A stretch of DNA of 64,000 nt from Luteimonas galliterrae (GTDB lineage: Bacteria > Pseudomonadota > Gammaproteobacteria > Xanthomonadales > Xanthomonadaceae). How positions within the stretch are numbered: position 1 is the stretch's first letter; the number at the start of each line of letters is the position of its first letter. Position numbers and translations under genes: made by a program. The DNA is taken from the NCBI RefSeq assembly GCF_023374055.1, contig NZ_JAMBEP010000001.1:930001-994000 (forward strand), read 5' to 3'. Positions 1 through 64,000 of this stretch are shown here, in pieces. Below the pieces are notes generated by a model, which saw only the letters and a program-made list of their open reading frames with translations, ran no database searches and had not been told where the DNA came from.

Positions 1-66
1 GCGCCAATAGCCTGCAGCCTGCCCATGCGCGTGGGTTAAATTGACGGCACTACAGGAGAGCCTGCC

Positions 67-510
67 ATGCCCCATCGTTTTGTCTTGTCGCTGCCGATCG
101 CCGCCCTGCTCGCCTGTCTGCCCGCCTTCGCCTCCGATGCCGATGACGTCAAGGCGATCCTGCAGGCCGAAACCGAGATCTGCGCGGCGTTCGAGCGCGA
201 GGATGCGCAATGGCTGGAGCAGCATCTGGACCCGACGTTCACCCTGACCAGTTCCACCGGCAAAGTCACCACCCGCGCCGACGAAGTCGCCGACCTGCGC
301 CGCGGCACGCGATACGACGTGTTCCGCAACCGCGATACGGTCGTCCGCCTGTACGGCGACGCCGCGGTGACCACCGGCATCACGCGGGTCGAGGGCAAGA
401 GCGACGGCAAGCCCTATTCGCTGGATTTCCAGTTCACCGACACTTACGTACGCAAGCCCGAGGGTTGGGTGATCGTGGCCAGCCATGCGTCGCGTTTGCC
501 GGTGAAGTGA
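67..510 (+). CDS. Secreted NTF2-like (DUF4440-type) protein
   Basis: A 147-residue protein with an N-terminal signal peptide (hydrophobic residues about 7-20, probable cleavage after AFA near residue 22), so probably periplasmic. The rest fits the small alpha+beta NTF2-like fold of the DUF4440/SnoaL type: an N-terminal helix rich in acidic residues, then strands containing TLTSSTGKVTTRAE-like text and a C-terminal strand with GWVIVASHAS. Such proteins bind small ligands or are orphan enzymes; no substrate can be inferred here. The start follows an AGGAGAG Shine-Dalgarno (SD) sequence. It stands alone, followed by repeat sequence. The family call is by pattern only. Confidence 0.75.
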   Translation: MPHRFVLSLPIAALLACLPAFASDADDVKAILQAETEICAAFEREDAQWLEQHLDPTFTLTSSTGKVTTRADEVADLRRGTRYDVFRNRDTVVRLYGDAAVTTGITRVEGKSDGKPYSLDFQFTDTYVRKPEGWVIVASHASRLPVK

Positions 511-573
511 CGTATTCACCGTTCTCGTGTCATCCCGAGCGCAGCGAGGGATCTGCTAACGCGGAATGTGAGG

Positions 574-608
574 AAGAGCTCGCGGCTAAAGCCGCTCCTA
601 CGAAGAGC
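574..608. repeat. Half copy of the GAGCTCGCGGCTAAAGCCGC palindromic repeat
   Basis: One arm of the REP-like family found in complete inverted pairs at seven other places in this window. The arm holds a hairpin (GCGGCT-AA-AGCCGC) next to GAGCTC and ends in CTCCTACG. Just upstream, about 529-555, is a second short palindromic motif (CATCCCGAGCGCAGCGAGG). Together they fill the gap between the first two genes; no gene is seen there. Confidence 0.8.
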
Positions 609-795
609 GGTCTGCTATGCGGGTGTTCCCCCGCCGCTCTTGTCGTGTAGAATCGCCGCTCGGTTCGCCGAGGCCGCCGCTATGAGAATTGTTTTTTAAC
701 TGACAAGCCGCACCGCTCCCGGGTCGCCTGACCCCGGATGCCCCTTGTCCCGCCGCGGCCCATGGCCGCGCGCCTCCATTCTCGGAAACCCACTC

Positions 796-2043
796 ATGTC
801 TCTTACCGACTTTCGCGCCGGCAAGGCCGCGATCGCCTTCATTCTGGTCACCGCGATGCTGGACATCGTGGCGATGGGCATCGTCATTCCGGTGCTGCCG
901 ACGCTGATCGAACAGTTCACCGGCTCCAATGCCCGCGCCGGCGTGATCAACGGCGTGTTCGTGGCGCTGTGGGCGCTGATGCAGTTCGTCGCGTCGCCGA
1001 TCATCGGCTCGCTGTCCGACCAGTATGGACGCCGGCCGGTGATCCTGCTCTCCACCGCAGGCTTGGCCGCCGACTACGTGCTGATGGCCGTGGCGCCCGA
1101 CCTGTGGTGGCTGGCGCTGGGCCGCATCGTCGCCGGCATCACGTCGGCAAGTTTCACCACGGTGTACGCGTACATGGCCGACATCACCGAACCGGAACAG
1201 CGTGCGCGCGGCTACGGGCTGATCGGCGCCGCGTTCAGCGCCGGCTTCGTCGCAGGACCGCTGCTGGGCGGCGTGCTGGGCGAAATTTCGCCGCGTGCGC
1301 CGTTCTGGACGGCGGCGGCGATGAGCGGCGTCGCGTTCCTGTACGGCGCCCTCATTCTGCCCGAGTCGCTGCCGCCGGAAAAACGCATGGCGTTCTCGTG
1401 GCGCCGCGCCAATCCGCTGGGCGCGATGCGGCTGCTGCAGTCGCATCACGAATTGCTCGGCCTGGCCGGCGTCAACTTCCTGCTGTACTTCGCCCACCAC
1501 GTGTTTTCGGCGGTGTTCGTGCTGTACGCCGGCTACCGCTACGGGTGGAGCCCGTGGCAGGTGGGCGTGTTGTTGGCGATGGTCGGCGTACTCGACATGC
1601 TCGTCCAGGGCGTTCTGGTCGGACCGGTAGTGAAGCGTTTCGGCGACCGCAAGACGATGGTGTTCGGCCTGTTCGCCGGCGCGGTCGGCATCGCCTGCAT
1701 GGGACTGGCGCCGAGCGGACTGCTGTTCGCGCTGGCGATGCTGCCGAACGCGCTGTGGGGCCTGGCGATGCCGACGATCCAGTCGCTGATGACGCAACGC
1801 GTCTCCGAATCCGAACAGGGCCAGTTGCAGGGCGCCAACAACAGCGTCGCCAGCATCGCCGGCGTGCTGTCGCCGTTGTTCTTCGGCACGCTTTACGCGG
1901 TATCGATCGGGCCTGATGCGCGCTTGCCGCATCCCGGCGCGGCCTTCTTGATCGCAGCGCTGGTGCTGGCCTTCGCAGGCGTGATCGGCTGGCGCGTTGC
2001 GCGACGCGCGCATCGGGAGACGCTGGCGAAAGCCGAAACTTGA
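796..2043 (+). CDS. MFS drug efflux transporter, TCR/Tet family
   Basis: A 415-residue, 12-helix major facilitator of the TetA-like (TCR) branch, an inner-membrane proton-driven exporter. Visible signatures are the first helix with MLDIVAMGIVIPVLPTL, the loop 2-3 motif GSLSDQYGRRPV (motif A), the motif-C-like GYGLIGAAFSAGFVAGP in helix 5, and a second-half motif-A-like KRFGDRKTMV. The start at 796 (MSLTDF) was preferred over an in-frame ATG at 745 because family proteins begin a few residues before the first helix. No TetR-type regulator is adjacent, so the substrate is unknown; tetracycline export should not be assumed. Confidence 0.85.
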   Translation: MSLTDFRAGKAAIAFILVTAMLDIVAMGIVIPVLPTLIEQFTGSNARAGVINGVFVALWALMQFVASPIIGSLSDQYGRRPVILLSTAGLAADYVLMAVAPDLWWLALGRIVAGITSASFTTVYAYMADITEPEQRARGYGLIGAAFSAGFVAGPLLGGVLGEISPRAPFWTAAAMSGVAFLYGALILPESLPPEKRMAFSWRRANPLGAMRLLQSHHELLGLAGVNFLLYFAHHVFSAVFVLYAGYRYGWSPWQVGVLLAMVGVLDMLVQGVLVGPVVKRFGDRKTMVFGLFAGAVGIACMGLAPSGLLFALAMLPNALWGLAMPTIQSLMTQRVSESEQGQLQGANNSVASIAGVLSPLFFGTLYAVSIGPDARLPHPGAAFLIAALVLAFAGVIGWRVARRAHRETLAKAET

Positions 2044-2247
2044 CGTCGCGGGCGCGGAGCTCGCCGATCCGCGCCCGCTGCCGCCGGCAAACCTGTCCGG
2101 AAACGGCGAGCAAACGCAACGCAGCGGTGGCATACCGATGCCGCGCAACAGTTCTGCGTTGCGCGCGAAGACAAACCGACGTCCTTTGTCATCCGTCGGC
2201 CGCGCACGCGCGGCCGCCACGGGTTCGCTCGGCCCGAAGGAGGCCCC

Positions 2248-3462
2248 ATGAAGACTTCTATCGCACTTTCCGTACTGTCCGCGGCGCTGATGGCCAGCCC
2301 GGCCTACGCTGCGGATTCCGAAGCATCGCGCTCATCGCTGCAAATCCGCTACCGGCTGGAACTGCTGTCCACGCTCGGCGGCAACGCCACTTCCGGCAAC
2401 AGCATCAACGACCGCGGCTGGGTCGCCGGCCAGTCGAGTTTCGAAGGCGAACAGGTCACCCACGCGGTTTTGTGGCGAGGAAACGCGCGCACCGACCTGG
2501 GCACGCTCGGCGGCGCGGGCACCAATAGCGCGGTGCTGTGGCCGGTGAAGAACATACGCGGCATCGTCACCGGCATCGCCCAGACCGACGAACCCGATCC
2601 GCTGAACGAGATCTGGAGCTGCGGCTTCTTCTTCCCCGAAGCCACGGCCACGGGCAAACGCTGCATGGGCTTCAAGTGGCAGAACGGCATCATGACCCGG
2701 CTGCCGCCGTTCGCCGGCGGCACGCACAGCTTCGCGACCGGCACCAACAACTGGGGCCAGACCGTGGGCTGGGCGGAGAACGGCGTGCACGATCCCGAGT
2801 GCACCGCGCCGCAGGTCCTGCAGTTCCGCGCCGCGATGTGGGGCCCGGGCAAGCACCAGTTGCGCGAGCTTCCGCCTCTGCCCGGCGACGGCGTCAGCTC
2901 GGCCACGGCGATCAACGACCGCGGCCAGGTCGTCGGCATCTCCGGCGCCTGCAGCAACGCCGTCGGCGGGCTCAGCGCCAAAAGCAATGTGCTGTGGGAG
3001 AACGGCCAGCCGCAGGACATCGGCGATTTCGGCGGCATCGCCTGGAACACGCCGATGGCGATCAACCAACGCGGCGACGTGGTCGGCTTCGCCAACCGTT
3101 CCGCAGAGGTCGGCACCTCCTTCCGGCCGCGCGCCTTCCTGTGGACCAAGGGCCAGCCGATCAAGCGCCTGGACCTGCTGCCTGCCCACGATGCCGAGCA
3201 ACTCGGCCGCGGCCAAGCGCTGGGCATCAACGAGTGGCGCCAGATCGTGGGCCAATCCTGCAACAGCGCAGGCGGCGACTGCCGCGCCGTGATCTGGCAG
3301 AACGGCGTACCCAGCGATCTGAACCTGCTGATCTCGCCCGGGAACACCGCATTGCTCACCGCGGCCAACGACATCGACAACCTGGGCCGGATCACCGGCG
3401 TCGCCAGCGTGGCGGGCAAGACGGTGGCATTCGTGGCGACGCCGTTCATCGCCGGACATTGA
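2248..3462 (+). CDS. Secreted HAF-repeat protein
   Basis: A 404-residue exported protein (signal peptide about 1-22, cleavage after AYA). It consists of repeated units of the HAF type: LGG or GG, a run such as ATAINDRGQVVG, then a hydrophobic strand and W-x-N-G. Copies of the IN-DRG/QRG-x-VVG unit occur near residues 50, 225, 270 and 330. HAF proteins are thought to form beta-propeller-like extracellular domains; their function is not known. Cys residues in the middle suggest disulfides. A clear AAGGAGGCC SD sequence precedes the start. No neighbour explains its role. Confidence 0.8.
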   Translation: MKTSIALSVLSAALMASPAYAADSEASRSSLQIRYRLELLSTLGGNATSGNSINDRGWVAGQSSFEGEQVTHAVLWRGNARTDLGTLGGAGTNSAVLWPVKNIRGIVTGIAQTDEPDPLNEIWSCGFFFPEATATGKRCMGFKWQNGIMTRLPPFAGGTHSFATGTNNWGQTVGWAENGVHDPECTAPQVLQFRAAMWGPGKHQLRELPPLPGDGVSSATAINDRGQVVGISGACSNAVGGLSAKSNVLWENGQPQDIGDFGGIAWNTPMAINQRGDVVGFANRSAEVGTSFRPRAFLWTKGQPIKRLDLLPAHDAEQLGRGQALGINEWRQIVGQSCNSAGGDCRAVIWQNGVPSDLNLLISPGNTALLTAANDIDNLGRITGVASVAGKTVAFVATPFIAGH

Positions 3463-3536
3463 AACCGCCGCGGCCGATGGCCGCTAAAGCCAGCGATTAC
3501 AAGCACTTAACGACCAGGGAAAAAGATTCGGAAATT

Positions 3537-3563
3537 TGTCGATAACGCCGTCTTCGATTCGTC
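3537..3563 (+). promoter_or_regulatory. ECF42-type promoter of the YciI/DGPF gene
   Basis: TGTCGA at 3537-3542, a 17-base spacer, then CGTC at 3560-3563, upstream of the YciI gene (start 3642). As I recall, targets of ECF42 sigma factors share a TGTCGA -35 element and a CG-rich -10 element. The same two boxes with the same spacing recur upstream of the DUF1428 gene. The predicted start point near 3570 leaves a leader of about 70 bases. Confidence 0.65.
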
Positions 3564-3641
3564 GATGCCATAAGAGGCCAGCGCTGCCGGCGCCCGTCGC
3601 CGGCAGCCGCCTCCCTTCCCAACCGACGAGGAGAAACGACG

Positions 3642-4064
3642 ATGCGATTCATGGTGATAGTCAAAGCCGACCAGGACAGCGAAGCCGGCGTGCTGCCGAC
3701 CCAAGAGCTGCTGGCCGAAATGGGCAAATACAACGAAGAACTGGTCAAGGCCGGCGTAATGCTGGCCGGCGAAGGCCTGCAGGCCAGTTCCAAGGGCGCA
3801 CGCGTCAAATTCCATGGCGGCAAGCGCACTTCGGTCATCGACGGCCCGTTCTCGGAAACCAAGGAACTGGTCGCCGGGTTCTGGCTGTGGCAGGTGCGTT
3901 CCAAGGAAGAAGCGATCGAATGGCTCAAGCGCGCGCCGTTCGGCGACGGCGCCGAGGTCGAGATCCGCCAGGTGTTCGAAGCCGAGGATTTCGGCGCCGA
4001 ATTCACCCCCGAACTGCGCGAGCAGGAAGAGCGCCTGCGCGCCGAAGTCGCGCGCCGGCAATAA
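3642..4064 (+). CDS. YciI family (DGPF domain) protein
   Basis: A 140-residue YCII-related protein. The fold is visible from the opening MRFMVIVKAD strand, the GLQASSKGARV stretch and the family hallmark DGPFSETKELVAGFW (residues about 67-81), followed by a YciI-like C-terminal strand and an acidic tail rich in E and R. DGPF proteins are small putative enzymes of unknown reaction. They are typical genomic partners of ECF42 sigma factors, one of which lies 284 bases downstream. An ECF-type promoter lies upstream, so it is probably a target of that sigma factor. A GAGGAG SD precedes the start. Confidence 0.88.
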   Translation: MRFMVIVKADQDSEAGVLPTQELLAEMGKYNEELVKAGVMLAGEGLQASSKGARVKFHGGKRTSVIDGPFSETKELVAGFWLWQVRSKEEAIEWLKRAPFGDGAEVEIRQVFEAEDFGAEFTPELREQEERLRAEVARRQ

Positions 4065-4347
4065 CGCGGACCGTACCCGGCGCGCCGACCCGAACGTATC
4101 GAATATGTCGATGTTGTGGCTGCTGCTGCACCGCGATCCCGCCGCTGCGGACCAGAGGCGCGAGGAAACCGTCTCCGCGAACGAATCGCGCGAACTTGCA
4201 GAAATGGAGGCGCGAGCGACGGAGACGGTGCGGGCCGGTATCGGCCTCCATGCCTGCGGGCGGCATCGCCTGACCGGTGCGGACCGCATGGATCACTGAC
4301 GTTCCGGGCCTTGCGCGCACCCATCGATGATGGTTTGATCGGTCGCC
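4065..4347. other. Gap between the DGPF gene and the sigma-factor gene
   Basis: A 283-base stretch with no convincing gene. A short open frame (ATG at 4105, 64 codons) exists, but it has no SD sequence and no family resemblance. I see no terminator hairpin, so read-through from the DGPF gene into the sigma gene is possible. Confidence 0.5.
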
Positions 4348-5628
4348 ATGACGGCGACCGAGACCCACCGCACCATCGATGCCGTCTGGCGGATCGAATC
4401 GGCCAGGCTGATCGCCGGCTTGGCGAGAATGGTGCGCGACGTAGGGCTGGCGGAAGAGCTCGCCCAGGACGCGCTCGTCGCTGCGCTCGAGCGCTGGCCC
4501 GAATCGGGCGTGCCCGACAACCCCGGCGCATGGCTGATGGCTACGGCCAAGCATCGCGCGATCGACCGCCTGCGCCGCAGCAAGCTGCAGCAGCGCAAAC
4601 ACGAAGAAATCGGCTACGAACTGGAAGACGTGCAGGAGGCCACGGCGACCCGGATCGAGGATTTCGTCGACGACGATATCGGCGACGACCTGCTGCGCCT
4701 GGTCTTCACCGCCTGCCATCCGGTGCTGTCCACCGAAGCCCGGGTCGCGCTTACGCTGCGCCTGCTGGGCGGCCTGACCACCGAAGAGATCGCGCGCGCC
4801 TTCCTGGTGCCCGAGCCGACGGTGGCCCAGCGCATCGTCCGCGCCAAGCGCACCCTCGCCGATGCGCAGGTGCCCTACGAAGTGCCGCGCGGGCCCGAGC
4901 TGGCCGAGCGGTTGTCGTCGGTGCTCGGCGTCATCTACCTGATCTTCAACGAAGGCTATTCGGCGACCGTCGGCGACGACTGGATCCGGCCCGGCTTGTG
5001 CGACGAGGCTTTGCGCCTGGGACGCATCCTGGCCGAACTGGCGCCATCGGAACCCGAAGTGCACGGTCTGGTGGCGCTGATGGAAATCCAGGCTTCGCGC
5101 GCAGGCGCACGCGTGGGGCCGTCGGGGCAACCCATCCTGCTGCTCGACCAGGACCGCGCGCGTTGGGACCGCCTGCTGATCCAGCGCGGGCTAGCCGCAT
5201 TGGAACGCGCCGAAAAACTCGGCGGCGCGCGCGGTCCCTACGCTTTGCAGGCGGCGATCGCAGCCTGCCATGCGCGCGCGCTGGCGCCGGAGCAGACCGA
5301 TTGGGCGCGCATCGTCGGCTTGTACGGCGCCTTGGCCGAACTATCGCCCTCGCCCGTCGTGGAATTGAACCGCGCTGTCGCGTTGGCCATGCTCTTCGGC
5401 CCGGCGGCGGGGTTGGATCTGGTCGATGCGCTGACCGACGAGCCTGCGCTGAAGAGCTACCACTTGCTGCCTAGCGTGCGCGGAGACCTGCTCAAGAAGC
5501 TGGGCCGCTTTGACGAAGCCCGCGCCGAGTTCGAACGCGCGGCTTCGCTCACCCGCAATGCGCGCGAGCGCGACCTGCTGCTCGAGCGGGCGCGGGATGC
5601 CGCTGCGGCCGCTTCCGGACAGGCATAG
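4348..5628 (+). CDS. ECF42-type RNA polymerase sigma factor with TPR-like extension
   Basis: A 426-residue sigma-70 family protein, much longer than a simple ECF factor. Residues about 10-75 are sigma region 2 (LAQDALVAALERWP, then ATAKHRAIDRLRRSK). Residues about 120-180 are region 4 (TLRLLGGLTTEEIARAF and VAQRIVRAKRTLAD). The remaining part carries the DUF6596 signature VIYLIFNEGYSAT and a helical TPR-like tail (DEARAEFERAASL). This architecture and the DGPF neighbour fit group ECF42, which lacks a classical anti-sigma factor and is probably controlled through its own extension. It likely directs transcription from the two matching promoters at 3537 and 6794. Confidence 0.88.
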   Translation: MTATETHRTIDAVWRIESARLIAGLARMVRDVGLAEELAQDALVAALERWPESGVPDNPGAWLMATAKHRAIDRLRRSKLQQRKHEEIGYELEDVQEATATRIEDFVDDDIGDDLLRLVFTACHPVLSTEARVALTLRLLGGLTTEEIARAFLVPEPTVAQRIVRAKRTLADAQVPYEVPRGPELAERLSSVLGVIYLIFNEGYSATVGDDWIRPGLCDEALRLGRILAELAPSEPEVHGLVALMEIQASRAGARVGPSGQPILLLDQDRARWDRLLIQRGLAALERAEKLGGARGPYALQAAIAACHARALAPEQTDWARIVGLYGALAELSPSPVVELNRAVALAMLFGPAAGLDLVDALTDEPALKSYHLLPSVRGDLLKKLGRFDEARAEFERAASLTRNARERDLLLERARDAAAAASGQA

Positions 5629-5635
5629 CCGCCGA

Positions 5636-6217
5636 TCATTTCAGGACGCGGTAATGCAGGTGGGTGACCCGCGGCGACTGCGCCTGCCGGATCAACTCGA
5701 GATCGATGCCGTCGACGCCGAGGCGATCGAACAGCCGCACGCCGCGAGCCATCAGGATCGGGACCACTTGCAGTTTCAGTTCGTCGACCAGTCCGGCCTT
5801 GAGCGCCTGCTGCGCGGTATCGGCGCCCATCACGGTGACATCCCGGTCGCCGGCCGCCGCGCGCGCTTGGGCGATCGCGCTTTCGATGCCGTCGGCAACG
5901 AAGGTGAATGCGCCGCTTTTCTGGGCCAGCGGCGCCTGTGGGCGATGGGTCAGCACGAAACAAGGCGCCGGATACGGCACGTCCTTCCACTCGCCGATGC
6001 CGACGTCGAAAGTGCGCCTGCCGAGCACCACGGCGCCGGTGCCTGCTTGCATCTGTTCCGCCGCTTCGGCATCGATCGCATCTTGGGGTTTTTCGAAGAT
6101 CCAATCGTGCAGATGCAAACCGGCATCGCCCTCGCCCATCGGCGATGCGACGGTGACGCCCGGACCGGCGATGAAGCCGTCCAGCGACATCGAAAAATGC
6201 AGTACGACTTTGCTCAT
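5636..6217 (-). CDS. Dihydrofolate reductase family (RibD C-terminal-like) protein
   Basis: A 193-residue protein of the RibD_C/DHFR-like fold: MSKVVLHFSMSLDGFIAG at the N-terminus, AVVLGRRTFDVG in the middle, then VMGADTAQQALKAGLVDELKLQVVPILMARGVRLFD, the usual C-terminal signature. It would be a cytoplasmic NADPH-dependent reductase; the substrate is unknown and it is not a folate reductase in the strict sense. The start at 6217 is supported by an AAGGAAGAAGGA SD; an upstream in-frame extension lacks homology. It converges with the sigma-factor gene and lies downstream of the DUF1428 gene, with which it may be co-transcribed. Confidence 0.85.
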   Translation of the reverse strand: MSKVVLHFSMSLDGFIAGPGVTVASPMGEGDAGLHLHDWIFEKPQDAIDAEAAEQMQAGTGAVVLGRRTFDVGIGEWKDVPYPAPCFVLTHRPQAPLAQKSGAFTFVADGIESAIAQARAAAGDRDVTVMGADTAQQALKAGLVDELKLQVVPILMARGVRLFDRLGVDGIDLELIRQAQSPRVTHLHYRVLK

Positions 6218-6280
6218 ATCGAACGATCCTTCTTCCTTGTGCGTTTTTGGGCACCCAGCCAAGCGGCGATATCGTCGATC

Positions 6281-6320
6281 GCGGGGCAAGCCCCGCTCTA
6301 CAAAGAGCGGGGCAAGCCGC
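6281..6320. repeat. GCGGGGCAAGCCCCGCTCTAC palindromic repeat
   Basis: A short palindrome (GCGGGGC-AA-GCCCCGC) followed by a second, partly inverted copy. It belongs to a second family of dispersed palindromes related to TGTAGAGCGGGGCTTGCCCCGCT, also seen near 25996, 38530, 38569 and 38700. It lies between two minus-strand genes. Confidence 0.7.
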
Positions 6321-6353
6321 CGGGACGACCGCGCAAGGCGGCGCAAGCTCCGC

Positions 6354-6710
6354 TCAGAGGCTGACGATGGGCTTGAAACCGCCGTAGATCATGCGCTTGC
6401 CGTCGAAGGGCATGTTGTCCGGGCCCATCTTCGCGATGCGCGGATCGGCCATGACCTTCTTGTTGACCGCGTCGCGGTGTTTGCGGGACTTGTAGCGGAT
6501 CCACGAGAACACCACCACTTCGTCCTTCTTCAGCTTGACGCTCATCGCGAACGAGGTGACCTTGCCCGGCGGCACGTCGTCGGCGACGCACTCGAGATAC
6601 TCCAACGCGCCGTATTCCATCCAGATCTTGCCCGCTTTGCGCGAGAAGCGGCGGTAGGCCTCTACGTTCTTCTTCGGTACCGGTACCACGAATCCATCGA
6701 CGTAGCTCAT
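6354..6710 (-). CDS. DUF1428 family protein (YbaA-like)
   Basis: A 118-residue protein matching DUF1428 over its whole length: MSYVDGFVVPVPKKN at the start, then YGALEYLECVADDVP, VVVFSWIRYKSRKHRD, and a C-terminal MPFDGKRMIYGGFKP. The fold is a dimeric ferredoxin-like barrel, as in the YciI proteins; the function is unknown. The start has a TGGAGGAAT SD. An ECF42-type promoter about 60 bases upstream places it in the same proposed regulon as the YciI gene. Confidence 0.9.
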   Translation of the reverse strand: MSYVDGFVVPVPKKNVEAYRRFSRKAGKIWMEYGALEYLECVADDVPPGKVTSFAMSVKLKKDEVVVFSWIRYKSRKHRDAVNKKVMADPRIAKMGPDNMPFDGKRMIYGGFKPIVSL

Positions 6711-6767
6711 GATTCCTCCAGCGGGGTGGGTGAACTTGAGCGCCTAAGCAGGCGCCCTTCCGGGTAC

Positions 6768-6794
6768 GACGCACGGCACGGACCGAATTCGACA
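6768..6794 (-). promoter_or_regulatory. ECF42-type promoter of the DUF1428 gene
   Basis: On the minus strand TGTCGA (6794-6789), exactly 17 bases, then CGTC (6771-6768). It is identical in both boxes and in spacing to the site at 3537-3563. The predicted start near 6760 gives a leader of about 50 bases before the ATG at 6710. Confidence 0.65.
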
Positions 6795-6904
6795 TCCGTC
6801 GGCGATTTTCTCGCCGGGGCCGCAATCGGCAGTTCGGGACTGGCTCCGGCGGCGCAATGGCGCCCAGAGTGCCGGCAATGGCGTTAATCCTGCGATCATG
6901 TCGC

Positions 6905-8278
6905 ATGACCGCATTCGCCGCCCTGCCCTTGTCCCCCGCCCTGCTGCAAGGCCTGGAATCGCTCGAATTCGCCGATACGACGCCGATCCAGGCCCAAGCC
7001 CTGCCGGCGATCCTCGACGGCCGCGACCTGATCGCGCAGGCGCCGACGGGCAGCGGCAAGACCATCGCCTTCGCGCTCGGCTTGCTGCAGCGCGTCGATC
7101 CGCAGCAGATCCAGACCCAGGCGCTGGTGCTGTGCCCGACCCGCGAACTGGCCGATCAGGTCGGCAAGGCGATCCGCCGGCTCGCGGTCGGCATCCCCAA
7201 CCTGAAACTGTCGCTGCTGTGCGGCGGCATCCCGCTCGGGCCGCAGCTGGCGTCGCTGGCGCATGCGCCGCACGTGGTGGTCGGCACGCCCGGCCGCATC
7301 CAGGAACTGCTTCGCAAGCAGGCCTTGGGCCTGGCCGGCGTGCGCACGCTGGTGCTGGACGAAGCCGACCGCATGCTCGACATGGGCTTCGAGGAAGCGA
7401 TCCGCGACATCGTCGGCAAGACGCCCAAAACCCGGCAGACCCTGCTGTTCTCGGCGACTTACCCGGAAGCGGTCCGCGGCCTGGGACGCCGCATGCTGCG
7501 CGATGCCGTCGAAGTGACGGTCGGCGGCGAATCCGAGACGCCCGCCATCGAGCAATGGTTCTACGAGGTGGACGCCTCGCAAAAGCCCGCCGCGCTCGCC
7601 GGTTTGCTGATCGAGCACCGGCCGGAATCCAGCGTGGTGTTCTGCAACATGCGCCGCGATACCGAGGCGCTGGTGTCCGAACTGATGCGTTACGGCTTCT
7701 CGCCGCTGGCGCTGCACGGCGACATGGAACAGCGCGACCGCGACGAGGTGCTGGTGAAGTTCGCCAACCGCAGCTGCAACGTGCTGGTCGCCAGCGACGT
7801 GGCCGCGCGCGGACTGGACGTGAAAGACATCGGCGCGGTGATCAACTACGAACTGCCGACCGACCCGGACGTCTATACCCACCGCATCGGCCGCACCGCA
7901 CGCGCCGGACGAAGCGGCTTGGCCTTGAGCCTGTGCGCGCCGCCGGAAATACCGCGCGCGCTGGCGCTGGAGAAACTGCAGGGCGTCGAACTGCGCTGGC
8001 GCCGTGCTCCGATGGCCGGAAAACAGGTGCGCAATGCGCCGCAGGCGCCGATGGCCACGCTGCAGATCGACGCCGGCCGCACCGACAAGCTGCGGCCGGG
8101 CGACGTAATGGGCGCGCTGACCGGCCGCGCCGGACTGCCGGCCGAGGCCGTCGGCAAGATCGACGTGTTCGCCACGCGCGCCTACGTCGCGGTCGCGCGG
8201 GCGGAGGCCGATCATGCCGTCGCGCAGTTGCGCGACGGCGGCATCAAGGGCCGCAAGTTCCGCGTGCGGAAGATCTAG
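6905..8278 (+). CDS. dbpA: ATP-dependent RNA helicase DbpA
   Basis: A 457-residue DEAD-box helicase acting in 50S ribosomal subunit assembly; DbpA is specifically stimulated by 23S rRNA hairpin 92. Motifs in order: Q motif TPIQAQALPAI, motif I APTGSGKT, PTRELADQ, GTPGR, DEAD (in LVLDEADRMLDMG), SAT, then helicase C with VLVASDVAARGLDV and HRIGRTARAG. The last about 75 residues form the DbpA-type RNA-binding domain (KLRPGDVMGALTG to the end). The length equals that of E. coli DbpA. The start at 6905 (MTAFAALPLS) matches the family; the ATG at 6857 would add a non-homologous tail. Confidence 0.95.
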   Translation: MTAFAALPLSPALLQGLESLEFADTTPIQAQALPAILDGRDLIAQAPTGSGKTIAFALGLLQRVDPQQIQTQALVLCPTRELADQVGKAIRRLAVGIPNLKLSLLCGGIPLGPQLASLAHAPHVVVGTPGRIQELLRKQALGLAGVRTLVLDEADRMLDMGFEEAIRDIVGKTPKTRQTLLFSATYPEAVRGLGRRMLRDAVEVTVGGESETPAIEQWFYEVDASQKPAALAGLLIEHRPESSVVFCNMRRDTEALVSELMRYGFSPLALHGDMEQRDRDEVLVKFANRSCNVLVASDVAARGLDVKDIGAVINYELPTDPDVYTHRIGRTARAGRSGLALSLCAPPEIPRALALEKLQGVELRWRRAPMAGKQVRNAPQAPMATLQIDAGRTDKLRPGDVMGALTGRAGLPAEAVGKIDVFATRAYVAVARAEADHAVAQLRDGGIKGRKFRVRKI

Positions 8279-8388
8279 TCGGCCGCTTCTGCGGAATTCG
8301 GGCTTTTTTCGTCGGTACTTGTATCGCCGGCGCCGTCTGTCAACCTTGAGCGTAAAATCCGAGCCAAGCCTAGGAAACTCGCCCGTCG

Positions 8389-9006
8389 ATGTCCAAGGAT
8401 TGTTGCGAAAAGCGGATCGACGCCGACGCCCTGCGGCGCCAGGAGCGACGGGTGCTGGCGATCGTGCTTGCGATCAATCTGGCCACCTTCGTATTGATGG
8501 TCGCGGCTGCGATCCAGGGCCGCTCGACTTCGCTGCTGTCGGGCGGCCTGGACAACCTGGGCGATGCCCTCACCTACGCGGCGAGCCTGGCCGTGGTGGG
8601 TTCGACGCTGCAGGTAAAAGCGCGCGTCGCGCTGCTGAAATCCGCGCTGATCCTGTTCGCTGCGATAGCCGTGGCGGTCCAGATCGCTTGGCGTCTGGCC
8701 CACCCGGCCACGCCGATCTTCGAAACCATCGGCATCGCCGCGCTGATCAACCTCGCGGCGAACATCGCTTGCCTGCGGTTGCTGCATCCGTATCGCCATG
8801 GCGACGTCAATATGGCTTCGGCTTGGGAATGCTCGCGCAACGATGTCGGCGAAGGTTTGGCGGTACTGGTCGCCGGCGCGGGCGTATGGCTGTTCGACAG
8901 CGGTTGGCCGGATATGCTGATCGCAGTAGCCTTGCTGGCGATGTTCCTGCGCTCGTCGTTCCGCGTATTCAGTGCGTCGCTACAGGGATTGCGCGCGCCT
9001 GGCTAG
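8389..9006 (+). CDS. Short cation-transporter-like membrane protein (CDF type)
   Basis: A 205-residue inner-membrane protein with about 6 helices. The GGLDNLGDALTYAASLA stretch reproduces the D-x3-D metal site of helix 2 in cation diffusion facilitators, and SAWECSRNDVGEGLAVLVAG resembles the helix 5 site. It lacks the usual C-terminal cytoplasmic domain and the long His loop, so it belongs to the short CDF-like group. An N-terminal CCEKRIDADALRRQERR segment is cytoplasmic. Metal specificity (Zn, Co, Fe or Mn) cannot be read from the sequence. Confidence 0.75.
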   Translation: MSKDCCEKRIDADALRRQERRVLAIVLAINLATFVLMVAAAIQGRSTSLLSGGLDNLGDALTYAASLAVVGSTLQVKARVALLKSALILFAAIAVAVQIAWRLAHPATPIFETIGIAALINLAANIACLRLLHPYRHGDVNMASAWECSRNDVGEGLAVLVAGAGVWLFDSGWPDMLIAVALLAMFLRSSFRVFSASLQGLRAPG

Positions 9007-9027
9007 CGCCGAGGCGCGTTCGCCGAG

Positions 9028-9240
9028 TCAACCGTGCTTGCCCACCATCACCCGATCGCCGCACAGCATGCGCATGTGCACGCCGGTGGGCTCGCCGGTG
9101 GCGTGGTAGCGGATGCGGGCGAAGGTTTCGGCCGCGCAGAGGGCGGCGACTTTGAGACGGAAGTGTTCGAGCGGCTTGCCGCTGACGCTGACCTGCCAGC
9201 CTGGTTCGGTCGGTTCCACGGTATAGAGCGTCCGTTCCAT
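9028..9240 (-). CDS. Small conserved protein, unknown function
   Basis: A 70-residue soluble protein starting MERTLYTVEPTEPGW, with a GGAGGCCGCC SD. The pattern (a short strand with GWQVSVSGKPLEHF, an Ala-rich helix AALCAAETFARIRY, then strands HMRMLCGDRV) resembles DUF2188-like small proteins, but I am not certain of the family. An in-frame upstream ATG at 9294 would add 18 hydrophobic residues and is less likely. It is convergent with the transporter gene. Confidence 0.6.
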   Translation of the reverse strand: MERTLYTVEPTEPGWQVSVSGKPLEHFRLKVAALCAAETFARIRYHATGEPTGVHMRMLCGDRVMVGKHG

Positions 9241-9469
9241 GGCGGCCTCCCAAAAAACTATGTAGAAAAAAAGCGCCCCGGCCCTGCTTTCCACTTGCTC
9301 AAGGTGGCGGCTAATCTCCTTTGCTGAGCGGCGTCCGTTGCCAGTGCATCAAGCCGTGCTGCCGGGGCCTGCGCAGATTGCGTCCTGCGTCACGATTAGG
9401 GCATAGGTGGACTGCCCGAGCCTTTGTAGGAATTTTCCTACCCCCTTGGCGATAGGCTAGGATGGCCGT

Positions 9470-10267
9470 ATGTGCTTGATCGCGCTCGCTTGGCGTGCCC
9501 ATCCGCGTTACGAACTGGCCTTGATCGCCAACCGCGACGAGCTGCACAGCCGCCCTACCGCGCCGGCAGGCGCCGATCCCGAGGCGCCCGAGGTCTACGG
9601 CGGCCGCGACCTGCAGGCTGGTGGTGGTTGGCTGATGGCTTCCACGCGAGGCCGCCTCGCGGCCGTAACCAATGTGCGTGCCGGACTATCCGCCGAGTCT
9701 CTGCCGCGTTCGCGTGGATCGCTGGTGCGCGACTTCGTACGCGGCACTGCCTCGTCCGGGGACTATGCGGACAGCATAGGTCCGAGCGCGGCCGAATACG
9801 GCCGTTTCAACCTGCTTGTGTGGGATGGCGCCGCGCTGACTTTCGCCAGCAACCATCCGCATTACGTCGCCGATAGCGTCGCAGCGGGCTTGCATGCCAT
9901 GTCCAACGGCCCCTTCGATGCGGCCTGGCCGAAGAGCGGGCATGCGACGCGTGCACTGACGGCCTGGCTGCAGTCGCCGGCTGCCGAAGGTCCGCAAGAC
10001 GCGGCGTCGATCGCTCCTCTGCTGGACGCGCTGGCCGACACCACGCCCGCGCCCGACGACGCCCTGCCCGACACCGGCGTCGGCTTGGATCTGGAACGGG
10101 CGCTGTCGCCGCCCTTCGTGCGCAGCGAACGCTACGGCACCCGCTGCAGCAGCGTGGTGCTGGTCGGCCGCGAGCGGATCGTTTTCGCCGAGCGCCGCTT
10201 CGGCCCGAATGCGACGCCATTAGGCGAAAGCCTGGCGACGCTGGCGCGGACAGCCGCTCCGGGCTAG
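9470..10267 (+). CDS. NRDE (TANGO2-like) family protein
   Basis: A 265-residue protein opening with [24 protein letters not shown]: the conserved Cys2 and the NRDE motif define this Ntn-hydrolase-like family, related to eukaryotic TANGO2. Further family text is [26 protein letters not shown] and [11 protein letters not shown] catalytic role for the N-terminal Cys is plausible by analogy with Ntn hydrolases; the substrate is unknown. It is a single gene. Confidence 0.9.
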
Positions 10268-10391
10268 ATCGTCCGCGTCATCGAAATGCAGTAGACATCC
10301 CGCCAGGCGGCCTTCATTCGGGCTTAACCGGACTCCGCCGAATCTCGGGAGCGGCATAGCCATGCCGATAAACGCTATGGGGGCAGGACTT

Positions 10392-10808
10392 ATGAAGCGC
10401 CGATGGGGATGGTGCGCCGCGGCCGCGCTGCTGGCCGCCGCGGCTGCGCACGGACAGGCCGAAGAAAGAAAGAGCGTCAACGTCACCAGCGAAACCATCG
10501 TCAAGCGGATGGATCGCAGCGGCGACGGCAAGATCGGGCACGAGGAATTCCGCAACGCCATGATGCGCCGTTTCTCCGCGGCCGACGCGAACGGCGACGG
10601 CATGTTGAGCGGCGACGAGGTGCCGACGCATTCGATCGTCGTCAACAAGAGCGAAGGCGCGAGCAACGAAGTGAAGCTCGAGGATTACAGCGCCGCGCTG
10701 CGGCCGGCCTTCGACGAGTTCGATGCCGACCGCGACGGCGCCCTCGCCGGCGACGAGATCGAAGCCCTGGCGCAGGCGCGACGCAAGCTGAAGGAGGCCA
10801 CGCCATGA
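10392..10808 (+). CDS. Exported EF-hand protein
   Basis: A 138-residue protein with a signal peptide (MKRRW start, hydrophobic stretch, cleavage near AHGQA) and three EF-hand loops: DRSGDGKIGHEEF, DANGDGMLSGDE and DADRDGALAGDE. It is presumably a periplasmic or secreted calcium binder. The start at 10392 is preferred to the upstream ATG at 10362 because it has an AGGA SD and gives a normal signal peptide. Its stop overlaps the next start (ATGA), so the two proteins are translationally coupled. Confidence 0.85.
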   Translation: MKRRWGWCAAAALLAAAAAHGQAEERKSVNVTSETIVKRMDRSGDGKIGHEEFRNAMMRRFSAADANGDGMLSGDEVPTHSIVVNKSEGASNEVKLEDYSAALRPAFDEFDADRDGALAGDEIEALAQARRKLKEATP

Positions 10809-11422
10809 ACCGCTTCGTCCTTCTTTGCGGCTTGCTGGCCGCCGCCGGTTTCTCAGCCAGCGAGGCCCGCGCACAGCAAACGGTGCGTTGCGAATCTCAG
10901 GGCGGGCGCTACCAGAGCTGCGGCGTAGACACGCGTGGCGGCGTGCGCCTGTCTCGCCAGCTCAGCTCGCAAGGTTGCTGGCAGAACGATACCTGGGGCT
11001 ACGACCGCAACCGGATCTGGGTCACCAACGGTTGCCGTGCGGAATTCACGGTCGGCGAAAACCACAGCTCGGGCAGCAACAGCGGCGCGGTGGCGGGCGT
11101 CGCGATCGCCGCGCTGATCGGCGCGGCGATCCTGGCCAACAAAGACAAGGACCGCGACGACGACCGCTACGACCAGCACTACAACCCCGGCTATGGCGGC
11201 GGCTACCGCCCCGGTTACGGCGGCGGCTACAACCCGATCGCCGTGATCCGTTGCGAATCCCGCAACAACGGCCTGACCAACTGCGCGGTGCCGCGCAACG
11301 GACCGGTGGAGGTGTACCGCCAGATCAGCGGCACGCCGTGCCGCTACGGCAACACCTGGGGTACTCAGCCCGGATCGATCTGGGTGACCAACGGCTGCCG
11401 CGCGGAATTCGCCGTGTACTGA
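10805..11422 (+). CDS. DUF3011 domain protein with two repeats
   Basis: A 205-residue exported protein (signal peptide about 1-23, cleavage after ARAQ). It contains two DUF3011 units, residues about 25-80 and 148-205. Each has RCES, a Cys pair, a CW or CRYGNTWG segment and the closing IWVTNGCRAEF. Between them lies a hydrophobic helix (VAGVAIAALIGAAIL) followed by an acidic stretch and a Gly/Tyr-rich linker (GYGGGYRPGYGGG). The Cys pattern suggests disulfides. Function is unknown. It overlaps the EF-hand gene by four bases and is followed by a strong terminator. Confidence 0.85.
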   Translation: MNRFVLLCGLLAAAGFSASEARAQQTVRCESQGGRYQSCGVDTRGGVRLSRQLSSQGCWQNDTWGYDRNRIWVTNGCRAEFTVGENHSSGSNSGAVAGVAIAALIGAAILANKDKDRDDDRYDQHYNPGYGGGYRPGYGGGYNPIAVIRCESRNNGLTNCAVPRNGPVEVYRQISGTPCRYGNTWGTQPGSIWVTNGCRAEFAVY

Positions 11423-11442
11423 TACGACATTGCCGCAGGACC

Positions 11443-11471
11443 AACGACGGCCCGCCATGCGGGCCGTCGTT
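11443..11471 (+). terminator. Rho-independent-like hairpin after the DUF3011 gene
   Basis: A perfect 13-bp stem (AACGACGGCCCGC pairing with its complement) with a 3-base CAT loop, 20 bases after the stop. The T-run is short (TTGTT), so it is a strong hairpin but a weak canonical terminator. Confidence 0.7.
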
Positions 11472-11475
11472 GTTC

Positions 11476-11739
11476 AGGCTGAATGCGCGGTCGCGAAGAC
11501 GATCAGTCGCTTACGCGCGCATTCCAGAATCCACTGCGGTGGCGATGCACAAGTCGCGGATAAATCTGCTAAAAAACAAATGCAAAAAAGTGAAGGCCCA
11601 GTCTTTCAGGTTTCCCTGATCGGCTGAGCCTTCGTTGCCGAAGCTTCTGCTCTGACTTGCGTCGTCGCTTTTTCTTCGACGTTTGCAGGATACGGGCGGC
11701 GGCGTTAAGCCGGTGTCAAAAAAGCGCCATGCGACGAAA
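11476..11739. other. Intergenic region between convergent genes
   Basis: About 260 bases with no credible gene on either strand. It contains a locally AT-rich patch (about 11560-11600, with several A-runs) that stands out from the GC-rich surroundings. No clear promoter or RNA structure was recognised. Confidence 0.5.
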
Positions 11740-12204
11740 TTATTTCTGCGGCGGTCGCGCCCATGGCCACCAACCGCTGCCGTGCCGCGCATAACGGTCG
11801 GCCGCGCGTTCGAAACGATTGCGCACGCTGACGCCGCCGCACAACAGATACAACGGCAGGAACAACGGCCCCAGCGCCATGTATTGGTAGACATGAGCGC
11901 GTTCGTGATCGGCGAGCAGGATCTCGGACTCTTCGCCATGGCCGGCGCGATGCGCGTACGTCAGGCAGGGCGAATCCAACGTGTCGCCGGTGTGCAGGAT
12001 GGCGTTGCCCAGCGTGATCGCGCCCCCCGGCCCCCAAGGCCAACGGTGGAAAACGATCGCCAGATCGCGATGGCTGTAGTGCGCGTGCGCGCCGAACGCG
12101 ATGCCGACGACGCCCGCGATCAGGCCGAGCAAGGTGTTGGGCAACGTCCACAGCGCGCCGAGCGCGCAGGCCGCGGCGATCGGCAAGCGCGGCGCTTCGC
12201 TCAA
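11740..12204 (-). CDS. Small membrane protein with an HExxH zincin-like motif
   Basis: About 154 residues, with hydrophobic segments near residues 5-35 and around PLFLPLYLLCGG. The central ILLADHERAHVYQYMALGP contains H-E-x-x-H, the zinc site of metallopeptidases, and a downstream ERAADRYA could supply the third ligand. It may be a minimal membrane protease or a degenerate relative; activity is unproven. I chose a TTG start at 12204: its TTGA overlaps the pspC stop and a GGAAGGGA SD lies just ahead. An ATG at 12231 would overlap pspC by 31 bases. Confidence 0.65.
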   Translation of the reverse strand: MSEAPRLPIAAACALGALWTLPNTLLGLIAGVVGIAFGAHAHYSHRDLAIVFHRWPWGPGGAITLGNAILHTGDTLDSPCLTYAHRAGHGEESEILLADHERAHVYQYMALGPLFLPLYLLCGGVSVRNRFERAADRYARHGSGWWPWARPPQK

Positions 12205-12404
12205 TCGTTCCCTTCCGGAATCAGCAACCACAGGATCAGGTAGACCAGGATCCCCGGGAACGCAACCGATATCACCGACAGCACGACGTAGATCACGCGC
12301 AGCAGCGTGGAATTCCAGCCGAAGCGATGGGCGATGCCGCCGATCACGCCGGCCAGGACGCGGTCGTTGATGGAACGGGCAAGGATGGGCTTGGACGTGT
12401 TCAT
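12201..12404 (-). CDS. PspC domain protein
   Basis: A 67-residue protein that is essentially a single PspC domain: RVLAGVIGGIAHRFGWNSTLLRVIY followed by a long hydrophobic helix (VVLSVISVAFPGILVYLILWLLIP). PspC proteins sit in the inner membrane and take part in envelope-stress responses. No pspA or pspB is next to it. It lies between the DUF5329 gene and the HExxH gene, overlapping the latter, so the three may be one transcript. Confidence 0.9.
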   Translation of the reverse strand: MNTSKPILARSINDRVLAGVIGGIAHRFGWNSTLLRVIYVVLSVISVAFPGILVYLILWLLIPEGND

Positions 12405-12444
12405 CTGGCTCGGTGGCTGGACGGGTCGAGCCCAGTCTAACCGC

Positions 12445-12819
12445 TCATTTCGCGGTTGCGCGCAACCGCCGCAGCTGCTGCCGGAACCAGTCCGCGGACG
12501 CCTGCCGGGCCTGGCCCGGACACTGCACGTGGTACGGCCGGCCGCTGACGCTGCTCTCGCTGGCCGCGCGCTCGATGAACTGCTCGGCCGTCGCGGCCAT
12601 GTTGCGTTTGCGCAGCCAATCGTACTTGCGCTGCAGATGGCTGCGCGCTTCGGCGGCGCCGTACCACTTGCCGTTGCGCTCGAAACGGCAGTCGGAAGCG
12701 TCCAGCGCCGCGATCAGCCCGGCGATCTCCGCCTGCGCGTCCGCTTGCGCAGCGGCGGCGGGCACGTGCGGCGACAGAAAGCAAACGGCGCCGGCGAGCG
12801 CGAGCGCGAACCGCCTCAT
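12445..12819 (-). CDS. DUF5329-type exported protein
   Basis: A 124-residue protein with a signal peptide (MRRFALALAGAVCFLS, cleavage near AAAAQ). Family-like text is EIAGLIAALDASDCRFERNGKWY, AEARSHLQRKYDWL, ATAEQFIERAASESSVSG and PYHVQCPG. Two Cys residues could form a disulfide. Function is unknown. The start overlaps the phaC stop (ATGA), so it is translationally coupled to PHA synthase, although it is predicted to be periplasmic. Confidence 0.8.
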   Translation of the reverse strand: MRRFALALAGAVCFLSPHVPAAAAQADAQAEIAGLIAALDASDCRFERNGKWYGAAEARSHLQRKYDWLRKRNMAATAEQFIERAASESSVSGRPYHVQCPGQARQASADWFRQQLRRLRATAK

Positions 12820-13889
12820 TTCGGCGAACGTTGATCCAGCCACGAGTGGATCGTATCGGGCACTTCCTTCTGCGCGCGGCCGGAGACGTAGATGCCGATG
12901 TGGCCGCCGCGGAACGACAGCTCGGTGTAATCGCCGCTGCCGATCAGGCCCTTCAGGGCCCTGGACGACGCCGGCGGCACCAAGTGGTCCTGCTCGGCGA
13001 AGATGTTCAGCACCGGCATCTCGATCAGGCCCAGATGCACCTCGTTCTCGCCGATGACGATGCCGCCCTTGACGAAACCGTTGCCCTGGTAGAACTGCTT
13101 GATGAACTGGCGGAAGGCCTCGCCGGCCTGGTCCGGCGAATCGAAGATCCACTTCTCCATGCGCAGGAAGTCCTCGACCGCCTTCTTGTCGTCGAGGATG
13201 TCGACCAGCCCCACGTATTTCTGCGAGAACAGCCGCCACGGCTTCAGCGTCAGGTAGCACCAGTTCATCAGGTCGGCCGGCACGTTGCCGAGCGTGTCGA
13301 CGAACAGATCGATGTCGATGCCCTGGGTCCAGTTCGACAGCATGTTGTCCGGCGTGTGGAAATCGACCGGCGTGACCATGGTGATCAGGTTGCGGACCTT
13401 GTCCGGATGCAGCGCGCTGTAGCACAGCGAGAACGCGCCGCCCTGACAGATGCCGAGCAGGTTGATCGCATCCAGGCCGTGAGCGCGGCGCAGATGATCG
13501 ACCGCGCCGCCGAGGAAGCGCTCGATGTAATCCTCCAGCGTCAGGAAACGGTCGGAGCGGTCCGGATAGCCCCAGTCGATGACGTAGACGTCCTCGCCGC
13601 GCGCCAGCAATCCCTTGACGATGGAACGGTCGGCTTGCAGATCGACCATGTACGGACGGTTGACCAGCGCATAGCTGATCAGCAGCGGCACCTTGGCCGT
13701 GGGCGTTTTTTCGCCGACGAAGCGGTACAGCGCCACCTTGCCGTCGCGCCAGACTTCCTGCTTCGCGGTGGCGCCGTACTCGATGTCGTCGACGTTGCGC
13801 AGCGTCTCCACGCCGGCGGCGAGTTTCTGCTGCATCCGCAGCGCCTCGTGGGCCAGGCCGTCGGCGCTGACGTTGAGCGGGCCGTTCAT
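12816..13889 (-). CDS. phaC: Class III PHA synthase, catalytic subunit PhaC
   Basis: A 357-residue alpha/beta-hydrolase-fold enzyme that polymerises (R)-3-hydroxyacyl-CoA into polyhydroxyalkanoate; class III enzymes need PhaE. The lipase-like box is GICQG with nucleophile C148; D301 (AEQDHLVPP) and H330 (FRGGHIG) complete the triad. The length of about 355 residues is typical of class III and distinguishes it from the 560-residue class I enzymes. Its start overlaps the phaE stop (ATGA), which fixes MNGPLNVSADG as the N-terminus. Short-chain monomers (3-hydroxybutyrate) are the likely substrate, supported by the hydroxybutyrate dehydrogenase nearby. Confidence 0.95.
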   Translation of the reverse strand: MNGPLNVSADGLAHEALRMQQKLAAGVETLRNVDDIEYGATAKQEVWRDGKVALYRFVGEKTPTAKVPLLISYALVNRPYMVDLQADRSIVKGLLARGEDVYVIDWGYPDRSDRFLTLEDYIERFLGGAVDHLRRAHGLDAINLLGICQGGAFSLCYSALHPDKVRNLITMVTPVDFHTPDNMLSNWTQGIDIDLFVDTLGNVPADLMNWCYLTLKPWRLFSQKYVGLVDILDDKKAVEDFLRMEKWIFDSPDQAGEAFRQFIKQFYQGNGFVKGGIVIGENEVHLGLIEMPVLNIFAEQDHLVPPASSRALKGLIGSGDYTELSFRGGHIGIYVSGRAQKEVPDTIHSWLDQRSPK

Positions 13890-14920
13890 CGGCGCGTCCC
13901 CTTCGCGTTCTTGCCGTTGCCGCGCTTGGCGGCCGCATCGGCGTTTTGTCTTTTCGGCGCTGGTTTCTGCCCGGATTTGGCGGCGGTCTTTTTCGCCGCC
14001 GGCTCGGCAGGAGGCTGCGTTTTGGCTTGCCCGCCCGCGGCGTTGCGCAACCGGCTCAAGGCGCGCTCGAGTTCGGCGATCTTGCGGTGCGCGCCGTCCA
14101 TTTCGGTCCGGGTCGGCATGCCGAGCATGGCGTTGACCTGCTCGACCTCTTTTTGGAACGCGTTGCGCAAGCGCATTTGGGCGTTGACCAGTTCGCCGTA
14201 TACTTCGCGGAACTCGGGCGACAGCGCGATATCGGCGTAGGCTTCTTCGGCGGCATCGATCCACAGGTCGAACAACGCGCGCGCCGAGGTGATCTGGCGT
14301 CCGGGCTCTTCGCGTTCCAGCAGCTTGTCCTCGAACAATTCGTAGGCGCGCTGCGAGGCTCTCATCATCAGCGCGTTGTAGGCGCTATTGCGCTCCTGGT
14401 AATCCAGTTGCGCCCGCGCCAGCTTCTGCCAGCGCTCCTGATGCTCGCGCGCGAAGCCGAACGCGGGCATGCCGAGCCATGAGGCGCTTTCGCGGCGCCA
14501 GGCTTCCAGATAAGGCGATGCGTCTTCGATCCACTGCTCCAGGCCTTGCTGGCCCTGTCCGCGCATCGAGCGGAACATTTCCGGAAAGGGATTCTCGCCG
14601 ACCGCGCCCATCGCCTGCTTCCAGGCCCGGGCCACTTCGGCCGCATTGCTGTCCTGGCCGGCGAACTGCGCGGCCACCTGCTGCATCTGTCCGTACCAGC
14701 CGCGCGCCTGCGCATTGAAGCGTTCGACCGCGACATTGATCTCCTCGCGGCCGCCGTGGACCAGCTTGCTCCAGCCTTCGATGGCCTCGTGCCAGCCCTG
14801 CGCGCCGGAGGCCGCTGCGCCCGGCGCAGCGGCGCCGCGCATCATCCCGCTCCAGGCATTCCAGTACTGTTTGGCCAGCGCTTCGAAATCGCCGGGCATC
14901 GCGTTTCCAGCTTGGGTCAT
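13886..14920 (-). CDS. phaE: Class III PHA synthase subunit PhaE
   Basis: A 344-residue PhaE protein, the partner that activates PhaC on the granule surface. Residues about 1-250 are helical and Trp-rich (LAKQYWNAWSGMM, GWHEAIEGWSKLV, ESASWLGMPAFGFAREHQERW). Residues about 250-300 include MLGMPTRTEMDGAHRKIAELE, the conserved C-terminal region that contacts PhaC. The tail is a Lys/Ala/Pro-rich stretch (PPAEPAAKKTAAK and beyond), which could bind DNA or the granule. The start at 14920 follows a GGAGG SD. It is coupled to phaC and lies 73 bases downstream of pssA. Confidence 0.92.
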   Translation of the reverse strand: MTQAGNAMPGDFEALAKQYWNAWSGMMRGAAAPGAAASGAQGWHEAIEGWSKLVHGGREEINVAVERFNAQARGWYGQMQQVAAQFAGQDSNAAEVARAWKQAMGAVGENPFPEMFRSMRGQGQQGLEQWIEDASPYLEAWRRESASWLGMPAFGFAREHQERWQKLARAQLDYQERNSAYNALMMRASQRAYELFEDKLLEREEPGRQITSARALFDLWIDAAEEAYADIALSPEFREVYGELVNAQMRLRNAFQKEVEQVNAMLGMPTRTEMDGAHRKIAELERALSRLRNAAGGQAKTQPPAEPAAKKTAAKSGQKPAPKRQNADAAAKRGNGKNAKGTRR

Positions 14921-14993
14921 CGCCGCCTCCGTGGGTCCGGGCCGATGATAGCAACCGGCCGCCCAAGCCACGTTACGGTTCGCAGGCGGCGGA

Positions 14994-15611
14994 TCAGGGC
15001 TTCGGGATCCGCAGGGTCTTGCTGATCATCAGCGAGCCCGACAGCGCGTACACGAGCGCCAACGGATGCAGTTGCCACGGTCCGAGCTGGACCATGCCCA
15101 GCCACAACGATTCGCCGATACGTCCTTGCCAGGCGGCGACGGCGAGCAGCACTACGATCGCCAGGCTGGTCGGGATCGGCGTGCCTTCGAAAAATTTCAC
15201 TTTGTCGCCGCCGTCGGCCAACGTTTCGGCGGTGACGTTGTAACGCGCCAGGCGGCTGACGCCGCAAACCACGAAATAGCTCAGCACGATCCAGTCCCAG
15301 CCGCCCTGCAGCCCGCAGGCGTAGCCGAGCGCGGCGGGAGCGACGCCGAACGAGATCACGTCCGCGAGCGAATCGAGCTCGCGCCCGAGCGTGGAGGCGA
15401 CCTTGCGCCAACGCGCGATCCGTCCGTCCAGCGCATCGAATACGAAAGCCAGCGGGATCAGCGCCATCCCGATCAGCAGATCCCCGACCACGCCTTCCTG
15501 CAGGAAGCGCATCGCAGCGAAAATCGCGCCGGTGCCGCAAAAAGCGTTGGCCAGCGTGAACCAGTCGGCCAGATGGAAGTCGCGCAGCATCGAAAAATGG
15601 CGTTGCTTCAT
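14994..15611 (-). CDS. pssA: CDP-diacylglycerol-serine O-phosphatidyltransferase
   Basis: A 205-residue integral membrane enzyme of phosphatidylethanolamine synthesis, joining serine to CDP-diacylglycerol. The CDP-alcohol phosphotransferase motif D-x2-DG-x2-AR-x8-G-x3-D-x3-D is complete, from DALDGRIAR to GRELDSLAD. About six hydrophobic helices follow the usual plan. It is the short, PssA-type II form rather than the E. coli phospholipase-D-like form. The start (MKQRHFSMLRDF) has a GGAG SD. It leads the minus-strand run into phaE and phaC. Confidence 0.9.
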   Translation of the reverse strand: MKQRHFSMLRDFHLADWFTLANAFCGTGAIFAAMRFLQEGVVGDLLIGMALIPLAFVFDALDGRIARWRKVASTLGRELDSLADVISFGVAPAALGYACGLQGGWDWIVLSYFVVCGVSRLARYNVTAETLADGGDKVKFFEGTPIPTSLAIVVLLAVAAWQGRIGESLWLGMVQLGPWQLHPLALVYALSGSLMISKTLRIPKP

Positions 15612-15909
15612 GTCGCGCTCCGGTGCGGATGCGACAGACTGCCAAAACCCGCGTGAAGCCGGTAAGGCGGAACCGCCGAAGGCGATTTCGCCGCATAGGC
15701 GGCCATCCGCGGCAGCTGTGCGAGCGGCGGAATGCGCTGCGCGCGTTCCGCCCCCTACTGATTGGCCGGCAACGCAGCCCGCTTTCCAGATGCGCCATGC
15801 GGCGACGCTGGCAAGGCCGGTGCCGGCCTTCATCGTACTTCGGTACCACGCTTCCGGCGCGCAATCCTGCTACGGTTCGCTCTTGCAGACATCAGCGCAG
15901 AAATTCCCC

Positions 15910-16713
15910 ATGAACGACCGTTTCCTCGAAGGACGCGCCGCCTTGGTGACCGGCAGCACCTCCGGCATCGGGCTCGCCATCGCCCGCGCCCTCGCCGCCT
16001 GCGGCGCGCGCGTCGCCATCAACGGGCTGGGCGACGCCGCCCAGATCGACGCTGCGGTCGGCGCCGTGCGCGACGCCGGCGCGGCCGACGTCCGCCATTT
16101 CGACGCCGACCTGCGCGATCCGGCACGCATCGCGGCGATGATGCGCGACGCGCAGGCCTGGTCGCCGATCGACGTTTTGGTCAACAACGCCGGCATCCAG
16201 CACACCGCTGCGGTCGCCGACATGCCGGCCGAACGCTGGGACGCGATCCTCGCGATCAATCTGAGTGCGGCTTTCCACACGATGCAGGCCTTGCTGCCGG
16301 GCATGGCCGCACGCGGTTTCGGTCGCGTGGTGAACGTCGCCTCGGTGCACGGGCTGGTGGCCTCGGTGCAGAAAGCGCCGTATGTGGCGAGCAAGTTCGG
16401 CCTGGTCGGCATGAGCAAGGTGGCGGCGCTCGAATACGCCAGCAGCGGTAGCCGCGACAGCGGCGGGGTCACGGTGAACTGCATCTGCCCGGGCTGGGTC
16501 GAGACGCCGCTGATCGAGCCGCAGATCGAGGCCCGCCGCAACGGTGGCAGCCGCGACGACGGGGTGCGCGCGCTGCTGAGCGAAAAGCAGCCCAGCCTGC
16601 GCATGTCCTTGCCCGACGACATCGCCGCGTTGGCGACTTGGCTGTGCCGGCGCGAGGCGCACAACATGACCGGCGCGGCGATTCCGGTCGACGGCGGCTG
16701 GACGGCGCAGTAG
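15910..16713 (+). CDS. 3-hydroxybutyrate dehydrogenase (SDR family)
   Basis: A 267-residue short-chain dehydrogenase oxidising (R)-3-hydroxybutyrate to acetoacetate, a step in PHB use. The cofactor motif is TGSTSGIGLA (residues 14-23), NNAG is at 92-95, and the catalytic set is S145, Y158 and K162 (YVASK). The C-terminal GWVETPLIEPQIEAR is characteristic of BdhA-type enzymes and separates it from FabG. A Ser/Gly/Asp-rich insertion (SSGSRDSGG) precedes it. It lies divergently from pssA-phaE-phaC, which fits a role in PHB turnover. The upstream in-frame extension to 15391 has no homology. Confidence 0.88.
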   Translation: MNDRFLEGRAALVTGSTSGIGLAIARALAACGARVAINGLGDAAQIDAAVGAVRDAGAADVRHFDADLRDPARIAAMMRDAQAWSPIDVLVNNAGIQHTAAVADMPAERWDAILAINLSAAFHTMQALLPGMAARGFGRVVNVASVHGLVASVQKAPYVASKFGLVGMSKVAALEYASSGSRDSGGVTVNCICPGWVETPLIEPQIEARRNGGSRDDGVRALLSEKQPSLRMSLPDDIAALATWLCRREAHNMTGAAIPVDGGWTAQ

Positions 16714-16834
16714 TCGCCGTGCGATCGCCATGCGCGGCTTCTTGCTCGACTGTTCTTGATCCTTTCGCGGCCGCGACGCGTGTTACGGGGAAAGCAGTCG
16801 AGCAAGCTCGACTCTACAAAAAGCGCGGCGACGC

Positions 16835-17374
16835 TCAGGCTGGCGCTATTCGACGCTCGTACTCCGCTTCCAGGCGCGCGTGCGTGCGCCAGAAGCCTGC
16901 CGGCTCGCGACCGTTGAGGCGGTCGTCCAGGATGCCGAGGTGCGCATGCCAACCACCGGCGACGCTGAGCATGTCGTCGCGCGTGGCCAGGTTGCGGTGC
17001 GTGACCACCAGCAGCACCTTGTCGGCACGCGGCGTGAGTTCGAAGCTGACCTCGGAGACGTTGTCGCCGCCCTCGCCCCAGGTATAGCTGAGCAGGCGCG
17101 GCGGCTCGCAGGCGACGATGCGCCCGCGCATGCGGCTTTCTCCGGCGTACTTCTCGTATTTGGGAGGCGGCCGGTCGTCGCCGTCGGTCAGTTCCGAATT
17201 GCGGAACACCAGTTCGACTTCGCCTCCGGGGCGCAGTTGCATGTCGCCTCCCGCCAACCAGGCGCGGCGCTTTTCCGGTTCGGTGAGATAGGCCCATAGG
17301 CGTTCGATCGGACCGGGCATGAGCCGTTCGATGCGCAACGTTCCGGGAGCGGTGACGATGCCGTGGTCATTCAT
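16835..17374 (-). CDS. SRPBCC (AHSA1/START-like) family protein
   Basis: A 179-residue protein of the activator-of-Hsp90/START-like fold: TLRIERLMPGPIERLWAYLTEPEKRRAWLAGG at the N-terminus, then VELVFRN, PPRLLSYTWGE, VSFELTP and TGW-type C-terminal text (VAGGWHAHLGILDDRLNG). It probably binds a small hydrophobic ligand in the cytoplasm. It is the usual partner of the ArsR-type regulator just upstream (gap 19 bases), and both would be transcribed from the operator-controlled promoter at 17758-17813. Confidence 0.88.
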   Translation of the reverse strand: MNDHGIVTAPGTLRIERLMPGPIERLWAYLTEPEKRRAWLAGGDMQLRPGGEVELVFRNSELTDGDDRPPPKYEKYAGESRMRGRIVACEPPRLLSYTWGEGGDNVSEVSFELTPRADKVLLVVTHRNLATRDDMLSVAGGWHAHLGILDDRLNGREPAGFWRTHARLEAEYERRIAPA

Positions 17375-17393
17375 AGCGGACTCCTTGAAGCGA

Positions 17394-17765
17394 TCAGCGT
17401 TTTTGCTTGCGCCTGCGCGGTTTCTTCGCCGTAGCGGCGTCTTCTGCGCGGAGCAGGCCTTCCAGCGCATCGAGCCGCTGGTTCCAGAAGCGTTCGTAGA
17501 ACCTCAGCCAGTCCTGGACATGCGCGAGCGGTTCGGCCGAAAGCCGGCACACATGGATGCGGCCCTGGATTTCGCGTTCCACCAGCCCTGCCCGCTCCAG
17601 CACCTGGATGTGCTTGGATGCGGCGGCCAGCGACATGTCCAGCGGTTCGGCCAACTCTCCGACGCTGCGTTCGCGCGCGGAAAGGCGGCGCAGCATCGCG
17701 CGGCGCGTGGGGTCGGACAGCGCTCGGAAAACCTGGTCCAGCCGGGAGGAATTATGTTCAACCAT
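17394..17765 (-). CDS. ArsR-family transcriptional regulator
   Basis: A 123-residue winged-helix protein: LDQVFRALSDPTRRAMLRRLSARERSVGELAEPLDMSLAAASKHIQVLERAGLVEREIQGRIHVCRL. No metal-binding CxC or ELCVCDL motif is present, so it is not a classic arsenic or zinc sensor. The C-terminal 30 residues are Lys/Arg-rich. The start at 17765 lies inside a palindromic operator and at the expected transcription start, so the mRNA is probably leaderless. An upstream in-frame ATG at 17831 would put the promoter inside the gene. Confidence 0.88.
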   Translation of the reverse strand: MVEHNSSRLDQVFRALSDPTRRAMLRRLSARERSVGELAEPLDMSLAAASKHIQVLERAGLVEREIQGRIHVCRLSAEPLAHVQDWLRFYERFWNQRLDALEGLLRAEDAATAKKPRRRKQKR

Positions 17766-17813
17766 ATGGTTGATATTATGCCCGGCCGCGGCGATTGTCA
17801 ACCGCAAGGTTGA
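17758..17813 (-). promoter_or_regulatory. Promoter with paired operators for the ArsR-SRPBCC genes
   Basis: Two palindromes TCAACC-N4-GGTTGA lie at 17758-17773 (TCAACCATATGGTTGA) and 17798-17813, centred exactly 40 bases apart. Between and within them, on the minus strand, are TTGACA (17801-17796), a 17-base spacer and TAATAT (17778-17773). The upstream palindrome overlaps the -35 box and the downstream one covers the start codon. This reads as negative autoregulation by the ArsR protein. Confidence 0.75.
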
Positions 17814-17890
17814 ATCATCCCGTTCGGCCAAGAATGGCGGCGGGGAATCCGGCCGTGCTCATTCCGCCCTGGCGCTGAAACGGTACGGCG

Positions 17891-20713
17891 TCAGAACCCG
17901 ATCGCGTACTGCAGCGAAGCCTGGTTGTCCTCCAGGTTCGGCGCATAGCGGCGGCTGAAGTCCAAGCGCAGATTGGCGCGATCGGAGAAGCCCCAGTCCA
18001 TGCCTACGCCGAACAGCCGGCTGCGATCGGCCAAGCCGATGCCGGCGAGCGTTTGCCACTGGTCCACGCCCACGAAACTGGCATCGAACGCGCCACCGTC
18101 CGCCGACAGGGTCTCCTGCCATTCGGCGCGCGCCTCCAGGCTGAGCCAGCCACCGGCCCACCGCCACCGCTTGTCCGCACGCAGGCCGGAAATAGCCTGC
18201 CAGCGTTCGCTTTCGTTGCCGCGGGTTTTCAGCCCGAAACCGTCCGCGCCGGATTCGCTGAAGCCTTCGTTGCGGATGCGCGCGAACTGGCTGCCCAGGT
18301 AAGGCGTGATGCGCGTGCCACCCATCCGCATGCGCCAGCCGGCTTCGAAATGCGTCACGTCGTAGTCACCGGAATACGCGGTGCTCGCACGCGCGTCGCG
18401 CCTGCCCAGCAGGATGCTGCGGTCGATCTTGCGGTCGAAGCGGCCGAAGCCGAGGCCGCCATGCAAGTACGCATGCTCGCCGATCAATCCTGCGTAGACC
18501 TGGCCCTCGTTCTGGCGGCTGCGGCTGCGGTCGTCGCGCTGATTCAACCAGCCGGTGCCTTGCGTCTGGCTGCCCGCCAGGCCAAGCACGCCATATTCGC
18601 CCAGGCGCATGTCGATGCCGGTCATCCGGCCGCTGAGGTCGTAATCGAAACCGCTGAAGCCGGCGCGCGACATGCCGCCGCCCTGGTCGAGGTTGTGCTG
18701 CCACATGCCTATCGACCGCGGCCGTTCGCCGAGCGCATCGAAGCGCGACGACAACGCATGCCGGCTCGCCTCCATGCCTTCGTACGTCATCGCATCGGCG
18801 GTGGCGTGCAATTCGCCGGAAAGACTCTGCAACGAGGCTTCGGCCGCCCGCATCGTCGGCGCGCGCTGGAAATCCGCGGCCGCGGCGATGAATCCGCCGT
18901 CGATCGCGCCGGCTCCGCCGTTCGCGATCTGCCTGTCGATCGCCTTCATCGCGTTTTCCACGCGCGCCGCCGACGCTGTCGATGCCGCGGTGTAGTTCAA
19001 GCCTTGCACCGCCGTGACGCTGACGCTGGTGATGTCCAGCCAAGCGGTGGTCGCGTCGTAGCCCGGCGTCGCATTCAAGAAAACGCCGGGGGCGACGGTC
19101 AGGTTGGCGAAGGTGCCGGTGACGCCGCCCGCGGTGGCGAGGACGGTTTCGCGGTCTTGGGTCACGTAACCGTCCTTGATGCCGAGCACGTGCAAGTCGC
19201 CGGCCAGGAAGGCTTGGCCGCCCACTTGCAACGCATTGCCCAGATCGACCGCCAATCGGCCGGTGGGGGACTGGCGGTAATCGCCGCCGACGTTCATGTC
19301 GGCCACGCCTTGCACGGTGACGGTGCCGTCGTTGTTGACATTGCCCAGGATGAAGCCCGAGCCGGCCAGGTTGCCCTGCGGACCGACGTGGAAGGTCGAT
19401 TCCGAAACGGTGCCCGACACCCTCACGGTGCCGCCGAGCACGTCGGTCGTGCCCGAATAAGTGTTGTCGCCGGCCAGCACCAGCGTGCCGGTGCCGCGTT
19501 TGGTCAAGCCGCCGTCGCCGTGGATCGCGTTGCCCCAAGTCGAGGTGATGCCGTCGAACGCGACCTCGACATCGCCCCAGTCGAACTTGGAAGGCCCTTG
19601 GATCGACTTGCCCACATCGAGCAGACCGTAGCCGAACACCGCATCGGGCCCTGCCGCGCCGAGATCTTTCGCACCGCCCAGCAGCGTCTGCCTGACCAGG
19701 TCGTTGTCGAAATACGGAAACGCTTCCCACACCAGTGCCGCAGCGCCGGTGACCTGCGGCGCCGCCAGCGACGTGCCGAACCATTGCCAGTAGGTGGGGT
19801 TGCCGACCGTATCGTTGGCGCCGGTGACGATGACGCCGCCCGGCGCTACCAGGCAGTAATTCATCGCCACGCCGCAGGCGTTGGAACTCGGATCCAGCTG
19901 GGTCGGATTGGCGTTATTGAGCCAGCCCACCGCGAGCCAGCCCTTTTCGAGGGCAGCGGCGCCGGCGCCCCCCTGGCTGGGCAGCGAAGCGGTATCGCTG
20001 GGTTGCGGGTTGCCCTCGTTGCCGGTGGCGAATACGACCAGGCCGCCATGGTCGATCACGAACGGGGTGTAGGCCTGCACGAAGGCATCGGTGACCACGC
20101 TGCTGTTCCAATACAGGCCGCCCCAGGAATTATTGGTGACGCGCACGCCCGCATCGATCAGGTCGGCATTGACCATGCCGAGGAAATTCGGCGTGTCGTC
20201 GCCCGGCGGCACTTCGTTGCCCATGCCCGAGCCGTCGTCCGGCGGCGGGTTGTCGTTGATGATGCGCGCCGACACGATCTGCGCACCGGGTGCCATGCCG
20301 CCGGGCCACGCGCCTACCGCTTTGCCGGCGATGATCTGCGAGACCGCGGTGCCGTGCTCGGCCACGTCGTCGACGCTCAGGTCGTTGCTGGCCGGATCGA
20401 CATAGACCAGGTTCTGGACGACCCGTCCCGCCAGCGCGGGATGGTTGCGATTGACGCCGCTATCGACGACGCCGATCACTACGCCGTCGCCGGTGAACCC
20501 GGCCACGTGCGCGGGCTCGGTATTGGTCAACGCGAGGTGCGCGTCGATCGCCGGTTCGGGCCGCGTCGTGGGCGGCGGTGGCGGCGGCGTGGGCCGCACG
20601 TTGCCGTCGCCGCCGCCTCCACCGCAACCCGCCTGGCTCAAAGCCAATGCCATAGCCACTGCGAAAGTCAGCGAGGATTTGCGGCAGCGCCGCCGGATCA
20701 GTTCATTCATCAT
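17891..20713 (-). CDS. Subtilisin-family (S8) serine protease autotransporter
   Basis: A 940-residue protein. Residues 1-30 form a signal ending in a lipobox-like LSQAGC (C30), followed by a Gly/Pro-rich linker. The S8 domain (about 55-370) has D84 (GVVDSGV), H120 (EHGTAVS), oxyanion N232 (GNEG) and S315 (GTSLAAPQVTG). Residues about 405-450 hold the passenger-associated repeat (GTGTLVLAGDNTYSGTTDVLGGTVRV). The last about 280 residues are an autotransporter beta-barrel ending in YAIGF with terminal Phe. It is likely exposed on or released from the outer membrane as an extracellular protease. It is a single gene. Confidence 0.93.
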   Translation of the reverse strand: MMNELIRRRCRKSSLTFAVAMALALSQAGCGGGGGDGNVRPTPPPPPPTTRPEPAIDAHLALTNTEPAHVAGFTGDGVVIGVVDSGVNRNHPALAGRVVQNLVYVDPASNDLSVDDVAEHGTAVSQIIAGKAVGAWPGGMAPGAQIVSARIINDNPPPDDGSGMGNEVPPGDDTPNFLGMVNADLIDAGVRVTNNSWGGLYWNSSVVTDAFVQAYTPFVIDHGGLVVFATGNEGNPQPSDTASLPSQGGAGAAALEKGWLAVGWLNNANPTQLDPSSNACGVAMNYCLVAPGGVIVTGANDTVGNPTYWQWFGTSLAAPQVTGAAALVWEAFPYFDNDLVRQTLLGGAKDLGAAGPDAVFGYGLLDVGKSIQGPSKFDWGDVEVAFDGITSTWGNAIHGDGGLTKRGTGTLVLAGDNTYSGTTDVLGGTVRVSGTVSESTFHVGPQGNLAGSGFILGNVNNDGTVTVQGVADMNVGGDYRQSPTGRLAVDLGNALQVGGQAFLAGDLHVLGIKDGYVTQDRETVLATAGGVTGTFANLTVAPGVFLNATPGYDATTAWLDITSVSVTAVQGLNYTAASTASAARVENAMKAIDRQIANGGAGAIDGGFIAAAADFQRAPTMRAAEASLQSLSGELHATADAMTYEGMEASRHALSSRFDALGERPRSIGMWQHNLDQGGGMSRAGFSGFDYDLSGRMTGIDMRLGEYGVLGLAGSQTQGTGWLNQRDDRSRSRQNEGQVYAGLIGEHAYLHGGLGFGRFDRKIDRSILLGRRDARASTAYSGDYDVTHFEAGWRMRMGGTRITPYLGSQFARIRNEGFSESGADGFGLKTRGNESERWQAISGLRADKRWRWAGGWLSLEARAEWQETLSADGGAFDASFVGVDQWQTLAGIGLADRSRLFGVGMDWGFSDRANLRLDFSRRYAPNLEDNQASLQYAIGF

Positions 20714-20939
20714 CGTTCCCTGGCGATTCGAGTCTGAGATTGCGCTCGGCAGCCGCTCGCCACATTCGAGCAGCGGTTGTCGGTGTTTTAGTGCAGAAAT
20801 GCGCGCCCGGCAATTCCGCGGGGCCGCTTTCGTGACTTGAACCCCTTTCCGGCAGCGTTATGACGCGGCGCAGCATCCGGACCGATAAAGCGCGATAATG
20901 GCGCTACTGGCTACATGCCGTTCATTCCCGGAGTTGTCC

Positions 20940-22115
20940 ATGTCCGAAGTCGTCATCGTCGGCGCCAAGCGCACCGCCATCGGTTCTTTCCTAGGCCAGT
21001 TCACCGGCGTCGCCACGCCCGTCCTGGGCGCGGCCGCGATCACCGGTGCGCTCGAACACGCCGGCCTCGCCGCCGATCAGATCGACGAAGTGATCATGGG
21101 TTGCGTGCTGCCGGCAGGCCTGGGCCAGGCGCCCGCGCGCCAGGCCTCGCGCGCGGCGGGCATCCCCGACGCGACAGGCTGCACCACCATCAATAAGGTC
21201 TGCGGTTCGGGCATGAAAGCGATCATGCTGGGCCACGACCTGATCAAGGCCGGCAGCGCGTCGGTGATCGTCGCCGGCGGCATGGAGTCGATGACCAATG
21301 CGCCGCACCTGCTCAACAATTCGCGCACCGGCATCCGCTACGGCAGCGCCGAATTCCTGGACCATATGGCCTGGGACGGCCTGACCAATCCTTACGACGG
21401 CAAGGCGATGGGCGTATTCGGCGACATGGCCTGCGAGAAGTACGACTTCAGCCGCGAAGACCTCGACGCCTATTCGGCGGAAAGCGCCAAGCGCGCGCAG
21501 GCGGCGATCGGCAACGGCGCTTTCGCAGGCGAGATCGTGCCGGTGACGGTCAAGGGCAGGAAGGGCGAAACGGTCGTCGACAGCGACGAGGAACCGGGCA
21601 AGATCGACACCGCCAAGATCCCCGGCCTGCGCGCCGCCTTCGGCAAGGAAGGCCGCCTGACCGCGGCTTCGTCATCGAAAATATCCGACGGCGCGGCCGC
21701 CACCGTGCTGATGTCCGCGGACGAAGCCGGCAAGCGCGGCCTGAAACCGCTCGCGCGGATCGTGGCCCACGCCGGCCACGCGCAAGCGCCGGAATGGTTC
21801 ACCACCGCGCCGGTGAAAGCGATTTCAAACGTGCTGCAGAAGGCGGGCTGGCAGGTCGGCGACGTCGACCTGTTCGAAATCAACGAAGCCTTCGCCTGCG
21901 TGGCGATGGCGCCCATGAAAGACCTGGGCATCCCACACCAGAAACTGAACGTAAACGGCGGCGCAGTGGCCCTGGGACACCCGATCGGCGCCAGCGGCGC
22001 CCGTCTGGTCGTGACCCTGATCCATGCGCTGAAAGCGCGCGGAGGCAAGCGTGGCGTGGCCTCGCTGTGCATCGGCGGCGGCGAAGCCACGGCCGTGGCC
22101 GTGGAGATTCTGTGA
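20940..22115 (+). CDS. Acetyl-CoA C-acyltransferase (thiolase)
   Basis: A 391-residue biosynthetic-type thiolase, catalysing acetyl-CoA plus acetyl-CoA to acetoacetyl-CoA or the reverse. C88 (INKVCGSGMKA) is the acyl-accepting Cys; GHPIGASGAR supplies the active His near residue 350 and CIGGGEATAV the second Cys near 380. It would connect the leucine-degradation genes (acetoacetate/acetyl-CoA) with PHB synthesis. The start at 20940 (MSEVVIVGAKRT) is the family start. Confidence 0.93.
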   Translation: MSEVVIVGAKRTAIGSFLGQFTGVATPVLGAAAITGALEHAGLAADQIDEVIMGCVLPAGLGQAPARQASRAAGIPDATGCTTINKVCGSGMKAIMLGHDLIKAGSASVIVAGGMESMTNAPHLLNNSRTGIRYGSAEFLDHMAWDGLTNPYDGKAMGVFGDMACEKYDFSREDLDAYSAESAKRAQAAIGNGAFAGEIVPVTVKGRKGETVVDSDEEPGKIDTAKIPGLRAAFGKEGRLTAASSSKISDGAAATVLMSADEAGKRGLKPLARIVAHAGHAQAPEWFTTAPVKAISNVLQKAGWQVGDVDLFEINEAFACVAMAPMKDLGIPHQKLNVNGGAVALGHPIGASGARLVVTLIHALKARGGKRGVASLCIGGGEATAVAVEIL

Positions 22116-22238
22116 AAGGTTAAAAACGGATAACACAAAAAAAGCCGGTCAACCGCTTGACACGTCCGGTGGGCTTGTCATCATGTTATTGGCGCGCATC
22201 TGCGCGTTGCCTAAACTAAACGACGAGGAAATTCGATT

Positions 22239-22619
22239 ATGTCCATGAACAAGGCTCTGCTCGCCCTGGCGATGGGTCTGGCCCTGGCCGCGTGCAGCAA
22301 CCAGAAGCAGGCTGAAGAGTCGGCCGCTGACGCTGCCAACGCCGCGACCGAAGCCCAGCAGGCTGCCGACACCGCTGCCGCCGCTGGCGACACGATGGCC
22401 GCCGACGCCGCCCAGCAGTCGGCCGACGCCGCTGCCACCGCCGCCGACGCCGCTGCGACCTCGGCCGACGCCGCCGCCACCACCGCGACCACCGGTGCTG
22501 CCGACGCTGCTGCCGATACCGCTGCCAACGCCGCCGACGCCGCTGGCCAGGCTGCCGACGCTGCCAAGGACGCCGCCGAGACCGGCGCCGACGCTGCCAA
22601 GGAAGAAGAGAAGAAGTAA
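22239..22619 (+). CDS. Ala-rich lipoprotein, first of a tandem pair
   Basis: A 126-residue protein with a lipoprotein signal (MNKALLALAMGLALAAC; lipobox LAAC at residues 17-20). The mature part is built almost wholly from Ala, Asp, Thr, Glu and Gln in heptad-like A-D-A-A runs (ADAANAATEAQQAADTAA) and ends in KEEEKK. It should form a long helix or coiled coil in the periplasm, resembling Lpp in style but not in sequence. Its own terminator follows. The next gene encodes a similar protein. Confidence 0.85.
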   Translation: MSMNKALLALAMGLALAACSNQKQAEESAADAANAATEAQQAADTAAAAGDTMAADAAQQSADAAATAADAAATSADAAATTATTGAADAAADTAANAADAAGQAADAAKDAAETGADAAKEEEKK

Positions 22620-22642
22620 TCGCTTCTTGTCTTGTTTGTCAG

Positions 22643-22671
22643 AAAAGCCGCCGGCCCTGCCGGCGGCTTTT
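22643..22671 (+). terminator. Terminator after the first Ala-rich lipoprotein gene
   Basis: A 13-bp stem AAAAGCCGCCGGC / GCCGGCGGCTTTT with a 3-base CCT loop, followed by TCTTTT. A textbook intrinsic terminator. Confidence 0.92.
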
Positions 22672-22745
22672 TCTTTTACGAAGCCTGCGTTAGGCTGCGA
22701 CCGTTGTTGCGACACCACCCTTTCCGCAATCGACCGGAGAAGCCC

Positions 22746-23117
22746 ATGAACACCAAGCTCTACGTACTGCTCGCCGCTGGCGTCCTGGCCCTCTCGGCCT
22801 GCAAGAACGAAACCGCCACCGCCGAACAGCAAACGTCCGAAGCCGCCGCTGCCGCCGACCAGGCCGCCACCGAAGCGTCCGATGCCGCCAGCGCAGCAGG
22901 TACGGCCGTGGCCGAAGGCGCCGACGCTGCCGCTGCCGCCACCGGCGAAGCCGCTGCCGAAGCTACCCAGGCCGTAGACGCCGCCGCCGACAAGGCTGCC
23001 GCCGCCGCCAACGAAGCCACCGCCGACGCCGCGCAGGCCACCGCCGACGCCGCGAAGGACGTGGCCGACAAGGCGCAGCAGGCCGCTGACGAAGTCAAAG
23101 CCGAAGAAAAGAAGTAA
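22746..23117 (+). CDS. Ala-rich lipoprotein, second of a tandem pair
   Basis: A 123-residue protein with signal MNTKLYVLLAAGVLALSAC (lipobox LSAC). The mature chain is an Ala/Asp/Glu-rich helical repeat (ATADAAQATADAAKDVADKAQ) ending in KAEEKK. It shares composition, length and the charged tail with the previous protein, so the two look like diverged duplicates. Each has its own terminator, so they are probably transcribed separately. The start at 22746 is set by the signal peptide. Confidence 0.85.
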   Translation: MNTKLYVLLAAGVLALSACKNETATAEQQTSEAAAAADQAATEASDAASAAGTAVAEGADAAAAATGEAAAEATQAVDAAADKAAAAANEATADAAQATADAAKDVADKAQQAADEVKAEEKK

Positions 23118-23135
23118 GCCGTCCGATCGCCTCAC

Positions 23136-23163
23136 CGAAAAGCCCCGCACCCGGGGCTTTTCG
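23136..23163 (+). terminator. Terminator after the second Ala-rich lipoprotein gene
   Basis: A 12-bp stem CGAAAAGCCCCG / CGGGGCTTTTCG with a CACC loop, followed by CTTTTG. It sits directly before a REP pair. Confidence 0.9.
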
Positions 23164-23168
23164 CTTTT

Positions 23169-23239
23169 GTGGGAGCGGCTTTAGCCGCGAGCTCTTTACG
23201 CAATCGGCTGAAAAGCTCGCGGCTAAAGCCGCACCCGCA
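23169..23239. repeat. Inverted pair of REP-like arms, variable loop (copy 1)
   Basis: Left arm GTGGGAGCGGCTTTAGCCGC followed by GAGCTC; right arm is its inverse but ends in CCGCACCCGC rather than CCGCTCCCAC. The loop of about 17 bases is unique to this copy. It lies upstream of the carboxylase gene. Confidence 0.88.
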
Positions 23240-23285
23240 AATCCGGCACAATGGCGACTTCGCTGCGTATTGCCGGACATCGGAC

Positions 23286-24893
23286 ATGCCCGTACTCGCG
23301 TCCCAACTCGACCCGCGTTCGCAGGAATTCCGCGACAACGCCGCCTACCACCGCGCCCTGGTCGACGAACTCGACGCGCGGCTTTCGGCCGCGGCCGCGG
23401 GCGGCGGCGAGAAGGCGCGCAACAAGCACACCGAGCGCGGCAAGCTGCTCGCGCGCGACCGCATCACCGCCCTGCTCGATCCGGGCTCGCCGTTCCTGGA
23501 ACTGAGCGCGCTGGCCGCCGAAGGCATGTACGACGGCGCCGCGCCCGCTGCGGGCATCGTCACCGGCATCGGCCGCGTGCTCGGCCAGGAAGTCGTGGTC
23601 GTCGCCAACGACGCCACGGTCAAGGGCGGCACCTATTTTCCGATGACGGTGAAGAAGCATCTTCGAGCGCAGGAAATCGCGCGCGAGAACCGGCTGCCCT
23701 GCGTCTATCTGGTCGATTCCGGCGGCGCTTTCCTGCCGCTGCAGGACGAAGTGTTTCCGGACAAGGAGCACTTCGGCCGCATCTTCTACAACCAGGCGCG
23801 GCTCAGCGCCGAGAACATCCCGCAGATCGCGGTGGTGATGGGCAGTTGCACCGCCGGCGGCGCCTACGTGCCGGCCATGTGCGACGAGTCGATCATCGTC
23901 AAGGAACAAGGCACGATCTTCCTCGGCGGCCCGCCGCTGGTGAAAGCCGCCACCGGCGAAGTGGTCGATGCCGAATCGCTGGGCGGCGCCGACGTGCACA
24001 CCAGCGTGTCCGGCGTGGCCGACCATTTCGCCGAGAACGACATGCATGCGTTGCAGATCGCGCGCGACATCGTCGGAACGCTCAACCGCGGCAAGAAAAT
24101 GCCGGTCGAAACGCGGCCGGCGCTCGAGCCGGCGTTCGCGACCGAGGAACTGTACGGCATCGTGCCCAGGGACACGCGCCGTCCGTTCGACATCCGCGAG
24201 CTGATCGCGCGCATCGTCGACGGCAGCGAGTTCCAGGAATTCAAGGCGCGCTACGGCAAGACCCTGGTATGCGGCTTCGCGCACCTGCACGGCTATCCGG
24301 TGGGCATCGTCGCCAACAACGGCATCCTGTTCTCGGAAAGCGCGCTGAAGGGCGCGCACTTCATCGAACTGTGCAACCAGCGCGGCATCCCGCTGGTGTT
24401 CCTGCAGAACATCACCGGCTTCATGGTCGGCAGGAAATACGAGAACGCCGGCATCGCCAAAGACGGGGCGAAGATGGTCACCGCCGTAGCCTGTTCGTCC
24501 GTGCCGAAATTCACCGTAGTGATCGGCGGCAGCTTCGGCGCCGGCAACTACGCGATGTGCGGCCGCGCTTACGGCGGGCGCTTCCTGTGGATGTGGCCGA
24601 ACGCGCGGATCAGCGTGATGGGCGGCGAGCAGGCCGCAGGCGTGCTCGCCACCGTCAAGCGCGACGGCATCGAGAGCGCGGGCAAGACCTGGAGCGCCGA
24701 AGAAGAAGCCGCGTTCAAGGCACCGATCCGCGAGCAGTACGAATCGCAGGGCAATCCGTACTACGCCACGGCGCGGTTATGGGACGACGGCGTGATCGAC
24801 CCGGCCGATACGCGGCGCGTACTCGGCCTGGCGATCTCCGCTTCGATGAATGCGCCGATCGAACCGGCCAAATTCGGCGTATTCAGGATGTAG
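23286..24893 (+). CDS. liuB: Methylcrotonyl-CoA carboxylase beta subunit (carboxyltransferase)
   Basis: A 535-residue carboxyltransferase subunit of 3-methylcrotonyl-CoA carboxylase in leucine degradation. It transfers CO2 from carboxybiotin to methylcrotonyl-CoA. Crotonase-fold halves are visible: [58 protein letters not shown], then [12 protein letters not shown] and [22 protein letters not shown]. The DSGGAFLP text marks MCC beta rather than propionyl-CoA carboxylase. The partner alpha subunit is 5.4 kb downstream. The start [12 protein letters not shown] matches family proteins. Confidence 0.92.
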
Positions 24894-25100
24894 GCCCGCG
24901 CATAGGCCACGCTAATGGAAATTTAACGGCATTCAGCCCCGCTCAGATCGCGTGATGGCTTTTTAACAAGCCGGATCGAAACATCGCGCAAGTCATGGGT
25001 TTTGTGAGACTTATCGCAACCATCACGCAGAATTGACGTGTTAGTCTCCGGGTACGACGCCGTCGTCCCCTGCCCTGCAATCGATAAGAGGAACCGCCCC

Positions 25101-25631
25101 ATGGCGATCTGGAAAGAACAGACCCCCGCGAAGAAAGACACTGCCAGCTTCCCGCTGGATCCGCCGCCCGCGCCGCTGCCGCCGCGCGAGAATGCGAGCA
25201 ACGATTTCGCACCGGCGCCGACCCCGGCACCGAGTTTCAGCGCAGCGCCGGCGCCGGCCGCGCAGCCCGCCGGCAAGGAATCGCTGATCGCTTCCGATCT
25301 CACCATCGAAGGCAAGATCGAAGGCACCGGCCACGTACGCATCGCCGGCAAGTTCAAGGGCGACGTCAATGTGCAGGGCGACCTGACCATCGAGAACGGC
25401 GCCAAGCTCACCGGCGGCGTGCGCGCCAACAAGGTGACGATCGCCGGCGAACTCGAAGGCAATATCGAATCCGCAGCCGTCGTCGAATTGCAGGCCAGCG
25501 GCGTGCTGGTCGGCGATCTGAAGGCCGGCTCGCTCACCGTCGCCGCCGGTTCGCGCATGCGCGGCCAGGCCGACTTCGGTTGGAAGGACGACAAGGGCGG
25601 TAAGAAGTCGGAGAACGGCGCCGGCGCATGA
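25101..25631 (+). CDS. Bactofilin (polymer-forming cytoskeletal protein)
   Basis: A 176-residue bactofilin. Residues 1-60 are a disordered Pro/Ala-rich tail (PPPAPLPPREN, APAPAAQPAG). Residues about 62-165 form the right-handed beta-helix: SLIASDLTIEGKIEGTGHVRIAGKFKGDV, then NGAKLTGGVRANKVTIAGELEGNI and AAVVELQASGVLVGDL. A charged Lys/Gly C-terminus follows. Bactofilins self-polymerise and organise cell-wall or envelope enzymes. Its stop overlaps the next gene (ATGA), so the two are coupled. Confidence 0.92.
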   Translation: MAIWKEQTPAKKDTASFPLDPPPAPLPPRENASNDFAPAPTPAPSFSAAPAPAAQPAGKESLIASDLTIEGKIEGTGHVRIAGKFKGDVNVQGDLTIENGAKLTGGVRANKVTIAGELEGNIESAAVVELQASGVLVGDLKAGSLTVAAGSRMRGQADFGWKDDKGGKKSENGAGA

Positions 25632-25987
25632 GCACGCCGCGCCCGGGCACGGCAGGTTCCACGCGAACCTGCCCGCACTGCAAGACCAGGATCCTGGAAA
25701 GCGCCGCGGTATGCCCGGCGTGCAAGCACTATCTGCGCATCGATTCGGCTGCGTCGCCGCTGGCGCAGCCGCTGCCTTCGCCGCTGAAGGTCGAAGGCAT
25801 CATCCGGCAGCCGGCCGACGGCGGCTCTTCGGAATATTCCGTGGTGGTGGTGGTGACCAACGAACGCGGCGAGGAAGTGTCGCGCCACGTCGTCGGCGTG
25901 GGCGCTTTGCATCCCAACGAGCAACGTACGTTTTCGTTGGCGGTGGAGATGTTCGCGCCAACCGGCGCCAAGGCGCGCCGGCACTGA
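25628..25987 (+). CDS. Zinc-ribbon protein coupled to bactofilin, unknown function
   Basis: A 119-residue protein. Residues about 15-33 carry a zinc ribbon with two CxxC knuckles (CPHCK and CPACK, 14 residues apart). The C-terminal half (KVEGIIRQP, SEYSVVVVVTNERGEEVSRHVVGVGALHPNEQRTFSLAVEMF) reads as a small Ig-like beta-sandwich. No recognised family name. The start overlaps the bactofilin stop by four bases, implying a stoichiometric partner or regulator of the filament. Confidence 0.8.
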   Translation: MSTPRPGTAGSTRTCPHCKTRILESAAVCPACKHYLRIDSAASPLAQPLPSPLKVEGIIRQPADGGSSEYSVVVVVTNERGEEVSRHVVGVGALHPNEQRTFSLAVEMFAPTGAKARRH

Positions 25988-26042
25988 TCGGCTTTGTAGA
26001 GCGGGGGGCTTGCTCCGCTGCTCTTGAACCTCGAGGCGCGAA

Positions 26043-26125
26043 TTTGTGGGAGCGGCTTCAGCCGCGAGCTCTTTCTTCCCGCTGGCACGAAATTAAGAGC
26101 TCGCGGCTGAAGCCGCTCCCACAAA
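26043..26125. repeat. Inverted pair of REP-like arms, variable loop (copy 2)
   Basis: TTTGTGGGAGCGGCTTCAGC begins the left arm and its exact inverse closes the right arm; the loop of about 20 bases is unique. An unrelated palindrome (GTAGAGCGGGGGGCTTGCTC) precedes it at 25996-26025. It sits between convergent genes and may act as a bidirectional terminator. Confidence 0.9.
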
Positions 26126-26136
26126 AACTCCGCGGA

Positions 26137-26391
26137 TCAAGGTCCACGTGACGCGCTGCCGCAGCTGTCGCATCCACCGCAAGCGCCCGCGCCTATGAGC
26201 GAAGCCGGCGGCGCTATCCAGCGACCCATCGCGCGCACCCAATCCGGCCTGCCCTCGCGCACCAGCGGCAGCGCGCAGGCCATGCGCAACCTGCGCGTCG
26301 CATTCGGAAACTGCTTCTTGGCGACGAAGGCCGCGCTGACCGCCACCGCCAGCCCGATCACCGCGTACTGCAGCAGCAGCGACGCGCTCAT
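26137..26391 (-). CDS. Small Cys-rich protein of the feo operon (DUF6587-like)
   Basis: An 84-residue protein. One N-terminal membrane helix (LLLQYAVIGLAVAVSAAFVA) is followed by a basic cytoplasmic segment and a C-terminal CGGCDSCG cluster. It resembles the small membrane proteins that follow feoB in xanthomonads and related proteobacteria. The Cys cluster could hold iron or an Fe-S centre and may replace the FeoC function; this is inference. It overlaps the feoB stop by four bases. Confidence 0.75.
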   Translation of the reverse strand: MSASLLLQYAVIGLAVAVSAAFVAKKQFPNATRRLRMACALPLVREGRPDWVRAMGRWIAPPASLIGAGACGGCDSCGSASRGP

Positions 26392-28271
26392 CCCGCCCCC
26401 AGCGCCACGGCGACCTGATAGGTGATCAGCGACGCCAGATAAGCCAGCGCGAACAGGTAACCCGCGCTGATCGCGACCTGCTTCCAAGAATTCGTCTCGC
26501 GCCGGATCGTCGCCAGCGTCGACAGGCATTGCGGCGCATAGATGAACCACACCAGCAGCGACAATGCCGTGGCCAGCGACCAACCGTCGGAGATCAACGG
26601 CGACAAGGCCTGCGCGGCCGCGTCGTCGTCCGCGGCCGACAACGCGTACACCGTAGCCAGCGACGACACCGCCACTTCGCGCGCCGCCATGCCCGGAATC
26701 AGCGCGATGCAGATCTGCCAGTTGAATCCGACCGGCGCGAAGATCGCCGTCATCGCATGGCCGATGCGCCCGGCGAAGCTGTAGTCGATCGCCGGACCGA
26801 CCGCATCGGGAGGCGCCGCGGGGAACGACAGCAGGAACCACAGCAGCACCGTCAGCGCCAGGATGATGCCGCCCACGCGCTTTAGGAAGATCATCGCGCG
26901 CTCGTACAGCCCGATCAGCAGGTCGCGCGGATGCGGCAGGCGGTACGAAGGCAGCTCCAGCAGCAACGCATGCTCGCTCTTGTCGCGGCGCCATTTCTTC
27001 ATCACCCACGACACCGCCAGCGCGCTGAGGATCCCGGCCATGTACAGCGCGAACAGCACCAGCCCCTGCAGGTTGAACACGCCCCACACCTGCTGCTGCG
27101 GAATGAAAGCGCCGATCAGCAGCGCATACACCGGCAGGCGCGCCGAGCACGTCATCAGCGGCGCGACCATGATCGTGGCCAGGCGGTCGCGCGGATCCTG
27201 GATCGACCGGGTGGCCATGATGCCGGGAATGGCGCAGGCGAAACTCGACAGCAGCGGGATGAACGAACGACCGGACAAGCCCGCGGCGGCCATCATCCTG
27301 TCGAGCAGGAACGCCGCGCGCGGCAAATAGCCCGATTCCTCCAGCGCGAGGATGAAGGCGAACAGGATCAGGATCTGCGGCAGGAACACGATCACGCCGC
27401 CGACGCCGGCGATGATGCCGTTCACCAGCAGGCTGTTGAGCGGCCCTTCCGGCAGCGTGGCGCCGACCCACTCGCCGAGCCAGGCGGTGCCGGCATCGAT
27501 GCCGTCCATCATCGGCGTGGCCCAGGCGTACACCGCCTGGAAGATCAGGAACATCACCGCCGCCAGCGCCAGCAATCCGAACACCGGATGCAGCAGCCAG
27601 CGGTCGAGCGCATCGTCGATGCGCGCGGTGCGCCGCGGCATGGTCACCGCCAGCGACAGCAGGCGGCGCGTTTCGGCGTGCAGCGCGTCGGTTTCGACGG
27701 CGCCGTCGCGATCGTGCGCGGCCAGGCGTTTCTGCGGCGGCGGCGCGGCCGCATCCATGCGATCGAGCGCGGCCACCAGCGCGTTCGCGCCGCCGCTGCG
27801 CACGGCGACCGTTTCGATCACGGGCACGCCGAGTTCGCGCTGCAAGGCATCGACGTCGATGACGATGCCCCGCCGGCGCGCCGCGTCGGCCATGTTCAAC
27901 GCCACGATCATCGGCTTGCCGATCTCGCGCAGCTCCAGCACGAAACGCAGGTGCAGGCGCAAGTTGGTGGCATCGACCACGCACACCAGCGCATCGGGCG
28001 CCGGTTCGCCGGGATAGAAGCCGCGGCAGACGTCGCGCGCGATCGCCTCGTCCAGGCTCGCCGGATGCAGGCTGTAGGCGCCGGGCAGATCCAGCACGGC
28101 GTAATGCCGGCCCGAGGGCGCGACCAGCCGGCCTTCCTTGCGTTCGACGGTGACGCCGGCGTAGTTCGCGACCTTTTGCCGGCTGCCGGTCAGCTGGTTG
28201 AACAGGGCGGTCTTGCCGCTGTTCGGATTGCCGACCAGGGCCAGGCGCATCGGAATGGCGGCGGCGTTCAT
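26388..28271 (-). CDS. feoB: Ferrous iron transporter FeoB
   Basis: A 627-residue inner-membrane Fe2+ transporter. The G domain (1-170) has G1 GNPNSGKT (14-21), G3 DLPGAYSL and G4 NMAD. The membrane part contains the Gate motifs: FLPQILILFAFILALEESGYLPRA, LSSFACAIPGIMATR and a late GMAAREV segment. The length is shorter than E. coli FeoB (773) because the linker is compact, as in other xanthomonads. It is translationally coupled to feoA upstream and the Cys-rich gene downstream. Confidence 0.95.
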   Translation of the reverse strand: MNAAAIPMRLALVGNPNSGKTALFNQLTGSRQKVANYAGVTVERKEGRLVAPSGRHYAVLDLPGAYSLHPASLDEAIARDVCRGFYPGEPAPDALVCVVDATNLRLHLRFVLELREIGKPMIVALNMADAARRRGIVIDVDALQRELGVPVIETVAVRSGGANALVAALDRMDAAAPPPQKRLAAHDRDGAVETDALHAETRRLLSLAVTMPRRTARIDDALDRWLLHPVFGLLALAAVMFLIFQAVYAWATPMMDGIDAGTAWLGEWVGATLPEGPLNSLLVNGIIAGVGGVIVFLPQILILFAFILALEESGYLPRAAFLLDRMMAAAGLSGRSFIPLLSSFACAIPGIMATRSIQDPRDRLATIMVAPLMTCSARLPVYALLIGAFIPQQQVWGVFNLQGLVLFALYMAGILSALAVSWVMKKWRRDKSEHALLLELPSYRLPHPRDLLIGLYERAMIFLKRVGGIILALTVLLWFLLSFPAAPPDAVGPAIDYSFAGRIGHAMTAIFAPVGFNWQICIALIPGMAAREVAVSSLATVYALSAADDDAAAQALSPLISDGWSLATALSLLVWFIYAPQCLSTLATIRRETNSWKQVAISAGYLFALAYLASLITYQVAVALGAG

Positions 28272-28537
28272 GCCTGCCCCGCGCCTTGATCCGCGCCGTT
28301 GCTGCGCACGCGGACGCGGGCCGCTTCCTCGCGGCGTAGCGCGAAACGCGTGTAGCCGATTTGCACCAGCAACGGCTCGGCGCCGATCGGGCCGATCGCC
28401 ATCACCTGCACCTGCTCGCCATCGACGAAACCCAGTTCGCGCAGGCGCCGCGCGATGGGGTCGTTCGGACCCCGATCCTCGACGGCTTCCACGGTGGCCA
28501 AAGTGCGTCGCGGCAGGTCGGAAAGCATCATGTTCAT
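28268..28537 (-). CDS. feoA: Ferrous iron transport protein FeoA
   Basis: An 89-residue SH3-like protein: MMLSDLPRRTLATVEAVEDRG, then RRLRELGFVDGEQVQVMAIGPIG and EPLLVQIGYTRFALRREEAARV, typical FeoA. It is a cytosolic partner of FeoB. The ATG at 28537 is the first true start; 28531 is possible. No clear SD is visible. The start lies right after a Fur-like box, so repression by iron is likely. Confidence 0.92.
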   Translation of the reverse strand: MNMMLSDLPRRTLATVEAVEDRGPNDPIARRLRELGFVDGEQVQVMAIGPIGAEPLLVQIGYTRFALRREEAARVRVRSNGADQGAGQA

Positions 28538-28544
28538 CGGCAAA

Positions 28545-28559
28545 CAAGAATTGTTCTCA
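28545..28559 (-). promoter_or_regulatory. Fur-box-like operator upstream of feoA
   Basis: On the minus strand TGAGAAC-A-ATTCTTG within AATGAGAACAATTCTTGTTT, a 7-1-7 inverted repeat close to the Fur consensus TGATAAT-N-ATTATCA. It ends 8 bases before the feoA start, a position consistent with repression. Confidence 0.65.
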
Positions 28560-28646
28560 TTCTAGCATCTGCCGGCGACGCCGGCGGCTGCCGGGGCGCA
28601 ACGCTGCCTCCGGCTATCATGCAGGCCCGCCCCGCGAGCCCCACGG

Positions 28647-29438
28647 ATGACGACCCCGCCGCTGCTGACCGAACGCGCTGGCCCGATCGCCCATCTGCGC
28701 CTGAACCGGCCGGAGCTGCACAACGCCTTCGATGCCGGCCTGATCGGCGAACTGACCCGGGCGCTGGAAACCGTGGCCGCCGACTCCGCCGTGCGCGTGG
28801 TGGTGCTGGAAGCCGCCGGCGCTTCGTTCTCCGCCGGCGCCGATCTGCATTGGATGCGCGGCATGGCCCAGGCCAGCCAGGCCGAGAACCGCGAAGACGC
28901 TCTCGCCCTCGCCCGCCTGATGCGAACCCTGGACGAACTTCCCAAGCCGACCATCGCCCGCGTGCACGGCGCGGCCTTCGGCGGCGGCGTGGGCCTCGTC
29001 GCCTGTTGCGATATCGCGATCGGCGTGCCCGAGGCCAGGTTCGGGCTGACCGAAAGCAAGCTTGGCCTGCTGCCGGCGGTGATCTCGCCCTACGTGATCG
29101 CCGCGATCAGTCCGCGCCAAGCACGGCGCTGGTTCGCCAGCGCCGAAACCTTCGGCGCGGACGTGGCGCTGCAGATGGGCCTGCTGCACTTGGTGGTTTC
29201 CGCCGACCAGCTCGACGCGGCCGTGCAACGGCAGGCGGAGTTGTTGCTGAAAGCCGGCCCGATCGCGGCGGCAAGCGCCAAGACCCTGGTGCGCGACGTC
29301 GCCCACAGCAACGACCGCGACGCATCGGATGCCGCCAACGCCGATCTGATCGCGCGCCTGCGCATCTCGCCGGAAGGTCAGGAAGGCATCGGCGCATTCC
29401 TGGAAAAACGTTCTCCCGCTTGGGCATCCAAGGAGTAG
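28647..29438 (+). CDS. liuC: Enoyl-CoA hydratase, probable methylglutaconyl-CoA hydratase
   Basis: A 263-residue crotonase-family enzyme. AGASFSAGADLHWMRGM forms the oxyanion region and GAAFGGGVGLVACCDIAIG with RFGLTESKLGLLPAVISPYV carries the conserved crotonase signature with catalytic Glu. The LHWMRGM text and its place beside methylcrotonyl-CoA carboxylase and HMG-CoA lyase genes point to 3-methylglutaconyl-CoA hydratase in leucine degradation. A generic enoyl-CoA hydratase cannot be excluded. Confidence 0.85.
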   Translation: MTTPPLLTERAGPIAHLRLNRPELHNAFDAGLIGELTRALETVAADSAVRVVVLEAAGASFSAGADLHWMRGMAQASQAENREDALALARLMRTLDELPKPTIARVHGAAFGGGVGLVACCDIAIGVPEARFGLTESKLGLLPAVISPYVIAAISPRQARRWFASAETFGADVALQMGLLHLVVSADQLDAAVQRQAELLLKAGPIAAASAKTLVRDVAHSNDRDASDAANADLIARLRISPEGQEGIGAFLEKRSPAWASKE

Positions 29439-29441
29439 ACC

Positions 29442-29825
29442 ATGCTCGATCATGTCGGCCTTCCGGTTTCCGATTTCGAACGCTCGAAAGCGTTCTATGC
29501 CGCCGTGTTCGCGCCGCTCGGCTATAGCTTAGTGATGGAAGTGACCCCGGAGATGACCGGCGACGGTTCCAGCGCGGCAGGCTTCGGCAAAGGCAAACCG
29601 GATTTTTGGATCGGCACGCACGACAAGCAGGCGCGCACCCACGTCGCCGTCGCCGCCGCGGACCGCGCCGCCGTGCGCGCCTTCTACGAAGCCGCGATCG
29701 CCGCCGGCGCCAAAGACAACGGACCGCCCGGGCTGCGGCCGCATTATCACGAGAACTACTACGGCGCGTTCGTCCTTGATCCGGATGGCCACAACATCGA
29801 AGCGGTCTGTCACGCACCGGAATAA
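29442..29825 (+). CDS. VOC (glyoxalase-fold) family protein
   Basis: A 127-residue protein beginning MLDHVGLPVSDFERSKAFYAAVFAPLGY, a typical glyoxalase/bleomycin-resistance fold, with DPDGHNIEAVCH at the C-terminus. H4 and the C-terminal Glu in NIEAV occupy the usual metal-ligand positions. The reaction is unknown. It follows the hydratase gene by 3 bases, so it belongs to the liu transcript. A DUF559 cassette begins 8 bases after its stop. Confidence 0.85.
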   Translation: MLDHVGLPVSDFERSKAFYAAVFAPLGYSLVMEVTPEMTGDGSSAAGFGKGKPDFWIGTHDKQARTHVAVAAADRAAVRAFYEAAIAAGAKDNGPPGLRPHYHENYYGAFVLDPDGHNIEAVCHAPE

Positions 29826-29832
29826 GGCTTGA

Positions 29833-30299
29833 AGCCCTCCCCTTCAAGGGGAGGGTTGGGTGGGGATGGTTTTAAACGCCGGAAAGCCGCATGGAGCCCG
29901 CATGGATGGTCAGACAAACAGAAAAATCCTCGGCGCCAAATTGCAGCGGCAACTACGCAACATGCCGACGGATGCGGAACGCCTTATGGCAACGACTACG
30001 CGCCAGACAGCTCGACAACGCGAAATTCAGACGCCAACACCCCTTTGATGACTACATACTCGACTTCGCTTGCCTCGAACGGACGATCGTTATCGAACTT
30101 GACGGAGGCCAGCACGCTGACGCTGCCGACTACGATGCCAAACGCACTGCCACGCTAGAAAAAGCAGGCTTTGTCGTACTCAGGTTCTGGAACAATGAAG
30201 TATTCGAAAATATGGATGGAGTGCTTGAAGTGATTTGGACGACATTGCGCGCGAGAGCAAAACCATCCCCACCCAACCCTCCCCTTGAAGGGGAGGGCT
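29833..30299 (+). mobile_element. DUF559 cassette bounded by perfect 41-bp inverted repeats
   Basis: Left repeat 29833-29873 and right repeat 30259-30299 are exact inverses of each other over 41 bases. Each itself contains a hairpin (CCCTCCCCTT-C-AAGGGGAGGG) and the text GGTTGGGTGGGGATGG. The 385-base interior carries a frameshifted DUF559 endonuclease-like gene. No target-site duplication is obvious and no transposase is present. The cassette lies between two genes of the liu operon, in the same orientation, and its right end supplies the SD sequence of the next gene. Confidence 0.75.
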
Positions 30300-30301
30300 A
30301 A
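29902..30301 (+). pseudogene. DUF559 (Vsr-like endonuclease fold) gene with a frameshift
   Basis: The N-terminal part (from 29902: MDGQTNRKILGAKLQRQLRN, then MPTDAERL) and the rest (WQRLRARQLDNAKFRRQHPF, DFACLERTIVIELDGGQHA, RFWNNEVFENMDGVL) are in different frames. They meet at 29985-29987, where CTT-A-TGG breaks the expected AERL(L)WQRLR run. Joined, they give a full DUF559 protein of about 125 residues, with the E-x-DGGQH nuclease-like core. The C-terminal residues come from the right inverted repeat. A sequencing error or programmed shift could produce the same picture. Confidence 0.75.
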
Positions 30302-30305
30302 AAGC

Positions 30306-32311
<2,006 letters not shown>

Positions 32312-32315
<4 letters not shown>

Positions 32316-32908
32316 ACGCACGCATCCTGGCGGCCGCATCGCTTCCGCTTGCGCTGGGCGCCTGCGTGGCGTTCGAGCACCTGCCCGAAGTCGCGCTGGC
32401 CTGCGATCCCAGGCTCGAAGGCCGCTGGGCCCCGGACGGCATGGCCGCCAAGGATGCCGTCGTGATCGACCGCCAGTGCCAGGCTACGATCCCCGGCGGT
32501 TCGCAGGCCAGGGGCGCGGCCGAGCCGCTGCGTTTCAAGCTGCGCAGTTTCCAGCTCGACGGCCAGGGTTATCTGGTCTTCGAGAAAGGCGATATCGCAC
32601 GCTTGACCGGCCTGGCCGAGGGCGCCCTGGCCGACAGCGATCTGCAGGCTCTCGACAAGCAGCGCTTTCTGATGCGTTACCGCATCGACGGCGAAACGCT
32701 GCAAGCGGCGATGGCCGACCAGGCCTACGCCAGCGACGCCATCGACGAAGGCATGCTGTCCGGCAAGGCATTGGCGGAGACCGTGTCGCTGGTCGAAACC
32801 GATGCCGACGGCATGCCTGGCCTGCTCGCTTCGCATCCCGAACTGTTCGTTTCCGAGGGGCGCGGCTGGGCGGAATTCCGCCGCCTGGGCGCGGGGCTCG
32901 CGCCGTGA
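32312..32908 (+). CDS. Putative lipoprotein inside the liu operon, unknown function
   Basis: A 198-residue protein with a lipobox-like signal (MNARILAAASLPLALGAC, C18). The mature part has CDPRLEGRWAPDGM, DRQCQATIPGG and a C-terminal ASHPELFVSEGRGWAEFRRL, resembling uncharacterised proteins of related bacteria. It overlaps liuD (ATGA) and liuE (GTGA), so it is tightly coupled to a catabolic operon although it should sit in the envelope. No catalytic motif is visible. Confidence 0.75.
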
Positions 32909-33798
32909 GCCGGTCCGTGCGTATCGTCGAAGTCGGCCCGCGCGACGGGCTGCAGAACGAGAAGGCGATGATCGCCACCGCCGACAAGATCGAGCTCATC
33001 GATCGCCTGTCCGGCACCGGCCTGCGCACCATCGAGGCGACCAGCTTCGTCAGCCCGAAATGGATCCCGCAATTGGCCGACGCCGCCGAAGTCTTCGCCG
33101 GCATCCATCGCAAGCCCGGTATCGCTTATCCGGTGTTGGTGCCCAACGAACGTGGCTATGAACGCGCACGCGCGGTCGGCGCAGAGGAAATCGCGGTGTT
33201 CACCGCGGCATCGGAAGCCTTCAACCGCAAGAACATCAACGCCGGCATCGACGAATCCATCGAACGCTTCCGCCCGGTGCTCGAACGCGCCACGGACGAC
33301 GGCGTGCGCGTGCGCGGCTACGTATCGACTGTGCTCGGCTGCCCTTACCAGGGCGAAGTGCCGGTGCCCGACGTGGTGCGCGTGGCGGCGAAGCTGCACG
33401 CGCTGGGCTGCTACGAAATATCGCTGGGCGACACTATCGGCGTGGGCACGCCGCAGAAAGCCCGCGCCATGCTGAAGGCCGTCGCCGCGGAAGTGCCGAT
33501 GGCCGCGCTCGCCGTCCACTTCCACGACACTTACGGCCAGGCGCTGGCGAATATCCTCGCCTGCCTGGAAGAAGGCGTGGCCGTGGTCGACGCCGCCGTC
33601 GGCGGCACCGGCGGCTGCCCGTATGCGAAAGGCGCCAGCGGCAACGTCTCCAGCGAAGATGTGGTCTACATGCTGCACGGATTGGGCATCGAAACCGGCG
33701 TCGATCTCGACAAGCTCGCCGACACCGGGCGGTGGCTCTCTGCCCTGCTCGGCCGCGAGACCGGCAGCAAGGTCGGCAAGGCGCTGGCGGCCGCGTGA
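32905..33798 (+). CDS. liuE: Hydroxymethylglutaryl-CoA lyase
   Basis: A 297-residue TIM-barrel lyase cleaving HMG-CoA to acetoacetate and acetyl-CoA, the last step of leucine degradation. It starts with GTG (SRSVRIVEVGPRDGLQNEK), overlapping the previous stop as GTGA. Motifs: EVGPRDGLQNE with catalytic Asp/Arg, ATSFVSPKWIPQL, LAVHFHDTYGQAL with metal-binding His, and GGTGGCPYAKGASGN with the active-site Cys. Length is normal. Confidence 0.95.
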   Translation: MSRSVRIVEVGPRDGLQNEKAMIATADKIELIDRLSGTGLRTIEATSFVSPKWIPQLADAAEVFAGIHRKPGIAYPVLVPNERGYERARAVGAEEIAVFTAASEAFNRKNINAGIDESIERFRPVLERATDDGVRVRGYVSTVLGCPYQGEVPVPDVVRVAAKLHALGCYEISLGDTIGVGTPQKARAMLKAVAAEVPMAALAVHFHDTYGQALANILACLEEGVAVVDAAVGGTGGCPYAKGASGNVSSEDVVYMLHGLGIETGVDLDKLADTGRWLSALLGRETGSKVGKALAAA

Positions 33799-36365
33799 AC
33801 GCCCACTCGCCGCCGGAGACCGATACCCTCGCGGCGACGCAAGCCACACTGCAGGCGCTCGAAAAGGCCGGCAACGACAAGCACCTGCCTGAAGCCACGC
33901 GCGCGCTGCTCGCGCAAGCGCACGGCGCCCTGCATGCGGCGATGGCCGAAGCCGAAGCGGCGCGCAAGCGCTACCGCACGCTGTTCGACGCGGTGCCCGA
34001 CCCCACCAGCATCATCGCGCTCGACGGCACCGTGCTGGACTTGAACGCCGCTGGCATGGCCGCCTACCGCCGGCCGCGCGAAGACATCGTCGGCCGGCCG
34101 ATCCACGTGCTCAATCCGGATTTGCCGCGCGACCACATGGATCCTGTGCTGGAAGCGCTGGACCAGGGCGAAAGCTACGTCATCGAAGTCACCAACATGC
34201 GCGCCGACGGCACCCGCTTCCCGGTGGAAGTGCATTCGGCCAACATCGAGTACGACGGCGCTCGCGCGCTGGTTGCGGTCGCGCGCGACCTGAGCAAGCG
34301 CTGGGAAACCGAATCCAAGTACCGCCTCCTTCTTGAATCGATCGACAAGGGCGTGATCCTGTTCCGCGCCGACGAGACCGGCGCGCATGTGGTCTCGGCC
34401 AACCCGGCCGCGCACCGCATCTTCGGCGTCGCGCCCGGCGAAAACCTGCAGCGCAGCTTCAAGCCCGCCGACTGGAAGGTGGTGGACGAGAACGGCAGGG
34501 AACTGACCCTGGAACAGCAGCCCACGATGCGCGCCATCCGCACCGGACAGATCATCGAGAGCACGGTGCTGGGCATGTTCCACATTCCGACGCGGCAGAT
34601 GACCTGGATTTCGGTCACCCACGTTCCCGTGTTCTCCGCGGGCGGCTCTGCGCCCGACCAGGTCTTCGCGCTGTTCAGCGACGTCACCGCACTCAAGCGC
34701 GACAACGCGCTGTTCGACCGCACCCAGGCGCTGGCGCACGTCGGCGGCTGGGAATGGGACCGCGTCAACCAGCAGCTCTACCTCACCGGCGAAGTGCGCC
34801 GCATCCTCGGCCATGCGCATGCGCCCGAGACGATGATGGAACTGCTCGACTGCCTGCGCCCGCACCACCGGCCGGCACTGCAGGCGGCACTCAACCGTTT
34901 GGTCGATGTAAACGCCGGCTTCGACCTGGAACTTCAAGGCCTGCGCGAAAATGGGCATGCATTCTGGATCCGCATGATCGGCGAGGCCGAGGCCGGCAAC
35001 CCCAGCGCCACCCGCCTCAGCGGCACCATCCAGGACATCACCCAGCGCAAGCAGGCCGAAGACGTGCTGCGCGTGCAAGCGCGCACGGACCCGCTGACCG
35101 GGCTGATGAACCGCGACGCGATCCTGGGCGAACTCTCCGCCATGCTCGCCACGCCCGGCCAGGACAGCATCGCGGTGCTGTACGTCGATCTGGACCGCTT
35201 CAAGACGGTCAACGACGTGCTGGGCCACGCCGCCGGCGACGAGTTGCTGGTCACGGCCGCGCAGCGGATCGTCGGGGCGGCCGGGCATGAAGGCCTGATC
35301 GCGCGCTTCGGCGGCGACGAATTCCTGATCGTCTGCACCACCGGCGACGACCCCTTGCGCCCGGAACGCCTCGCCAATTCGTTGCTGGCCGCATTCGGCG
35401 ACGTATTCCGCTTCGGCGACGACGAATTCACCATCACCGCCAGCATCGGCATCGCCTATGCGCCCGAGGACGGCAACCGTCCGCAGCAGCTGATCCAGAA
35501 CGCCGACGTGGCGATGTACGACAGCAAGCGCCGCGTGCGCAACGGCTGGCAGGCGTTCACGCCGGAATTGGCGCAGCGCCAGCAGGACCGCCTGCAGATC
35601 GAGACGCACCTGCGCCGCGCCGCCGACAACGACGAGTTCCATCTGGTCTACCAGCCGCAGGTCGACTTGCGCCACGGCCGGGTGATCGCCGCCGAGGCGC
35701 TGATCCGCTGGGAAAACCACCAGCTCGGCGAGATGCGGCCGGACCTGTTCATCGGCCATGCCGAAACCACCGGCGACATCGTCCGCATCGGCGGCTGGGT
35801 GCTGCGCGAGGCTTGCCGGCAGATCGACCAGTGGCGCAAGCAGGGCTACGGCATCGTTCGCGTGGCGATCAACGTGTCCTATCGCCAGTTCCTGGCCGAG
35901 GACCTCGCCGCGAGCGTGCGCGACGCGCTGTCGGAATTCGACCTGCCCGGCGCCGCGCTCGAACTGGAATTCACCGAGCGCGTGCTGATCGAGGACGCTC
36001 CGGATACGGTCAAGACCTTCATGGAACTGCGCGAGCTAGGCGTGATGCTGACCATCGACGACTTCGGCGAAGGCTACAGCGCGCTCAACTACGTGCGCCG
36101 GTTGCCGATCCACGGCCTCAAGCTGAGCCAGCTGTTCGTGCAGGGCGTGCCGGAGAACCAATCCGACGTCGCCGTGTGCCGCGCGGTGGCGGCGATCGCG
36201 CGCAGCCTGGGCTTGGGATTGGTGGCCGAGGGCGTAGAATCCGAAGCGCAGCGCCAGTTCCTGATGCAGCTCGGCGTGCCGGTCGGACAGGGCTTCCTGT
36301 TCGCGCCGGGCCTGGCGCCCGACGAATTCGTGCATCGCCTCGACCGCAACCTTGCCCATGCCTGA
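33795..36365 (+). CDS. PAS-GGDEF-EAL cyclic-di-GMP signalling protein
   Basis: An 856-residue cytoplasmic protein with a GTG start overlapping liuE (GTGA). An N-terminal helix leads into PAS domains (about 60-180, 180-300 and 310-430), then GGDEF (about 440-600) and EAL (about 610-850). GGDEF has FGGDEF intact and no RxxD inhibitory site. EAL retains EALIRW, NVS, ELEFTE, DDFGEGYSAL and AEGVE, but the usual KIDxxF is LKLSQLF, losing the Asp. Phosphodiesterase activity may therefore be weakened while cyclase activity is plausible. It may respond to redox or ligand signals through the PAS domains. Confidence 0.92.
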   Translation: MNAHSPPETDTLAATQATLQALEKAGNDKHLPEATRALLAQAHGALHAAMAEAEAARKRYRTLFDAVPDPTSIIALDGTVLDLNAAGMAAYRRPREDIVGRPIHVLNPDLPRDHMDPVLEALDQGESYVIEVTNMRADGTRFPVEVHSANIEYDGARALVAVARDLSKRWETESKYRLLLESIDKGVILFRADETGAHVVSANPAAHRIFGVAPGENLQRSFKPADWKVVDENGRELTLEQQPTMRAIRTGQIIESTVLGMFHIPTRQMTWISVTHVPVFSAGGSAPDQVFALFSDVTALKRDNALFDRTQALAHVGGWEWDRVNQQLYLTGEVRRILGHAHAPETMMELLDCLRPHHRPALQAALNRLVDVNAGFDLELQGLRENGHAFWIRMIGEAEAGNPSATRLSGTIQDITQRKQAEDVLRVQARTDPLTGLMNRDAILGELSAMLATPGQDSIAVLYVDLDRFKTVNDVLGHAAGDELLVTAAQRIVGAAGHEGLIARFGGDEFLIVCTTGDDPLRPERLANSLLAAFGDVFRFGDDEFTITASIGIAYAPEDGNRPQQLIQNADVAMYDSKRRVRNGWQAFTPELAQRQQDRLQIETHLRRAADNDEFHLVYQPQVDLRHGRVIAAEALIRWENHQLGEMRPDLFIGHAETTGDIVRIGGWVLREACRQIDQWRKQGYGIVRVAINVSYRQFLAEDLAASVRDALSEFDLPGAALELEFTERVLIEDAPDTVKTFMELRELGVMLTIDDFGEGYSALNYVRRLPIHGLKLSQLFVQGVPENQSDVAVCRAVAAIARSLGLGLVAEGVESEAQRQFLMQLGVPVGQGFLFAPGLAPDEFVHRLDRNLAHA

Positions 36366-36855
36366 AACGATCGCCGCATTTTCCATCCGTGCCATCGAAC
36401 CGCGCGACGACGCCGCCGTCGCCCGCATAATCCGCGCCGTGATGCCCGAATTCGGCGCTTGCGGCACCGGCTTCGCCATCAACGACCCGGAAGTGGATTG
36501 GATGAGCCGCGCCTACGACGGCCCGCGCTGCGCGTATTTCGTCGTCGAACGCGACGGCAATGTCGAAGGCGGCGGAGGGGTCGCGCCGCTGGAAGGCGGC
36601 GATGCCGACACCTGCGAACTGCGCAAGATGTATTTCCTGCCCACGCTTCGCGGCCTAGGCGCCGGCGCAGAACTGATGTCGCGCTGTCTGGACGTGGCCC
36701 GCCGGATCGGTTTCAAGCATTGCTACCTGGAAACGCTGACCGGCATGGATTCGGCCATGAAGCTCTACGAGCGCACCGGGTTTCGCCGCATCGACGGCCC
36801 TCGCGGCGCCACCGGCCACGGCGGCTGCAACACCTTCTACCTCCTCGATTTGTAG
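36358..36855 (+). CDS. GNAT family N-acetyltransferase
   Basis: A 165-residue acetyltransferase: IRAIEPRDDAAVARIIRAVM, then RKMYFLPTLRGLGAGAELMSRCLDVARRIGF (acetyl-CoA site R/Q-x-x-G-x-G/A) and YLETLTGMDSAMKLYERTGFRRI. The last part resembles the YjaB/ElaA-like branch that acetylates small amines or protein N-termini; the substrate is unknown. The start is inside the preceding EAL gene (8-base overlap; an ATG at 36352 is possible), so it is coupled to it. Confidence 0.88.
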   Translation: MPETIAAFSIRAIEPRDDAAVARIIRAVMPEFGACGTGFAINDPEVDWMSRAYDGPRCAYFVVERDGNVEGGGGVAPLEGGDADTCELRKMYFLPTLRGLGAGAELMSRCLDVARRIGFKHCYLETLTGMDSAMKLYERTGFRRIDGPRGATGHGGCNTFYLLDL

Positions 36856-36863
36856 GCTCGCCC

Positions 36864-36945
36864 TTGTGGGAGCGGCTTCAGCCGCGAGCTTTTATCGAGG
36901 GCGATGGTCTGCCCGCAAAAGCTCGCGGCTAAAGTCGCTCCCACA
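36864..36945. repeat. Inverted pair of REP-like arms, variable loop (copy 3)
   Basis: Arms TTGTGGGAGCGGCTTCAGCC and its inverse, GAGCTT in place of GAGCTC on one side, with one mismatch in the right arm (AAAGTCGC). The loop of about 27 bases is unique. It lies between the GNAT gene and the SDR gene. Confidence 0.88.
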
Positions 36946-37023
36946 AAAAGCAGGCTCTGAATCCGCTTCTTCCGGACAGAAGCTAACGGGTAAAATGGCG
37001 GTTTCCGCCCGCCAGGAACCCCC

Positions 37024-37794
37024 ATGCAACTCGACACCACCCGCGCCCTCATCACCGGCGGCGTCTCCGGCCTGGGCCTGGCCGTGGCCCGCCATCTGGT
37101 CGCCCACGGCGGCAAGGTCGCGCTGTTCGACGTCAACGACGATAAGGGCGCCGCTGCGGTCGCCGAGCTGGGCCAAGCCAAGGCGCGCTACTTCCGCACC
37201 GACGTCACCGACGAGGCCGGCGTGGTCGCGAACGTCGCGGCTGCGAACGAATTCCTCGGCGGTCTGAACGCGGTGATCAACTGCGCGGGCATCCTCGGCG
37301 CCGGTCGTGTGCTGGGCAAGGAAGGCGCGATGCCGCTGAAGAATTTCGCCGGCACCGTGATGGTCAACCTGGTCGGCAGCTTCAACGTCGCCAAAGCCGC
37401 CGCCGCGCTGATGCAGCACAACGCCGCCGGCGACGACGGCGAGCGCGGCGTGATCGTCAACACCGCCTCGGTGGCCGCCTACGAAGGCCAGATCGGCCAG
37501 GCCGCGTACTCCGCCTCCAAGGGCGGCGTGGTCGGCATGACCTTGCCGATGGCGCGCGAACTGTCGCGCTTCGGCATCCGCGTGATGACCGTGGCGCCGG
37601 GCATCTTCTGGACGCCGATGGTCGACGGCATGCCGCCGGAAGTGCAGCAGTCGCTGGGCGCTTCGATTCCGTTCCCGTCGCGCTTGGGCAAGCCGGAAGA
37701 GTTCGCCGACCTGGTCGCGTACATCCTGCAGAATCGTTATTTGAACGGCGAAACGATTCGTTTGGATGGCGCGGTCCGTTTGGCGCCGAAATAA
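37024..37794 (+). CDS. SDR family 3-hydroxyacyl-CoA dehydrogenase-like protein
   Basis: A 256-residue short-chain dehydrogenase resembling type 2 3-hydroxyacyl-CoA dehydrogenase (HSD10-like). TGGVSGLGLA (11-20) binds the cofactor, NCAG is at 86-89, and S149, Y162 and K166 (AYSASKGGVVG) are catalytic. MVNLVGSFNVAKAAAALM and the C-terminal APGIFWTPMVDGMP support the type. It would oxidise branched or short 3-hydroxyacyl-CoA, for example in isoleucine degradation. Single gene between two repeats. Confidence 0.87.
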   Translation: MQLDTTRALITGGVSGLGLAVARHLVAHGGKVALFDVNDDKGAAAVAELGQAKARYFRTDVTDEAGVVANVAAANEFLGGLNAVINCAGILGAGRVLGKEGAMPLKNFAGTVMVNLVGSFNVAKAAAALMQHNAAGDDGERGVIVNTASVAAYEGQIGQAAYSASKGGVVGMTLPMARELSRFGIRVMTVAPGIFWTPMVDGMPPEVQQSLGASIPFPSRLGKPEEFADLVAYILQNRYLNGETIRLDGAVRLAPK

Positions 37795-37809
37795 CAAACT
37801 CCTTCGTCC

Positions 37810-37904
37810 GTCATCCCGGCGAAAGCCGGGATCCAGCGCCTTTGCCGTCGATGCCGTTCCAGCTCGAACCAAGAGCACTGGATCCCGGCTTTCGCCGGGA
37901 TGAC
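37810..37904. repeat. Perfect 27-bp inverted repeat of the GTCATCCCGGCG family
   Basis: Left arm 37810-37836 and right arm 37878-37904 are exact inverses; each arm is itself a hairpin (CCCGGCGAAAGCCGGG). The 41-base loop is unique. This motif is common in proteobacterial genomes between genes. Here the right arm ends 40 bases before the efpL start. Confidence 0.9.
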
Positions 37905-37944
37905 GAGTAAAAAACGACTTCCCACTTCTCGTGAAATAAAGAAC

Positions 37945-38511
37945 ATGAAAGCCTACGACGTCAAGAAAGGAAACGTAGTCGAACACAACGGCACCGTGTA
38001 CCAGGTGCGCGACATCGAACGCAGCTCGCCGCAGGGCCGCGGCGGCAACGTCAAGTTCCGCTTCACGATGTACAGCGTGCCCGGCGGCAGCAAATACGAT
38101 CTCAGCCTCGGCGCCGAGGACGAGTTGAAGGAAGTCGAACTGTCGCGCCGCCAGGCGACGTTCTCGTACAAGGACGGCGGTGCGTTCGTGTTCCTGGACG
38201 ACGAGGACTACACGCCCTACACGCTCGACGCCGACGTGGTCGGCGACGGCGCCGGTTATATCAGCGAGGGCCTGTCCGGCTGCTACGTGCAGATCATCGA
38301 CGACCAGCCGGTAGCGCTGCAGCTGCCGACCAGCGTGACGCTGGAAGTGACCGACACGCCGCCCGAGCTCAAGGGCGGCACCGCCACCAAGCGGCCGAAA
38401 CCGGCCACGCTGTCGACCGGCATCGAGATCCAGGTGCCGGAGTACGTCAAGGTCGGCGAGCGCGTGCTGGTGAACACCACGACCGGCGAATTCGCCGGCC
38501 GTGCGGACTAA
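37945..38511 (+). CDS. yeiP: Elongation factor P-like protein EfpL (YeiP)
   Basis: A 188-residue EF-P paralogue: [27 protein letters not shown] then [13 protein letters not shown], where EF-P carries the PGKGGAF loop with a modified Lys. Central and C-terminal OB domains follow ([35 protein letters not shown]). EfpL assists ribosomes at difficult motifs such as polyproline and Xaa-Pro. The Arg at the loop tip, not Lys, is the mark of the EfpL group. The start at 37945 fits; the earlier ATG at 37900 lies in the repeat. Confidence 0.92.
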
Positions 38512-38529
38512 GTCGCCACTCTTGCTTAT

Positions 38530-38594
38530 GTAGAGCGGGACTTGCCCCACTGCTCTTCGCCTAAACCTTGTAGAGCCGAGCTTGCTCCGCTGCC
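38530..38594. repeat. Two copies of a GTAGAGC-type palindromic repeat
   Basis: Tandem short palindromes: GTAGAGCGGGACTTGCCCCA at 38530 and TGTAGAGCCGAGCTTGCTCC from 38569. A further inverted copy (AGCCCCGCTCTACA) lies at 38699-38717 beyond the REP pair, so two repeat families are nested here. Confidence 0.75.
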
Positions 38595-38599
38595 TTTCT

Positions 38600-38679
38600 T
38601 GTAGGAGCGGCTTCAGCCGCGAGCTCTTGATCTCGTATTTCCAACGCTGGAAAAGCTCGCGGCTGAAGCCGCTCCTACA
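38600..38679. repeat. Inverted pair of REP-like arms, variable loop (copy 4)
   Basis: Arms TGTAGGAGCGGCTTCAGCCG with GAGCTC and the exact inverse; loop of about 24 bases unique. It lies between the convergent efpL and Nudix genes. Confidence 0.9.
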
Positions 38680-38725
38680 GAGAGCGGAAAGCAGCCAGGC
38701 AAGCCCCGCTCTACAAGCGCATGGG

Positions 38726-39283
38726 TTATCGCGCCAGCCACTTGCGCGCCATGCGGTGCAGCGATGCGTCCAGCGACGCGTCCTGCAGCAGCGAGGCGAT
38801 CTCGCGCCAAGCCAACGCGTGCGACTCGTCGCTGACCGTGAACGCTTCGTCCGCGCCGGCGCGCACCACGTAGCGAACGTCGTAATGCCAATGCCCGGGC
38901 ACGTCCTTGCGCTCGGGAATCCAATGCCGGTCAAGATCGAAGATGTCCGGCTCGACCGACAAGCCGGTCAGTCCGGACTCCTCCTCGGCTTCCTTCAAAG
39001 CCACCTGCCTCAGGTCGGCGTCTCCGTCGGCATGGCCGCCGAGTTGCAACCAGCGGTCCAGCTTTCGGTGATGGGTCAGCAGGATCCGTTCGCCGTCGGC
39101 GCTGACCAGCCAGGCCGCGCCGGTGAAATGGCCGGCGAGGCGCTCGCGCACGAACGGGTTTTCGGCATCGCCGAGCAGCTGCAGGAAGTCGTCGACGCTG
39201 TCCGCCTCGTCCGGCGCACGCTGTCGGTACTCGGCCAGCGCCGCATGTAAAAGTCCCTGTTCAGTCGTCCCGTCATTACTCAT
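38726..39283 (-). CDS. Nudix hydrolase
   Basis: A 185-residue Nudix-fold enzyme. The Nudix box region is GGHADGDADLRQVALKEAEEESGL: the REUxEExGU core is present as KEAEEESGL (R to K), and the first conserved Glu is replaced by Ala. Flanking text WLQLGGHADG and HWHYDVRYVVRA resembles ADP-ribose/NUDT-like enzymes that begin with a four-helix extension. It would hydrolyse a nucleoside-diphosphate-linked compound; the substrate is unknown. MSNDGTTEQG at 39283 was chosen; 39298 is possible. Confidence 0.85.
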   Translation of the reverse strand: MSNDGTTEQGLLHAALAEYRQRAPDEADSVDDFLQLLGDAENPFVRERLAGHFTGAAWLVSADGERILLTHHRKLDRWLQLGGHADGDADLRQVALKEAEEESGLTGLSVEPDIFDLDRHWIPERKDVPGHWHYDVRYVVRAGADEAFTVSDESHALAWREIASLLQDASLDASLHRMARKWLAR

Positions 39284-39455
39284 GCTGCACTGCCGCATAT
39301 CCGGATTGTCCCGTCCAAGCGGCCATTATCCAGCCCCGGCCCCACTCATGGCGCTTGTGCCGCGGGCGGCGCGCCGGTTAATGTCCCGCAGTTCCGGGCG
39401 GCCTGCCGCCGGGCTCACTTACCCGCCGTCTTCGAAATTTTTTGGGGAGAACGCA

Positions 39456-41000
39456 ATGCTTTTTTGGCGCGTCAAGCCGCTCGATCAGATCCTCGCTACA
39501 GCCGAAAAGAAATCGCTCAAACGCCAGCTGGGCGCCTTCCAACTGACCATGCTGGGCATCGGCGCGATCATCGGCACCGGTATCTTCGTCTTGACCGCCG
39601 AAGCGGGCCAGAAAGCCGGCCCCGCGATGATGTTGGCCTTCGTGATCGCAGCGGTGGTCTGCGGACTCGCCGCGCTGGCTTATGCCGAACTGGCCTCGAT
39701 GGTGCCGGTGTCCGGCTCCGCCTACACCTACACCTACGGCGTGCTCGGCGAAGGCCTGGCTTGGGCCGTCGGTTGGGCGCTGGTGCTCGAATATGCGGTC
39801 GCAGCCTGCGCTGTCTCGGTCGGCTGGTCCGGCTACATGAACGGGCTGCTGATCAGCATCGGTTATCCCTTGCCTGAATTCCTCCGCACCGGCCCCAGAG
39901 ACGGCGGCACCTTCAACCTGCTCGCGTTCTGCATCGCATTGCTGGTGACGATATTGCTGGTGCTCGGCACCTCCAAGTCGGCCAAGGTCAATGCCGTGCT
40001 GGTGCTGATCAAGGTCGCGGCGCTCACCGCATTCATCATCATCGCCGTCCCCGCCGCGCAGGATCCGAACTTCGAGCCCTTCTTCCCGACCGGCTGGGGC
40101 AGCCCGCTCGGCGGCATCGGCGTGCTCGGTGCGGCGGCGTCGATCTTCTTCGCCTACGTCGGCTTCGACGCGGTCTCGACCGCCGCGGAAGAAACCAAGA
40201 ACCCGAACCGCAACATCCCGATCGGCCTGATCGCCTCGCTCGGCGTCTGCACCATTTTCTACCTGCTGGTGGGCTATGGCGCCGTCGGCTCGATCGGTTC
40301 GCAGCCGATGCTCGATGCCAACGGCATGGCCTTCCATCCCGGCAGTCCGGAACTGGCTGCGGCCTGCAAAGGCAGCGAAGCGCTGGTCTGCAGCAAGGAG
40401 CCGCTGGCGCACGTGCTGCGCATGCTCGGTTTCGCCAGCTGGGGCAACATGATCGGCCTGGCTGCCGCGCTGGCACTGCCTTCGGTCATCCTGATGATGA
40501 TCTACGGCCAGACCCGCATCTTCTTCACCATGTCGCGCGACGGCCTGCTGCCGGCCGTGCTGTCGAAGGTGCATCCGCGCTTCCACACGCCGTACGTGGT
40601 GACCATTATCACCGGCCTGTTCGTCGCCGGCTTCGCCGCCTGGTTCCCGGTCGGCGTGCTCGCCGACATCTCCAACTCGGGCACGCTGTTCGCGTTCGTG
40701 ATGGTGGCGTTCGCGGTGATGGTCCTGCGCAAGCAGCAGCCCGACCGCCCGCGTCCGTTCCGCACGCCGATGGTATGGCTGGTCTGCCCGCTGGCGATCG
40801 CCGGCTGCCTGCTGCTGTTCCTCAACCTGTCGATGTACACGCTGAGCCTGTTCTTCGGCTGGGCGGTGATCGGCATGATCGTTTACGCCTTGTACGGCTA
40901 CCGCAAGAGCGATCTGGCCCCGGGCCGTTCGCCGCCGGCCGACAAGCCCGTGCTCGAGCCGCACCCGACCTTCCACGAAGGTCCGGATCCGGGCCCGTAA
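39456..41000 (+). CDS. APC-family amino acid permease
   Basis: A 514-residue inner-membrane permease with about 12-14 helices. LGAFQLTMLGIGAIIGTGIFVLTAEAG is the conserved first-helix motif of amino acid-polyamine-organocation transporters. FFAYVGFDAVSTAAEETKNPNRNIPIG is the conserved TM6-loop signature of the cationic amino acid transporter branch. An extra periplasmic loop with two Cys (ACKGSEALVCSKE) follows TM7. The start has a GGGGAGAAC SD. An intrinsic terminator follows. Confidence 0.92.
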   Translation: MLFWRVKPLDQILATAEKKSLKRQLGAFQLTMLGIGAIIGTGIFVLTAEAGQKAGPAMMLAFVIAAVVCGLAALAYAELASMVPVSGSAYTYTYGVLGEGLAWAVGWALVLEYAVAACAVSVGWSGYMNGLLISIGYPLPEFLRTGPRDGGTFNLLAFCIALLVTILLVLGTSKSAKVNAVLVLIKVAALTAFIIIAVPAAQDPNFEPFFPTGWGSPLGGIGVLGAAASIFFAYVGFDAVSTAAEETKNPNRNIPIGLIASLGVCTIFYLLVGYGAVGSIGSQPMLDANGMAFHPGSPELAAACKGSEALVCSKEPLAHVLRMLGFASWGNMIGLAAALALPSVILMMIYGQTRIFFTMSRDGLLPAVLSKVHPRFHTPYVVTIITGLFVAGFAAWFPVGVLADISNSGTLFAFVMVAFAVMVLRKQQPDRPRPFRTPMVWLVCPLAIAGCLLLFLNLSMYTLSLFFGWAVIGMIVYALYGYRKSDLAPGRSPPADKPVLEPHPTFHEGPDPGP

Positions 41001-41018
41001 GCGTCTCAAGCGATACCG

Positions 41019-41045
41019 AAACGGCGCGGGCAACCGCGCCGTTTT
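41019..41045 (+). terminator. Terminator after the amino acid permease gene
   Basis: Stem ACGGCGCGG / CCGCGCCGT with GCAA tetraloop and a TTTTCTTTT tail. Strong intrinsic terminator. Confidence 0.92.
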
Positions 41046-41088
41046 CTTTTGCGGCACACTCTTCGCAGCCCACGCCTCGGACAACGCC

Positions 41089-41469
41089 ATGCCGCAACCC
41101 ATTTCCCCCGCCGCCGAGGCCGAACGCCTGGACGAATACTGGTCCCCACGCGTGCTGGCCGAAGTCGACGACGCCTATATCAAGGTCGCCAAGGTCAAGG
41201 GCACGCTGGCCTGGCATGCGCATGCCGACGAGGACGAATTGTTCTACGTGCTCTCCGGGCGGTTGAAGATCGAGTTGGAAGGCGACGAGTCGGTGGAGCT
41301 CGGCCCGGGCGAAATGTATGTCGTGCCCAAGGGGGTGCGCCATAACCCGGTAGCGGATGAGGAATGCCGCTTGTTGCTGATCGAGCGCAAGACCACGCTG
41401 CATACCGGCGATGTGGTCACCGAGATGACGCGAAGCATCGCCGAACAGCTCGGTGCTTCCCCACCCTGA
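41089..41469 (+). CDS. Cupin domain protein
   Basis: A 126-residue single-domain cupin. The two cupin motifs are visible: WHAHADEDELFYVLSGRLKIELEG (H-x-H...E metal ligands) and PGEMYVVPKGVRHNPVADEE (second His). It is a small metal-binding protein of unknown substrate. It precedes the methionine-salvage genes but is separated from them by a repeat element. Confidence 0.88.
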   Translation: MPQPISPAAEAERLDEYWSPRVLAEVDDAYIKVAKVKGTLAWHAHADEDELFYVLSGRLKIELEGDESVELGPGEMYVVPKGVRHNPVADEECRLLLIERKTTLHTGDVVTEMTRSIAEQLGASPP

Positions 41470-41472
41470 AAA

Positions 41473-41625
41473 CTCCCCTTTGAAAAAGGGCGGGGGTTGG
41501 GGGGATTTGCTCTTCGCTGTTCACCGCGCGCTGCGGAAGGCAAGATCAAAAGCAAATTTCCCCCTGTATCCCCTTTTTCAAAGGGGGGAAAGCAAATCCC
41601 CCAACTGCCTTTTTCAAAGAGGAAG
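41473..41625. repeat. Inverted-repeat element of the CCCTTTTTCAAAGGGG family
   Basis: Left arm 41473-41510 (CTCCCCTTTGAAAAAGGG and GGGGGGATTTGC) and right arm 41592-41625 (GCAAATCCCCC and CCTTTTTCAAAGAGG) are imperfect inverses. A third related segment (TATCCCCTTTTTCAAAGGGG) lies inside at about 41567-41587. No open reading frame inside. It occupies the whole gap before mtnB. Confidence 0.8.
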
Positions 41626-41648
41626 AAAGCCGCGGTAAACTGCCCGCC

Positions 41649-42293
41649 ATGAGCGACGCCCTGCCCTACGACACTCACCGCCTGCGCGAGCTGGCCGGCG
41701 AGATCATCGTCAACGTGCGCGAACTGTCCGCGCTGGGCTGGACGCCGGCGACCAGCAGCAATTTCTCGCGCCGGCTGGACGAGCGCCATGCCGCGATCAC
41801 CGTATCCGGACGCGACAAGGGCCGGCTGACCGAGGCCGACATCATGGTCGTGGACTGGGACGGCCAGGCCGCCGGCAGCGACCACCGCCCGTCCGCCGAA
41901 ACCCTGCTGCATACCCAGCTCTATCGCCGCTTCCCGGAAATCGGCTGCGTACTGCATACGCATTCGCCCACCCAGACCATCGCCTCGCGCCTGTACGCGG
42001 GCGCGGGCCACGTGCACCTGGAAGGCTACGAGCTGCTGAAGGCGTTCGCCGGCAACACCACGCATGAAGTGGCCATCGACGTGCCGGTGTTCCCCAACAC
42101 CCAGGACATGCCGACCCTCGCCGCCCAGGTCGATGCCCTGCTCGACAAGCAGTGCATGTGGGGCTATCTGATCGACGGCCACGGCCTCTACGCCTGGGGC
42201 GGCGACATGGCCGAGGCCCGCCGCCACTTGGAAGCCTTCGAATTCCTGCTGGGCTGCGAGCTGGAATTGCGCAAACTCGCCCCCAGACACTGA
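41649..42293 (+). CDS. mtnB: Methylthioribulose-1-phosphate dehydratase
   Basis: A 214-residue class II aldolase-fold enzyme of the methionine salvage pathway, converting methylthioribulose-1-phosphate to diketo-methylthiopentyl-1-phosphate. Motifs: [41 protein letters not shown] and the metal site [10 protein letters not shown] with His further on ([10 protein letters not shown]). The gene leads mtnD and mtnC. Confidence 0.93.
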
Positions 42294-42380
42294 GTAGGTC
42301 GGGGCTACGCCCCGACGCCGCTCGATTGCGAGAGACGCCGCTCGTGGGAGAAGAGCCGTCGGGGGCATGCCCCGACCTAC
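42294..42380. repeat. 24-bp inverted repeat directly after the mtnB stop
   Basis: Arms 42294-42317 (GTAGGTCGGGGCTACGCCCC) and 42357-42380 (ending GCCCCGACCTAC) are near-perfect inverses, each itself a hairpin; a loop of 39 bases separates them. The left arm starts immediately after the stop codon of mtnB. Confidence 0.85.
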
Positions 42381-42429
42381 ATGCCCATCCTGTTAATCTT
42401 GATAACCCGCACTCATACCCCACACCGCC

Positions 42430-42987
42430 ATGAGCCGACTCCGCATTTTCGCCGACGACGCCCCCGACACCCCGCAGTTCAGCAGCAGCGATGGCGGCGA
42501 CATCGCGCGCGAGCTGCAGAAGATCGGCGTGACCTTCGAGCGTTGGCAGGCCGCGCAGCCGATCCAGCCCGGCGCCACGCCCGAAGAAGTGATGGCCGCA
42601 TACAAGACCGACATCGACCGGCTGGTGAAGCAGCACGGCTTCAAGACGGTCGACGTGGTCAGCATCGCGCCGGACAACCCCAACCGTGCCGAGATGCGCA
42701 AGAAATTCCTCGACGAACACTTCCACAAGGAAGACGAAGTGCGCTTCTTCGTCGCCGGCTCCGGCCTGTTCACGTTGCACGTGGGCGGCAAGGTGTACGA
42801 GATCGAATGCGTCAAGGACGACCTGATCGCCGTGCCGGACGGCACCACGCACTGGTTCGACATGGGGCCGGAACCGAGCTTCGTCGCGATCCGCTTCTTC
42901 ACCGAGCCGGACGGATGGGTGGGCCATTTCACCGGCACCGATATCGCTCAGAAATTTCCGCGTTACGAAAAGGGTGGAGCCCGATAG
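42430..42987 (+). CDS. mtnD: Acireductone dioxygenase
   Basis: A 185-residue cupin-fold dioxygenase of methionine salvage, oxidising acireductone to the ketoacid (Fe form) or off-pathway products (Ni form). The metal site is [14 protein letters not shown] (H-x-H and Glu) with the second His in [10 protein letters not shown]. The length of about 180 fits the family. It lies between mtnB and mtnC in pathway-related order. Confidence 0.95.
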
Positions 42988-43003
42988 GCGTTAGCTTTAA
43001 GCC

Positions 43004-43156
43004 GTCATTCCCGCGAAGGCGAGACTGCGAAGGCCGAAGGCCGTAGCGAACATCTGCGTCAGCAGATGGCCCGGAGGGCGAGCGAAGCGGGTAATCCAGT
43101 GACTTTGCCGTTCCACGATAAAAATCAAAATGGGTCCCAGCTTGCGCTGGGATGAC
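43004..43156. repeat. GTCATTCCCGCG / GGGATGAC repeat element
   Basis: Begins with GTCATTCCCGCGAAGGCG and ends with CAGCTTGCGCTGGGATGAC, an imperfect inverted boundary pair resembling the 37810 family. The interior is a patchwork of short palindromes (AGGCCGAAGGCC, ATCTGCGTCAGCAGAT). It ends just before mtnC. Confidence 0.75.
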
Positions 43157-43164
43157 GAGCGAAA

Positions 43165-43869
43165 ATGACCAAGCCCCTGATCCTCACCGACATCGAAGGC
43201 ACCACCAGCAGCATCTCCTTCGTCAAGGACGTGCTGTTTCCGTATGCCCGCGACGCGCTGCCGGACTTCGTCCGCGATCATCACGACGATCCCGACGTGC
43301 GTCGTTGGCTCGACGCCGTGGCCATCGAAAACGGCGGCATCTGCACCGACGAAGTCATCGTCGAAACGCTACAGGGCTGGATCGACCAGGACCGCAAGCA
43401 CACCGCGCTGAAGGCCCTGCAGGGCATGATCTGGCAGGACGGCTACCTCAGCGCCGATTTCGTCGCACCGGTGTATCCGGACGCGGCGCGCATGCTCAAG
43501 CGTTGGCATGGCGACGGGCATGCGCTGGCGGTGTATTCGTCCGGTTCCGTGGCGGCGCAAAAGCTGCTGTTCGGCCATACCGACGCCGGCGACTTCCTGC
43601 CGTTGTTCTCGGCCTTCTTCGACACCGAAGTCGGGCACAAGCGCGATGCCGCCAGCTACCGCAACATCGCCCAGCGCCTGGACCGCGCGCCCGGCGAGAT
43701 CGTTTTCCTGTCCGACGTGGTGGAAGAACTGGATGCCGCACGCGAAGCGGGCCTGCGCACGGTGCTGATCGACCGTCGCGAAGATTATCCGCAACCGCGC
43801 ACCGGCGAGGCTGCCCACGGCCATCCGCGCGCCGAGGACTTCTCGGGCGTCCGCCCGGATCCGGCGTGA
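43165..43869 (+). CDS. mtnC: Acireductone synthase (enolase-phosphatase E1)
   Basis: A 234-residue HAD-family bifunctional enolase-phosphatase of methionine salvage. Motif I is [15 protein letters not shown] (D9), motif [11 protein letters not shown], and motif [19 protein letters not shown]. Length and text are typical. The stop overlaps a possible GTG start of the next gene (GTGA), so the peptidase gene may be in the same transcript. Confidence 0.95.
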
Positions 43870-43892
43870 GAAGGCGGGCGCGCCGGTACGCC

Positions 43893-44804
43893 ATGCGCTT
43901 CGCAGCGCTCATAGGCCTGTTGCTGCTGTCGACCGCCCTGGCCGCCGACCAGCCCAAGCCTGTCGACGCCGTCGAACCCGGGCAGACGCTCGCCGAGCGC
44001 GACCGGGCGCTGCTCGACCGCGACTTCGCCGCGCTGGCGCCGCAACGCGCCGGCAAGCCTGATCTCTACGTCGTCGGCTTCGCCGGCGACGGCGAAGAGA
44101 ACGTTTTCCGCAACGAGGTGGTCTACTTGAGATCGCTGTTCGAGCGGCGTTTCGGCGCGCGGGGCCATGTGCTCACGCTGATCAACCATCCCGACAGCCT
44201 GGGCAAGTCGCCTGCGGCCTTGGCCACCTACGACAATCTTTACGACGCGCTGGCGCGGATCGGCAAGCTCATGGATCGCGAGCAGGACCTGTTGCTGCTC
44301 TACCTGACCATGCACGGCACCGAAGACCACGAACTGGCCCTGCAGTTGCAGCCCGTGCTGGAAGACTGGCTGACGCCCGAAGACCTGCGCCAGGCGCTCG
44401 ACGACGCCGGCATCCGTAACCGCGTCGTGGTGATTTCCGCCTGCTACTCGGGCGGATTCGTGCCCGCCTTGCGCAGCCCCGACACGCTGCTGCTGACCGC
44501 CGCGCGCGCCGACCGCGCTTCGTTCGGTTGCGGCAGCGAATCGGAGGCCACTTATTTCGGGCGCGCCTGGCTGATCGACGGCCTCAACCGCACCACCAGC
44601 TTCGTCGCCGCGTACGACATCGCCAGCAAATCGATCGCGCAACGCGAGCGCCGTGAGGATTTCGAGCCGTCGCTGCCGCAGGTCGACGTCGGCGAGCGCA
44701 TCGGCAAGCGCCTGCAGGCCTGGGAATCGGATCTGGCGCCGGGAAAACCCGTGCCTTATCCCTACCCCGCGGTCAACCGCAAACGTAAAGCCCCCACTTT
44801 GTAG
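43893..44804 (+). CDS. Exported C13-family (legumain/GPI8-like) cysteine peptidase
   Basis: A 303-residue protein with a signal peptide (MRFAALIGLLLLSTALAADQ). The caspase-like fold carries catalytic His in LLLYLTMHGTEDHEL and catalytic Cys in VVVISACYSGGFVPAL, the C13 arrangement. KPDLYVVGFAGDGEENVFRNEV is typical of bacterial C13 proteins. It would be a periplasmic or secreted peptidase, substrate unknown. A GTG at 43866 (overlapping mtnC) would add nine basic residues before the signal. The end of the gene abuts a REP pair. Confidence 0.85.
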   Translation: MRFAALIGLLLLSTALAADQPKPVDAVEPGQTLAERDRALLDRDFAALAPQRAGKPDLYVVGFAGDGEENVFRNEVVYLRSLFERRFGARGHVLTLINHPDSLGKSPAALATYDNLYDALARIGKLMDREQDLLLLYLTMHGTEDHELALQLQPVLEDWLTPEDLRQALDDAGIRNRVVVISACYSGGFVPALRSPDTLLLTAARADRASFGCGSESEATYFGRAWLIDGLNRTTSFVAAYDIASKSIAQRERREDFEPSLPQVDVGERIGKRLQAWESDLAPGKPVPYPYPAVNRKRKAPTL

Positions 44805-44818
44805 AGCGAAGCATTCTG

Positions 44819-44900
44819 CTTTTCGTAGGAGCGGCTTCAGCCGCGAGCTTTTTGGCAACGAAGATCAAGAGCTCGCGGCTGAAGCCGCTCCTACGAAAAG
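44819..44900. repeat. Inverted pair of REP-like arms, variable loop (copy 5)
   Basis: CTTTTCGTAGGAGCGGCTTC begins the left arm and its inverse closes the right arm; the match extends further outwards than in other copies. The loop of about 18 bases is unique. It lies between the convergent peptidase and YdeI genes. Confidence 0.9.
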
Positions 44901-44911
44901 CGCAGCGACGC

Positions 44912-45514
44912 TTATCCGTGGATTTTTTCGCCCTTGGCCAGCATCGCCACGAACTTTTCGACCCGCGCCGCGCGCGTTTCCGGTTTCTTCGCGGTCTGCA
45001 CGCGCCAGCAGAACGCGTAGCGATTGGTCCTGTCGATTTGGTCGAAGAAAGCCTTGGCCTTCTTGTTCTTGGCCAGCGCGGCTGCGAGCTCGTCCGGCAC
45101 CGGCATGCTGCGCGCCGAGTCGTAGGCGACCGCCCAACGTCCGTCCGCCTTCGCCGCATCGATCTCGCGCTGCCCGCCTGCGCCCATGCGCCCGGCGGCG
45201 ATCAATTTTTCGGCCTTGGCGACATTGATCTTGGACCACAGGCTTTGTTTGCGGCGCGGCGTGAAACGCTGCAGGAAATGCCGTTCGTCGCATCCGCGCC
45301 TGAGCCCGTCGATCCAGCCGTGGCACAACGCCACATCGATCGCCTCTTCGATCGTCACCGAAGCGACGCCGACGCCTTTCTTGGCGATCTTCAACCAAAC
45401 CCCGGGACTGCCGGCATGCGCCAACAACCACTTCTCCCAAGCGGCCGCGTTCTTGAAAATCTTGATCGGCTGCTCGATGGACCGCGCAGAGGGAGACGTG
45501 CTCACGCCCGTCAT
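44912..45514 (-). CDS. YdeI/OmpD-associated family protein
   Basis: A 200-residue protein with PIKIFKNAAAWEKWLLAHAG, GVWLKIAKKGVG, EAIDVALCHGWIDGLRRG and FTPRRKQSLWSKINVAKAEKLI, the YdeI signature, plus the C-terminal FCWRVQTAKKPETRAARVEKFVAMLAKGEK. The function of YdeI proteins is unclear; the fold suggests a small binding module. Its start overlaps the phosphoesterase stop by four bases. Confidence 0.88.
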   Translation of the reverse strand: MTGVSTSPSARSIEQPIKIFKNAAAWEKWLLAHAGSPGVWLKIAKKGVGVASVTIEEAIDVALCHGWIDGLRRGCDERHFLQRFTPRRKQSLWSKINVAKAEKLIAAGRMGAGGQREIDAAKADGRWAVAYDSARSMPVPDELAAALAKNKKAKAFFDQIDRTNRYAFCWRVQTAKKPETRAARVEKFVAMLAKGEKIHG

Positions 45515-47103
45515 GGCGATGCTTCCTGCAGACGGTAGCGCGTGCGCGCCCGCAACTCGCCGCGCCACGCATCCGGCGCGCGCACTTCTATTTCGTGCGT
45601 GCCCGCCGCCAGATCGGTCGGCAACGCCCCGCGCCACAGGTGCGGCGACGGCTCGGCTTCCGGCGAACGGTCGTAACCGCGCAGACGTTCGGCTGCGTCG
45701 TCTTTCGCATTTTCGGCCAGCAGGCGCGGATCGGGTTTTTCGACCTTGTCCATCGCTTTCCATTCGCCTCCGTCGATGCGGTACTGCACGCGGCTGTCGT
45801 CGCGCCCCATGTAGACGTTGGCGTAGACGCCCCAGGCCGGCCACGCGCCGCGGCGCAAGGCTTTGGGCGCATGCAGGCCGATGCCGGCATCGTCCGGATC
45901 GCGCGCCGGATGCCAGACCAAGGAGTAACGGCCCGCATTTTCCACTCGCAGCGTCGCATAGCCGTTCGGCGTGCCGTCGGCCATGGTCGCATCCGGGATG
46001 CCGGCCGTGTCCTTGGCGCCGCTCCAGAACGCGCCGCAGGCGGCGCCGACGTTGTATTCGTGCAAGGGGGCGGCGCCGCGCCAGCCGTCGGCCGCATCGT
46101 GGAAGACATGCCGCTGCGTATGGCTGTGCGCGGTCAACAGCAGCACGTGCGGAAAATCCTTCAGAAGCGCGAACAGGCGCTCGCGATCGGCAACGCGGAA
46201 CGACGGTTTGCCCGGCTTGCCGGCGTCGAAAAACGGGATATGCGCGGCGATCACGAGCAATCGGTCCTTGGCCACCGTGCGCAAATACGATTCGAGGAAA
46301 GCGAACTGTCCCTCGCGCAGGCCGCCGATGTAGGCCGGCTTCCGGTCCGGCTGGTAGACGACATCGTCCAGGCCCACGAAGATCGCCTCGGGCTCCTCCC
46401 AGGCGAAGGTGTCCGGGCCGAAGCTGTTGCGGAAGGTGAGCAGCGAGTCTTCGTCGCTGGCGGCATCCAAATCCAGGTCGTGGTTGCCCGGCACGTGCAG
46501 CCACGGGATCCGCAGCGTCGCGGTGACGCGATTCATCGCCGGATACAGCGAAAGATCGTCGTCGACGATATCGCCCAGCGACAGGCCCAACTGCGCGCTG
46601 CGCCGGCCGGCGATCGGCGCGACGATGTCGCGGCGGTAGTAATCCACATCGGCGGCCGACTTGGGCTGCGGGTCGCCGAACAACAACGCGTCCAAGCCGG
46701 GGCGGCGCTTCGCTTCGCGCCGCAACGCGAAGTCGCGGCAGAGTCCCGGCACGGGCCGGATGCCGCCGTATTTCAGCTGCGAACCGGCGCCGGACGGCGG
46801 ATTGCGCCAAACGTCCGGTAATCCATCGGCGCGCACGGCCGCGACGAAACCTGCCGGTTTTATGACAAACACGGTACGGGAGCCGCCGCCGTCGAGCCCG
46901 TTGTAACGGCCGCTGGAATCGGTTTCAACGATGTCGACACCGTCCGATACCTGGATGCCGCCCAACCCCGCCTCGTCCGGTTCCCGGCGACCGTTGCCGT
47001 TGGCGTCTTCGAATACGGCGCCGGCACCGCAGGAAGGCGTTTCCGCCGCAGCCGGCAAGGAGACGGCAAGCAGCAGCACAGTGCAGAATATCGGCGCTTT
47101 CAT
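45511..47103 (-). CDS. Exported calcineurin-like metallophosphoesterase
   Basis: A 530-residue protein with a signal peptide (APIFCTVLLLAVSLPAAA). Residues about 30-80 form an SdrD-B-like domain (VFEDANGNGRREPDEAGLGG) with a calcium-type acidic loop. The phosphoesterase core has LFGDPQP, GDIVDDD, PGNHDLD, AAHIPFF and LTAHSHTQRH, completing the dimetal site. A C-terminal beta domain follows (calcineurin-like C-terminal type). It likely acts on a periplasmic phosphoester; substrate unknown. The start at 47103 fits the signal peptide. Confidence 0.9.
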   Translation of the reverse strand: MKAPIFCTVLLLAVSLPAAAETPSCGAGAVFEDANGNGRREPDEAGLGGIQVSDGVDIVETDSSGRYNGLDGGGSRTVFVIKPAGFVAAVRADGLPDVWRNPPSGAGSQLKYGGIRPVPGLCRDFALRREAKRRPGLDALLFGDPQPKSAADVDYYRRDIVAPIAGRRSAQLGLSLGDIVDDDLSLYPAMNRVTATLRIPWLHVPGNHDLDLDAASDEDSLLTFRNSFGPDTFAWEEPEAIFVGLDDVVYQPDRKPAYIGGLREGQFAFLESYLRTVAKDRLLVIAAHIPFFDAGKPGKPSFRVADRERLFALLKDFPHVLLLTAHSHTQRHVFHDAADGWRGAAPLHEYNVGAACGAFWSGAKDTAGIPDATMADGTPNGYATLRVENAGRYSLVWHPARDPDDAGIGLHAPKALRRGAWPAWGVYANVYMGRDDSRVQYRIDGGEWKAMDKVEKPDPRLLAENAKDDAAERLRGYDRSPEAEPSPHLWRGALPTDLAAGTHEIEVRAPDAWRGELRARTRYRLQEASP

Positions 47104-47253
47104 CGCGGTTCCGGTGGAAGTCGGTGGGGAAATTATGCCGTTGCAGCCGCTTGCGTGGCCGGATCGATCCCGCGGCTGCCGTTGCTTAGGGATAACAGCA
47201 GCGTGCGGAGGACATGGGCAGGCTGGCCAAGGATTCGGATGCGAGGGGGTGGT

Positions 47254-49098
47254 ATGGGTTTCAGATGGAGCCGGTCGCCGGCCCGGCTGATGGCGCTGCT
47301 TTTCCTGCTGTGCCACGGGTCCTGGGCGCAAGCCCAACCGGCGCTCGAACTGGTCGATGGCGTTTCCCAGACATCGTTGGCGGAATACACGCAATACCGC
47401 CACGACACCAACGCCAGCGACGACACCGCCAGCGCCTTCCGCAGGCTCGCTGCGGGCGAATTCGCGCCGCTGCCGGACGGCCGGCACGAATTCGGCTTCC
47501 GGGACGGCGCCTACTGGTTCCATGTTTCCCTCGTCAACCGCAACGCGCGCGAGCCGCGCTGGCTGCTGGTGCAGCGCTACGCGTTGAGCGATTACATCGA
47601 CGTCTACGTGCGCTATCCGGACGGCCGCATCGCCCATCAGGCCGGCGGCGACGCCCTGCCTTTCGAATCGCGCGGCATCGGCTACCGGCACCCCAATTTC
47701 TGGCTGGACCTGCCGGCCGACGAACGCGTGGACCTGCTGGTGCGCGTGCAGAGCCAGAGTTCGATGCAGGTGCCGCTGGACCTGTATACGCCCACCGCCT
47801 TCATCGACCTCTCGCGCGATGCGCAGCTGGCCATCGGCATCTACTACGGCATCCTCACCGCGTTGTTTTTCTACAACCTGGTGCTGTGGCTGACGCTGCG
47901 CGACCCGAGCTATTTCTGGTACCTGTTCCATATCACCGCTTTCGGCATGGTGCTGTTCACGCTGAACGGACTGGGCTTCGAATACCTATGGCCCAACTCG
48001 CCGTGGCTGGCCGACAAGTCGGTGCCGCTGTCGATCTGCCTGGCGCTGATCGGCATGCTGCAGTTCGCACGCACCTTCCTCGAGCTGCCGCAGCGATGGC
48101 GCCTGGGCAACAACGGCACGCTGGCGCTGATCGCGTTCTTCGCCCTGCTTGCGGCCGCGGCGCTGGAGTTGCCTTACCGGATCTCGATCCAGATCGCCAC
48201 CAAGGCGGTCCTGTTCGGGGTGGCCTGGATCGCGATCGTGACCATCGTCGTCCTGCGCCGCGGCTACGCTTCGGCGTGGCTGTTCTTCGCGGCCTGGGCG
48301 CTGTTCCTGTTGGGCACCACGAGTTTCACGCTGGTCGCGTTCGGCATCCTGCAGAAGACCTTCTACACCGAATACGGCGTGCAGATAGGCTCGGCCCTGG
48401 AAATGCTGCTGCTGTCGATCGCGCTCGGCCGCCGCTATTCGTCGCTGCGCAGCGAGAACGAGCGCATCGTCGGCGAAGCCAACCTGCGCCTGGAGCGCAA
48501 GGTCGCCCAGCGCACCCAGGAGCTGCGCGGCACGCTCGCGCAGCTGGAGGACGCGCATAGCCGTTTGCGCGATTCCAGCCGCCGCGACGGGCTCACCGGG
48601 CTCTACAACCGCACCCATTTCCGCGAGGCCTTCGAGGCCTTGCTGCTGGACAGCCGCAAAGACGGCCGGTCGCTGTCCCTGCTGATGATCGACCTGGATC
48701 ATTTCAAGAACATCAACGACCAGTACGGCCATCTCGTGGGCGACGACTGCCTGCGCTGGGCCGCGCACGTCATCGGCGACACACTTCGGCCGCACAAGGC
48801 GCTGCTGGCGCGTTACGGCGGCGAGGAATTCATCGTCGGCCTGCCCGGCCACGACCTGGCGTCCGCCGCGGCAGTCGGCGAAACGCTGCGCCGGCAACTG
48901 CAACAGGAGCCGTGCGCGGTGCGCGGCCATCAGATCCGCATGTCGGCGAGCATCGGCGTGCATGCCGTGCAGCCCACCAAGGACGTCGCGAGCAGCATCG
49001 ACGCGGCGCTGATGGCGGCCGACCTGGCGCTGTATTCGGCCAAGGCCAAAGGCCGCGACCGGGTATGCACTTCGAATCCGGCGCTGGCGCCGATGTGA
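47254..49098 (+). CDS. 7TM-DISM diguanylate cyclase
   Basis: A 614-residue membrane receptor cyclase: signal peptide, periplasmic 7TMR-DISMED2-like domain (about 30-190, GAYWFHVSLVNRN and RHPNFWLDLP), seven helices (about 200-400, AIGIYYGILTALFFYNLVLWLTL onwards), a coiled-coil linker (LRLERKVAQRTQELRGTLAQ) and a GGDEF domain with YGGEEF and FKNINDQYGH. It lacks an RxxD inhibitory site. It likely senses a carbohydrate-like or envelope ligand and makes c-di-GMP. Start 47254 chosen at MGFRWSRSP. Confidence 0.92.
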   Translation: MGFRWSRSPARLMALLFLLCHGSWAQAQPALELVDGVSQTSLAEYTQYRHDTNASDDTASAFRRLAAGEFAPLPDGRHEFGFRDGAYWFHVSLVNRNAREPRWLLVQRYALSDYIDVYVRYPDGRIAHQAGGDALPFESRGIGYRHPNFWLDLPADERVDLLVRVQSQSSMQVPLDLYTPTAFIDLSRDAQLAIGIYYGILTALFFYNLVLWLTLRDPSYFWYLFHITAFGMVLFTLNGLGFEYLWPNSPWLADKSVPLSICLALIGMLQFARTFLELPQRWRLGNNGTLALIAFFALLAAAALELPYRISIQIATKAVLFGVAWIAIVTIVVLRRGYASAWLFFAAWALFLLGTTSFTLVAFGILQKTFYTEYGVQIGSALEMLLLSIALGRRYSSLRSENERIVGEANLRLERKVAQRTQELRGTLAQLEDAHSRLRDSSRRDGLTGLYNRTHFREAFEALLLDSRKDGRSLSLLMIDLDHFKNINDQYGHLVGDDCLRWAAHVIGDTLRPHKALLARYGGEEFIVGLPGHDLASAAAVGETLRRQLQQEPCAVRGHQIRMSASIGVHAVQPTKDVASSIDAALMAADLALYSAKAKGRDRVCTSNPALAPM

Positions 49099-49130
49099 TC
49101 TCCCGCGTTTGCGGGACTTTCCCTGCTCTC

Positions 49131-49214
49131 CGTAGGAGCGGCTTTAGCCGCGAGCTCTAACTCGCGCCCGCGCGATCGTGAAGGAAAGAGCTCGCGGCTA
49201 AAGCCGCTCCTACG
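49131..49214. repeat. Inverted pair of REP-like arms, variable loop (copy 6)
   Basis: CGTAGGAGCGGCTTTAGCCG with GAGCTC and the exact inverse. The loop of about 27 bases is GC-rich and unique. It separates the convergent GGDEF and hisIE genes. Confidence 0.9.
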
Positions 49215-49235
49215 AAGAGCTGGGCGCCGTTTAAC

Positions 49236-49853
49236 TCAGTTGCTACGGCTACGAAGCACTTCGCCCAGTTCCGCCAGCCCAAGGCCTCGCAATCGCAGCA
49301 GCACCAGCAAGTGGTACACCAGATCCGCCGCTTCGCCGAGCAGCTTTTCGTCGCCCTGCGCTGCGCCGGCCAATGCGGTCTCCACGCCCTCTTCGCCGAC
49401 CTTCTGCGCTACCCGCAACGCACCTTGTTCGAACAGGCGCGTCGTATAGCTGCCCGCAGGCCGATCGCGCTCGCGCTGCGCGATGACGGCATCGAGCCCC
49501 GCGAGAGCCGCGGCGGGCGCATCCGCGAAACAACTGTCGCGGCCCAGATGGCAAGTCGGGCCGAGCGGCCGCGCCTGCACCAGCAGCGTGTCGCCGTCGC
49601 AATCGGCCGCGACCGAAACGAACGCGAGACGATGGCCCGAAGTCTCGCCCTTGGTCCACAACTGCGCCCTGCTGCGACTGTAGAACGTCACCCAGCCGCT
49701 TTCCAGCGTCGCGTGTAGCGCCTCGCGCGACATATAACCGAGCATCAGTACGCGCTGATCGCCTGCATCCTGCACGATCGCGGGCAACAAGCCGCCTTCG
49801 CGGGCATCGGGCGAGCGCGACCAGGCCAGTTTTTCGATTTCCTCAATCTTCAT
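49236..49853 (-). CDS. hisI: Bifunctional phosphoribosyl-AMP cyclohydrolase / phosphoribosyl-ATP pyrophosphatase
   Basis: A 205-residue HisIE fusion catalysing steps 2 and 3 of histidine biosynthesis. Residues 1-115 are HisI ([49 protein letters not shown] with zinc-binding Cys/His). Residues 116-205 are HisE ([48 protein letters not shown]). It overlaps hisF by 11 bases at the end of the operon. Confidence 0.96.
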
Positions 49854-50619
49854 GGCGCACCTCGATGCCCTGCCCGCGCAGGAACGACTTCAACGCCGGA
49901 ATGGCGATGTCGCCGGAATGGAACACGCTGGCCGCCAGCGCGCCGTCCACGTCGGCCTCGCGAAAGGCTTCGGCGAAATGCGCCGGCGCGCCGGCGCCGC
50001 CGGAAGCGACCAGCGGCACGCCGCAGACCGCCCGCAAGGCCTTCAGTTGCGCGATGTCGTAGCCGTTGCGAACACCGTCGCTGGACATGCAGTTGAGCAC
50101 GATTTCGCCGGCGCCCAGGCGCTGCGCTTCTATCGCCCAATCCAACGTGCGCCGGCCCGGCGCGCGCATGCACGCGGGGTCGCCGGTATGGCTGCGCACG
50201 CGCCATTCGCCGTCCGTTTCGCGCTGCGAGTCGATGCCGACCACCACGCATTGCACGCCGAAGGCGTCGGCGAGCTCGGCGATCAGCGCCGGCCGTTCCA
50301 ATGCCGGCGTGTTGACCGAGATCTTGTCCGCGCCGGCCAGCAGTACGCGCCTGGCCGAAGCGATATCGGCGATGCCGCCGGCCACGCAGAACGGAATGTC
50401 CAGCACCCGCGCGACGCGCTCGACCCAACCGGCATCGACGCTGCGCCCCTGCGGACTCGCGCCGATGTCGTAGAACACCAGTTCGTCGGCGCCGGCATCC
50501 CGATAACGGGCGGCGAGCGCGACGATGTCGCCCATGTCAACGTGGTCGCGGAAACGCACGCCTTTCACCACGCGCCCGTCGCGCACGTCCAGGCACGGGA
50601 TGATGCGCCGGCTCAGCAT
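49843..50619 (-). CDS. hisF: Imidazole glycerol phosphate synthase subunit HisF
   Basis: A 258-residue TIM-barrel cyclase that joins ammonia from HisH with [25 protein letters not shown] opens with catalytic D11; [10 protein letters not shown] is the second active-site region and [21 protein letters not shown] and [15 protein letters not shown] bind phosphate. An insertion relative to E. coli is modest. It overlaps hisA slightly, with its ATG 4 bases before the hisA stop. Confidence 0.96.
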
Positions 50620-51365
50620 GCCAGCGCTTCCGCCAGGCCGATGCGGCCTTCGAGCAAGGCCTTGCCCAGCACGATGCCGGCGCAACCCGCTTCGCGCGCG
50701 CTGCGGACATCGGCGAGATCGCATGCGCCGCCGGACGCCTGCAGCGCGACCTGCGGCGCCCACTGCCGCAACAGCGCATACAGCTGCAGGTTCGGTCCCG
50801 ACAGCATGCCGTCGCGGGCGATGTCGGTGCACAACAGGTGGCGCAGGCCCGAACGCGTATAGAAACGCACCAGTTCGCCGAGCGTGCGGCGTCCTTGCCG
50901 GGTCCAGCCGTGCGTGGCCGGGAACCAGCGTCCGTCGTCGGCGCAGCGGGCGTCCAAGGCGATGGTCAGCCTTTCGCTGCCGTATCGGCCGAGCCAGGCG
51001 GCAACGCGATTCGGATCGCTCGCCGACAGCGAACCGACCACGACCCGGTCCGCGCCGTTCGCGAGCAGGCGCTCGATATCGCTCTCGCCGCGCACGCCGC
51101 CGCCGGTCTGAACCGACAGCGCCGTAGTGTCTTTGATGCGCGACAACAGCGTAGCGAGCGTGTAGCCGCCGGCGCGCGCCGCATTCAGGTCGACCAGGTG
51201 CAGCCAGCGCGCGCCCGCGGCGGCGTAAGCCTGCGCCAATGCCAAAGGATCGTCGCCATAGCGCGTTTCGCGCGCGTAATCGCCCTGCGCCAGCCGCACC
51301 ACGCGGCCGTCGCGCACGTCGATGGCCGGGTACACCTCGAAAACGGCCGCAAACGGGGTGTTCAT
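50613..51365 (-). CDS. hisA: ProFAR isomerase HisA
   Basis: A 250-residue TIM-barrel isomerase of step 4. [22 protein letters not shown] carries the catalytic Asp; [38 protein letters not shown] and [14 protein letters not shown] are the usual signatures. The start MNTPFAAVF overlaps the hisH stop (ATGA); an alternative MGF start lies 9 bases upstream. Confidence 0.96.
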
Positions 51366-51958
51366 GAATCCCATCGGATGAAGTTCTCCAGCAATCGCGC
51401 GCCCGCGTTCGCCGAACGCTCCGGATGGAACTGCGCGCCGCAGTACAGGCCCCGGCTCACGACGGCGCTGAAAGCATCGCCGTGCCGCGCGCTGGCGACG
51501 GTGTCGTCGCCGACCGGCGCCGCATACCCATGTACGAAATAGACGCAGTCGCCATTGGCAATGCCGCGCAGCAGCGGCGTGTCGGCGACGTCGGCCAGGG
51601 CATTCCAACCCATGTGCGGGATCCGCAAACCTGGCGTCGCCGGTAGGCGGCGCACGCGCCCGGGAAGAAGACCGAGGCAAGCGGTATCGCTTTCGTCGGA
51701 ACCTTCGTACAGCAGTTGCATGCCCAGACAGATGCCGAGCACAGGCGCGGTGGCGGCGTGCAGGGCTCGATCCAATCCTTGCGCCCGCAAGGCCGCCATC
51801 GCGGGCGCCGCCGCGCCGACGCCAGGCAGGATGATGCGGTCGGCTCGCGCAAGGGCTTCCGGGTCGCGCACGATCTCGGGCGCGATGCCGAGCCTTTCCA
51901 GGGCGTAACGCACCGAGCCCAGGTTGGCGCCGCCCGCGTCGACCAGCGCTACGCGCAT
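51362..51958 (-). CDS. hisH: Imidazole glycerol phosphate synthase subunit HisH (glutaminase)
   Basis: A 198-residue class I glutamine amidotransferase. [13 protein letters not shown] holds nucleophile C77; H178 and E180 (FHPERS) complete the triad. [12 protein letters not shown] and HMGWNAL are family text. It supplies ammonia to HisF. It lies 28 bases downstream of hisB. Confidence 0.96.
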
Positions 51959-51986
51959 CGCCGCACCTCTTTCGCGATATTCTCGT

Positions 51987-53060
51987 TCACAGCCGGCCTT
52001 TCGTACTGGGCAGGGCGACGCCGTCGCGCCTGATCGCCTCGCGCAAAGCCCGCGCCGTCGACTTGAAGCAGGCCTCGACCTTGTGATGGTCGTTGTCGCC
52101 CGTCACCTGCAGATTGAGGTTGAGGCCGGAGGCATCGCACAGCGAACGGAAAAAATGCGGCACCAGCTCCGTCGGCAAGTCGCCGACGCGCTCGCGCCGG
52201 AATTCGCCGGCGAAAACGAAATAAGGACGGCCTCCGAAATCCAGCGCCGCACTGGCCAGCGTCTCGTCCATCGGCAAGGTGAAGCCGTAACGGCCTATGC
52301 CGCGCTTGTCGCCCAAGGCCTCGCGCAGGGCTTGGCCCAGCGCCAGGCCGGTGTCTTCGACGGTGTGGTGTTCGTCGATGCGCAGATCGCCCTCGGCGCG
52401 CACCCGCAATGCGAAACCGCCGTGCTTGCCCAGTTGTTCGAGCATGTGGTCGAAGAACGGCAGGCCGGTGTCGGCTTCGGGTTCCGCTTCGCGATCCAAG
52501 TCGATTTCCACCCGGATGCGAGTTTCCCGCGTGTCGCGCTGCACGGCGGCGCGGCGCGGCGCGTCCGCGAGCTCGTGCGCGATGCCGGCCCAGTCCCATT
52601 CGCCGCCGAACTGCGCCGTACGCAACTGGAAACCGCGGATGCCGAGATTGGCGGCGAACGCCAGGTCGGTTTCGCGGTCGCCGACCATCGCCGAGCGCGT
52701 CCAGTCGATGCCGCGATCCTTCAGATAGGAAAGCACCAGGCCGATCCCCGGCTTGCGCGTGGTCTTGTTCTCGTGCGGCAGGCTTGCGTCGATCAATACG
52801 TCGCGGAAGCGGATGCCCTGGCTTTCGAACACCTGCAGCATCAGCGCATGCGGGCCTTCGAACGACGCGCGCGGATAGCTCGCCGTGCCGAGCCCATCCT
52901 GGTTGCTGACGATCACGAACTCGTAACCGGCGTCGCGCAGCTTGAGCAGCGCCGGCACGGCGTCGGCCACGAAGCGGAGTTTTTCGTAGGCGTCGATCTG
53001 GAAATCCGCCGGCTCCTCGATCAGGGTGCCGTCGCGGTCGACGAACAGGATCGGTCTCAT
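51987..53060 (-). CDS. hisB: Bifunctional histidinol-phosphatase / imidazoleglycerol-phosphate dehydratase HisB
   Basis: A 357-residue fusion. Residues 1-165 are the HAD phosphatase ([12 protein letters not shown] with D8 and D10, [33 protein letters not shown]). Residues 166-357 are the dehydratase ([50 protein letters not shown] metal ligands). This fusion is typical of gammaproteobacteria. Its start overlaps hisC. Confidence 0.96.
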
Positions 53061-54151
53061 GCGGCGGCCTCCACCCGGCCCAAGGCCGCCAGCGCAGCGT
53101 CGTTCTGCGCCGGCGTGCCGATCGTGATCCGCAGAGCGTCGCCGAGCTGCGGCATCGCGCGCATGTCGCGCACTACGATCCCCGCCGCGAGCAACCGTTC
53201 GAAAGCCGCGGCCGCATCGGCGAACCTCGCCAACAGGAAATTGGCCTGCGAGGGATACACCCGACGCACGTCCGGGCAATGCGCCAACGCCGCCGCCACT
53301 CGCGCGCGCTCGCTGCGCACCTCCGCTACCGCTGCGCCCGTGGCCGACAGTGCGGGCGGCGTCAAGGCGGCCAGTGCCTGCGCGGCACTCGGTCCGGGCA
53401 CGGGGTACGGCGCCTGACAGCGGCGCAAGGCCTCCACGACGCGCGCATCGGCGATCGCGCAGCCGATACGCGCCGCCGCCAGCGCATGCGCTTTCGACAA
53501 AGTGCGCAACACCACCACGTTCGCCTGCGAGGCGGCGCTGGCGACCAGCGACGGCGCATCCGCGAACTCGATATAGGCCTCGTCGACCACCACCAGCGCA
53601 TGGCCGCTGAGGCCTTGCGCCAGTGCGAGCACGTCCGCAGCGGACAATACGCCGCCAGCCGGATTTCCCGGCGAGCACAGGAACACCAGTTTCGCGGCCT
53701 GCTCCAGCGCTACGCACGCGATTTCGTCGAGATCGGCTTCGAAATTCCCGTCTCGCTCGCACAGCGGAACTTCGTGCAGGCGCGCGTCCTGCAGACGCGC
53801 GCAAACCGCATACATGCCGAATACCGGGGGCGCGACCAGCACCGCATCCCGGCCCGGCCGGCAGAAGGCGCGCACCAGCAAATCGATTGCCTCGTCGCTG
53901 CCGCGGCCGATCAGCAAGCGCTCCGGCGAGCAGCCGTACAAGCCGGCAAGCGCGGCGCGCAACGGCTCCGGTTGCGGCGGCGGATAACGGCGCAGGCTGC
54001 CGTCGGCATCGGCGGCGTTCGCTCGCGCCGCTTCGTTGGCGTTGAGCCAGACCGCACCCGCCGCCGTTTCGCTGCGCGCGGAGCGGTAGCCCGCGAAATC
54101 GCGCAAATCGTCGCGCAGCAACGCCAGCACGTCGTCGGCTGCCGCGTTCAT
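53057..54151 (-). CDS. hisC: Histidinol-phosphate aminotransferase
   Basis: A 364-residue fold-type I PLP aminotransferase. K220 ([15 protein letters not shown]) binds [14 protein letters not shown] supplies Asp and Tyr; CSPGNPAGG and [12 protein letters not shown] are typical HisC text. It overlaps hisD and hisB by four bases each. Confidence 0.95.
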
Positions 54152-55461
54152 GCCGCGGTCTCCGCCAAGCGCATCGCAACGGCGTTGCGGTGCGCGTCCA
54201 GGCCTTCGGCTTCCGCCATCACGATCGCGCAGGGGCCGATCGCGGCGATCCCGCGCGGCTGCGCAGCCTGCACGCTGATCGTGGTCTGGAAACTGGCCAC
54301 GCCGAGCCCGCTAACCGCGCGCGCCGCGCCGCCGGTCGGCAGCACGTGATTGGTGCCGCTGCAATAGTCGCCCAGCGCTTCGGGCGTCCAGTCGCCGAGG
54401 AACACCGAGCCGGCGGCCTGTACCCGATCCAGCCATGCGCGCGGATCGCGCAACGCGAGGATCAGGTGTTCCGGCGCATAGCGGTTGCTGATGTCGAAAG
54501 CGGTATCGAGCGCGTCCACCCGGATCAGCCGCGACTCGGCGAGCGCCTGCCGCGCGATCGCGTTGCGCGGCAGGTGCGGCAACTGCGCCTGAAGTTGCGC
54601 TTCGACCGCGTCGAGCAGCGCGGCATCGTCCGACAGCAGTACGACCTGCGAGTCCGGACCGTGTTCGGCCTGCGACAACAGGTCTGCGGCGACGAAAGCG
54701 GCATTGGCGCCCGCGTCTGCGATCACCAGTACCTCCGACGGCCCCGCCGGCATGTCGATCGCGGCGCCGTCGGCGCGCATCGACACCTGGCGCTTGGCTT
54801 CTGTGACGAAAGCGTTACCGGGGCCGAACAGCTTGTCGCAACGCGCGATGCTGCCGGTGCCGAACGCCATCGCCGCGATCGCCTGCGCGCCGCCGAGCTT
54901 GTAGACGCGCGATATGCCGCAGAGTTTGGCGGCGACCAGCACCGCCGGATCGGCCGTGCCGTCGCGCCGCGGCGGCGTGCACAGCAACGCTTCGCGGCAG
55001 CCGGCCAGCCGCGCCGGCACGCCGAGCATCAGCGCCGTCGACGGCAACGGCGCGCTGCCGGCCGGCACGTACAGCCCGACGCGGCCGATCGCGCGCACCA
55101 CGCGCTCGCATACGACGCCGGGCGCGGTCTCCACCGCATAAGGCGCCTGCATGCCATCTTCGTGGAAGGCTTCGATGCGTTGCGCGGCGGCGATCATCGC
55201 CACGCGAAGTTCCAGCGGCACCACCGACTCCGCTTCGGCGAATTCCTCGGGGCCGACGGCGAAATCTTCCGGCGCCACGCCATCGAAACGCAGGCTCAGC
55301 GCGCGCAGAGCCGCATCGCCATGCGCGCGCACCTGATCGAGAATACCCGCAACGTCAGCCTGCACCTGTGCGGACACGGCCTGCGCGGGACGCCGCAAGA
55401 GGCGTTCACGCTCCGCTTCGTCCAAAGCGCTCCAATCGATGCGGTTCGGCCATGCGTTCAT
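54148..55461 (-). CDS. hisD: Histidinol dehydrogenase
   Basis: A 437-residue zinc enzyme of the last two steps. [71 protein letters not shown] and [13 protein letters not shown] are the HisD signatures, including zinc ligands Gln, His and Asp in the last three. It overlaps hisG and hisC (ATGA). Confidence 0.96.
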
Positions 55462-56369
55462 GCCAGCATCCTCTCGACCGGCAGCACCATCAGGCCGCGC
55501 GCGCCGGCATGCTTGAGGTCTTCGAGCCGCTGCCACGTCATCGCGCCGTGGCAGAGCGCTTGCAATGCGAGCGTGTCGCCGCCGTCGACCTGCAGCATGG
55601 TCGGCGGCTCGGCATCGGGCAGCAGTTTCAGCAGGGCCGGCACGGTGTGGCGCTGGGCTTGGAACAGCAGCAGCTTGCTGTCCTTGAGCCGCAGCACGCC
55701 GTCGAGCCGGCGCAACAACAACGCGGCGAGCTCTTCGCGCACGTCGGAGAACGGTGTCGCCGGACCGGCCAGCACCGCTTCGCTCTTCAGCAGAGTCAAC
55801 ACCGGCTTGAGTTGGTTGGCGGCGAGCGTCGCGCCGCTGGATACCAGATCGCAGATCGCATCGGCCTGGCCCAGTCGCGGCGCGATTTCGACGGAACCCG
55901 ATAGCGGCACCACTTCGGCTTCGATCGCCTGCTCGCGCAACCATGCGCCGAGCAAGGCTGGATAGCTGGTGGCGATGCGCTTTCCGCGCAATTGCGCAGG
56001 CCCGTCCCACTCCCAACCATCGGGTACGGCGATATCCAGGCGGCAGGCGCCGAAATCGAGCGCGCGCCACTCGCGGTACTTGTCCGCGCCGCCGTTGCTA
56101 CGCTGCAGCAGTTGCTCGGCCAATACGTTGCGGCCGACGATGCCCAGGTCGCAAACGCCGTCGGCGATCAGGCCCGGGATGTCGTCGTCGCGCACCAGCA
56201 GCAGGTCGACCGGCAGCGATTCGCCGTAGCAGAACAAGCGGTCGCGGCTCTCGCGCCAGCTCAGCCCGCACGACGTCAGCAGCGCGCGGGCCGGCTCGCT
56301 GAGGCGGCCTGATTTCTGGATGGCGACGCGCAAACGGTCGCGCGCCGCCGGCAAGGCGGAAGGGCTCAT
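55458..56369 (-). CDS. hisG: ATP phosphoribosyltransferase (long form)
   Basis: A 303-residue HisG, first enzyme of histidine biosynthesis and normally feedback-inhibited by histidine. [43 protein letters not shown] and the phosphate site [17 protein letters not shown] are visible. The C-terminal about 75 residues form the ACT-like regulatory domain of the long form, so no HisZ is needed. The gene follows the TrpR-like regulator by 11 bases. Confidence 0.96.
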
Positions 56370-56380
56370 GGCGGGCACGC

Positions 56381-56707
56381 TCAATGGGAAGGGATCAGGC
56401 GCGGGTGCTGGCGCTTGGCCGCGGTCGCGTAGCCGCCAGCGCCGCGCTCGAGGGTGCGCGCGACGCGGCCGATGGTGGTGACGCTGACCAGGGTGCGGTC
56501 GTGGATTTCTCGGTACGGCACGCCTTGCAGCAGCAAGGGCACCACCCGCCAGCGGTCGGCCATGGCCTCCAGCTCCGCCGGCGTGCACAGGTCCTCCAGG
56601 AAGGCGCGCACGTCGTCGGGGCGCTCCAGCGCGGCGAGCGCCTTCGCCAAGGCCTTCAGGGAGGCATCGGCGTCGCGTTCCGGCAGCGGTTCGAGGCGTT
56701 GTTTCAT
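56381..56707 (-). CDS. TrpR-like (YerC/YecD family) regulator heading the his operon
   Basis: A 108-residue TrpR-superfamily protein. [59 protein letters not shown] is the Trp-repressor-like DNA-binding region; PHRLI-type C-terminal tail is short. In RegPrecise-style reconstructions, as I recall, related proteins are called HisR, histidine-responsive repressors of histidine biosynthesis. The sites and context here support that role. An operator lies immediately before its start. Confidence 0.85.
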
Positions 56708-56711
56708 CGTA

Positions 56712-56739
56712 TTAATGTATTAGCGTGTTAATACATTAA
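56712..56739 (-). promoter_or_regulatory. Operator upstream of the TrpR-like gene and the his operon
   Basis: An inverted repeat TTAATGTATTA (56712-56722) / TAATACATTAA (56729-56739) with a 6-base spacer. Each arm contains a near-palindrome of its own (TAATGTATTA). It is strikingly AT-rich and ends 5 bases before the ATG at 56707, so binding would block initiation or early elongation. Confidence 0.75.
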
Positions 56740-56873
56740 CTGGAAGATCGACCGCGGTCAAGCACCGTCCCGCCAAGGCGTCGGGCGACCACGATCGGCA
56801 TATCCAAGCGGCGGCCCGATCCGGGCACCACAAAAGGCGGACGCGAGTTAGCAGCCAGCGCCAACCGCTTTCA

Positions 56874-56942
56874 GTAAGAGCGGCTTTAGCCGCGAGCTCT
56901 TTCGGGTCGGGATCAACAGCTCGCGGCTAAAGCCGCTCTTAC
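56874..56942. repeat. Inverted pair of REP-like arms, variable loop (copy 7)
   Basis: GTAAGAGCGGCTTTAGCCGC with GAGCTC and the exact inverse; GTAAGAGC replaces GTAGGAGC on both sides, a compensated change. The loop of about 18 bases is unique. It sits between the ammonia-lyase gene and the his promoter. Confidence 0.9.
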
Positions 56943-56974
56943 GAAAGCAAAGGCAGCGACGCAAGCCTTTCGCC

Positions 56975-58873
56975 CTATCGCTCCCCTTTTCGACTCGCCG
57001 CCAACAAACTGCCGTCGGCGACCAAACGCACCGCTGCGGCGACTTCCCCATCCATCGCCCGATCGCGCTCTAGGAACGGAATCGCGGACCGTAGCGCCGC
57101 ATGCGCGCGGGCCACTGCGTCGCCCGGGTGAAAAGTCTCGGCCGCCGACAATTCCGCGCGCAGCGATTCGACTTCCGCTATGAAGCCGTCGCGCTCGCCG
57201 ACTCCCGCAGGCGGTCCGCCCTGCACTTTCGCGGCGAAGGCTTCCGCATCGGCGCGGTCGGCCAATTCGCGCGCCGCATTGATCATGCCGCGCCGCAGGT
57301 CCAGCGCCTGTGCGGCCGTGTACAGCTCCAGTGCCAGCACTTTACCCAAGTCGTCGGCCATCGCCAGCACGTGGCGCGCTTCGTTGGCGCCCATCGAAAC
57401 GTGGTCTTCGGCATTGGCCGACGTGGGGATCGAATATACCGACGCTGGCATGGCGCGGCTGGCAAGGTCGTTGACGATCGCCGCGGCGGTGTACTGCACG
57501 ATCATGAAGCCGGATTCGGTGCCGTCCTCGTTGCCGATCAGGAACGGCGGCAGGCCGTCGTTGGTGGCCGGGTCGACCAGCTTGTTGAGCCGGCGCTCGG
57601 AGATCGACGCGAGCACGGGGATCGCGGCCTTGACGTAGCTCATCGCCAGCGCCAGCGGCATGCCGTGGAAATGCCCGGCCGAGATCACCTGCTGCTCGAC
57701 GTGCTCGGCGCGCGCATCCGGAAACACCAGCGGATTGTCGGTCACCGCATTGAGCTCTATATCGAAAACGCGCTTGGCCTGCGCCATCGCATCGCGCACG
57801 GCGCCGTGCACCTGCGGGATGCAGCGCAGCGAATAGCTGTCCTGCGGCTGGTGCTTCTTGCCGCCGCGGAACGGCTTGAACCGTTGGTAGAACTTTTCGC
57901 GGCCATGGCGTTGGGTCAGCGGCACCCAGTCCCAACCGATATCGAAGCCCAACCGCTGCGATTCCGGGGTGTCCCAGCTTTGCGGCAGCCATTGTTTGAA
58001 GCGCGGCACCAGGTGATACGGAATGTCCGCCAGCGTAGAACCCGCAAGCAGCGAGCGCAGGTTGTCGGCGGTCTCCACCTGTCCGGGATGCGGACGCAGG
58101 GCGTGGACTTCTTCGGCGAATGCGCCGAGCCGGCCGGCGAAAGCGTCGATCGTCATCGCCGCCGCCAGGTCCGCGGTGTCGAGCAGATCGTCGAGCTTCT
58201 GCAGCGCCAGCACGCCGGTGGCCAGCATCTGCGCGGTGCCGTTGTTCAGCGCCAGGCCTTCCTTGTACGACAGCGATACCGGCCGCAGGCCGGCGCGTTG
58301 CAGCGCCTGCGCGCCGGGCATGCGCTCGCCGCCGAAGAAGGCTTCGCCGCCGCCCAGCAACACGATGGCCAGATGCGACAACGGCGCCAGGTCGCCGCTG
58401 GCGCCCACCGAGCCCAGTTGCGGCACCACCGGCACCACGCCGGCGTTGAGCATCGCCGCCAGCGCCTGCAGGGTTTCCACGCGGATGCCGGAATGCCCGC
58501 GCAACAGCGTGTTGATGCGGATGCACAGCATCGCCCGCACCACGTCGGCGGCGAACGGCTCGCCGACGCAGACGGCATGGGTGACGATCAAATTGCGCTG
58601 CAGCTCTTCGTGCAAGGAACGCCCCGACGGTTTCGCGCCCGGCAATTCGTCGCGCAGCGGATGCGCGCCCAGCAGCTTGTCGGCGTTGCTGCCGAAGCCG
58701 GTCGACACGCCGTAGATCGGCTCTTCGCGGCGCACCTGTTCGGCGAGGAAATCCGCCGCACGCGCGACTGCGCGCAATGCGCCTTCGTCCAGCCGCACCT
58801 GCGCGCCGCGCGCGACCGCGACCAGGTGCTCGCGGGTGAGCGAGCAGCCGTCCAGCAGGATGGCGGCGCTCAT
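56975..58873 (-). CDS. Histidine/aromatic amino acid ammonia-lyase
   Basis: A 632-residue MIO-type ammonia-lyase. The MIO triad is A158-S159-G160 ([16 protein letters not shown]); Y54 in IYGVSTGFG and IVTHA with H99 are the other key residues. TH near 98-99 resembles the SH of histidine lyases rather than HL (tyrosine) or FL (phenylalanine), so histidine is the best guess. It is about 120 residues longer than usual HutH, with an insertion near residues 310-370 ([20 protein letters not shown]) and an extended C-terminus. No hutU/I/G genes are adjacent. The start overlaps the hisS stop (ATGA). Confidence 0.85.
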
Positions 58874-60255
58874 CGCGCGCCCTCCGATGGCAGGGCGCGC
58901 CACTGTTCGCGCTCGACAAGGAGCGTGCGCGCCAGGTCGGCGTCGGCCACTTCGAATTGCTCGCCGCGGCGCAGATCCTTCACCGCCACCACGCCCTTGG
59001 CCGCTTCGTCGCCGCCGCGGATCACCACGAAGCGGATGCCGGCGCGGTCGGCGTATTGCAGCTGCTTGGCCAGCTTGCGCGGTTCGAGCTGGGTTTCGAC
59101 GTTCAGGCCGGCCGCGCGCAGATGCTGCGACAGCGACAGCGCGTGATCCAGGCCTTCATCGTCGAGCAAGGTCACCAACACATCGACCGAACTCTCCGCC
59201 GTGGCGATCACACCCGCCTCGCGCAACTGCCAGAACAACCGGGTCAAACCGATCGAGATGCCCACGCCGGGCAGCTTGGACTTGGTGTAATGGCTGGCCA
59301 GGTTCTCGTAACGGCCGCCCGAGCAGATCGAGCCGATCTGCGGGTGCGCATCGAGCGTCGTCTCGTAGACCAGGCCGGTGTAGTAATCCAGGCCGCGCGC
59401 GATCGACAGGTTGATGGCGTAGCGCGATTCCGGCACACCCATCGCCTTGAGCCGCTGCAGCACTTCGCGCAGCTCGTCGCGCCCTTCTTCGAACAGAACG
59501 GTGCCGGCGCCGAGCGCGGCGAGCTTGGCCAGCGCATCATCGTGGCCGCGCGAACGCACTTGCGAGAACGCCATCAGCTTGGCGATCGCACCGGCGGCCA
59601 GGCCGAAGCCCTCGCCGGCCAGCGTCGCGCGCACCGCTTCCTCGCCGCGTTTGTCGAGCTTGTCGATCTCGCGCAGCACGGCGATCTGATGTTCGCCTTC
59701 TATGCCTAGGCCTTCGAAATAGCCGCGCAACAGCTTGCGGTGGTTGAGCTGGATGGTGAAGTCGCCGATCGCGAGCGCCTCGAACACGGCCTGGATCACG
59801 GCCGGGATTTCGGCGTCGTGGCGGATCGACAGCGAATCCTTGCCGATCACGTCGATGTCGCACTGGTAGAACTCGCGGAAACGCCCGCGCTGGGCGCGCT
59901 CGCCGCGATAGACGCGCTGCATCTGGTAGCGCCTGAACGGGAACGCGAGTTCGTGTTCGTGCTCGGCCACGTAACGCGCCAGCGGCACGGTCAGGTCGAA
60001 ACGCAGGGCCAATTCGGGCGTGCCTTCGCCGCCCTTTTCCAGGGCGCCGGTCGATTGGACGAAGTAAACCTGCCGCTCGGTCTCGCCGCCGGACTTGGTC
60101 AGCAGCACCTCCGACAGCTCCATCACCGGGGTTTCCACCGGCAGGAAGCCGAAGCGCTCGAAAGTCAGGCGGATCGTGTCCAGCATGCGCTGGAACGCGA
60201 TCTGGTCGCGGGGCAGCAGCTCCATGACGCCGGGCGGGGTGCGGGGCTTGATCAA
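58870..60255 (-). CDS. hisS: Histidyl-tRNA synthetase
   Basis: A 461-residue class II synthetase charging tRNA-His. Motif 1 region [18 protein letters not shown], motif 2 [30 protein letters not shown], the His-specific [13 protein letters not shown] and motif 3 [11 protein letters not shown] are all present; the anticodon-binding domain spans about 370-461. The family N-terminus [17 protein letters not shown] is preceded by TTG at 60255 with a GGAG SD, so TTG is the likely start; the longer open frame to 60528 has no homology. It leads the ammonia-lyase gene. Confidence 0.93.
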
Positions 60256-60308
60256 GCGGAGACTCCGGAACGCTTGCAAAGAATCCGCACAGTGTAGCGG
60301 CGCAGCGC

Positions 60309-60465
60309 TTTTCCCTCTCCCTTTATGGGAGAGGGGCAGGCCGAAGGCCAGGGAGAGGGCCGGCTTTTCGCGCCATGTGGCAGTGAGAGCAAAGCACGCT
60401 TCGCTGCGCTCGCGCTCCCCTCTCCTGCCCTGCGGGCATCCTCCTCGCAAAGGGGGAGGAAAAGC
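60309..60465. repeat. CCCTCTCCC-type repeat element
   Basis: Two hairpin-forming segments: 60309-60368 (CCCTCTCCC ... GGGAGAGG twice, ending CGGCTTTT) and about 60413-60465 (CTCCCCTCTCCTGCCC to GGGGGAGGAAAAGC). This resembles a repeat common between genes in xanthomonads. It fills most of the 300-base gap between hisS and tRNA-Pro; nothing else was seen there. Confidence 0.75.
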
Positions 60466-60553
60466 TAGCCGCAATGGCGCGCTTCGCATCGATGGACGCC
60501 GGCAGCTATTGCCCCGCCCCCGCCCCAATCACTACAATGCGCGGCTCACCTGT

Positions 60554-60632
<79 letters not shown>

Positions 60633-60654
60633 GATCTCCGTAACTCCCCCTATC

Positions 60655-60696
60655 GCCCACCGTTGTTGGTCGCACCCAACGAGCGTGGGCTTTTTT
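60655..60696 (+). terminator. Terminator after tRNA-Pro
   Basis: Stem GCCCAC-CGTTG pairing CAACG-AGC-GTGGGC (three-base bulge) followed by six Ts. It isolates the tRNA from the pga operon. Confidence 0.9.
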
Positions 60697-60730
60697 GTCT
60701 TCGTAGCTTATTTTACCCAGATTAAATTAT

Positions 60731-60746
60731 TGGCACGCCCCTTGCG
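60731..60746 (+). promoter_or_regulatory. Sigma-54 promoter of the pga operon
   Basis: TGGCACGCCCCTTGC matches the -24/-12 consensus TGGCACG-N4-TTGC, with GG and GC separated by exactly 10 bases. The predicted start is an A near 60757. An enhancer-binding activator would be required; none is in the window. Confidence 0.7.
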
Positions 60747-60760
60747 AAGAGTCAACAAAC

Positions 60761-60776
60761 TGTGACGTAAATCACA
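60761..60776 (+). promoter_or_regulatory. CRP/Clp-type binding site in the pga leader
   Basis: TGTGACGTAAATCACA, a perfect TGTGA-N6-TCACA palindrome. In Xanthomonadaceae the CRP homologue Clp binds such sites and is released by c-di-GMP. It lies 4-20 bases downstream of the predicted sigma-54 start point, so as a roadblock it would repress that promoter. Confidence 0.75.
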
Positions 60777-60804
60777 TAACATGTTGGCCGCTCGTTCTTT
60801 GAGC

Positions 60805-60816
60805 GTACAGGGGGAT
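60805..60816 (+). promoter_or_regulatory. Possible RsmA/CsrA site overlapping the pgaA SD
   Basis: GTACAGGGGGAT directly follows a small hairpin (CGCTC-N7-GAGCG, 60789-60805) and overlaps the SD of pgaA. It resembles the CsrA consensus RUACARGGAUGU with one extra G. In E. coli CsrA represses pgaA at such a position. This is suggestive only. Confidence 0.35.
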
Positions 60817-60820
60817 ACCA

Positions 60821-62896
60821 ATGTCGATCATGCGTCCGGCGCCTTTGGCGCTGGCACTGCTCATAGCGTGCGCGTCTTCAATCTGCCCTGCAGCGGCCAT
60901 ATCCGACACGCCGCGCAACGCAGACCTCAGCAGCTCGTTGGCCGAAATACGCGCGCTGCGGGACCAGCGCCAGTGGCTATCCGCATTGGCGCTGATCGAG
61001 CGGTCCGCGGCGGCTTACCCCAACGACGACACGCTGTACGTATTGCGTGTGAACACCTTGTCGGAAATCGGTGCGCGTCATCGCGCCTGGACGCTGTACC
61101 GGGCCCGCCCCGCGCTGTTCAGCGCCGAGGAAGCGCAGCGAATAGAAGCCGACCGGCTCGCGCGCATGACCTCGTGGAGCCGGATTTACGTGGCCGACGA
61201 GAAGCATCTGCTGGACGAGGCGCACGCGACCGACCGCGCGACCAGCGACTATCTGGGACGGGCCGGCCTCGATCCGGCCACCCTTCCCTTGCGTCTGCGC
61301 CTGGACCGCCTGGACCTGCTGAATCGGCTCGCCAGGCACCAAGAAGTGGTCGACGAATACGCGCGCCTCGAACAGCAGGGCCAAGCGGTTCCCGGCTACA
61401 CGATGGCCGTCGTCGGCGATTCGATGATGGCGCTGCAGCGGCCCGAGGAAGCCGCGGCCGCATTCGAAGCCGCCACGGCAGCGGATCCCGGCAACATCGA
61501 CCTGCAGGTACAGCATGCCTATGCGCTGATGGAAAGCGAGCGCTTCGACCTGGCCCTGCCCGCGTTCGAGTCCCTGGTCGACGCCAATCCTCCCTGGCCT
61601 TACGCCGACGGCTCGCCTCGCCCCTACGCCAACTGGAAACGCTACGAAGCCGAAACCAACTACGCGATGGCGCGCTCCTACGGCGAAGACCTGGCCGGCG
61701 CGCAGGCCATGCTGGAACCGCTGGCCGCGATCGCGCCCAACAACGACGGCCTGCAGTCGTCGCTGGGCACCGTGTACGAACGTCGCGGCTGGAATACGCG
61801 CGCGCTGGAGCGCCACCGCATGGCGACCACCCTCGACCCGCTCAGCATCCAGGGCCGCGTCGGCCAGGTGGAAACGCTCATGGCGTTGCAGCGCAGCGAC
61901 TTGGCGCGTCCGATCCATCGGGATCTGGTCGCCACGCACGGCGATGCGCTGTCGGTCAAGCAGGCCGACAAGCTCTGGAACCTGCATCAGGGCTGGCAAT
62001 GGCGCGTATTCGCCGGCGCCGGGCGCGGCGATGGCGATGGCAGCAGCGCGTCGCCTCTGGGCAGCCGCGATGCGATCTACGGTTTCGAAGTGGCGAGCCC
62101 GCTGCACGACGACCGCTGGCGACTGACCGCAAGCAGTGCGGACCGCTCCGCGGAATTCGACGGTGCGACCGTGCACGATCGCCGCGCGGCCGTCGGTCTG
62201 CGCTACGGCTTCGACCGGCTGAGCTGGCACCTGCAAGCCAATCACGCCTTCGATACCGGATCAGGTCCGGGGCAGGCCGTCGACGGCACCGGCATCGCCT
62301 TCGATCTGGGCTGGCGCTTCAGCGATGCGCTCGATGGCGTCCTGGCGCTGCGCGAATCCGACCCGGAAGCCTCGTTGCAGGCGCGCGCAAGCGGCATCGC
62401 CGCCGATTCCGCGACGCTCGGCCTGGACTACCACCCGAGCGAACTGACCCGGCTGACCGGCACCGCGCAACGTTTCCGCTTCGACGACGGCAACCGCCGC
62501 GACGCGCTATCGCTGGACCTGGAGCAACGCTTGCTGACGCGTCCGCATTTCCTGCTCGACGGCTTGGCCAGCGCAGGCGTCAGCCGCGGCACGCTCGACG
62601 ATGCGCCGTACTTCAACCCGTCGCGCGACCGCTCCTGGGAAATCGGCCTGCGCGCCGACCGTCTGGCCTGGCGCCGCTACGACCGCCATTTCCGGCATCG
62701 CCTCGCCGCGAGCGCCGGGCAGTACTGGCAGGAAGGCTTCGGCAGCGCCTGGGTGCCGTCGCTGCGTTACGAGCACGAATGGCGCTTCGGCCTGGGCAAG
62801 ACGCTGGTGTATGGCGTGAGCTGGTCGCGGCCGGTCTACGACGGGCAGCGCGAACGCCACCTCGGCTTCGATGCCGAATTCCGCTGGGGGGAATGA
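60821..62896 (+). CDS. pgaA: Poly-beta-1,6-N-acetylglucosamine export porin PgaA
   Basis: A 691-residue outer-membrane protein. A signal peptide (1-26) is followed by a TPR-like helical superhelix (about 35-400: WLSALALIERSAAAYPNDDTLYVLRVNTL, EEAAAAFEAATAADPGNIDLQVQHAYALME, ALERHRMATTLDPLSIQGRVGQV) and a C-terminal 16-strand-type beta-barrel (about 410-691) ending HLGFDAEFRWGE. It exports PNAG/PGA exopolysaccharide for biofilm formation. The start has a GGGGGA SD. pgaB follows after one base of spacing. Confidence 0.88.
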   Translation: MSIMRPAPLALALLIACASSICPAAAISDTPRNADLSSSLAEIRALRDQRQWLSALALIERSAAAYPNDDTLYVLRVNTLSEIGARHRAWTLYRARPALFSAEEAQRIEADRLARMTSWSRIYVADEKHLLDEAHATDRATSDYLGRAGLDPATLPLRLRLDRLDLLNRLARHQEVVDEYARLEQQGQAVPGYTMAVVGDSMMALQRPEEAAAAFEAATAADPGNIDLQVQHAYALMESERFDLALPAFESLVDANPPWPYADGSPRPYANWKRYEAETNYAMARSYGEDLAGAQAMLEPLAAIAPNNDGLQSSLGTVYERRGWNTRALERHRMATTLDPLSIQGRVGQVETLMALQRSDLARPIHRDLVATHGDALSVKQADKLWNLHQGWQWRVFAGAGRGDGDGSSASPLGSRDAIYGFEVASPLHDDRWRLTASSADRSAEFDGATVHDRRAAVGLRYGFDRLSWHLQANHAFDTGSGPGQAVDGTGIAFDLGWRFSDALDGVLALRESDPEASLQARASGIAADSATLGLDYHPSELTRLTGTAQRFRFDDGNRRDALSLDLEQRLLTRPHFLLDGLASAGVSRGTLDDAPYFNPSRDRSWEIGLRADRLAWRRYDRHFRHRLAASAGQYWQEGFGSAWVPSLRYEHEWRFGLGKTLVYGVSWSRPVYDGQRERHLGFDAEFRWGE

Positions 62897-62897
62897 C

Positions 62898-64000
62898 ATG
62901 TTCCGAAGAATGAAAACGCTGTTGCGCGCATTCGCGCTGTTGTGCGCGCTGCAAACCGGCGCCGCGATCGCGGCCGAACCGGACGAACTGCTGGTGATCA
63001 GCTACCACGACGTGCGCGACGACGTCGCCCTGAAAGGCGATGCGGACGAATACGCGATCAGCACGCAGAATTTCGCCGCGCATCTGGATTGGCTGTCCGC
63101 GCAGGGTTACCACCCGATCAGCCTGTCGCAACTGATCGACGCCTCCGAGGGCCGCGCCGCGCTGCCGGAGAAGCCGGTCCTGCTGACTTTCGACGACGGC
63201 TTGCGCAGCCTGTATACAAAGGTGTTCCCGCTGCTGCGCGCCTACCGCTTCCCGGCGCTGGCCGCGGTGATCACCGGCTGGGTCGACCTGCCGCAGGGCC
63301 GCAACGTGGACTTCGGCCCCAGGCCGTACACCCACGACGATTTCGTCACCTGGGCGCAACTGCGCGAAATGCAGGACTCCGGGCTGGTCGAGATCGCTTC
63401 GCACACCCACGACCTGCATCACGGCGCGCAATCGAACCCGCAAGGCAACCAGACGCCGGCGGTGATCACCCGCATCTACGACCCGGCGCGCGGCGCTTAC
63501 GAAAGCGAAGCGGCCTACCGCGAGCGCCTGAGCGCGGACCTGGCGCGCAGCAGCGCATCTCTCGCGCACCACCTGGGACGCGAGCCGCGCGCGATCGTCT
63601 GGCCCTACGCGGCCTACAACCGTGCCGCCAACGACATCGCCGACGGGTTGGGCATGCGCGTCACCTTCGACCTGGAGGGCCGCAACGCCAAGCTAGGCCG
63701 CGACCTGCACGGCCTGGCGCGCTTGCTGATGCTGGGCAACCCCACCGTCGCCGAACTGGCCTACGATCTGCGCCGCAACATCGAACTGGAAAGCGTGCGC
63801 GCGCTGCAGATCGATCTGGATGCGGTCTACGATCCGGATCCGGCGCAGCAGGCGCGGAACCTGGACCTGCTGATCGAACGGGTCAAACAGATCGGCCCCA
63901 GCCACGTGTTCCTGCAGGCGTTCGCCGACCCCGACGGCAACGGTTCGGCCGACGCGCTGTACTTCCCGAACCGCTTCCTGCCGATGCGCGCGGACCTGTT
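62898..64000 (+). CDS. pgaB: PgaB, PNAG N-deacetylase (partial, runs off the window)
   Basis: The first 367 codons of a PgaB protein. The signal peptide ends near AAIAAE. The NodB deacetylase domain has LLTFDDGLRSL with D99 and D100 and the metal His pair in ASHTHDLHHG (H169-H175), followed by IVWPYAAYNRAA. After residue 315 the GH153-like C-terminal domain begins (ARNLDLLIERVKQIGPSHVFLQAF). PgaB partly deacetylates the polymer in the periplasm before export. pgaC and pgaD are expected beyond the window. Confidence 0.92.
   Translation, partial: MFRRMKTLLRAFALLCALQTGAAIAAEPDELLVISYHDVRDDVALKGDADEYAISTQNFAAHLDWLSAQGYHPISLSQLIDASEGRAALPEKPVLLTFDDGLRSLYTKVFPLLRAYRFPALAAVITGWVDLPQGRNVDFGPRPYTHDDFVTWAQLREMQDSGLVEIASHTHDLHHGAQSNPQGNQTPAVITRIYDPARGAYESEAAYRERLSADLARSSASLAHHLGREPRAIVWPYAAYNRAANDIADGLGMRVTFDLEGRNAKLGRDLHGLARLLMLGNPTVAELAYDLRRNIELESVRALQIDLDAVYDPDPAQQARNLDLLIERVKQIGPSHVFLQAFADPDGNGSADALYFPNRFLPMRADL

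Follow-up and report, generated by a model that had tools for sequence, protein, structure and literature searches.

A DUF559 Nuclease-Like Gene Between Inverted Hairpin Repeats in Luteimonas galliterrae: A Probable Gene-Bearing Unit of a REP/REPIN-Like System

Introduction

REP-type palindromes are common bacterial repeats, and in the part of the literature covered here the RAYT tyrosine transposases are the only enzymes that have been tied to them. In RAYT systems the type of the repeat matches the type of the enzyme, and the repeats are scarce where the RAYT is missing; RAYTs are said to sit at fixed sites and to follow vertical descent. Another repeat family, BoxC, is given in the covered portion of one source with a length of 56 bp and 32 known copies in its table (PMC2267715).

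Proteins of the DUF559 family have been reported in other settings. In the covered portions of the respective sources, YcjD was linked to Vsr earlier by profile comparison (PMC1189080), the Caulobacter DUF559 protein VsrA was read as a mismatch-repair endonuclease of the very-short-patch type (PMC12907096), and in Legionella a segment carrying a transposase and a DUF559 protein, present in three copies, was described as a hotspot of mutation and recombination (PMC12308824). No paper tying DUF559, COG2852, PF04480 or YcjD to REP-like repeats was found in the portion of the open-access literature covered.

The stretch of DNA analysed here, referred to as the window, comprises 64,000 nucleotides of Luteimonas galliterrae (NCBI RefSeq assembly GCF_023374055.1, contig NZ_JAMBEP010000001.1, positions 930,001 to 994,000 of the forward strand), and its coordinates are counted from its first letter. 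The original prediction for this DNA, made from the letters alone, was that a DUF559 gene and the repeats around it form one mobile unit, analogous to REP/RAYT systems but with an endonuclease-like protein in place of the tyrosine transposase.

Structure of the Element and of the Encoded Protein

It had been claimed that the gene is enclosed by perfect 41-bp inverted repeats, each itself a hairpin, and that its C-terminal codons run into the right repeat. Both points were borne out, and the features of the element are as follows.

29827..29873, forward strand: left inverted-repeat arm, with a perfect 41-nt core at 29833–29873 (arm comparison)
29835..29855, no strand: left 21-bp palindrome (hairpin) with its C-rich arm facing outward and its G-rich arm inward (repeat search, folding)
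29856..29872, forward strand: left inward G-rich tail, TTGGGTGGGGATGGTTT (sequence; tail consensus over many loci)
29860..30048, forward strand: short ORF in which the DUF559 domain begins, in a different frame (ORF list; by eye against the L034 protein)
29891..30301, forward strand: DUF559 ORF of 136 aa, last 14 residues from the right repeat (ORF list, Pfam)
30062..30115, forward strand: conserved D...E-x-D...H of the PD-(D/E)XK-like core, DFAC ... IELDGGQH (alignment of relatives)
30259..30305, reverse strand: right inverted-repeat arm, with the start codon of the following gene immediately after it (arm comparison)
30277..30297, no strand: right 21-bp palindrome (hairpin) (repeat search, folding)

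The two arms (29827–29873 and 30259–30305) are 47 nt long and 96% complementary, their perfect 41-nt core lying at 29833–29873 and 30259–30299, and as the ends of a unit of ~480 bp (29827–30305) they have the DUF559 ORF between them. Each arm consists of a 21-bp palindrome and an inward G-rich tail and forms a hairpin; single-strand folding of the arms gave −10.6 and −10.5 kcal/mol, with z of −2.3 and −3.1. A GTAG end is absent from the window sequence at 29827–29873 and 30259–30305. The flanking genes, named by eye, are a VOC/glyoxalase-like gene at 29442–29825 and a biotin-carboxylase-like gene with its start codon at 30306; both can be read through whole, and there is no intron, intein or interrupted gene around DUF559. 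The ORF list of the window gives no sign of a second gene between the repeats, and consequently none of a DDE or HUH transposase inside the unit.

The ORF at 29891–30301 matches Pfam DUF559 (PF04480) with an E-value of 4e-36 and 123.5 bits against a curated cut-off of 20.6, covering only positions 17–108 of the 109 of the profile, and its last 14 codons (AKPSPPNPPLEGEG) are supplied by the right repeat. The proline-rich C-terminus that had been noticed in DUF559 proteins thus corresponds to repeat read as codons in the window and, by eye, in the Luteimonas copy L190. The beginning of the domain (..LQRQLRNMPTDAER..) is found, by eye, in a different frame within the ORF at 29860–30048, for which no Pfam match was obtained when it was searched alone. 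An intact DUF559 copy occurs at the same site in another genome of the genus (L034), and comparison by eye of the ORFs with the L034 protein indicates that the window gene is frameshifted, so that the window copy is probably dead or dying.

The invariant residues of DUF559 include the D, the E-x-D and the H of a PD-(D/E)XK-like core. By sequence, 3hrl (E 2e-39) is a solved relative and 3r3p (E 0.004) a weak one. A Luteimonas relative was modelled with AF2 (pLDDT 83), and in Foldseek the model retrieved 3hrl and the catalytic domain of I-Bth0305I, 3r3p (E 8e-5); a related catalytic domain of the I-Bth0305I type is therefore indicated by both sequence and Foldseek. Vsr came lower, with 1cw0 (E 0.04, prob 0.99) ranked under 3hrl and 3r3p and E-values for 1cw0 and 1vsr in the range of 0.04–0.07, and on this model the indication of a Vsr fold for DUF559 is weak but consistent.

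Repeats in the Genome of L. galliterrae

The source genome carries five DUF559 loci. By eye, inverted hairpins surround DUF559 at four of them (L001, L003, L004 and L005), in four different sequences, with the two arms of any one locus matching each other; the fifth (L002) has, also by eye, a hairpin pair on one side. The window palindrome is present at 19 places in this genome (≤2 mismatches), the reversed pattern at 0, and the same 19 matches appear on each strand because the pattern is palindromic. Among these 19 palindromes there are 6 gene-free strict inverted pairs, 71–88 bp apart, against 0.015 expected, and three further pairs near L012, L014 and L017 have a partner that is, by eye, diverged. 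Two of the REPIN-like doublets were folded and gave z of −7.0 and −5.9. As in REP/RAYT systems, the window repeat thus forms many palindromes, often as inverted pairs (REPINs).

Some details of the repeats are worth recording. At L010, L011 and L012 (centre, ~1350–1700), gene-free G-rich doublets lie, by eye, within an outer inverted repeat (GTAGAGCGGAGC-like), an arrangement suggestive of the insertion of one REP-like element into another. An extra small hairpin (GGCCCGAAGGGCC-like) is placed between the main hairpin and the G-rich tail at L001 (1410–1470 and 1840–1895), and the arms of L061, L024, L076 and L081 likewise have a small hairpin of this kind before the G-rich tail.

Inverted-Arm Layout Across Relatives

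The family sample consisted of 59 genomes from 46 genera, 39 of which carry DUF559, and 72 loci remained after four weak matches had been left out and two pairs of rows had been merged into one locus each. Arms were counted when the inverted score was at least 15 within 350 bp on each side. By this measure, inverted arms accompany DUF559 at 48/72 family loci, compared with 0/30 RidA control loci from the same genomes. In the phylum-wide sample, which represents 28 new loci among the matches listed, they were found at 11/28 best-hit loci. For named genomes of several phyla, 52 of the 74 loci from the best 80 of 580 matches have arms, against 0/63 in the outer-window control of the same best 80 of 580; five loci with short flanks were left out here, and L237 was dropped on account of a run of N (raw count 53/75). 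Within the best 80 of 580, the record titles of the passing loci refer to alpha-, beta- and gammaproteobacteria and to deltaproteobacterial/Desulfobacterales lineages, as well as to Nitrospirae, Chloroflexi, Planctomycetota and Gastranaerophilales, and since many named loci are metagenome bins, single taxa among them may be misbinned.

Unrelated genes (RidA), outer windows and permutations served as nulls. They took the place of a mispaired-flank null, which was discarded with 0/72 loci above its 99th percentile, as orthologous loci share flanks and repeats and make such a null useless. The built-in E. coli control returned no PF04480 match, yet ycjD of K-12 is annotated as DUF559; some members of the family may therefore escape the genome search.

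The orientation of the hairpins is constant. GC-rich hairpins occur within 250 bp on both sides at 76 of 164 loci, on one side at 64 and on neither at 24. Of the 216 hairpins at these loci, 211 have a C-rich outer stem arm and 0 a G-rich one, and the consensus of the inward tail over many loci is TTGGGG(T)G(A/G)GGG. C-rich outside was likewise found in 30/30 hairpins of the phylum sample. Control hairpins are few and have no polarity bias (C-rich outside in 0/10 for RidA and 1/4 for Y1). Direct-orientation scores of at least 15 were also obtained at 27/72 family, 11/28 phylum and 1/30 RidA loci, scores that are raised because each arm is itself palindromic. The constant polarity answers this objection better than the arm scores do, and in the phylum sample hairpin polarity is the only support for the inverted layout.

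Two further observations may be added. At L224, from a Planctomycetota bin, DUF559 has on either side two direct copies of the entire hairpin-plus-tail arm. A number of DUF559 matches belong to open frames of great length (>1200 aa), possibly as fusions with larger proteins.

Correspondence Between Repeat Type and Gene Type

The original prediction proposed searching genomes for the repeat with and without DUF559, and would have given way if the two showed no association beyond chance. The association found is far above chance, and that objection is clearly removed. The window-type 24-mer has 6–11 copies in 5/5 family genomes with the window DUF559 clade and reaches at least 3 copies in 1/54 other genomes (p 1.2e-6, a value that ignores shared ancestry); its reversed form, which is a valid control, does so in 0/59 genomes. 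The exception is G058, with 5 window-type copies and no window-clade gene, whose DUF559 remnant is nearest to the site-B genes.

The site-B repeat, counted by a 22-mer with ≤2 mismatches, gave a similar picture. At least 3 copies were present in 15/15 genomes with a site-B gene or remnant (median 35), in 13/24 genomes with other DUF559 matches and in 1/20 genomes without DUF559, 17 of which had zero; G039 has 11 site-B copies and no DUF559, and these counts likewise take no account of shared ancestry. Because this pattern is nearly its own reverse, the reversed pattern is no control, and the presence or absence of DUF559 was used. In one other genus (20 genomes), 16 genomes with site-B DUF559 have 42–111 query matches, flank matches included, and the four without DUF559 have 81, 22, 3 and 2 (p 0.012, again ignoring shared ancestry); the one with 81 matches, G389, has a site collapsed to one hairpin (L285).

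Arm and protein sequences also diverge together. Over 91 loci with clear arms, giving 3938 pairs with same-site pairs excluded, the Spearman coefficient between arm and protein divergence was 0.255, the best of 999 permutations being 0.179. Nearest-neighbour co-divergence was weaker, with a mean of 0.507 against a null mean of 0.438 and a null maximum of 0.507. The number of repeat copies per genome runs from a few to about 150. It can be seen that cognate repeats are many where the gene sits and mostly few where it is absent, and that the type of DUF559 repeat follows the type of enzyme, as is the case for REP/RAYT.

Fixed Sites, Relocation and Empty Sites

Orthologous sites common to several genera hold many of the DUF559 loci, and the DUF559 tree mostly groups by site, with the exception of site A, which holds two clades. 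Judged from the sequences, the genes appear to be inherited mostly vertically at fixed sites. The original prediction of repeated movement of the unit therefore stands only in part: most copies keep to their orthologous sites, but relocation of gene plus repeats does occur now and then. L028 lies at site A, yet has a window-clade protein and repeats with the tail kind of that clade; L046 has a site-E-clade protein and site-E-like arms at a different site; and L024 and L068 share clade and repeat at different sites (the likeness of the repeats was judged by eye in all these cases). What multiplies is the short gene-free inverted hairpin pair and not the unit with the gene. Fixed DUF559 genes without flanking repeats had been named as a finding that would speak against a mobile unit, and they exist in part, as 15 of the 21 DUF559 genes at site A have no flanking inverted repeat.

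Three of four genomes of the genus have the element at the window site, and in other genera the two flanking genes abut without it. In one genus, sites without DUF559 are either empty (L286–L288) or collapsed to one hairpin (L285, G389). A second collapse, in which a gene-free doublet is reduced to a single hairpin, is seen in L335 compared with L334. Empty and filled sites were compared, as had been suggested; their junctions are too diverged for a target-site duplication or an exact element end to be fixed at them.

Neighbouring arrangements vary as well. In G354, of the same genus, a different short gene, which we take to be a GxxExxY-like reading frame (by eye), lies between the same two neighbours (L149:1040–1500). 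In G201, from another family, a window-clade DUF559 is found on the opposite side of the VOC gene (L145:1170–1370), where it adjoins a window-type inverted hairpin pair and is not inside it.

The ycjD Gene and a Probable BoxC Repeat of E. coli

By annotation, ycjD of E. coli K-12 is a DUF559 gene, and a 56-bp repeat adjoining it has, by eye, the same hairpin-plus-tail layout. This repeat is found in 5376 of 5426 E. coli genomes, at a median of 19 places per genome, and the fabI-ycjD-sapF stretch is covered to at least 80% in 3362 of the 5426, so the repeat is present in more genomes than ycjD. Around ycjD itself there is no inverted arm pair (score 6), and a degenerate hairpin lies at the 3' end. 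From its length and copy number, the 56-bp repeat probably belongs to BoxC. In NZ_CP028755 (L332) and NZ_CP043950 (L333), ycjD is missing beside fabI, and a TetR-family regulator gene and an RND efflux adaptor gene are there instead; as these two empty ycjD sites hold other genes, no clean element boundary was found at them.

Proposed Mechanism and Alternative Explanations

The inverted layout, the constant polarity, the matching of types and the scattered gene-free pairs are features of the sequences themselves. In view of them, we consider it likely that the window contains the gene-bearing unit of a REP/REPIN-like system in which the enzyme is DUF559, a PD-(D/E)XK nuclease resembling Vsr and I-Bth0305I. 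The repeat consists of a hairpin, made up of a C-rich arm, a loop and a G-rich arm, with a G-rich tail behind it, and the gene stands between two such repeats in facing orientation. In the mechanism proposed, the DUF559 protein may recognise its cognate hairpin together with the tail, in single-stranded or cruciform form, and may nick or cut next to the hairpin, whereupon repair or replication would copy the short paired element elsewhere or convert copies into one another. The gene copy would pass on mostly vertically, in a RAYT-like manner, and would move with its repeats now and then; recombination between the two palindromes could delete the gene and leave a single-hairpin scar.

One alternative, which we regard as unlikely though worth weighing, is that the REP-like repeats are independent and that DUF559 is a homing-type parasite, inserting or being exchanged in pre-existing pairs without propagating them. 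The pair L029 and L074 (same genus, site B, ~1450–1890) fits this reading: the flanks are 93% and 96% identical and the repeat is identical at 42/42 positions, yet the DUF559 genes share only 64% DNA and 60% protein identity, which suggests either that the gene was exchanged inside its repeats or that it evolved very fast. The collapsed site L285 and the empty sites L286–L288 beside filled ones, the presence of a homing endonuclease among the nearest solved relatives, and the ability of the repeats to outlive the gene, as in G389, are in keeping with it too. It does not account for the cognate repeats being mostly missing where the matching gene is missing, nor for the co-variation of arm and protein sequence across sites, both of which are expected if the protein maintains the repeats and does not only invade them.

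It is improbable that DUF559 is a host repair enzyme of the Vsr type, with the hairpins acting as terminators, regulators or processing sites and nothing mobile. Long residence at fixed sites, the structural likeness to Vsr 1cw0 and the reading of Caulobacter VsrA as a very-short-patch repair protein in the covered part of that report (PMC12907096) would agree with such a role. Terminators, though, are not expected to stand as inverted copies on both sides of a gene with gene-free copies elsewhere, and the hairpins differ by gene clade and occur in a few to about 150 copies per genome; empty sites also exist.

The possibility that the repeats are ordinary REPs driven by RAYT, with DUF559 as a passenger, has already been largely refuted and keeps very little probability. 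Y1 (RAYT-like) transposase genes occur in 38 of the 59 family genomes, and of the genomes with DUF559, those that also have Y1 contain more site-B repeats (p 0.014), as this reading would have it. Y1 loci carry other repeats, however: inverted arms flank 16 of the 28 tested, GTAG occurring in 6 of those 16, and GGGAGAGGG lies within 500 bp of 1/30 Y1 loci as against 44/72 DUF559 loci (1/30 for RidA loci). Moreover, the genomes with Y1 and without DUF559 have zero site-B copies in 9/9 cases, and those with DUF559 and without Y1 have at least 3 in 4/10. RAYT was accordingly rejected as the mobiliser, and the RAYT/GTAG and DUF559 systems appear to run side by side in the same genomes.

It is barely credible that DUF559 serves in restriction or against phages as the nuclease of a cassette with recombining repeats, since the PD-(D/E)XK fold and a weak match, below the cut-off, to MTES_1575 (restriction-enzyme-like in Pfam) are set against the absence of an apparent second gene between the window repeats and against PADLOC, which for three proteins gave two without a match and one with a weak 14.8-bit match to a large Hhe protein, a result on which a defence system was rejected.

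Returning to a REP/REPIN-like system with a DUF559 enzyme, the wider proposal, towards which the evidence inclines somewhat, is that DUF559 nucleases and G-rich-tailed hairpins make up a second, independent class of bacterial REP, spread over several phyla, co-existing with RAYT/GTAG REPs and perhaps taking in repeats for which no mobiliser is known so far, E. coli BoxC with YcjD being an example. If true, the proposal would assign a role to the widespread DUF559 nucleases, whose function has been unknown or in dispute, and would point to a possible mobiliser of further repeat families; it would also provide a second natural experiment on tiny repeats that persist with a resident, mostly vertical enzyme. 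The finding bears as well on the DUF559 proteins that have been read as mismatch-repair enzymes.

Comparison with Known Systems

Among nucleases, the catalytic domain of I-Bth0305I (3r3p) has the same fold as DUF559 according to Foldseek, with a weak match in sequence, but the window gene is enclosed by hairpin repeats, has a complete gene on either side and is not in an intron or intein. Vsr (1cw0, 1vsr) has a related fold, and DUF559 differs from it in being flanked by cognate repeats. MITEs and IS elements with TIRs resemble the unit in their terminal inverted repeats and gene-free short copies, whereas the ends of the window unit are themselves hairpins, no transposase gene is apparent and no target duplication was recognised. 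BoxC is similar in that the ycjD repeat has a hairpin-plus-tail form of 56 bp, and differs in that there is no inverted pair at ycjD.

The closest likeness is to REP/REPIN-RAYT systems (REPtrons), which, in the covered portions of their descriptions, have short intergenic palindromes, often in inverted pairs, and an enzyme gene inside its own repeats (Bertels & Rainey 2011, PMC3116915; Di Nocera 2013, PMC3733652). The DUF559 repeats share the inverted pairs and the placement around the enzyme gene; their type follows that of the enzyme, and they are scarce without it. The analogy drawn in the original prediction is accordingly supported by the inverted pairs, the matching of types and the low number of repeats without the gene. 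The differences lie in the enzyme, a PD-(D/E)XK nuclease-like DUF559 protein compared with an HUH tyrosine transposase, and in the repeats of the window, which have no GTAG end and carry a G-rich inward tail instead. As both the enzyme and the GTAG end set it apart, the DUF559 system is to be regarded as one that works like REP/RAYT and not as a member of it.
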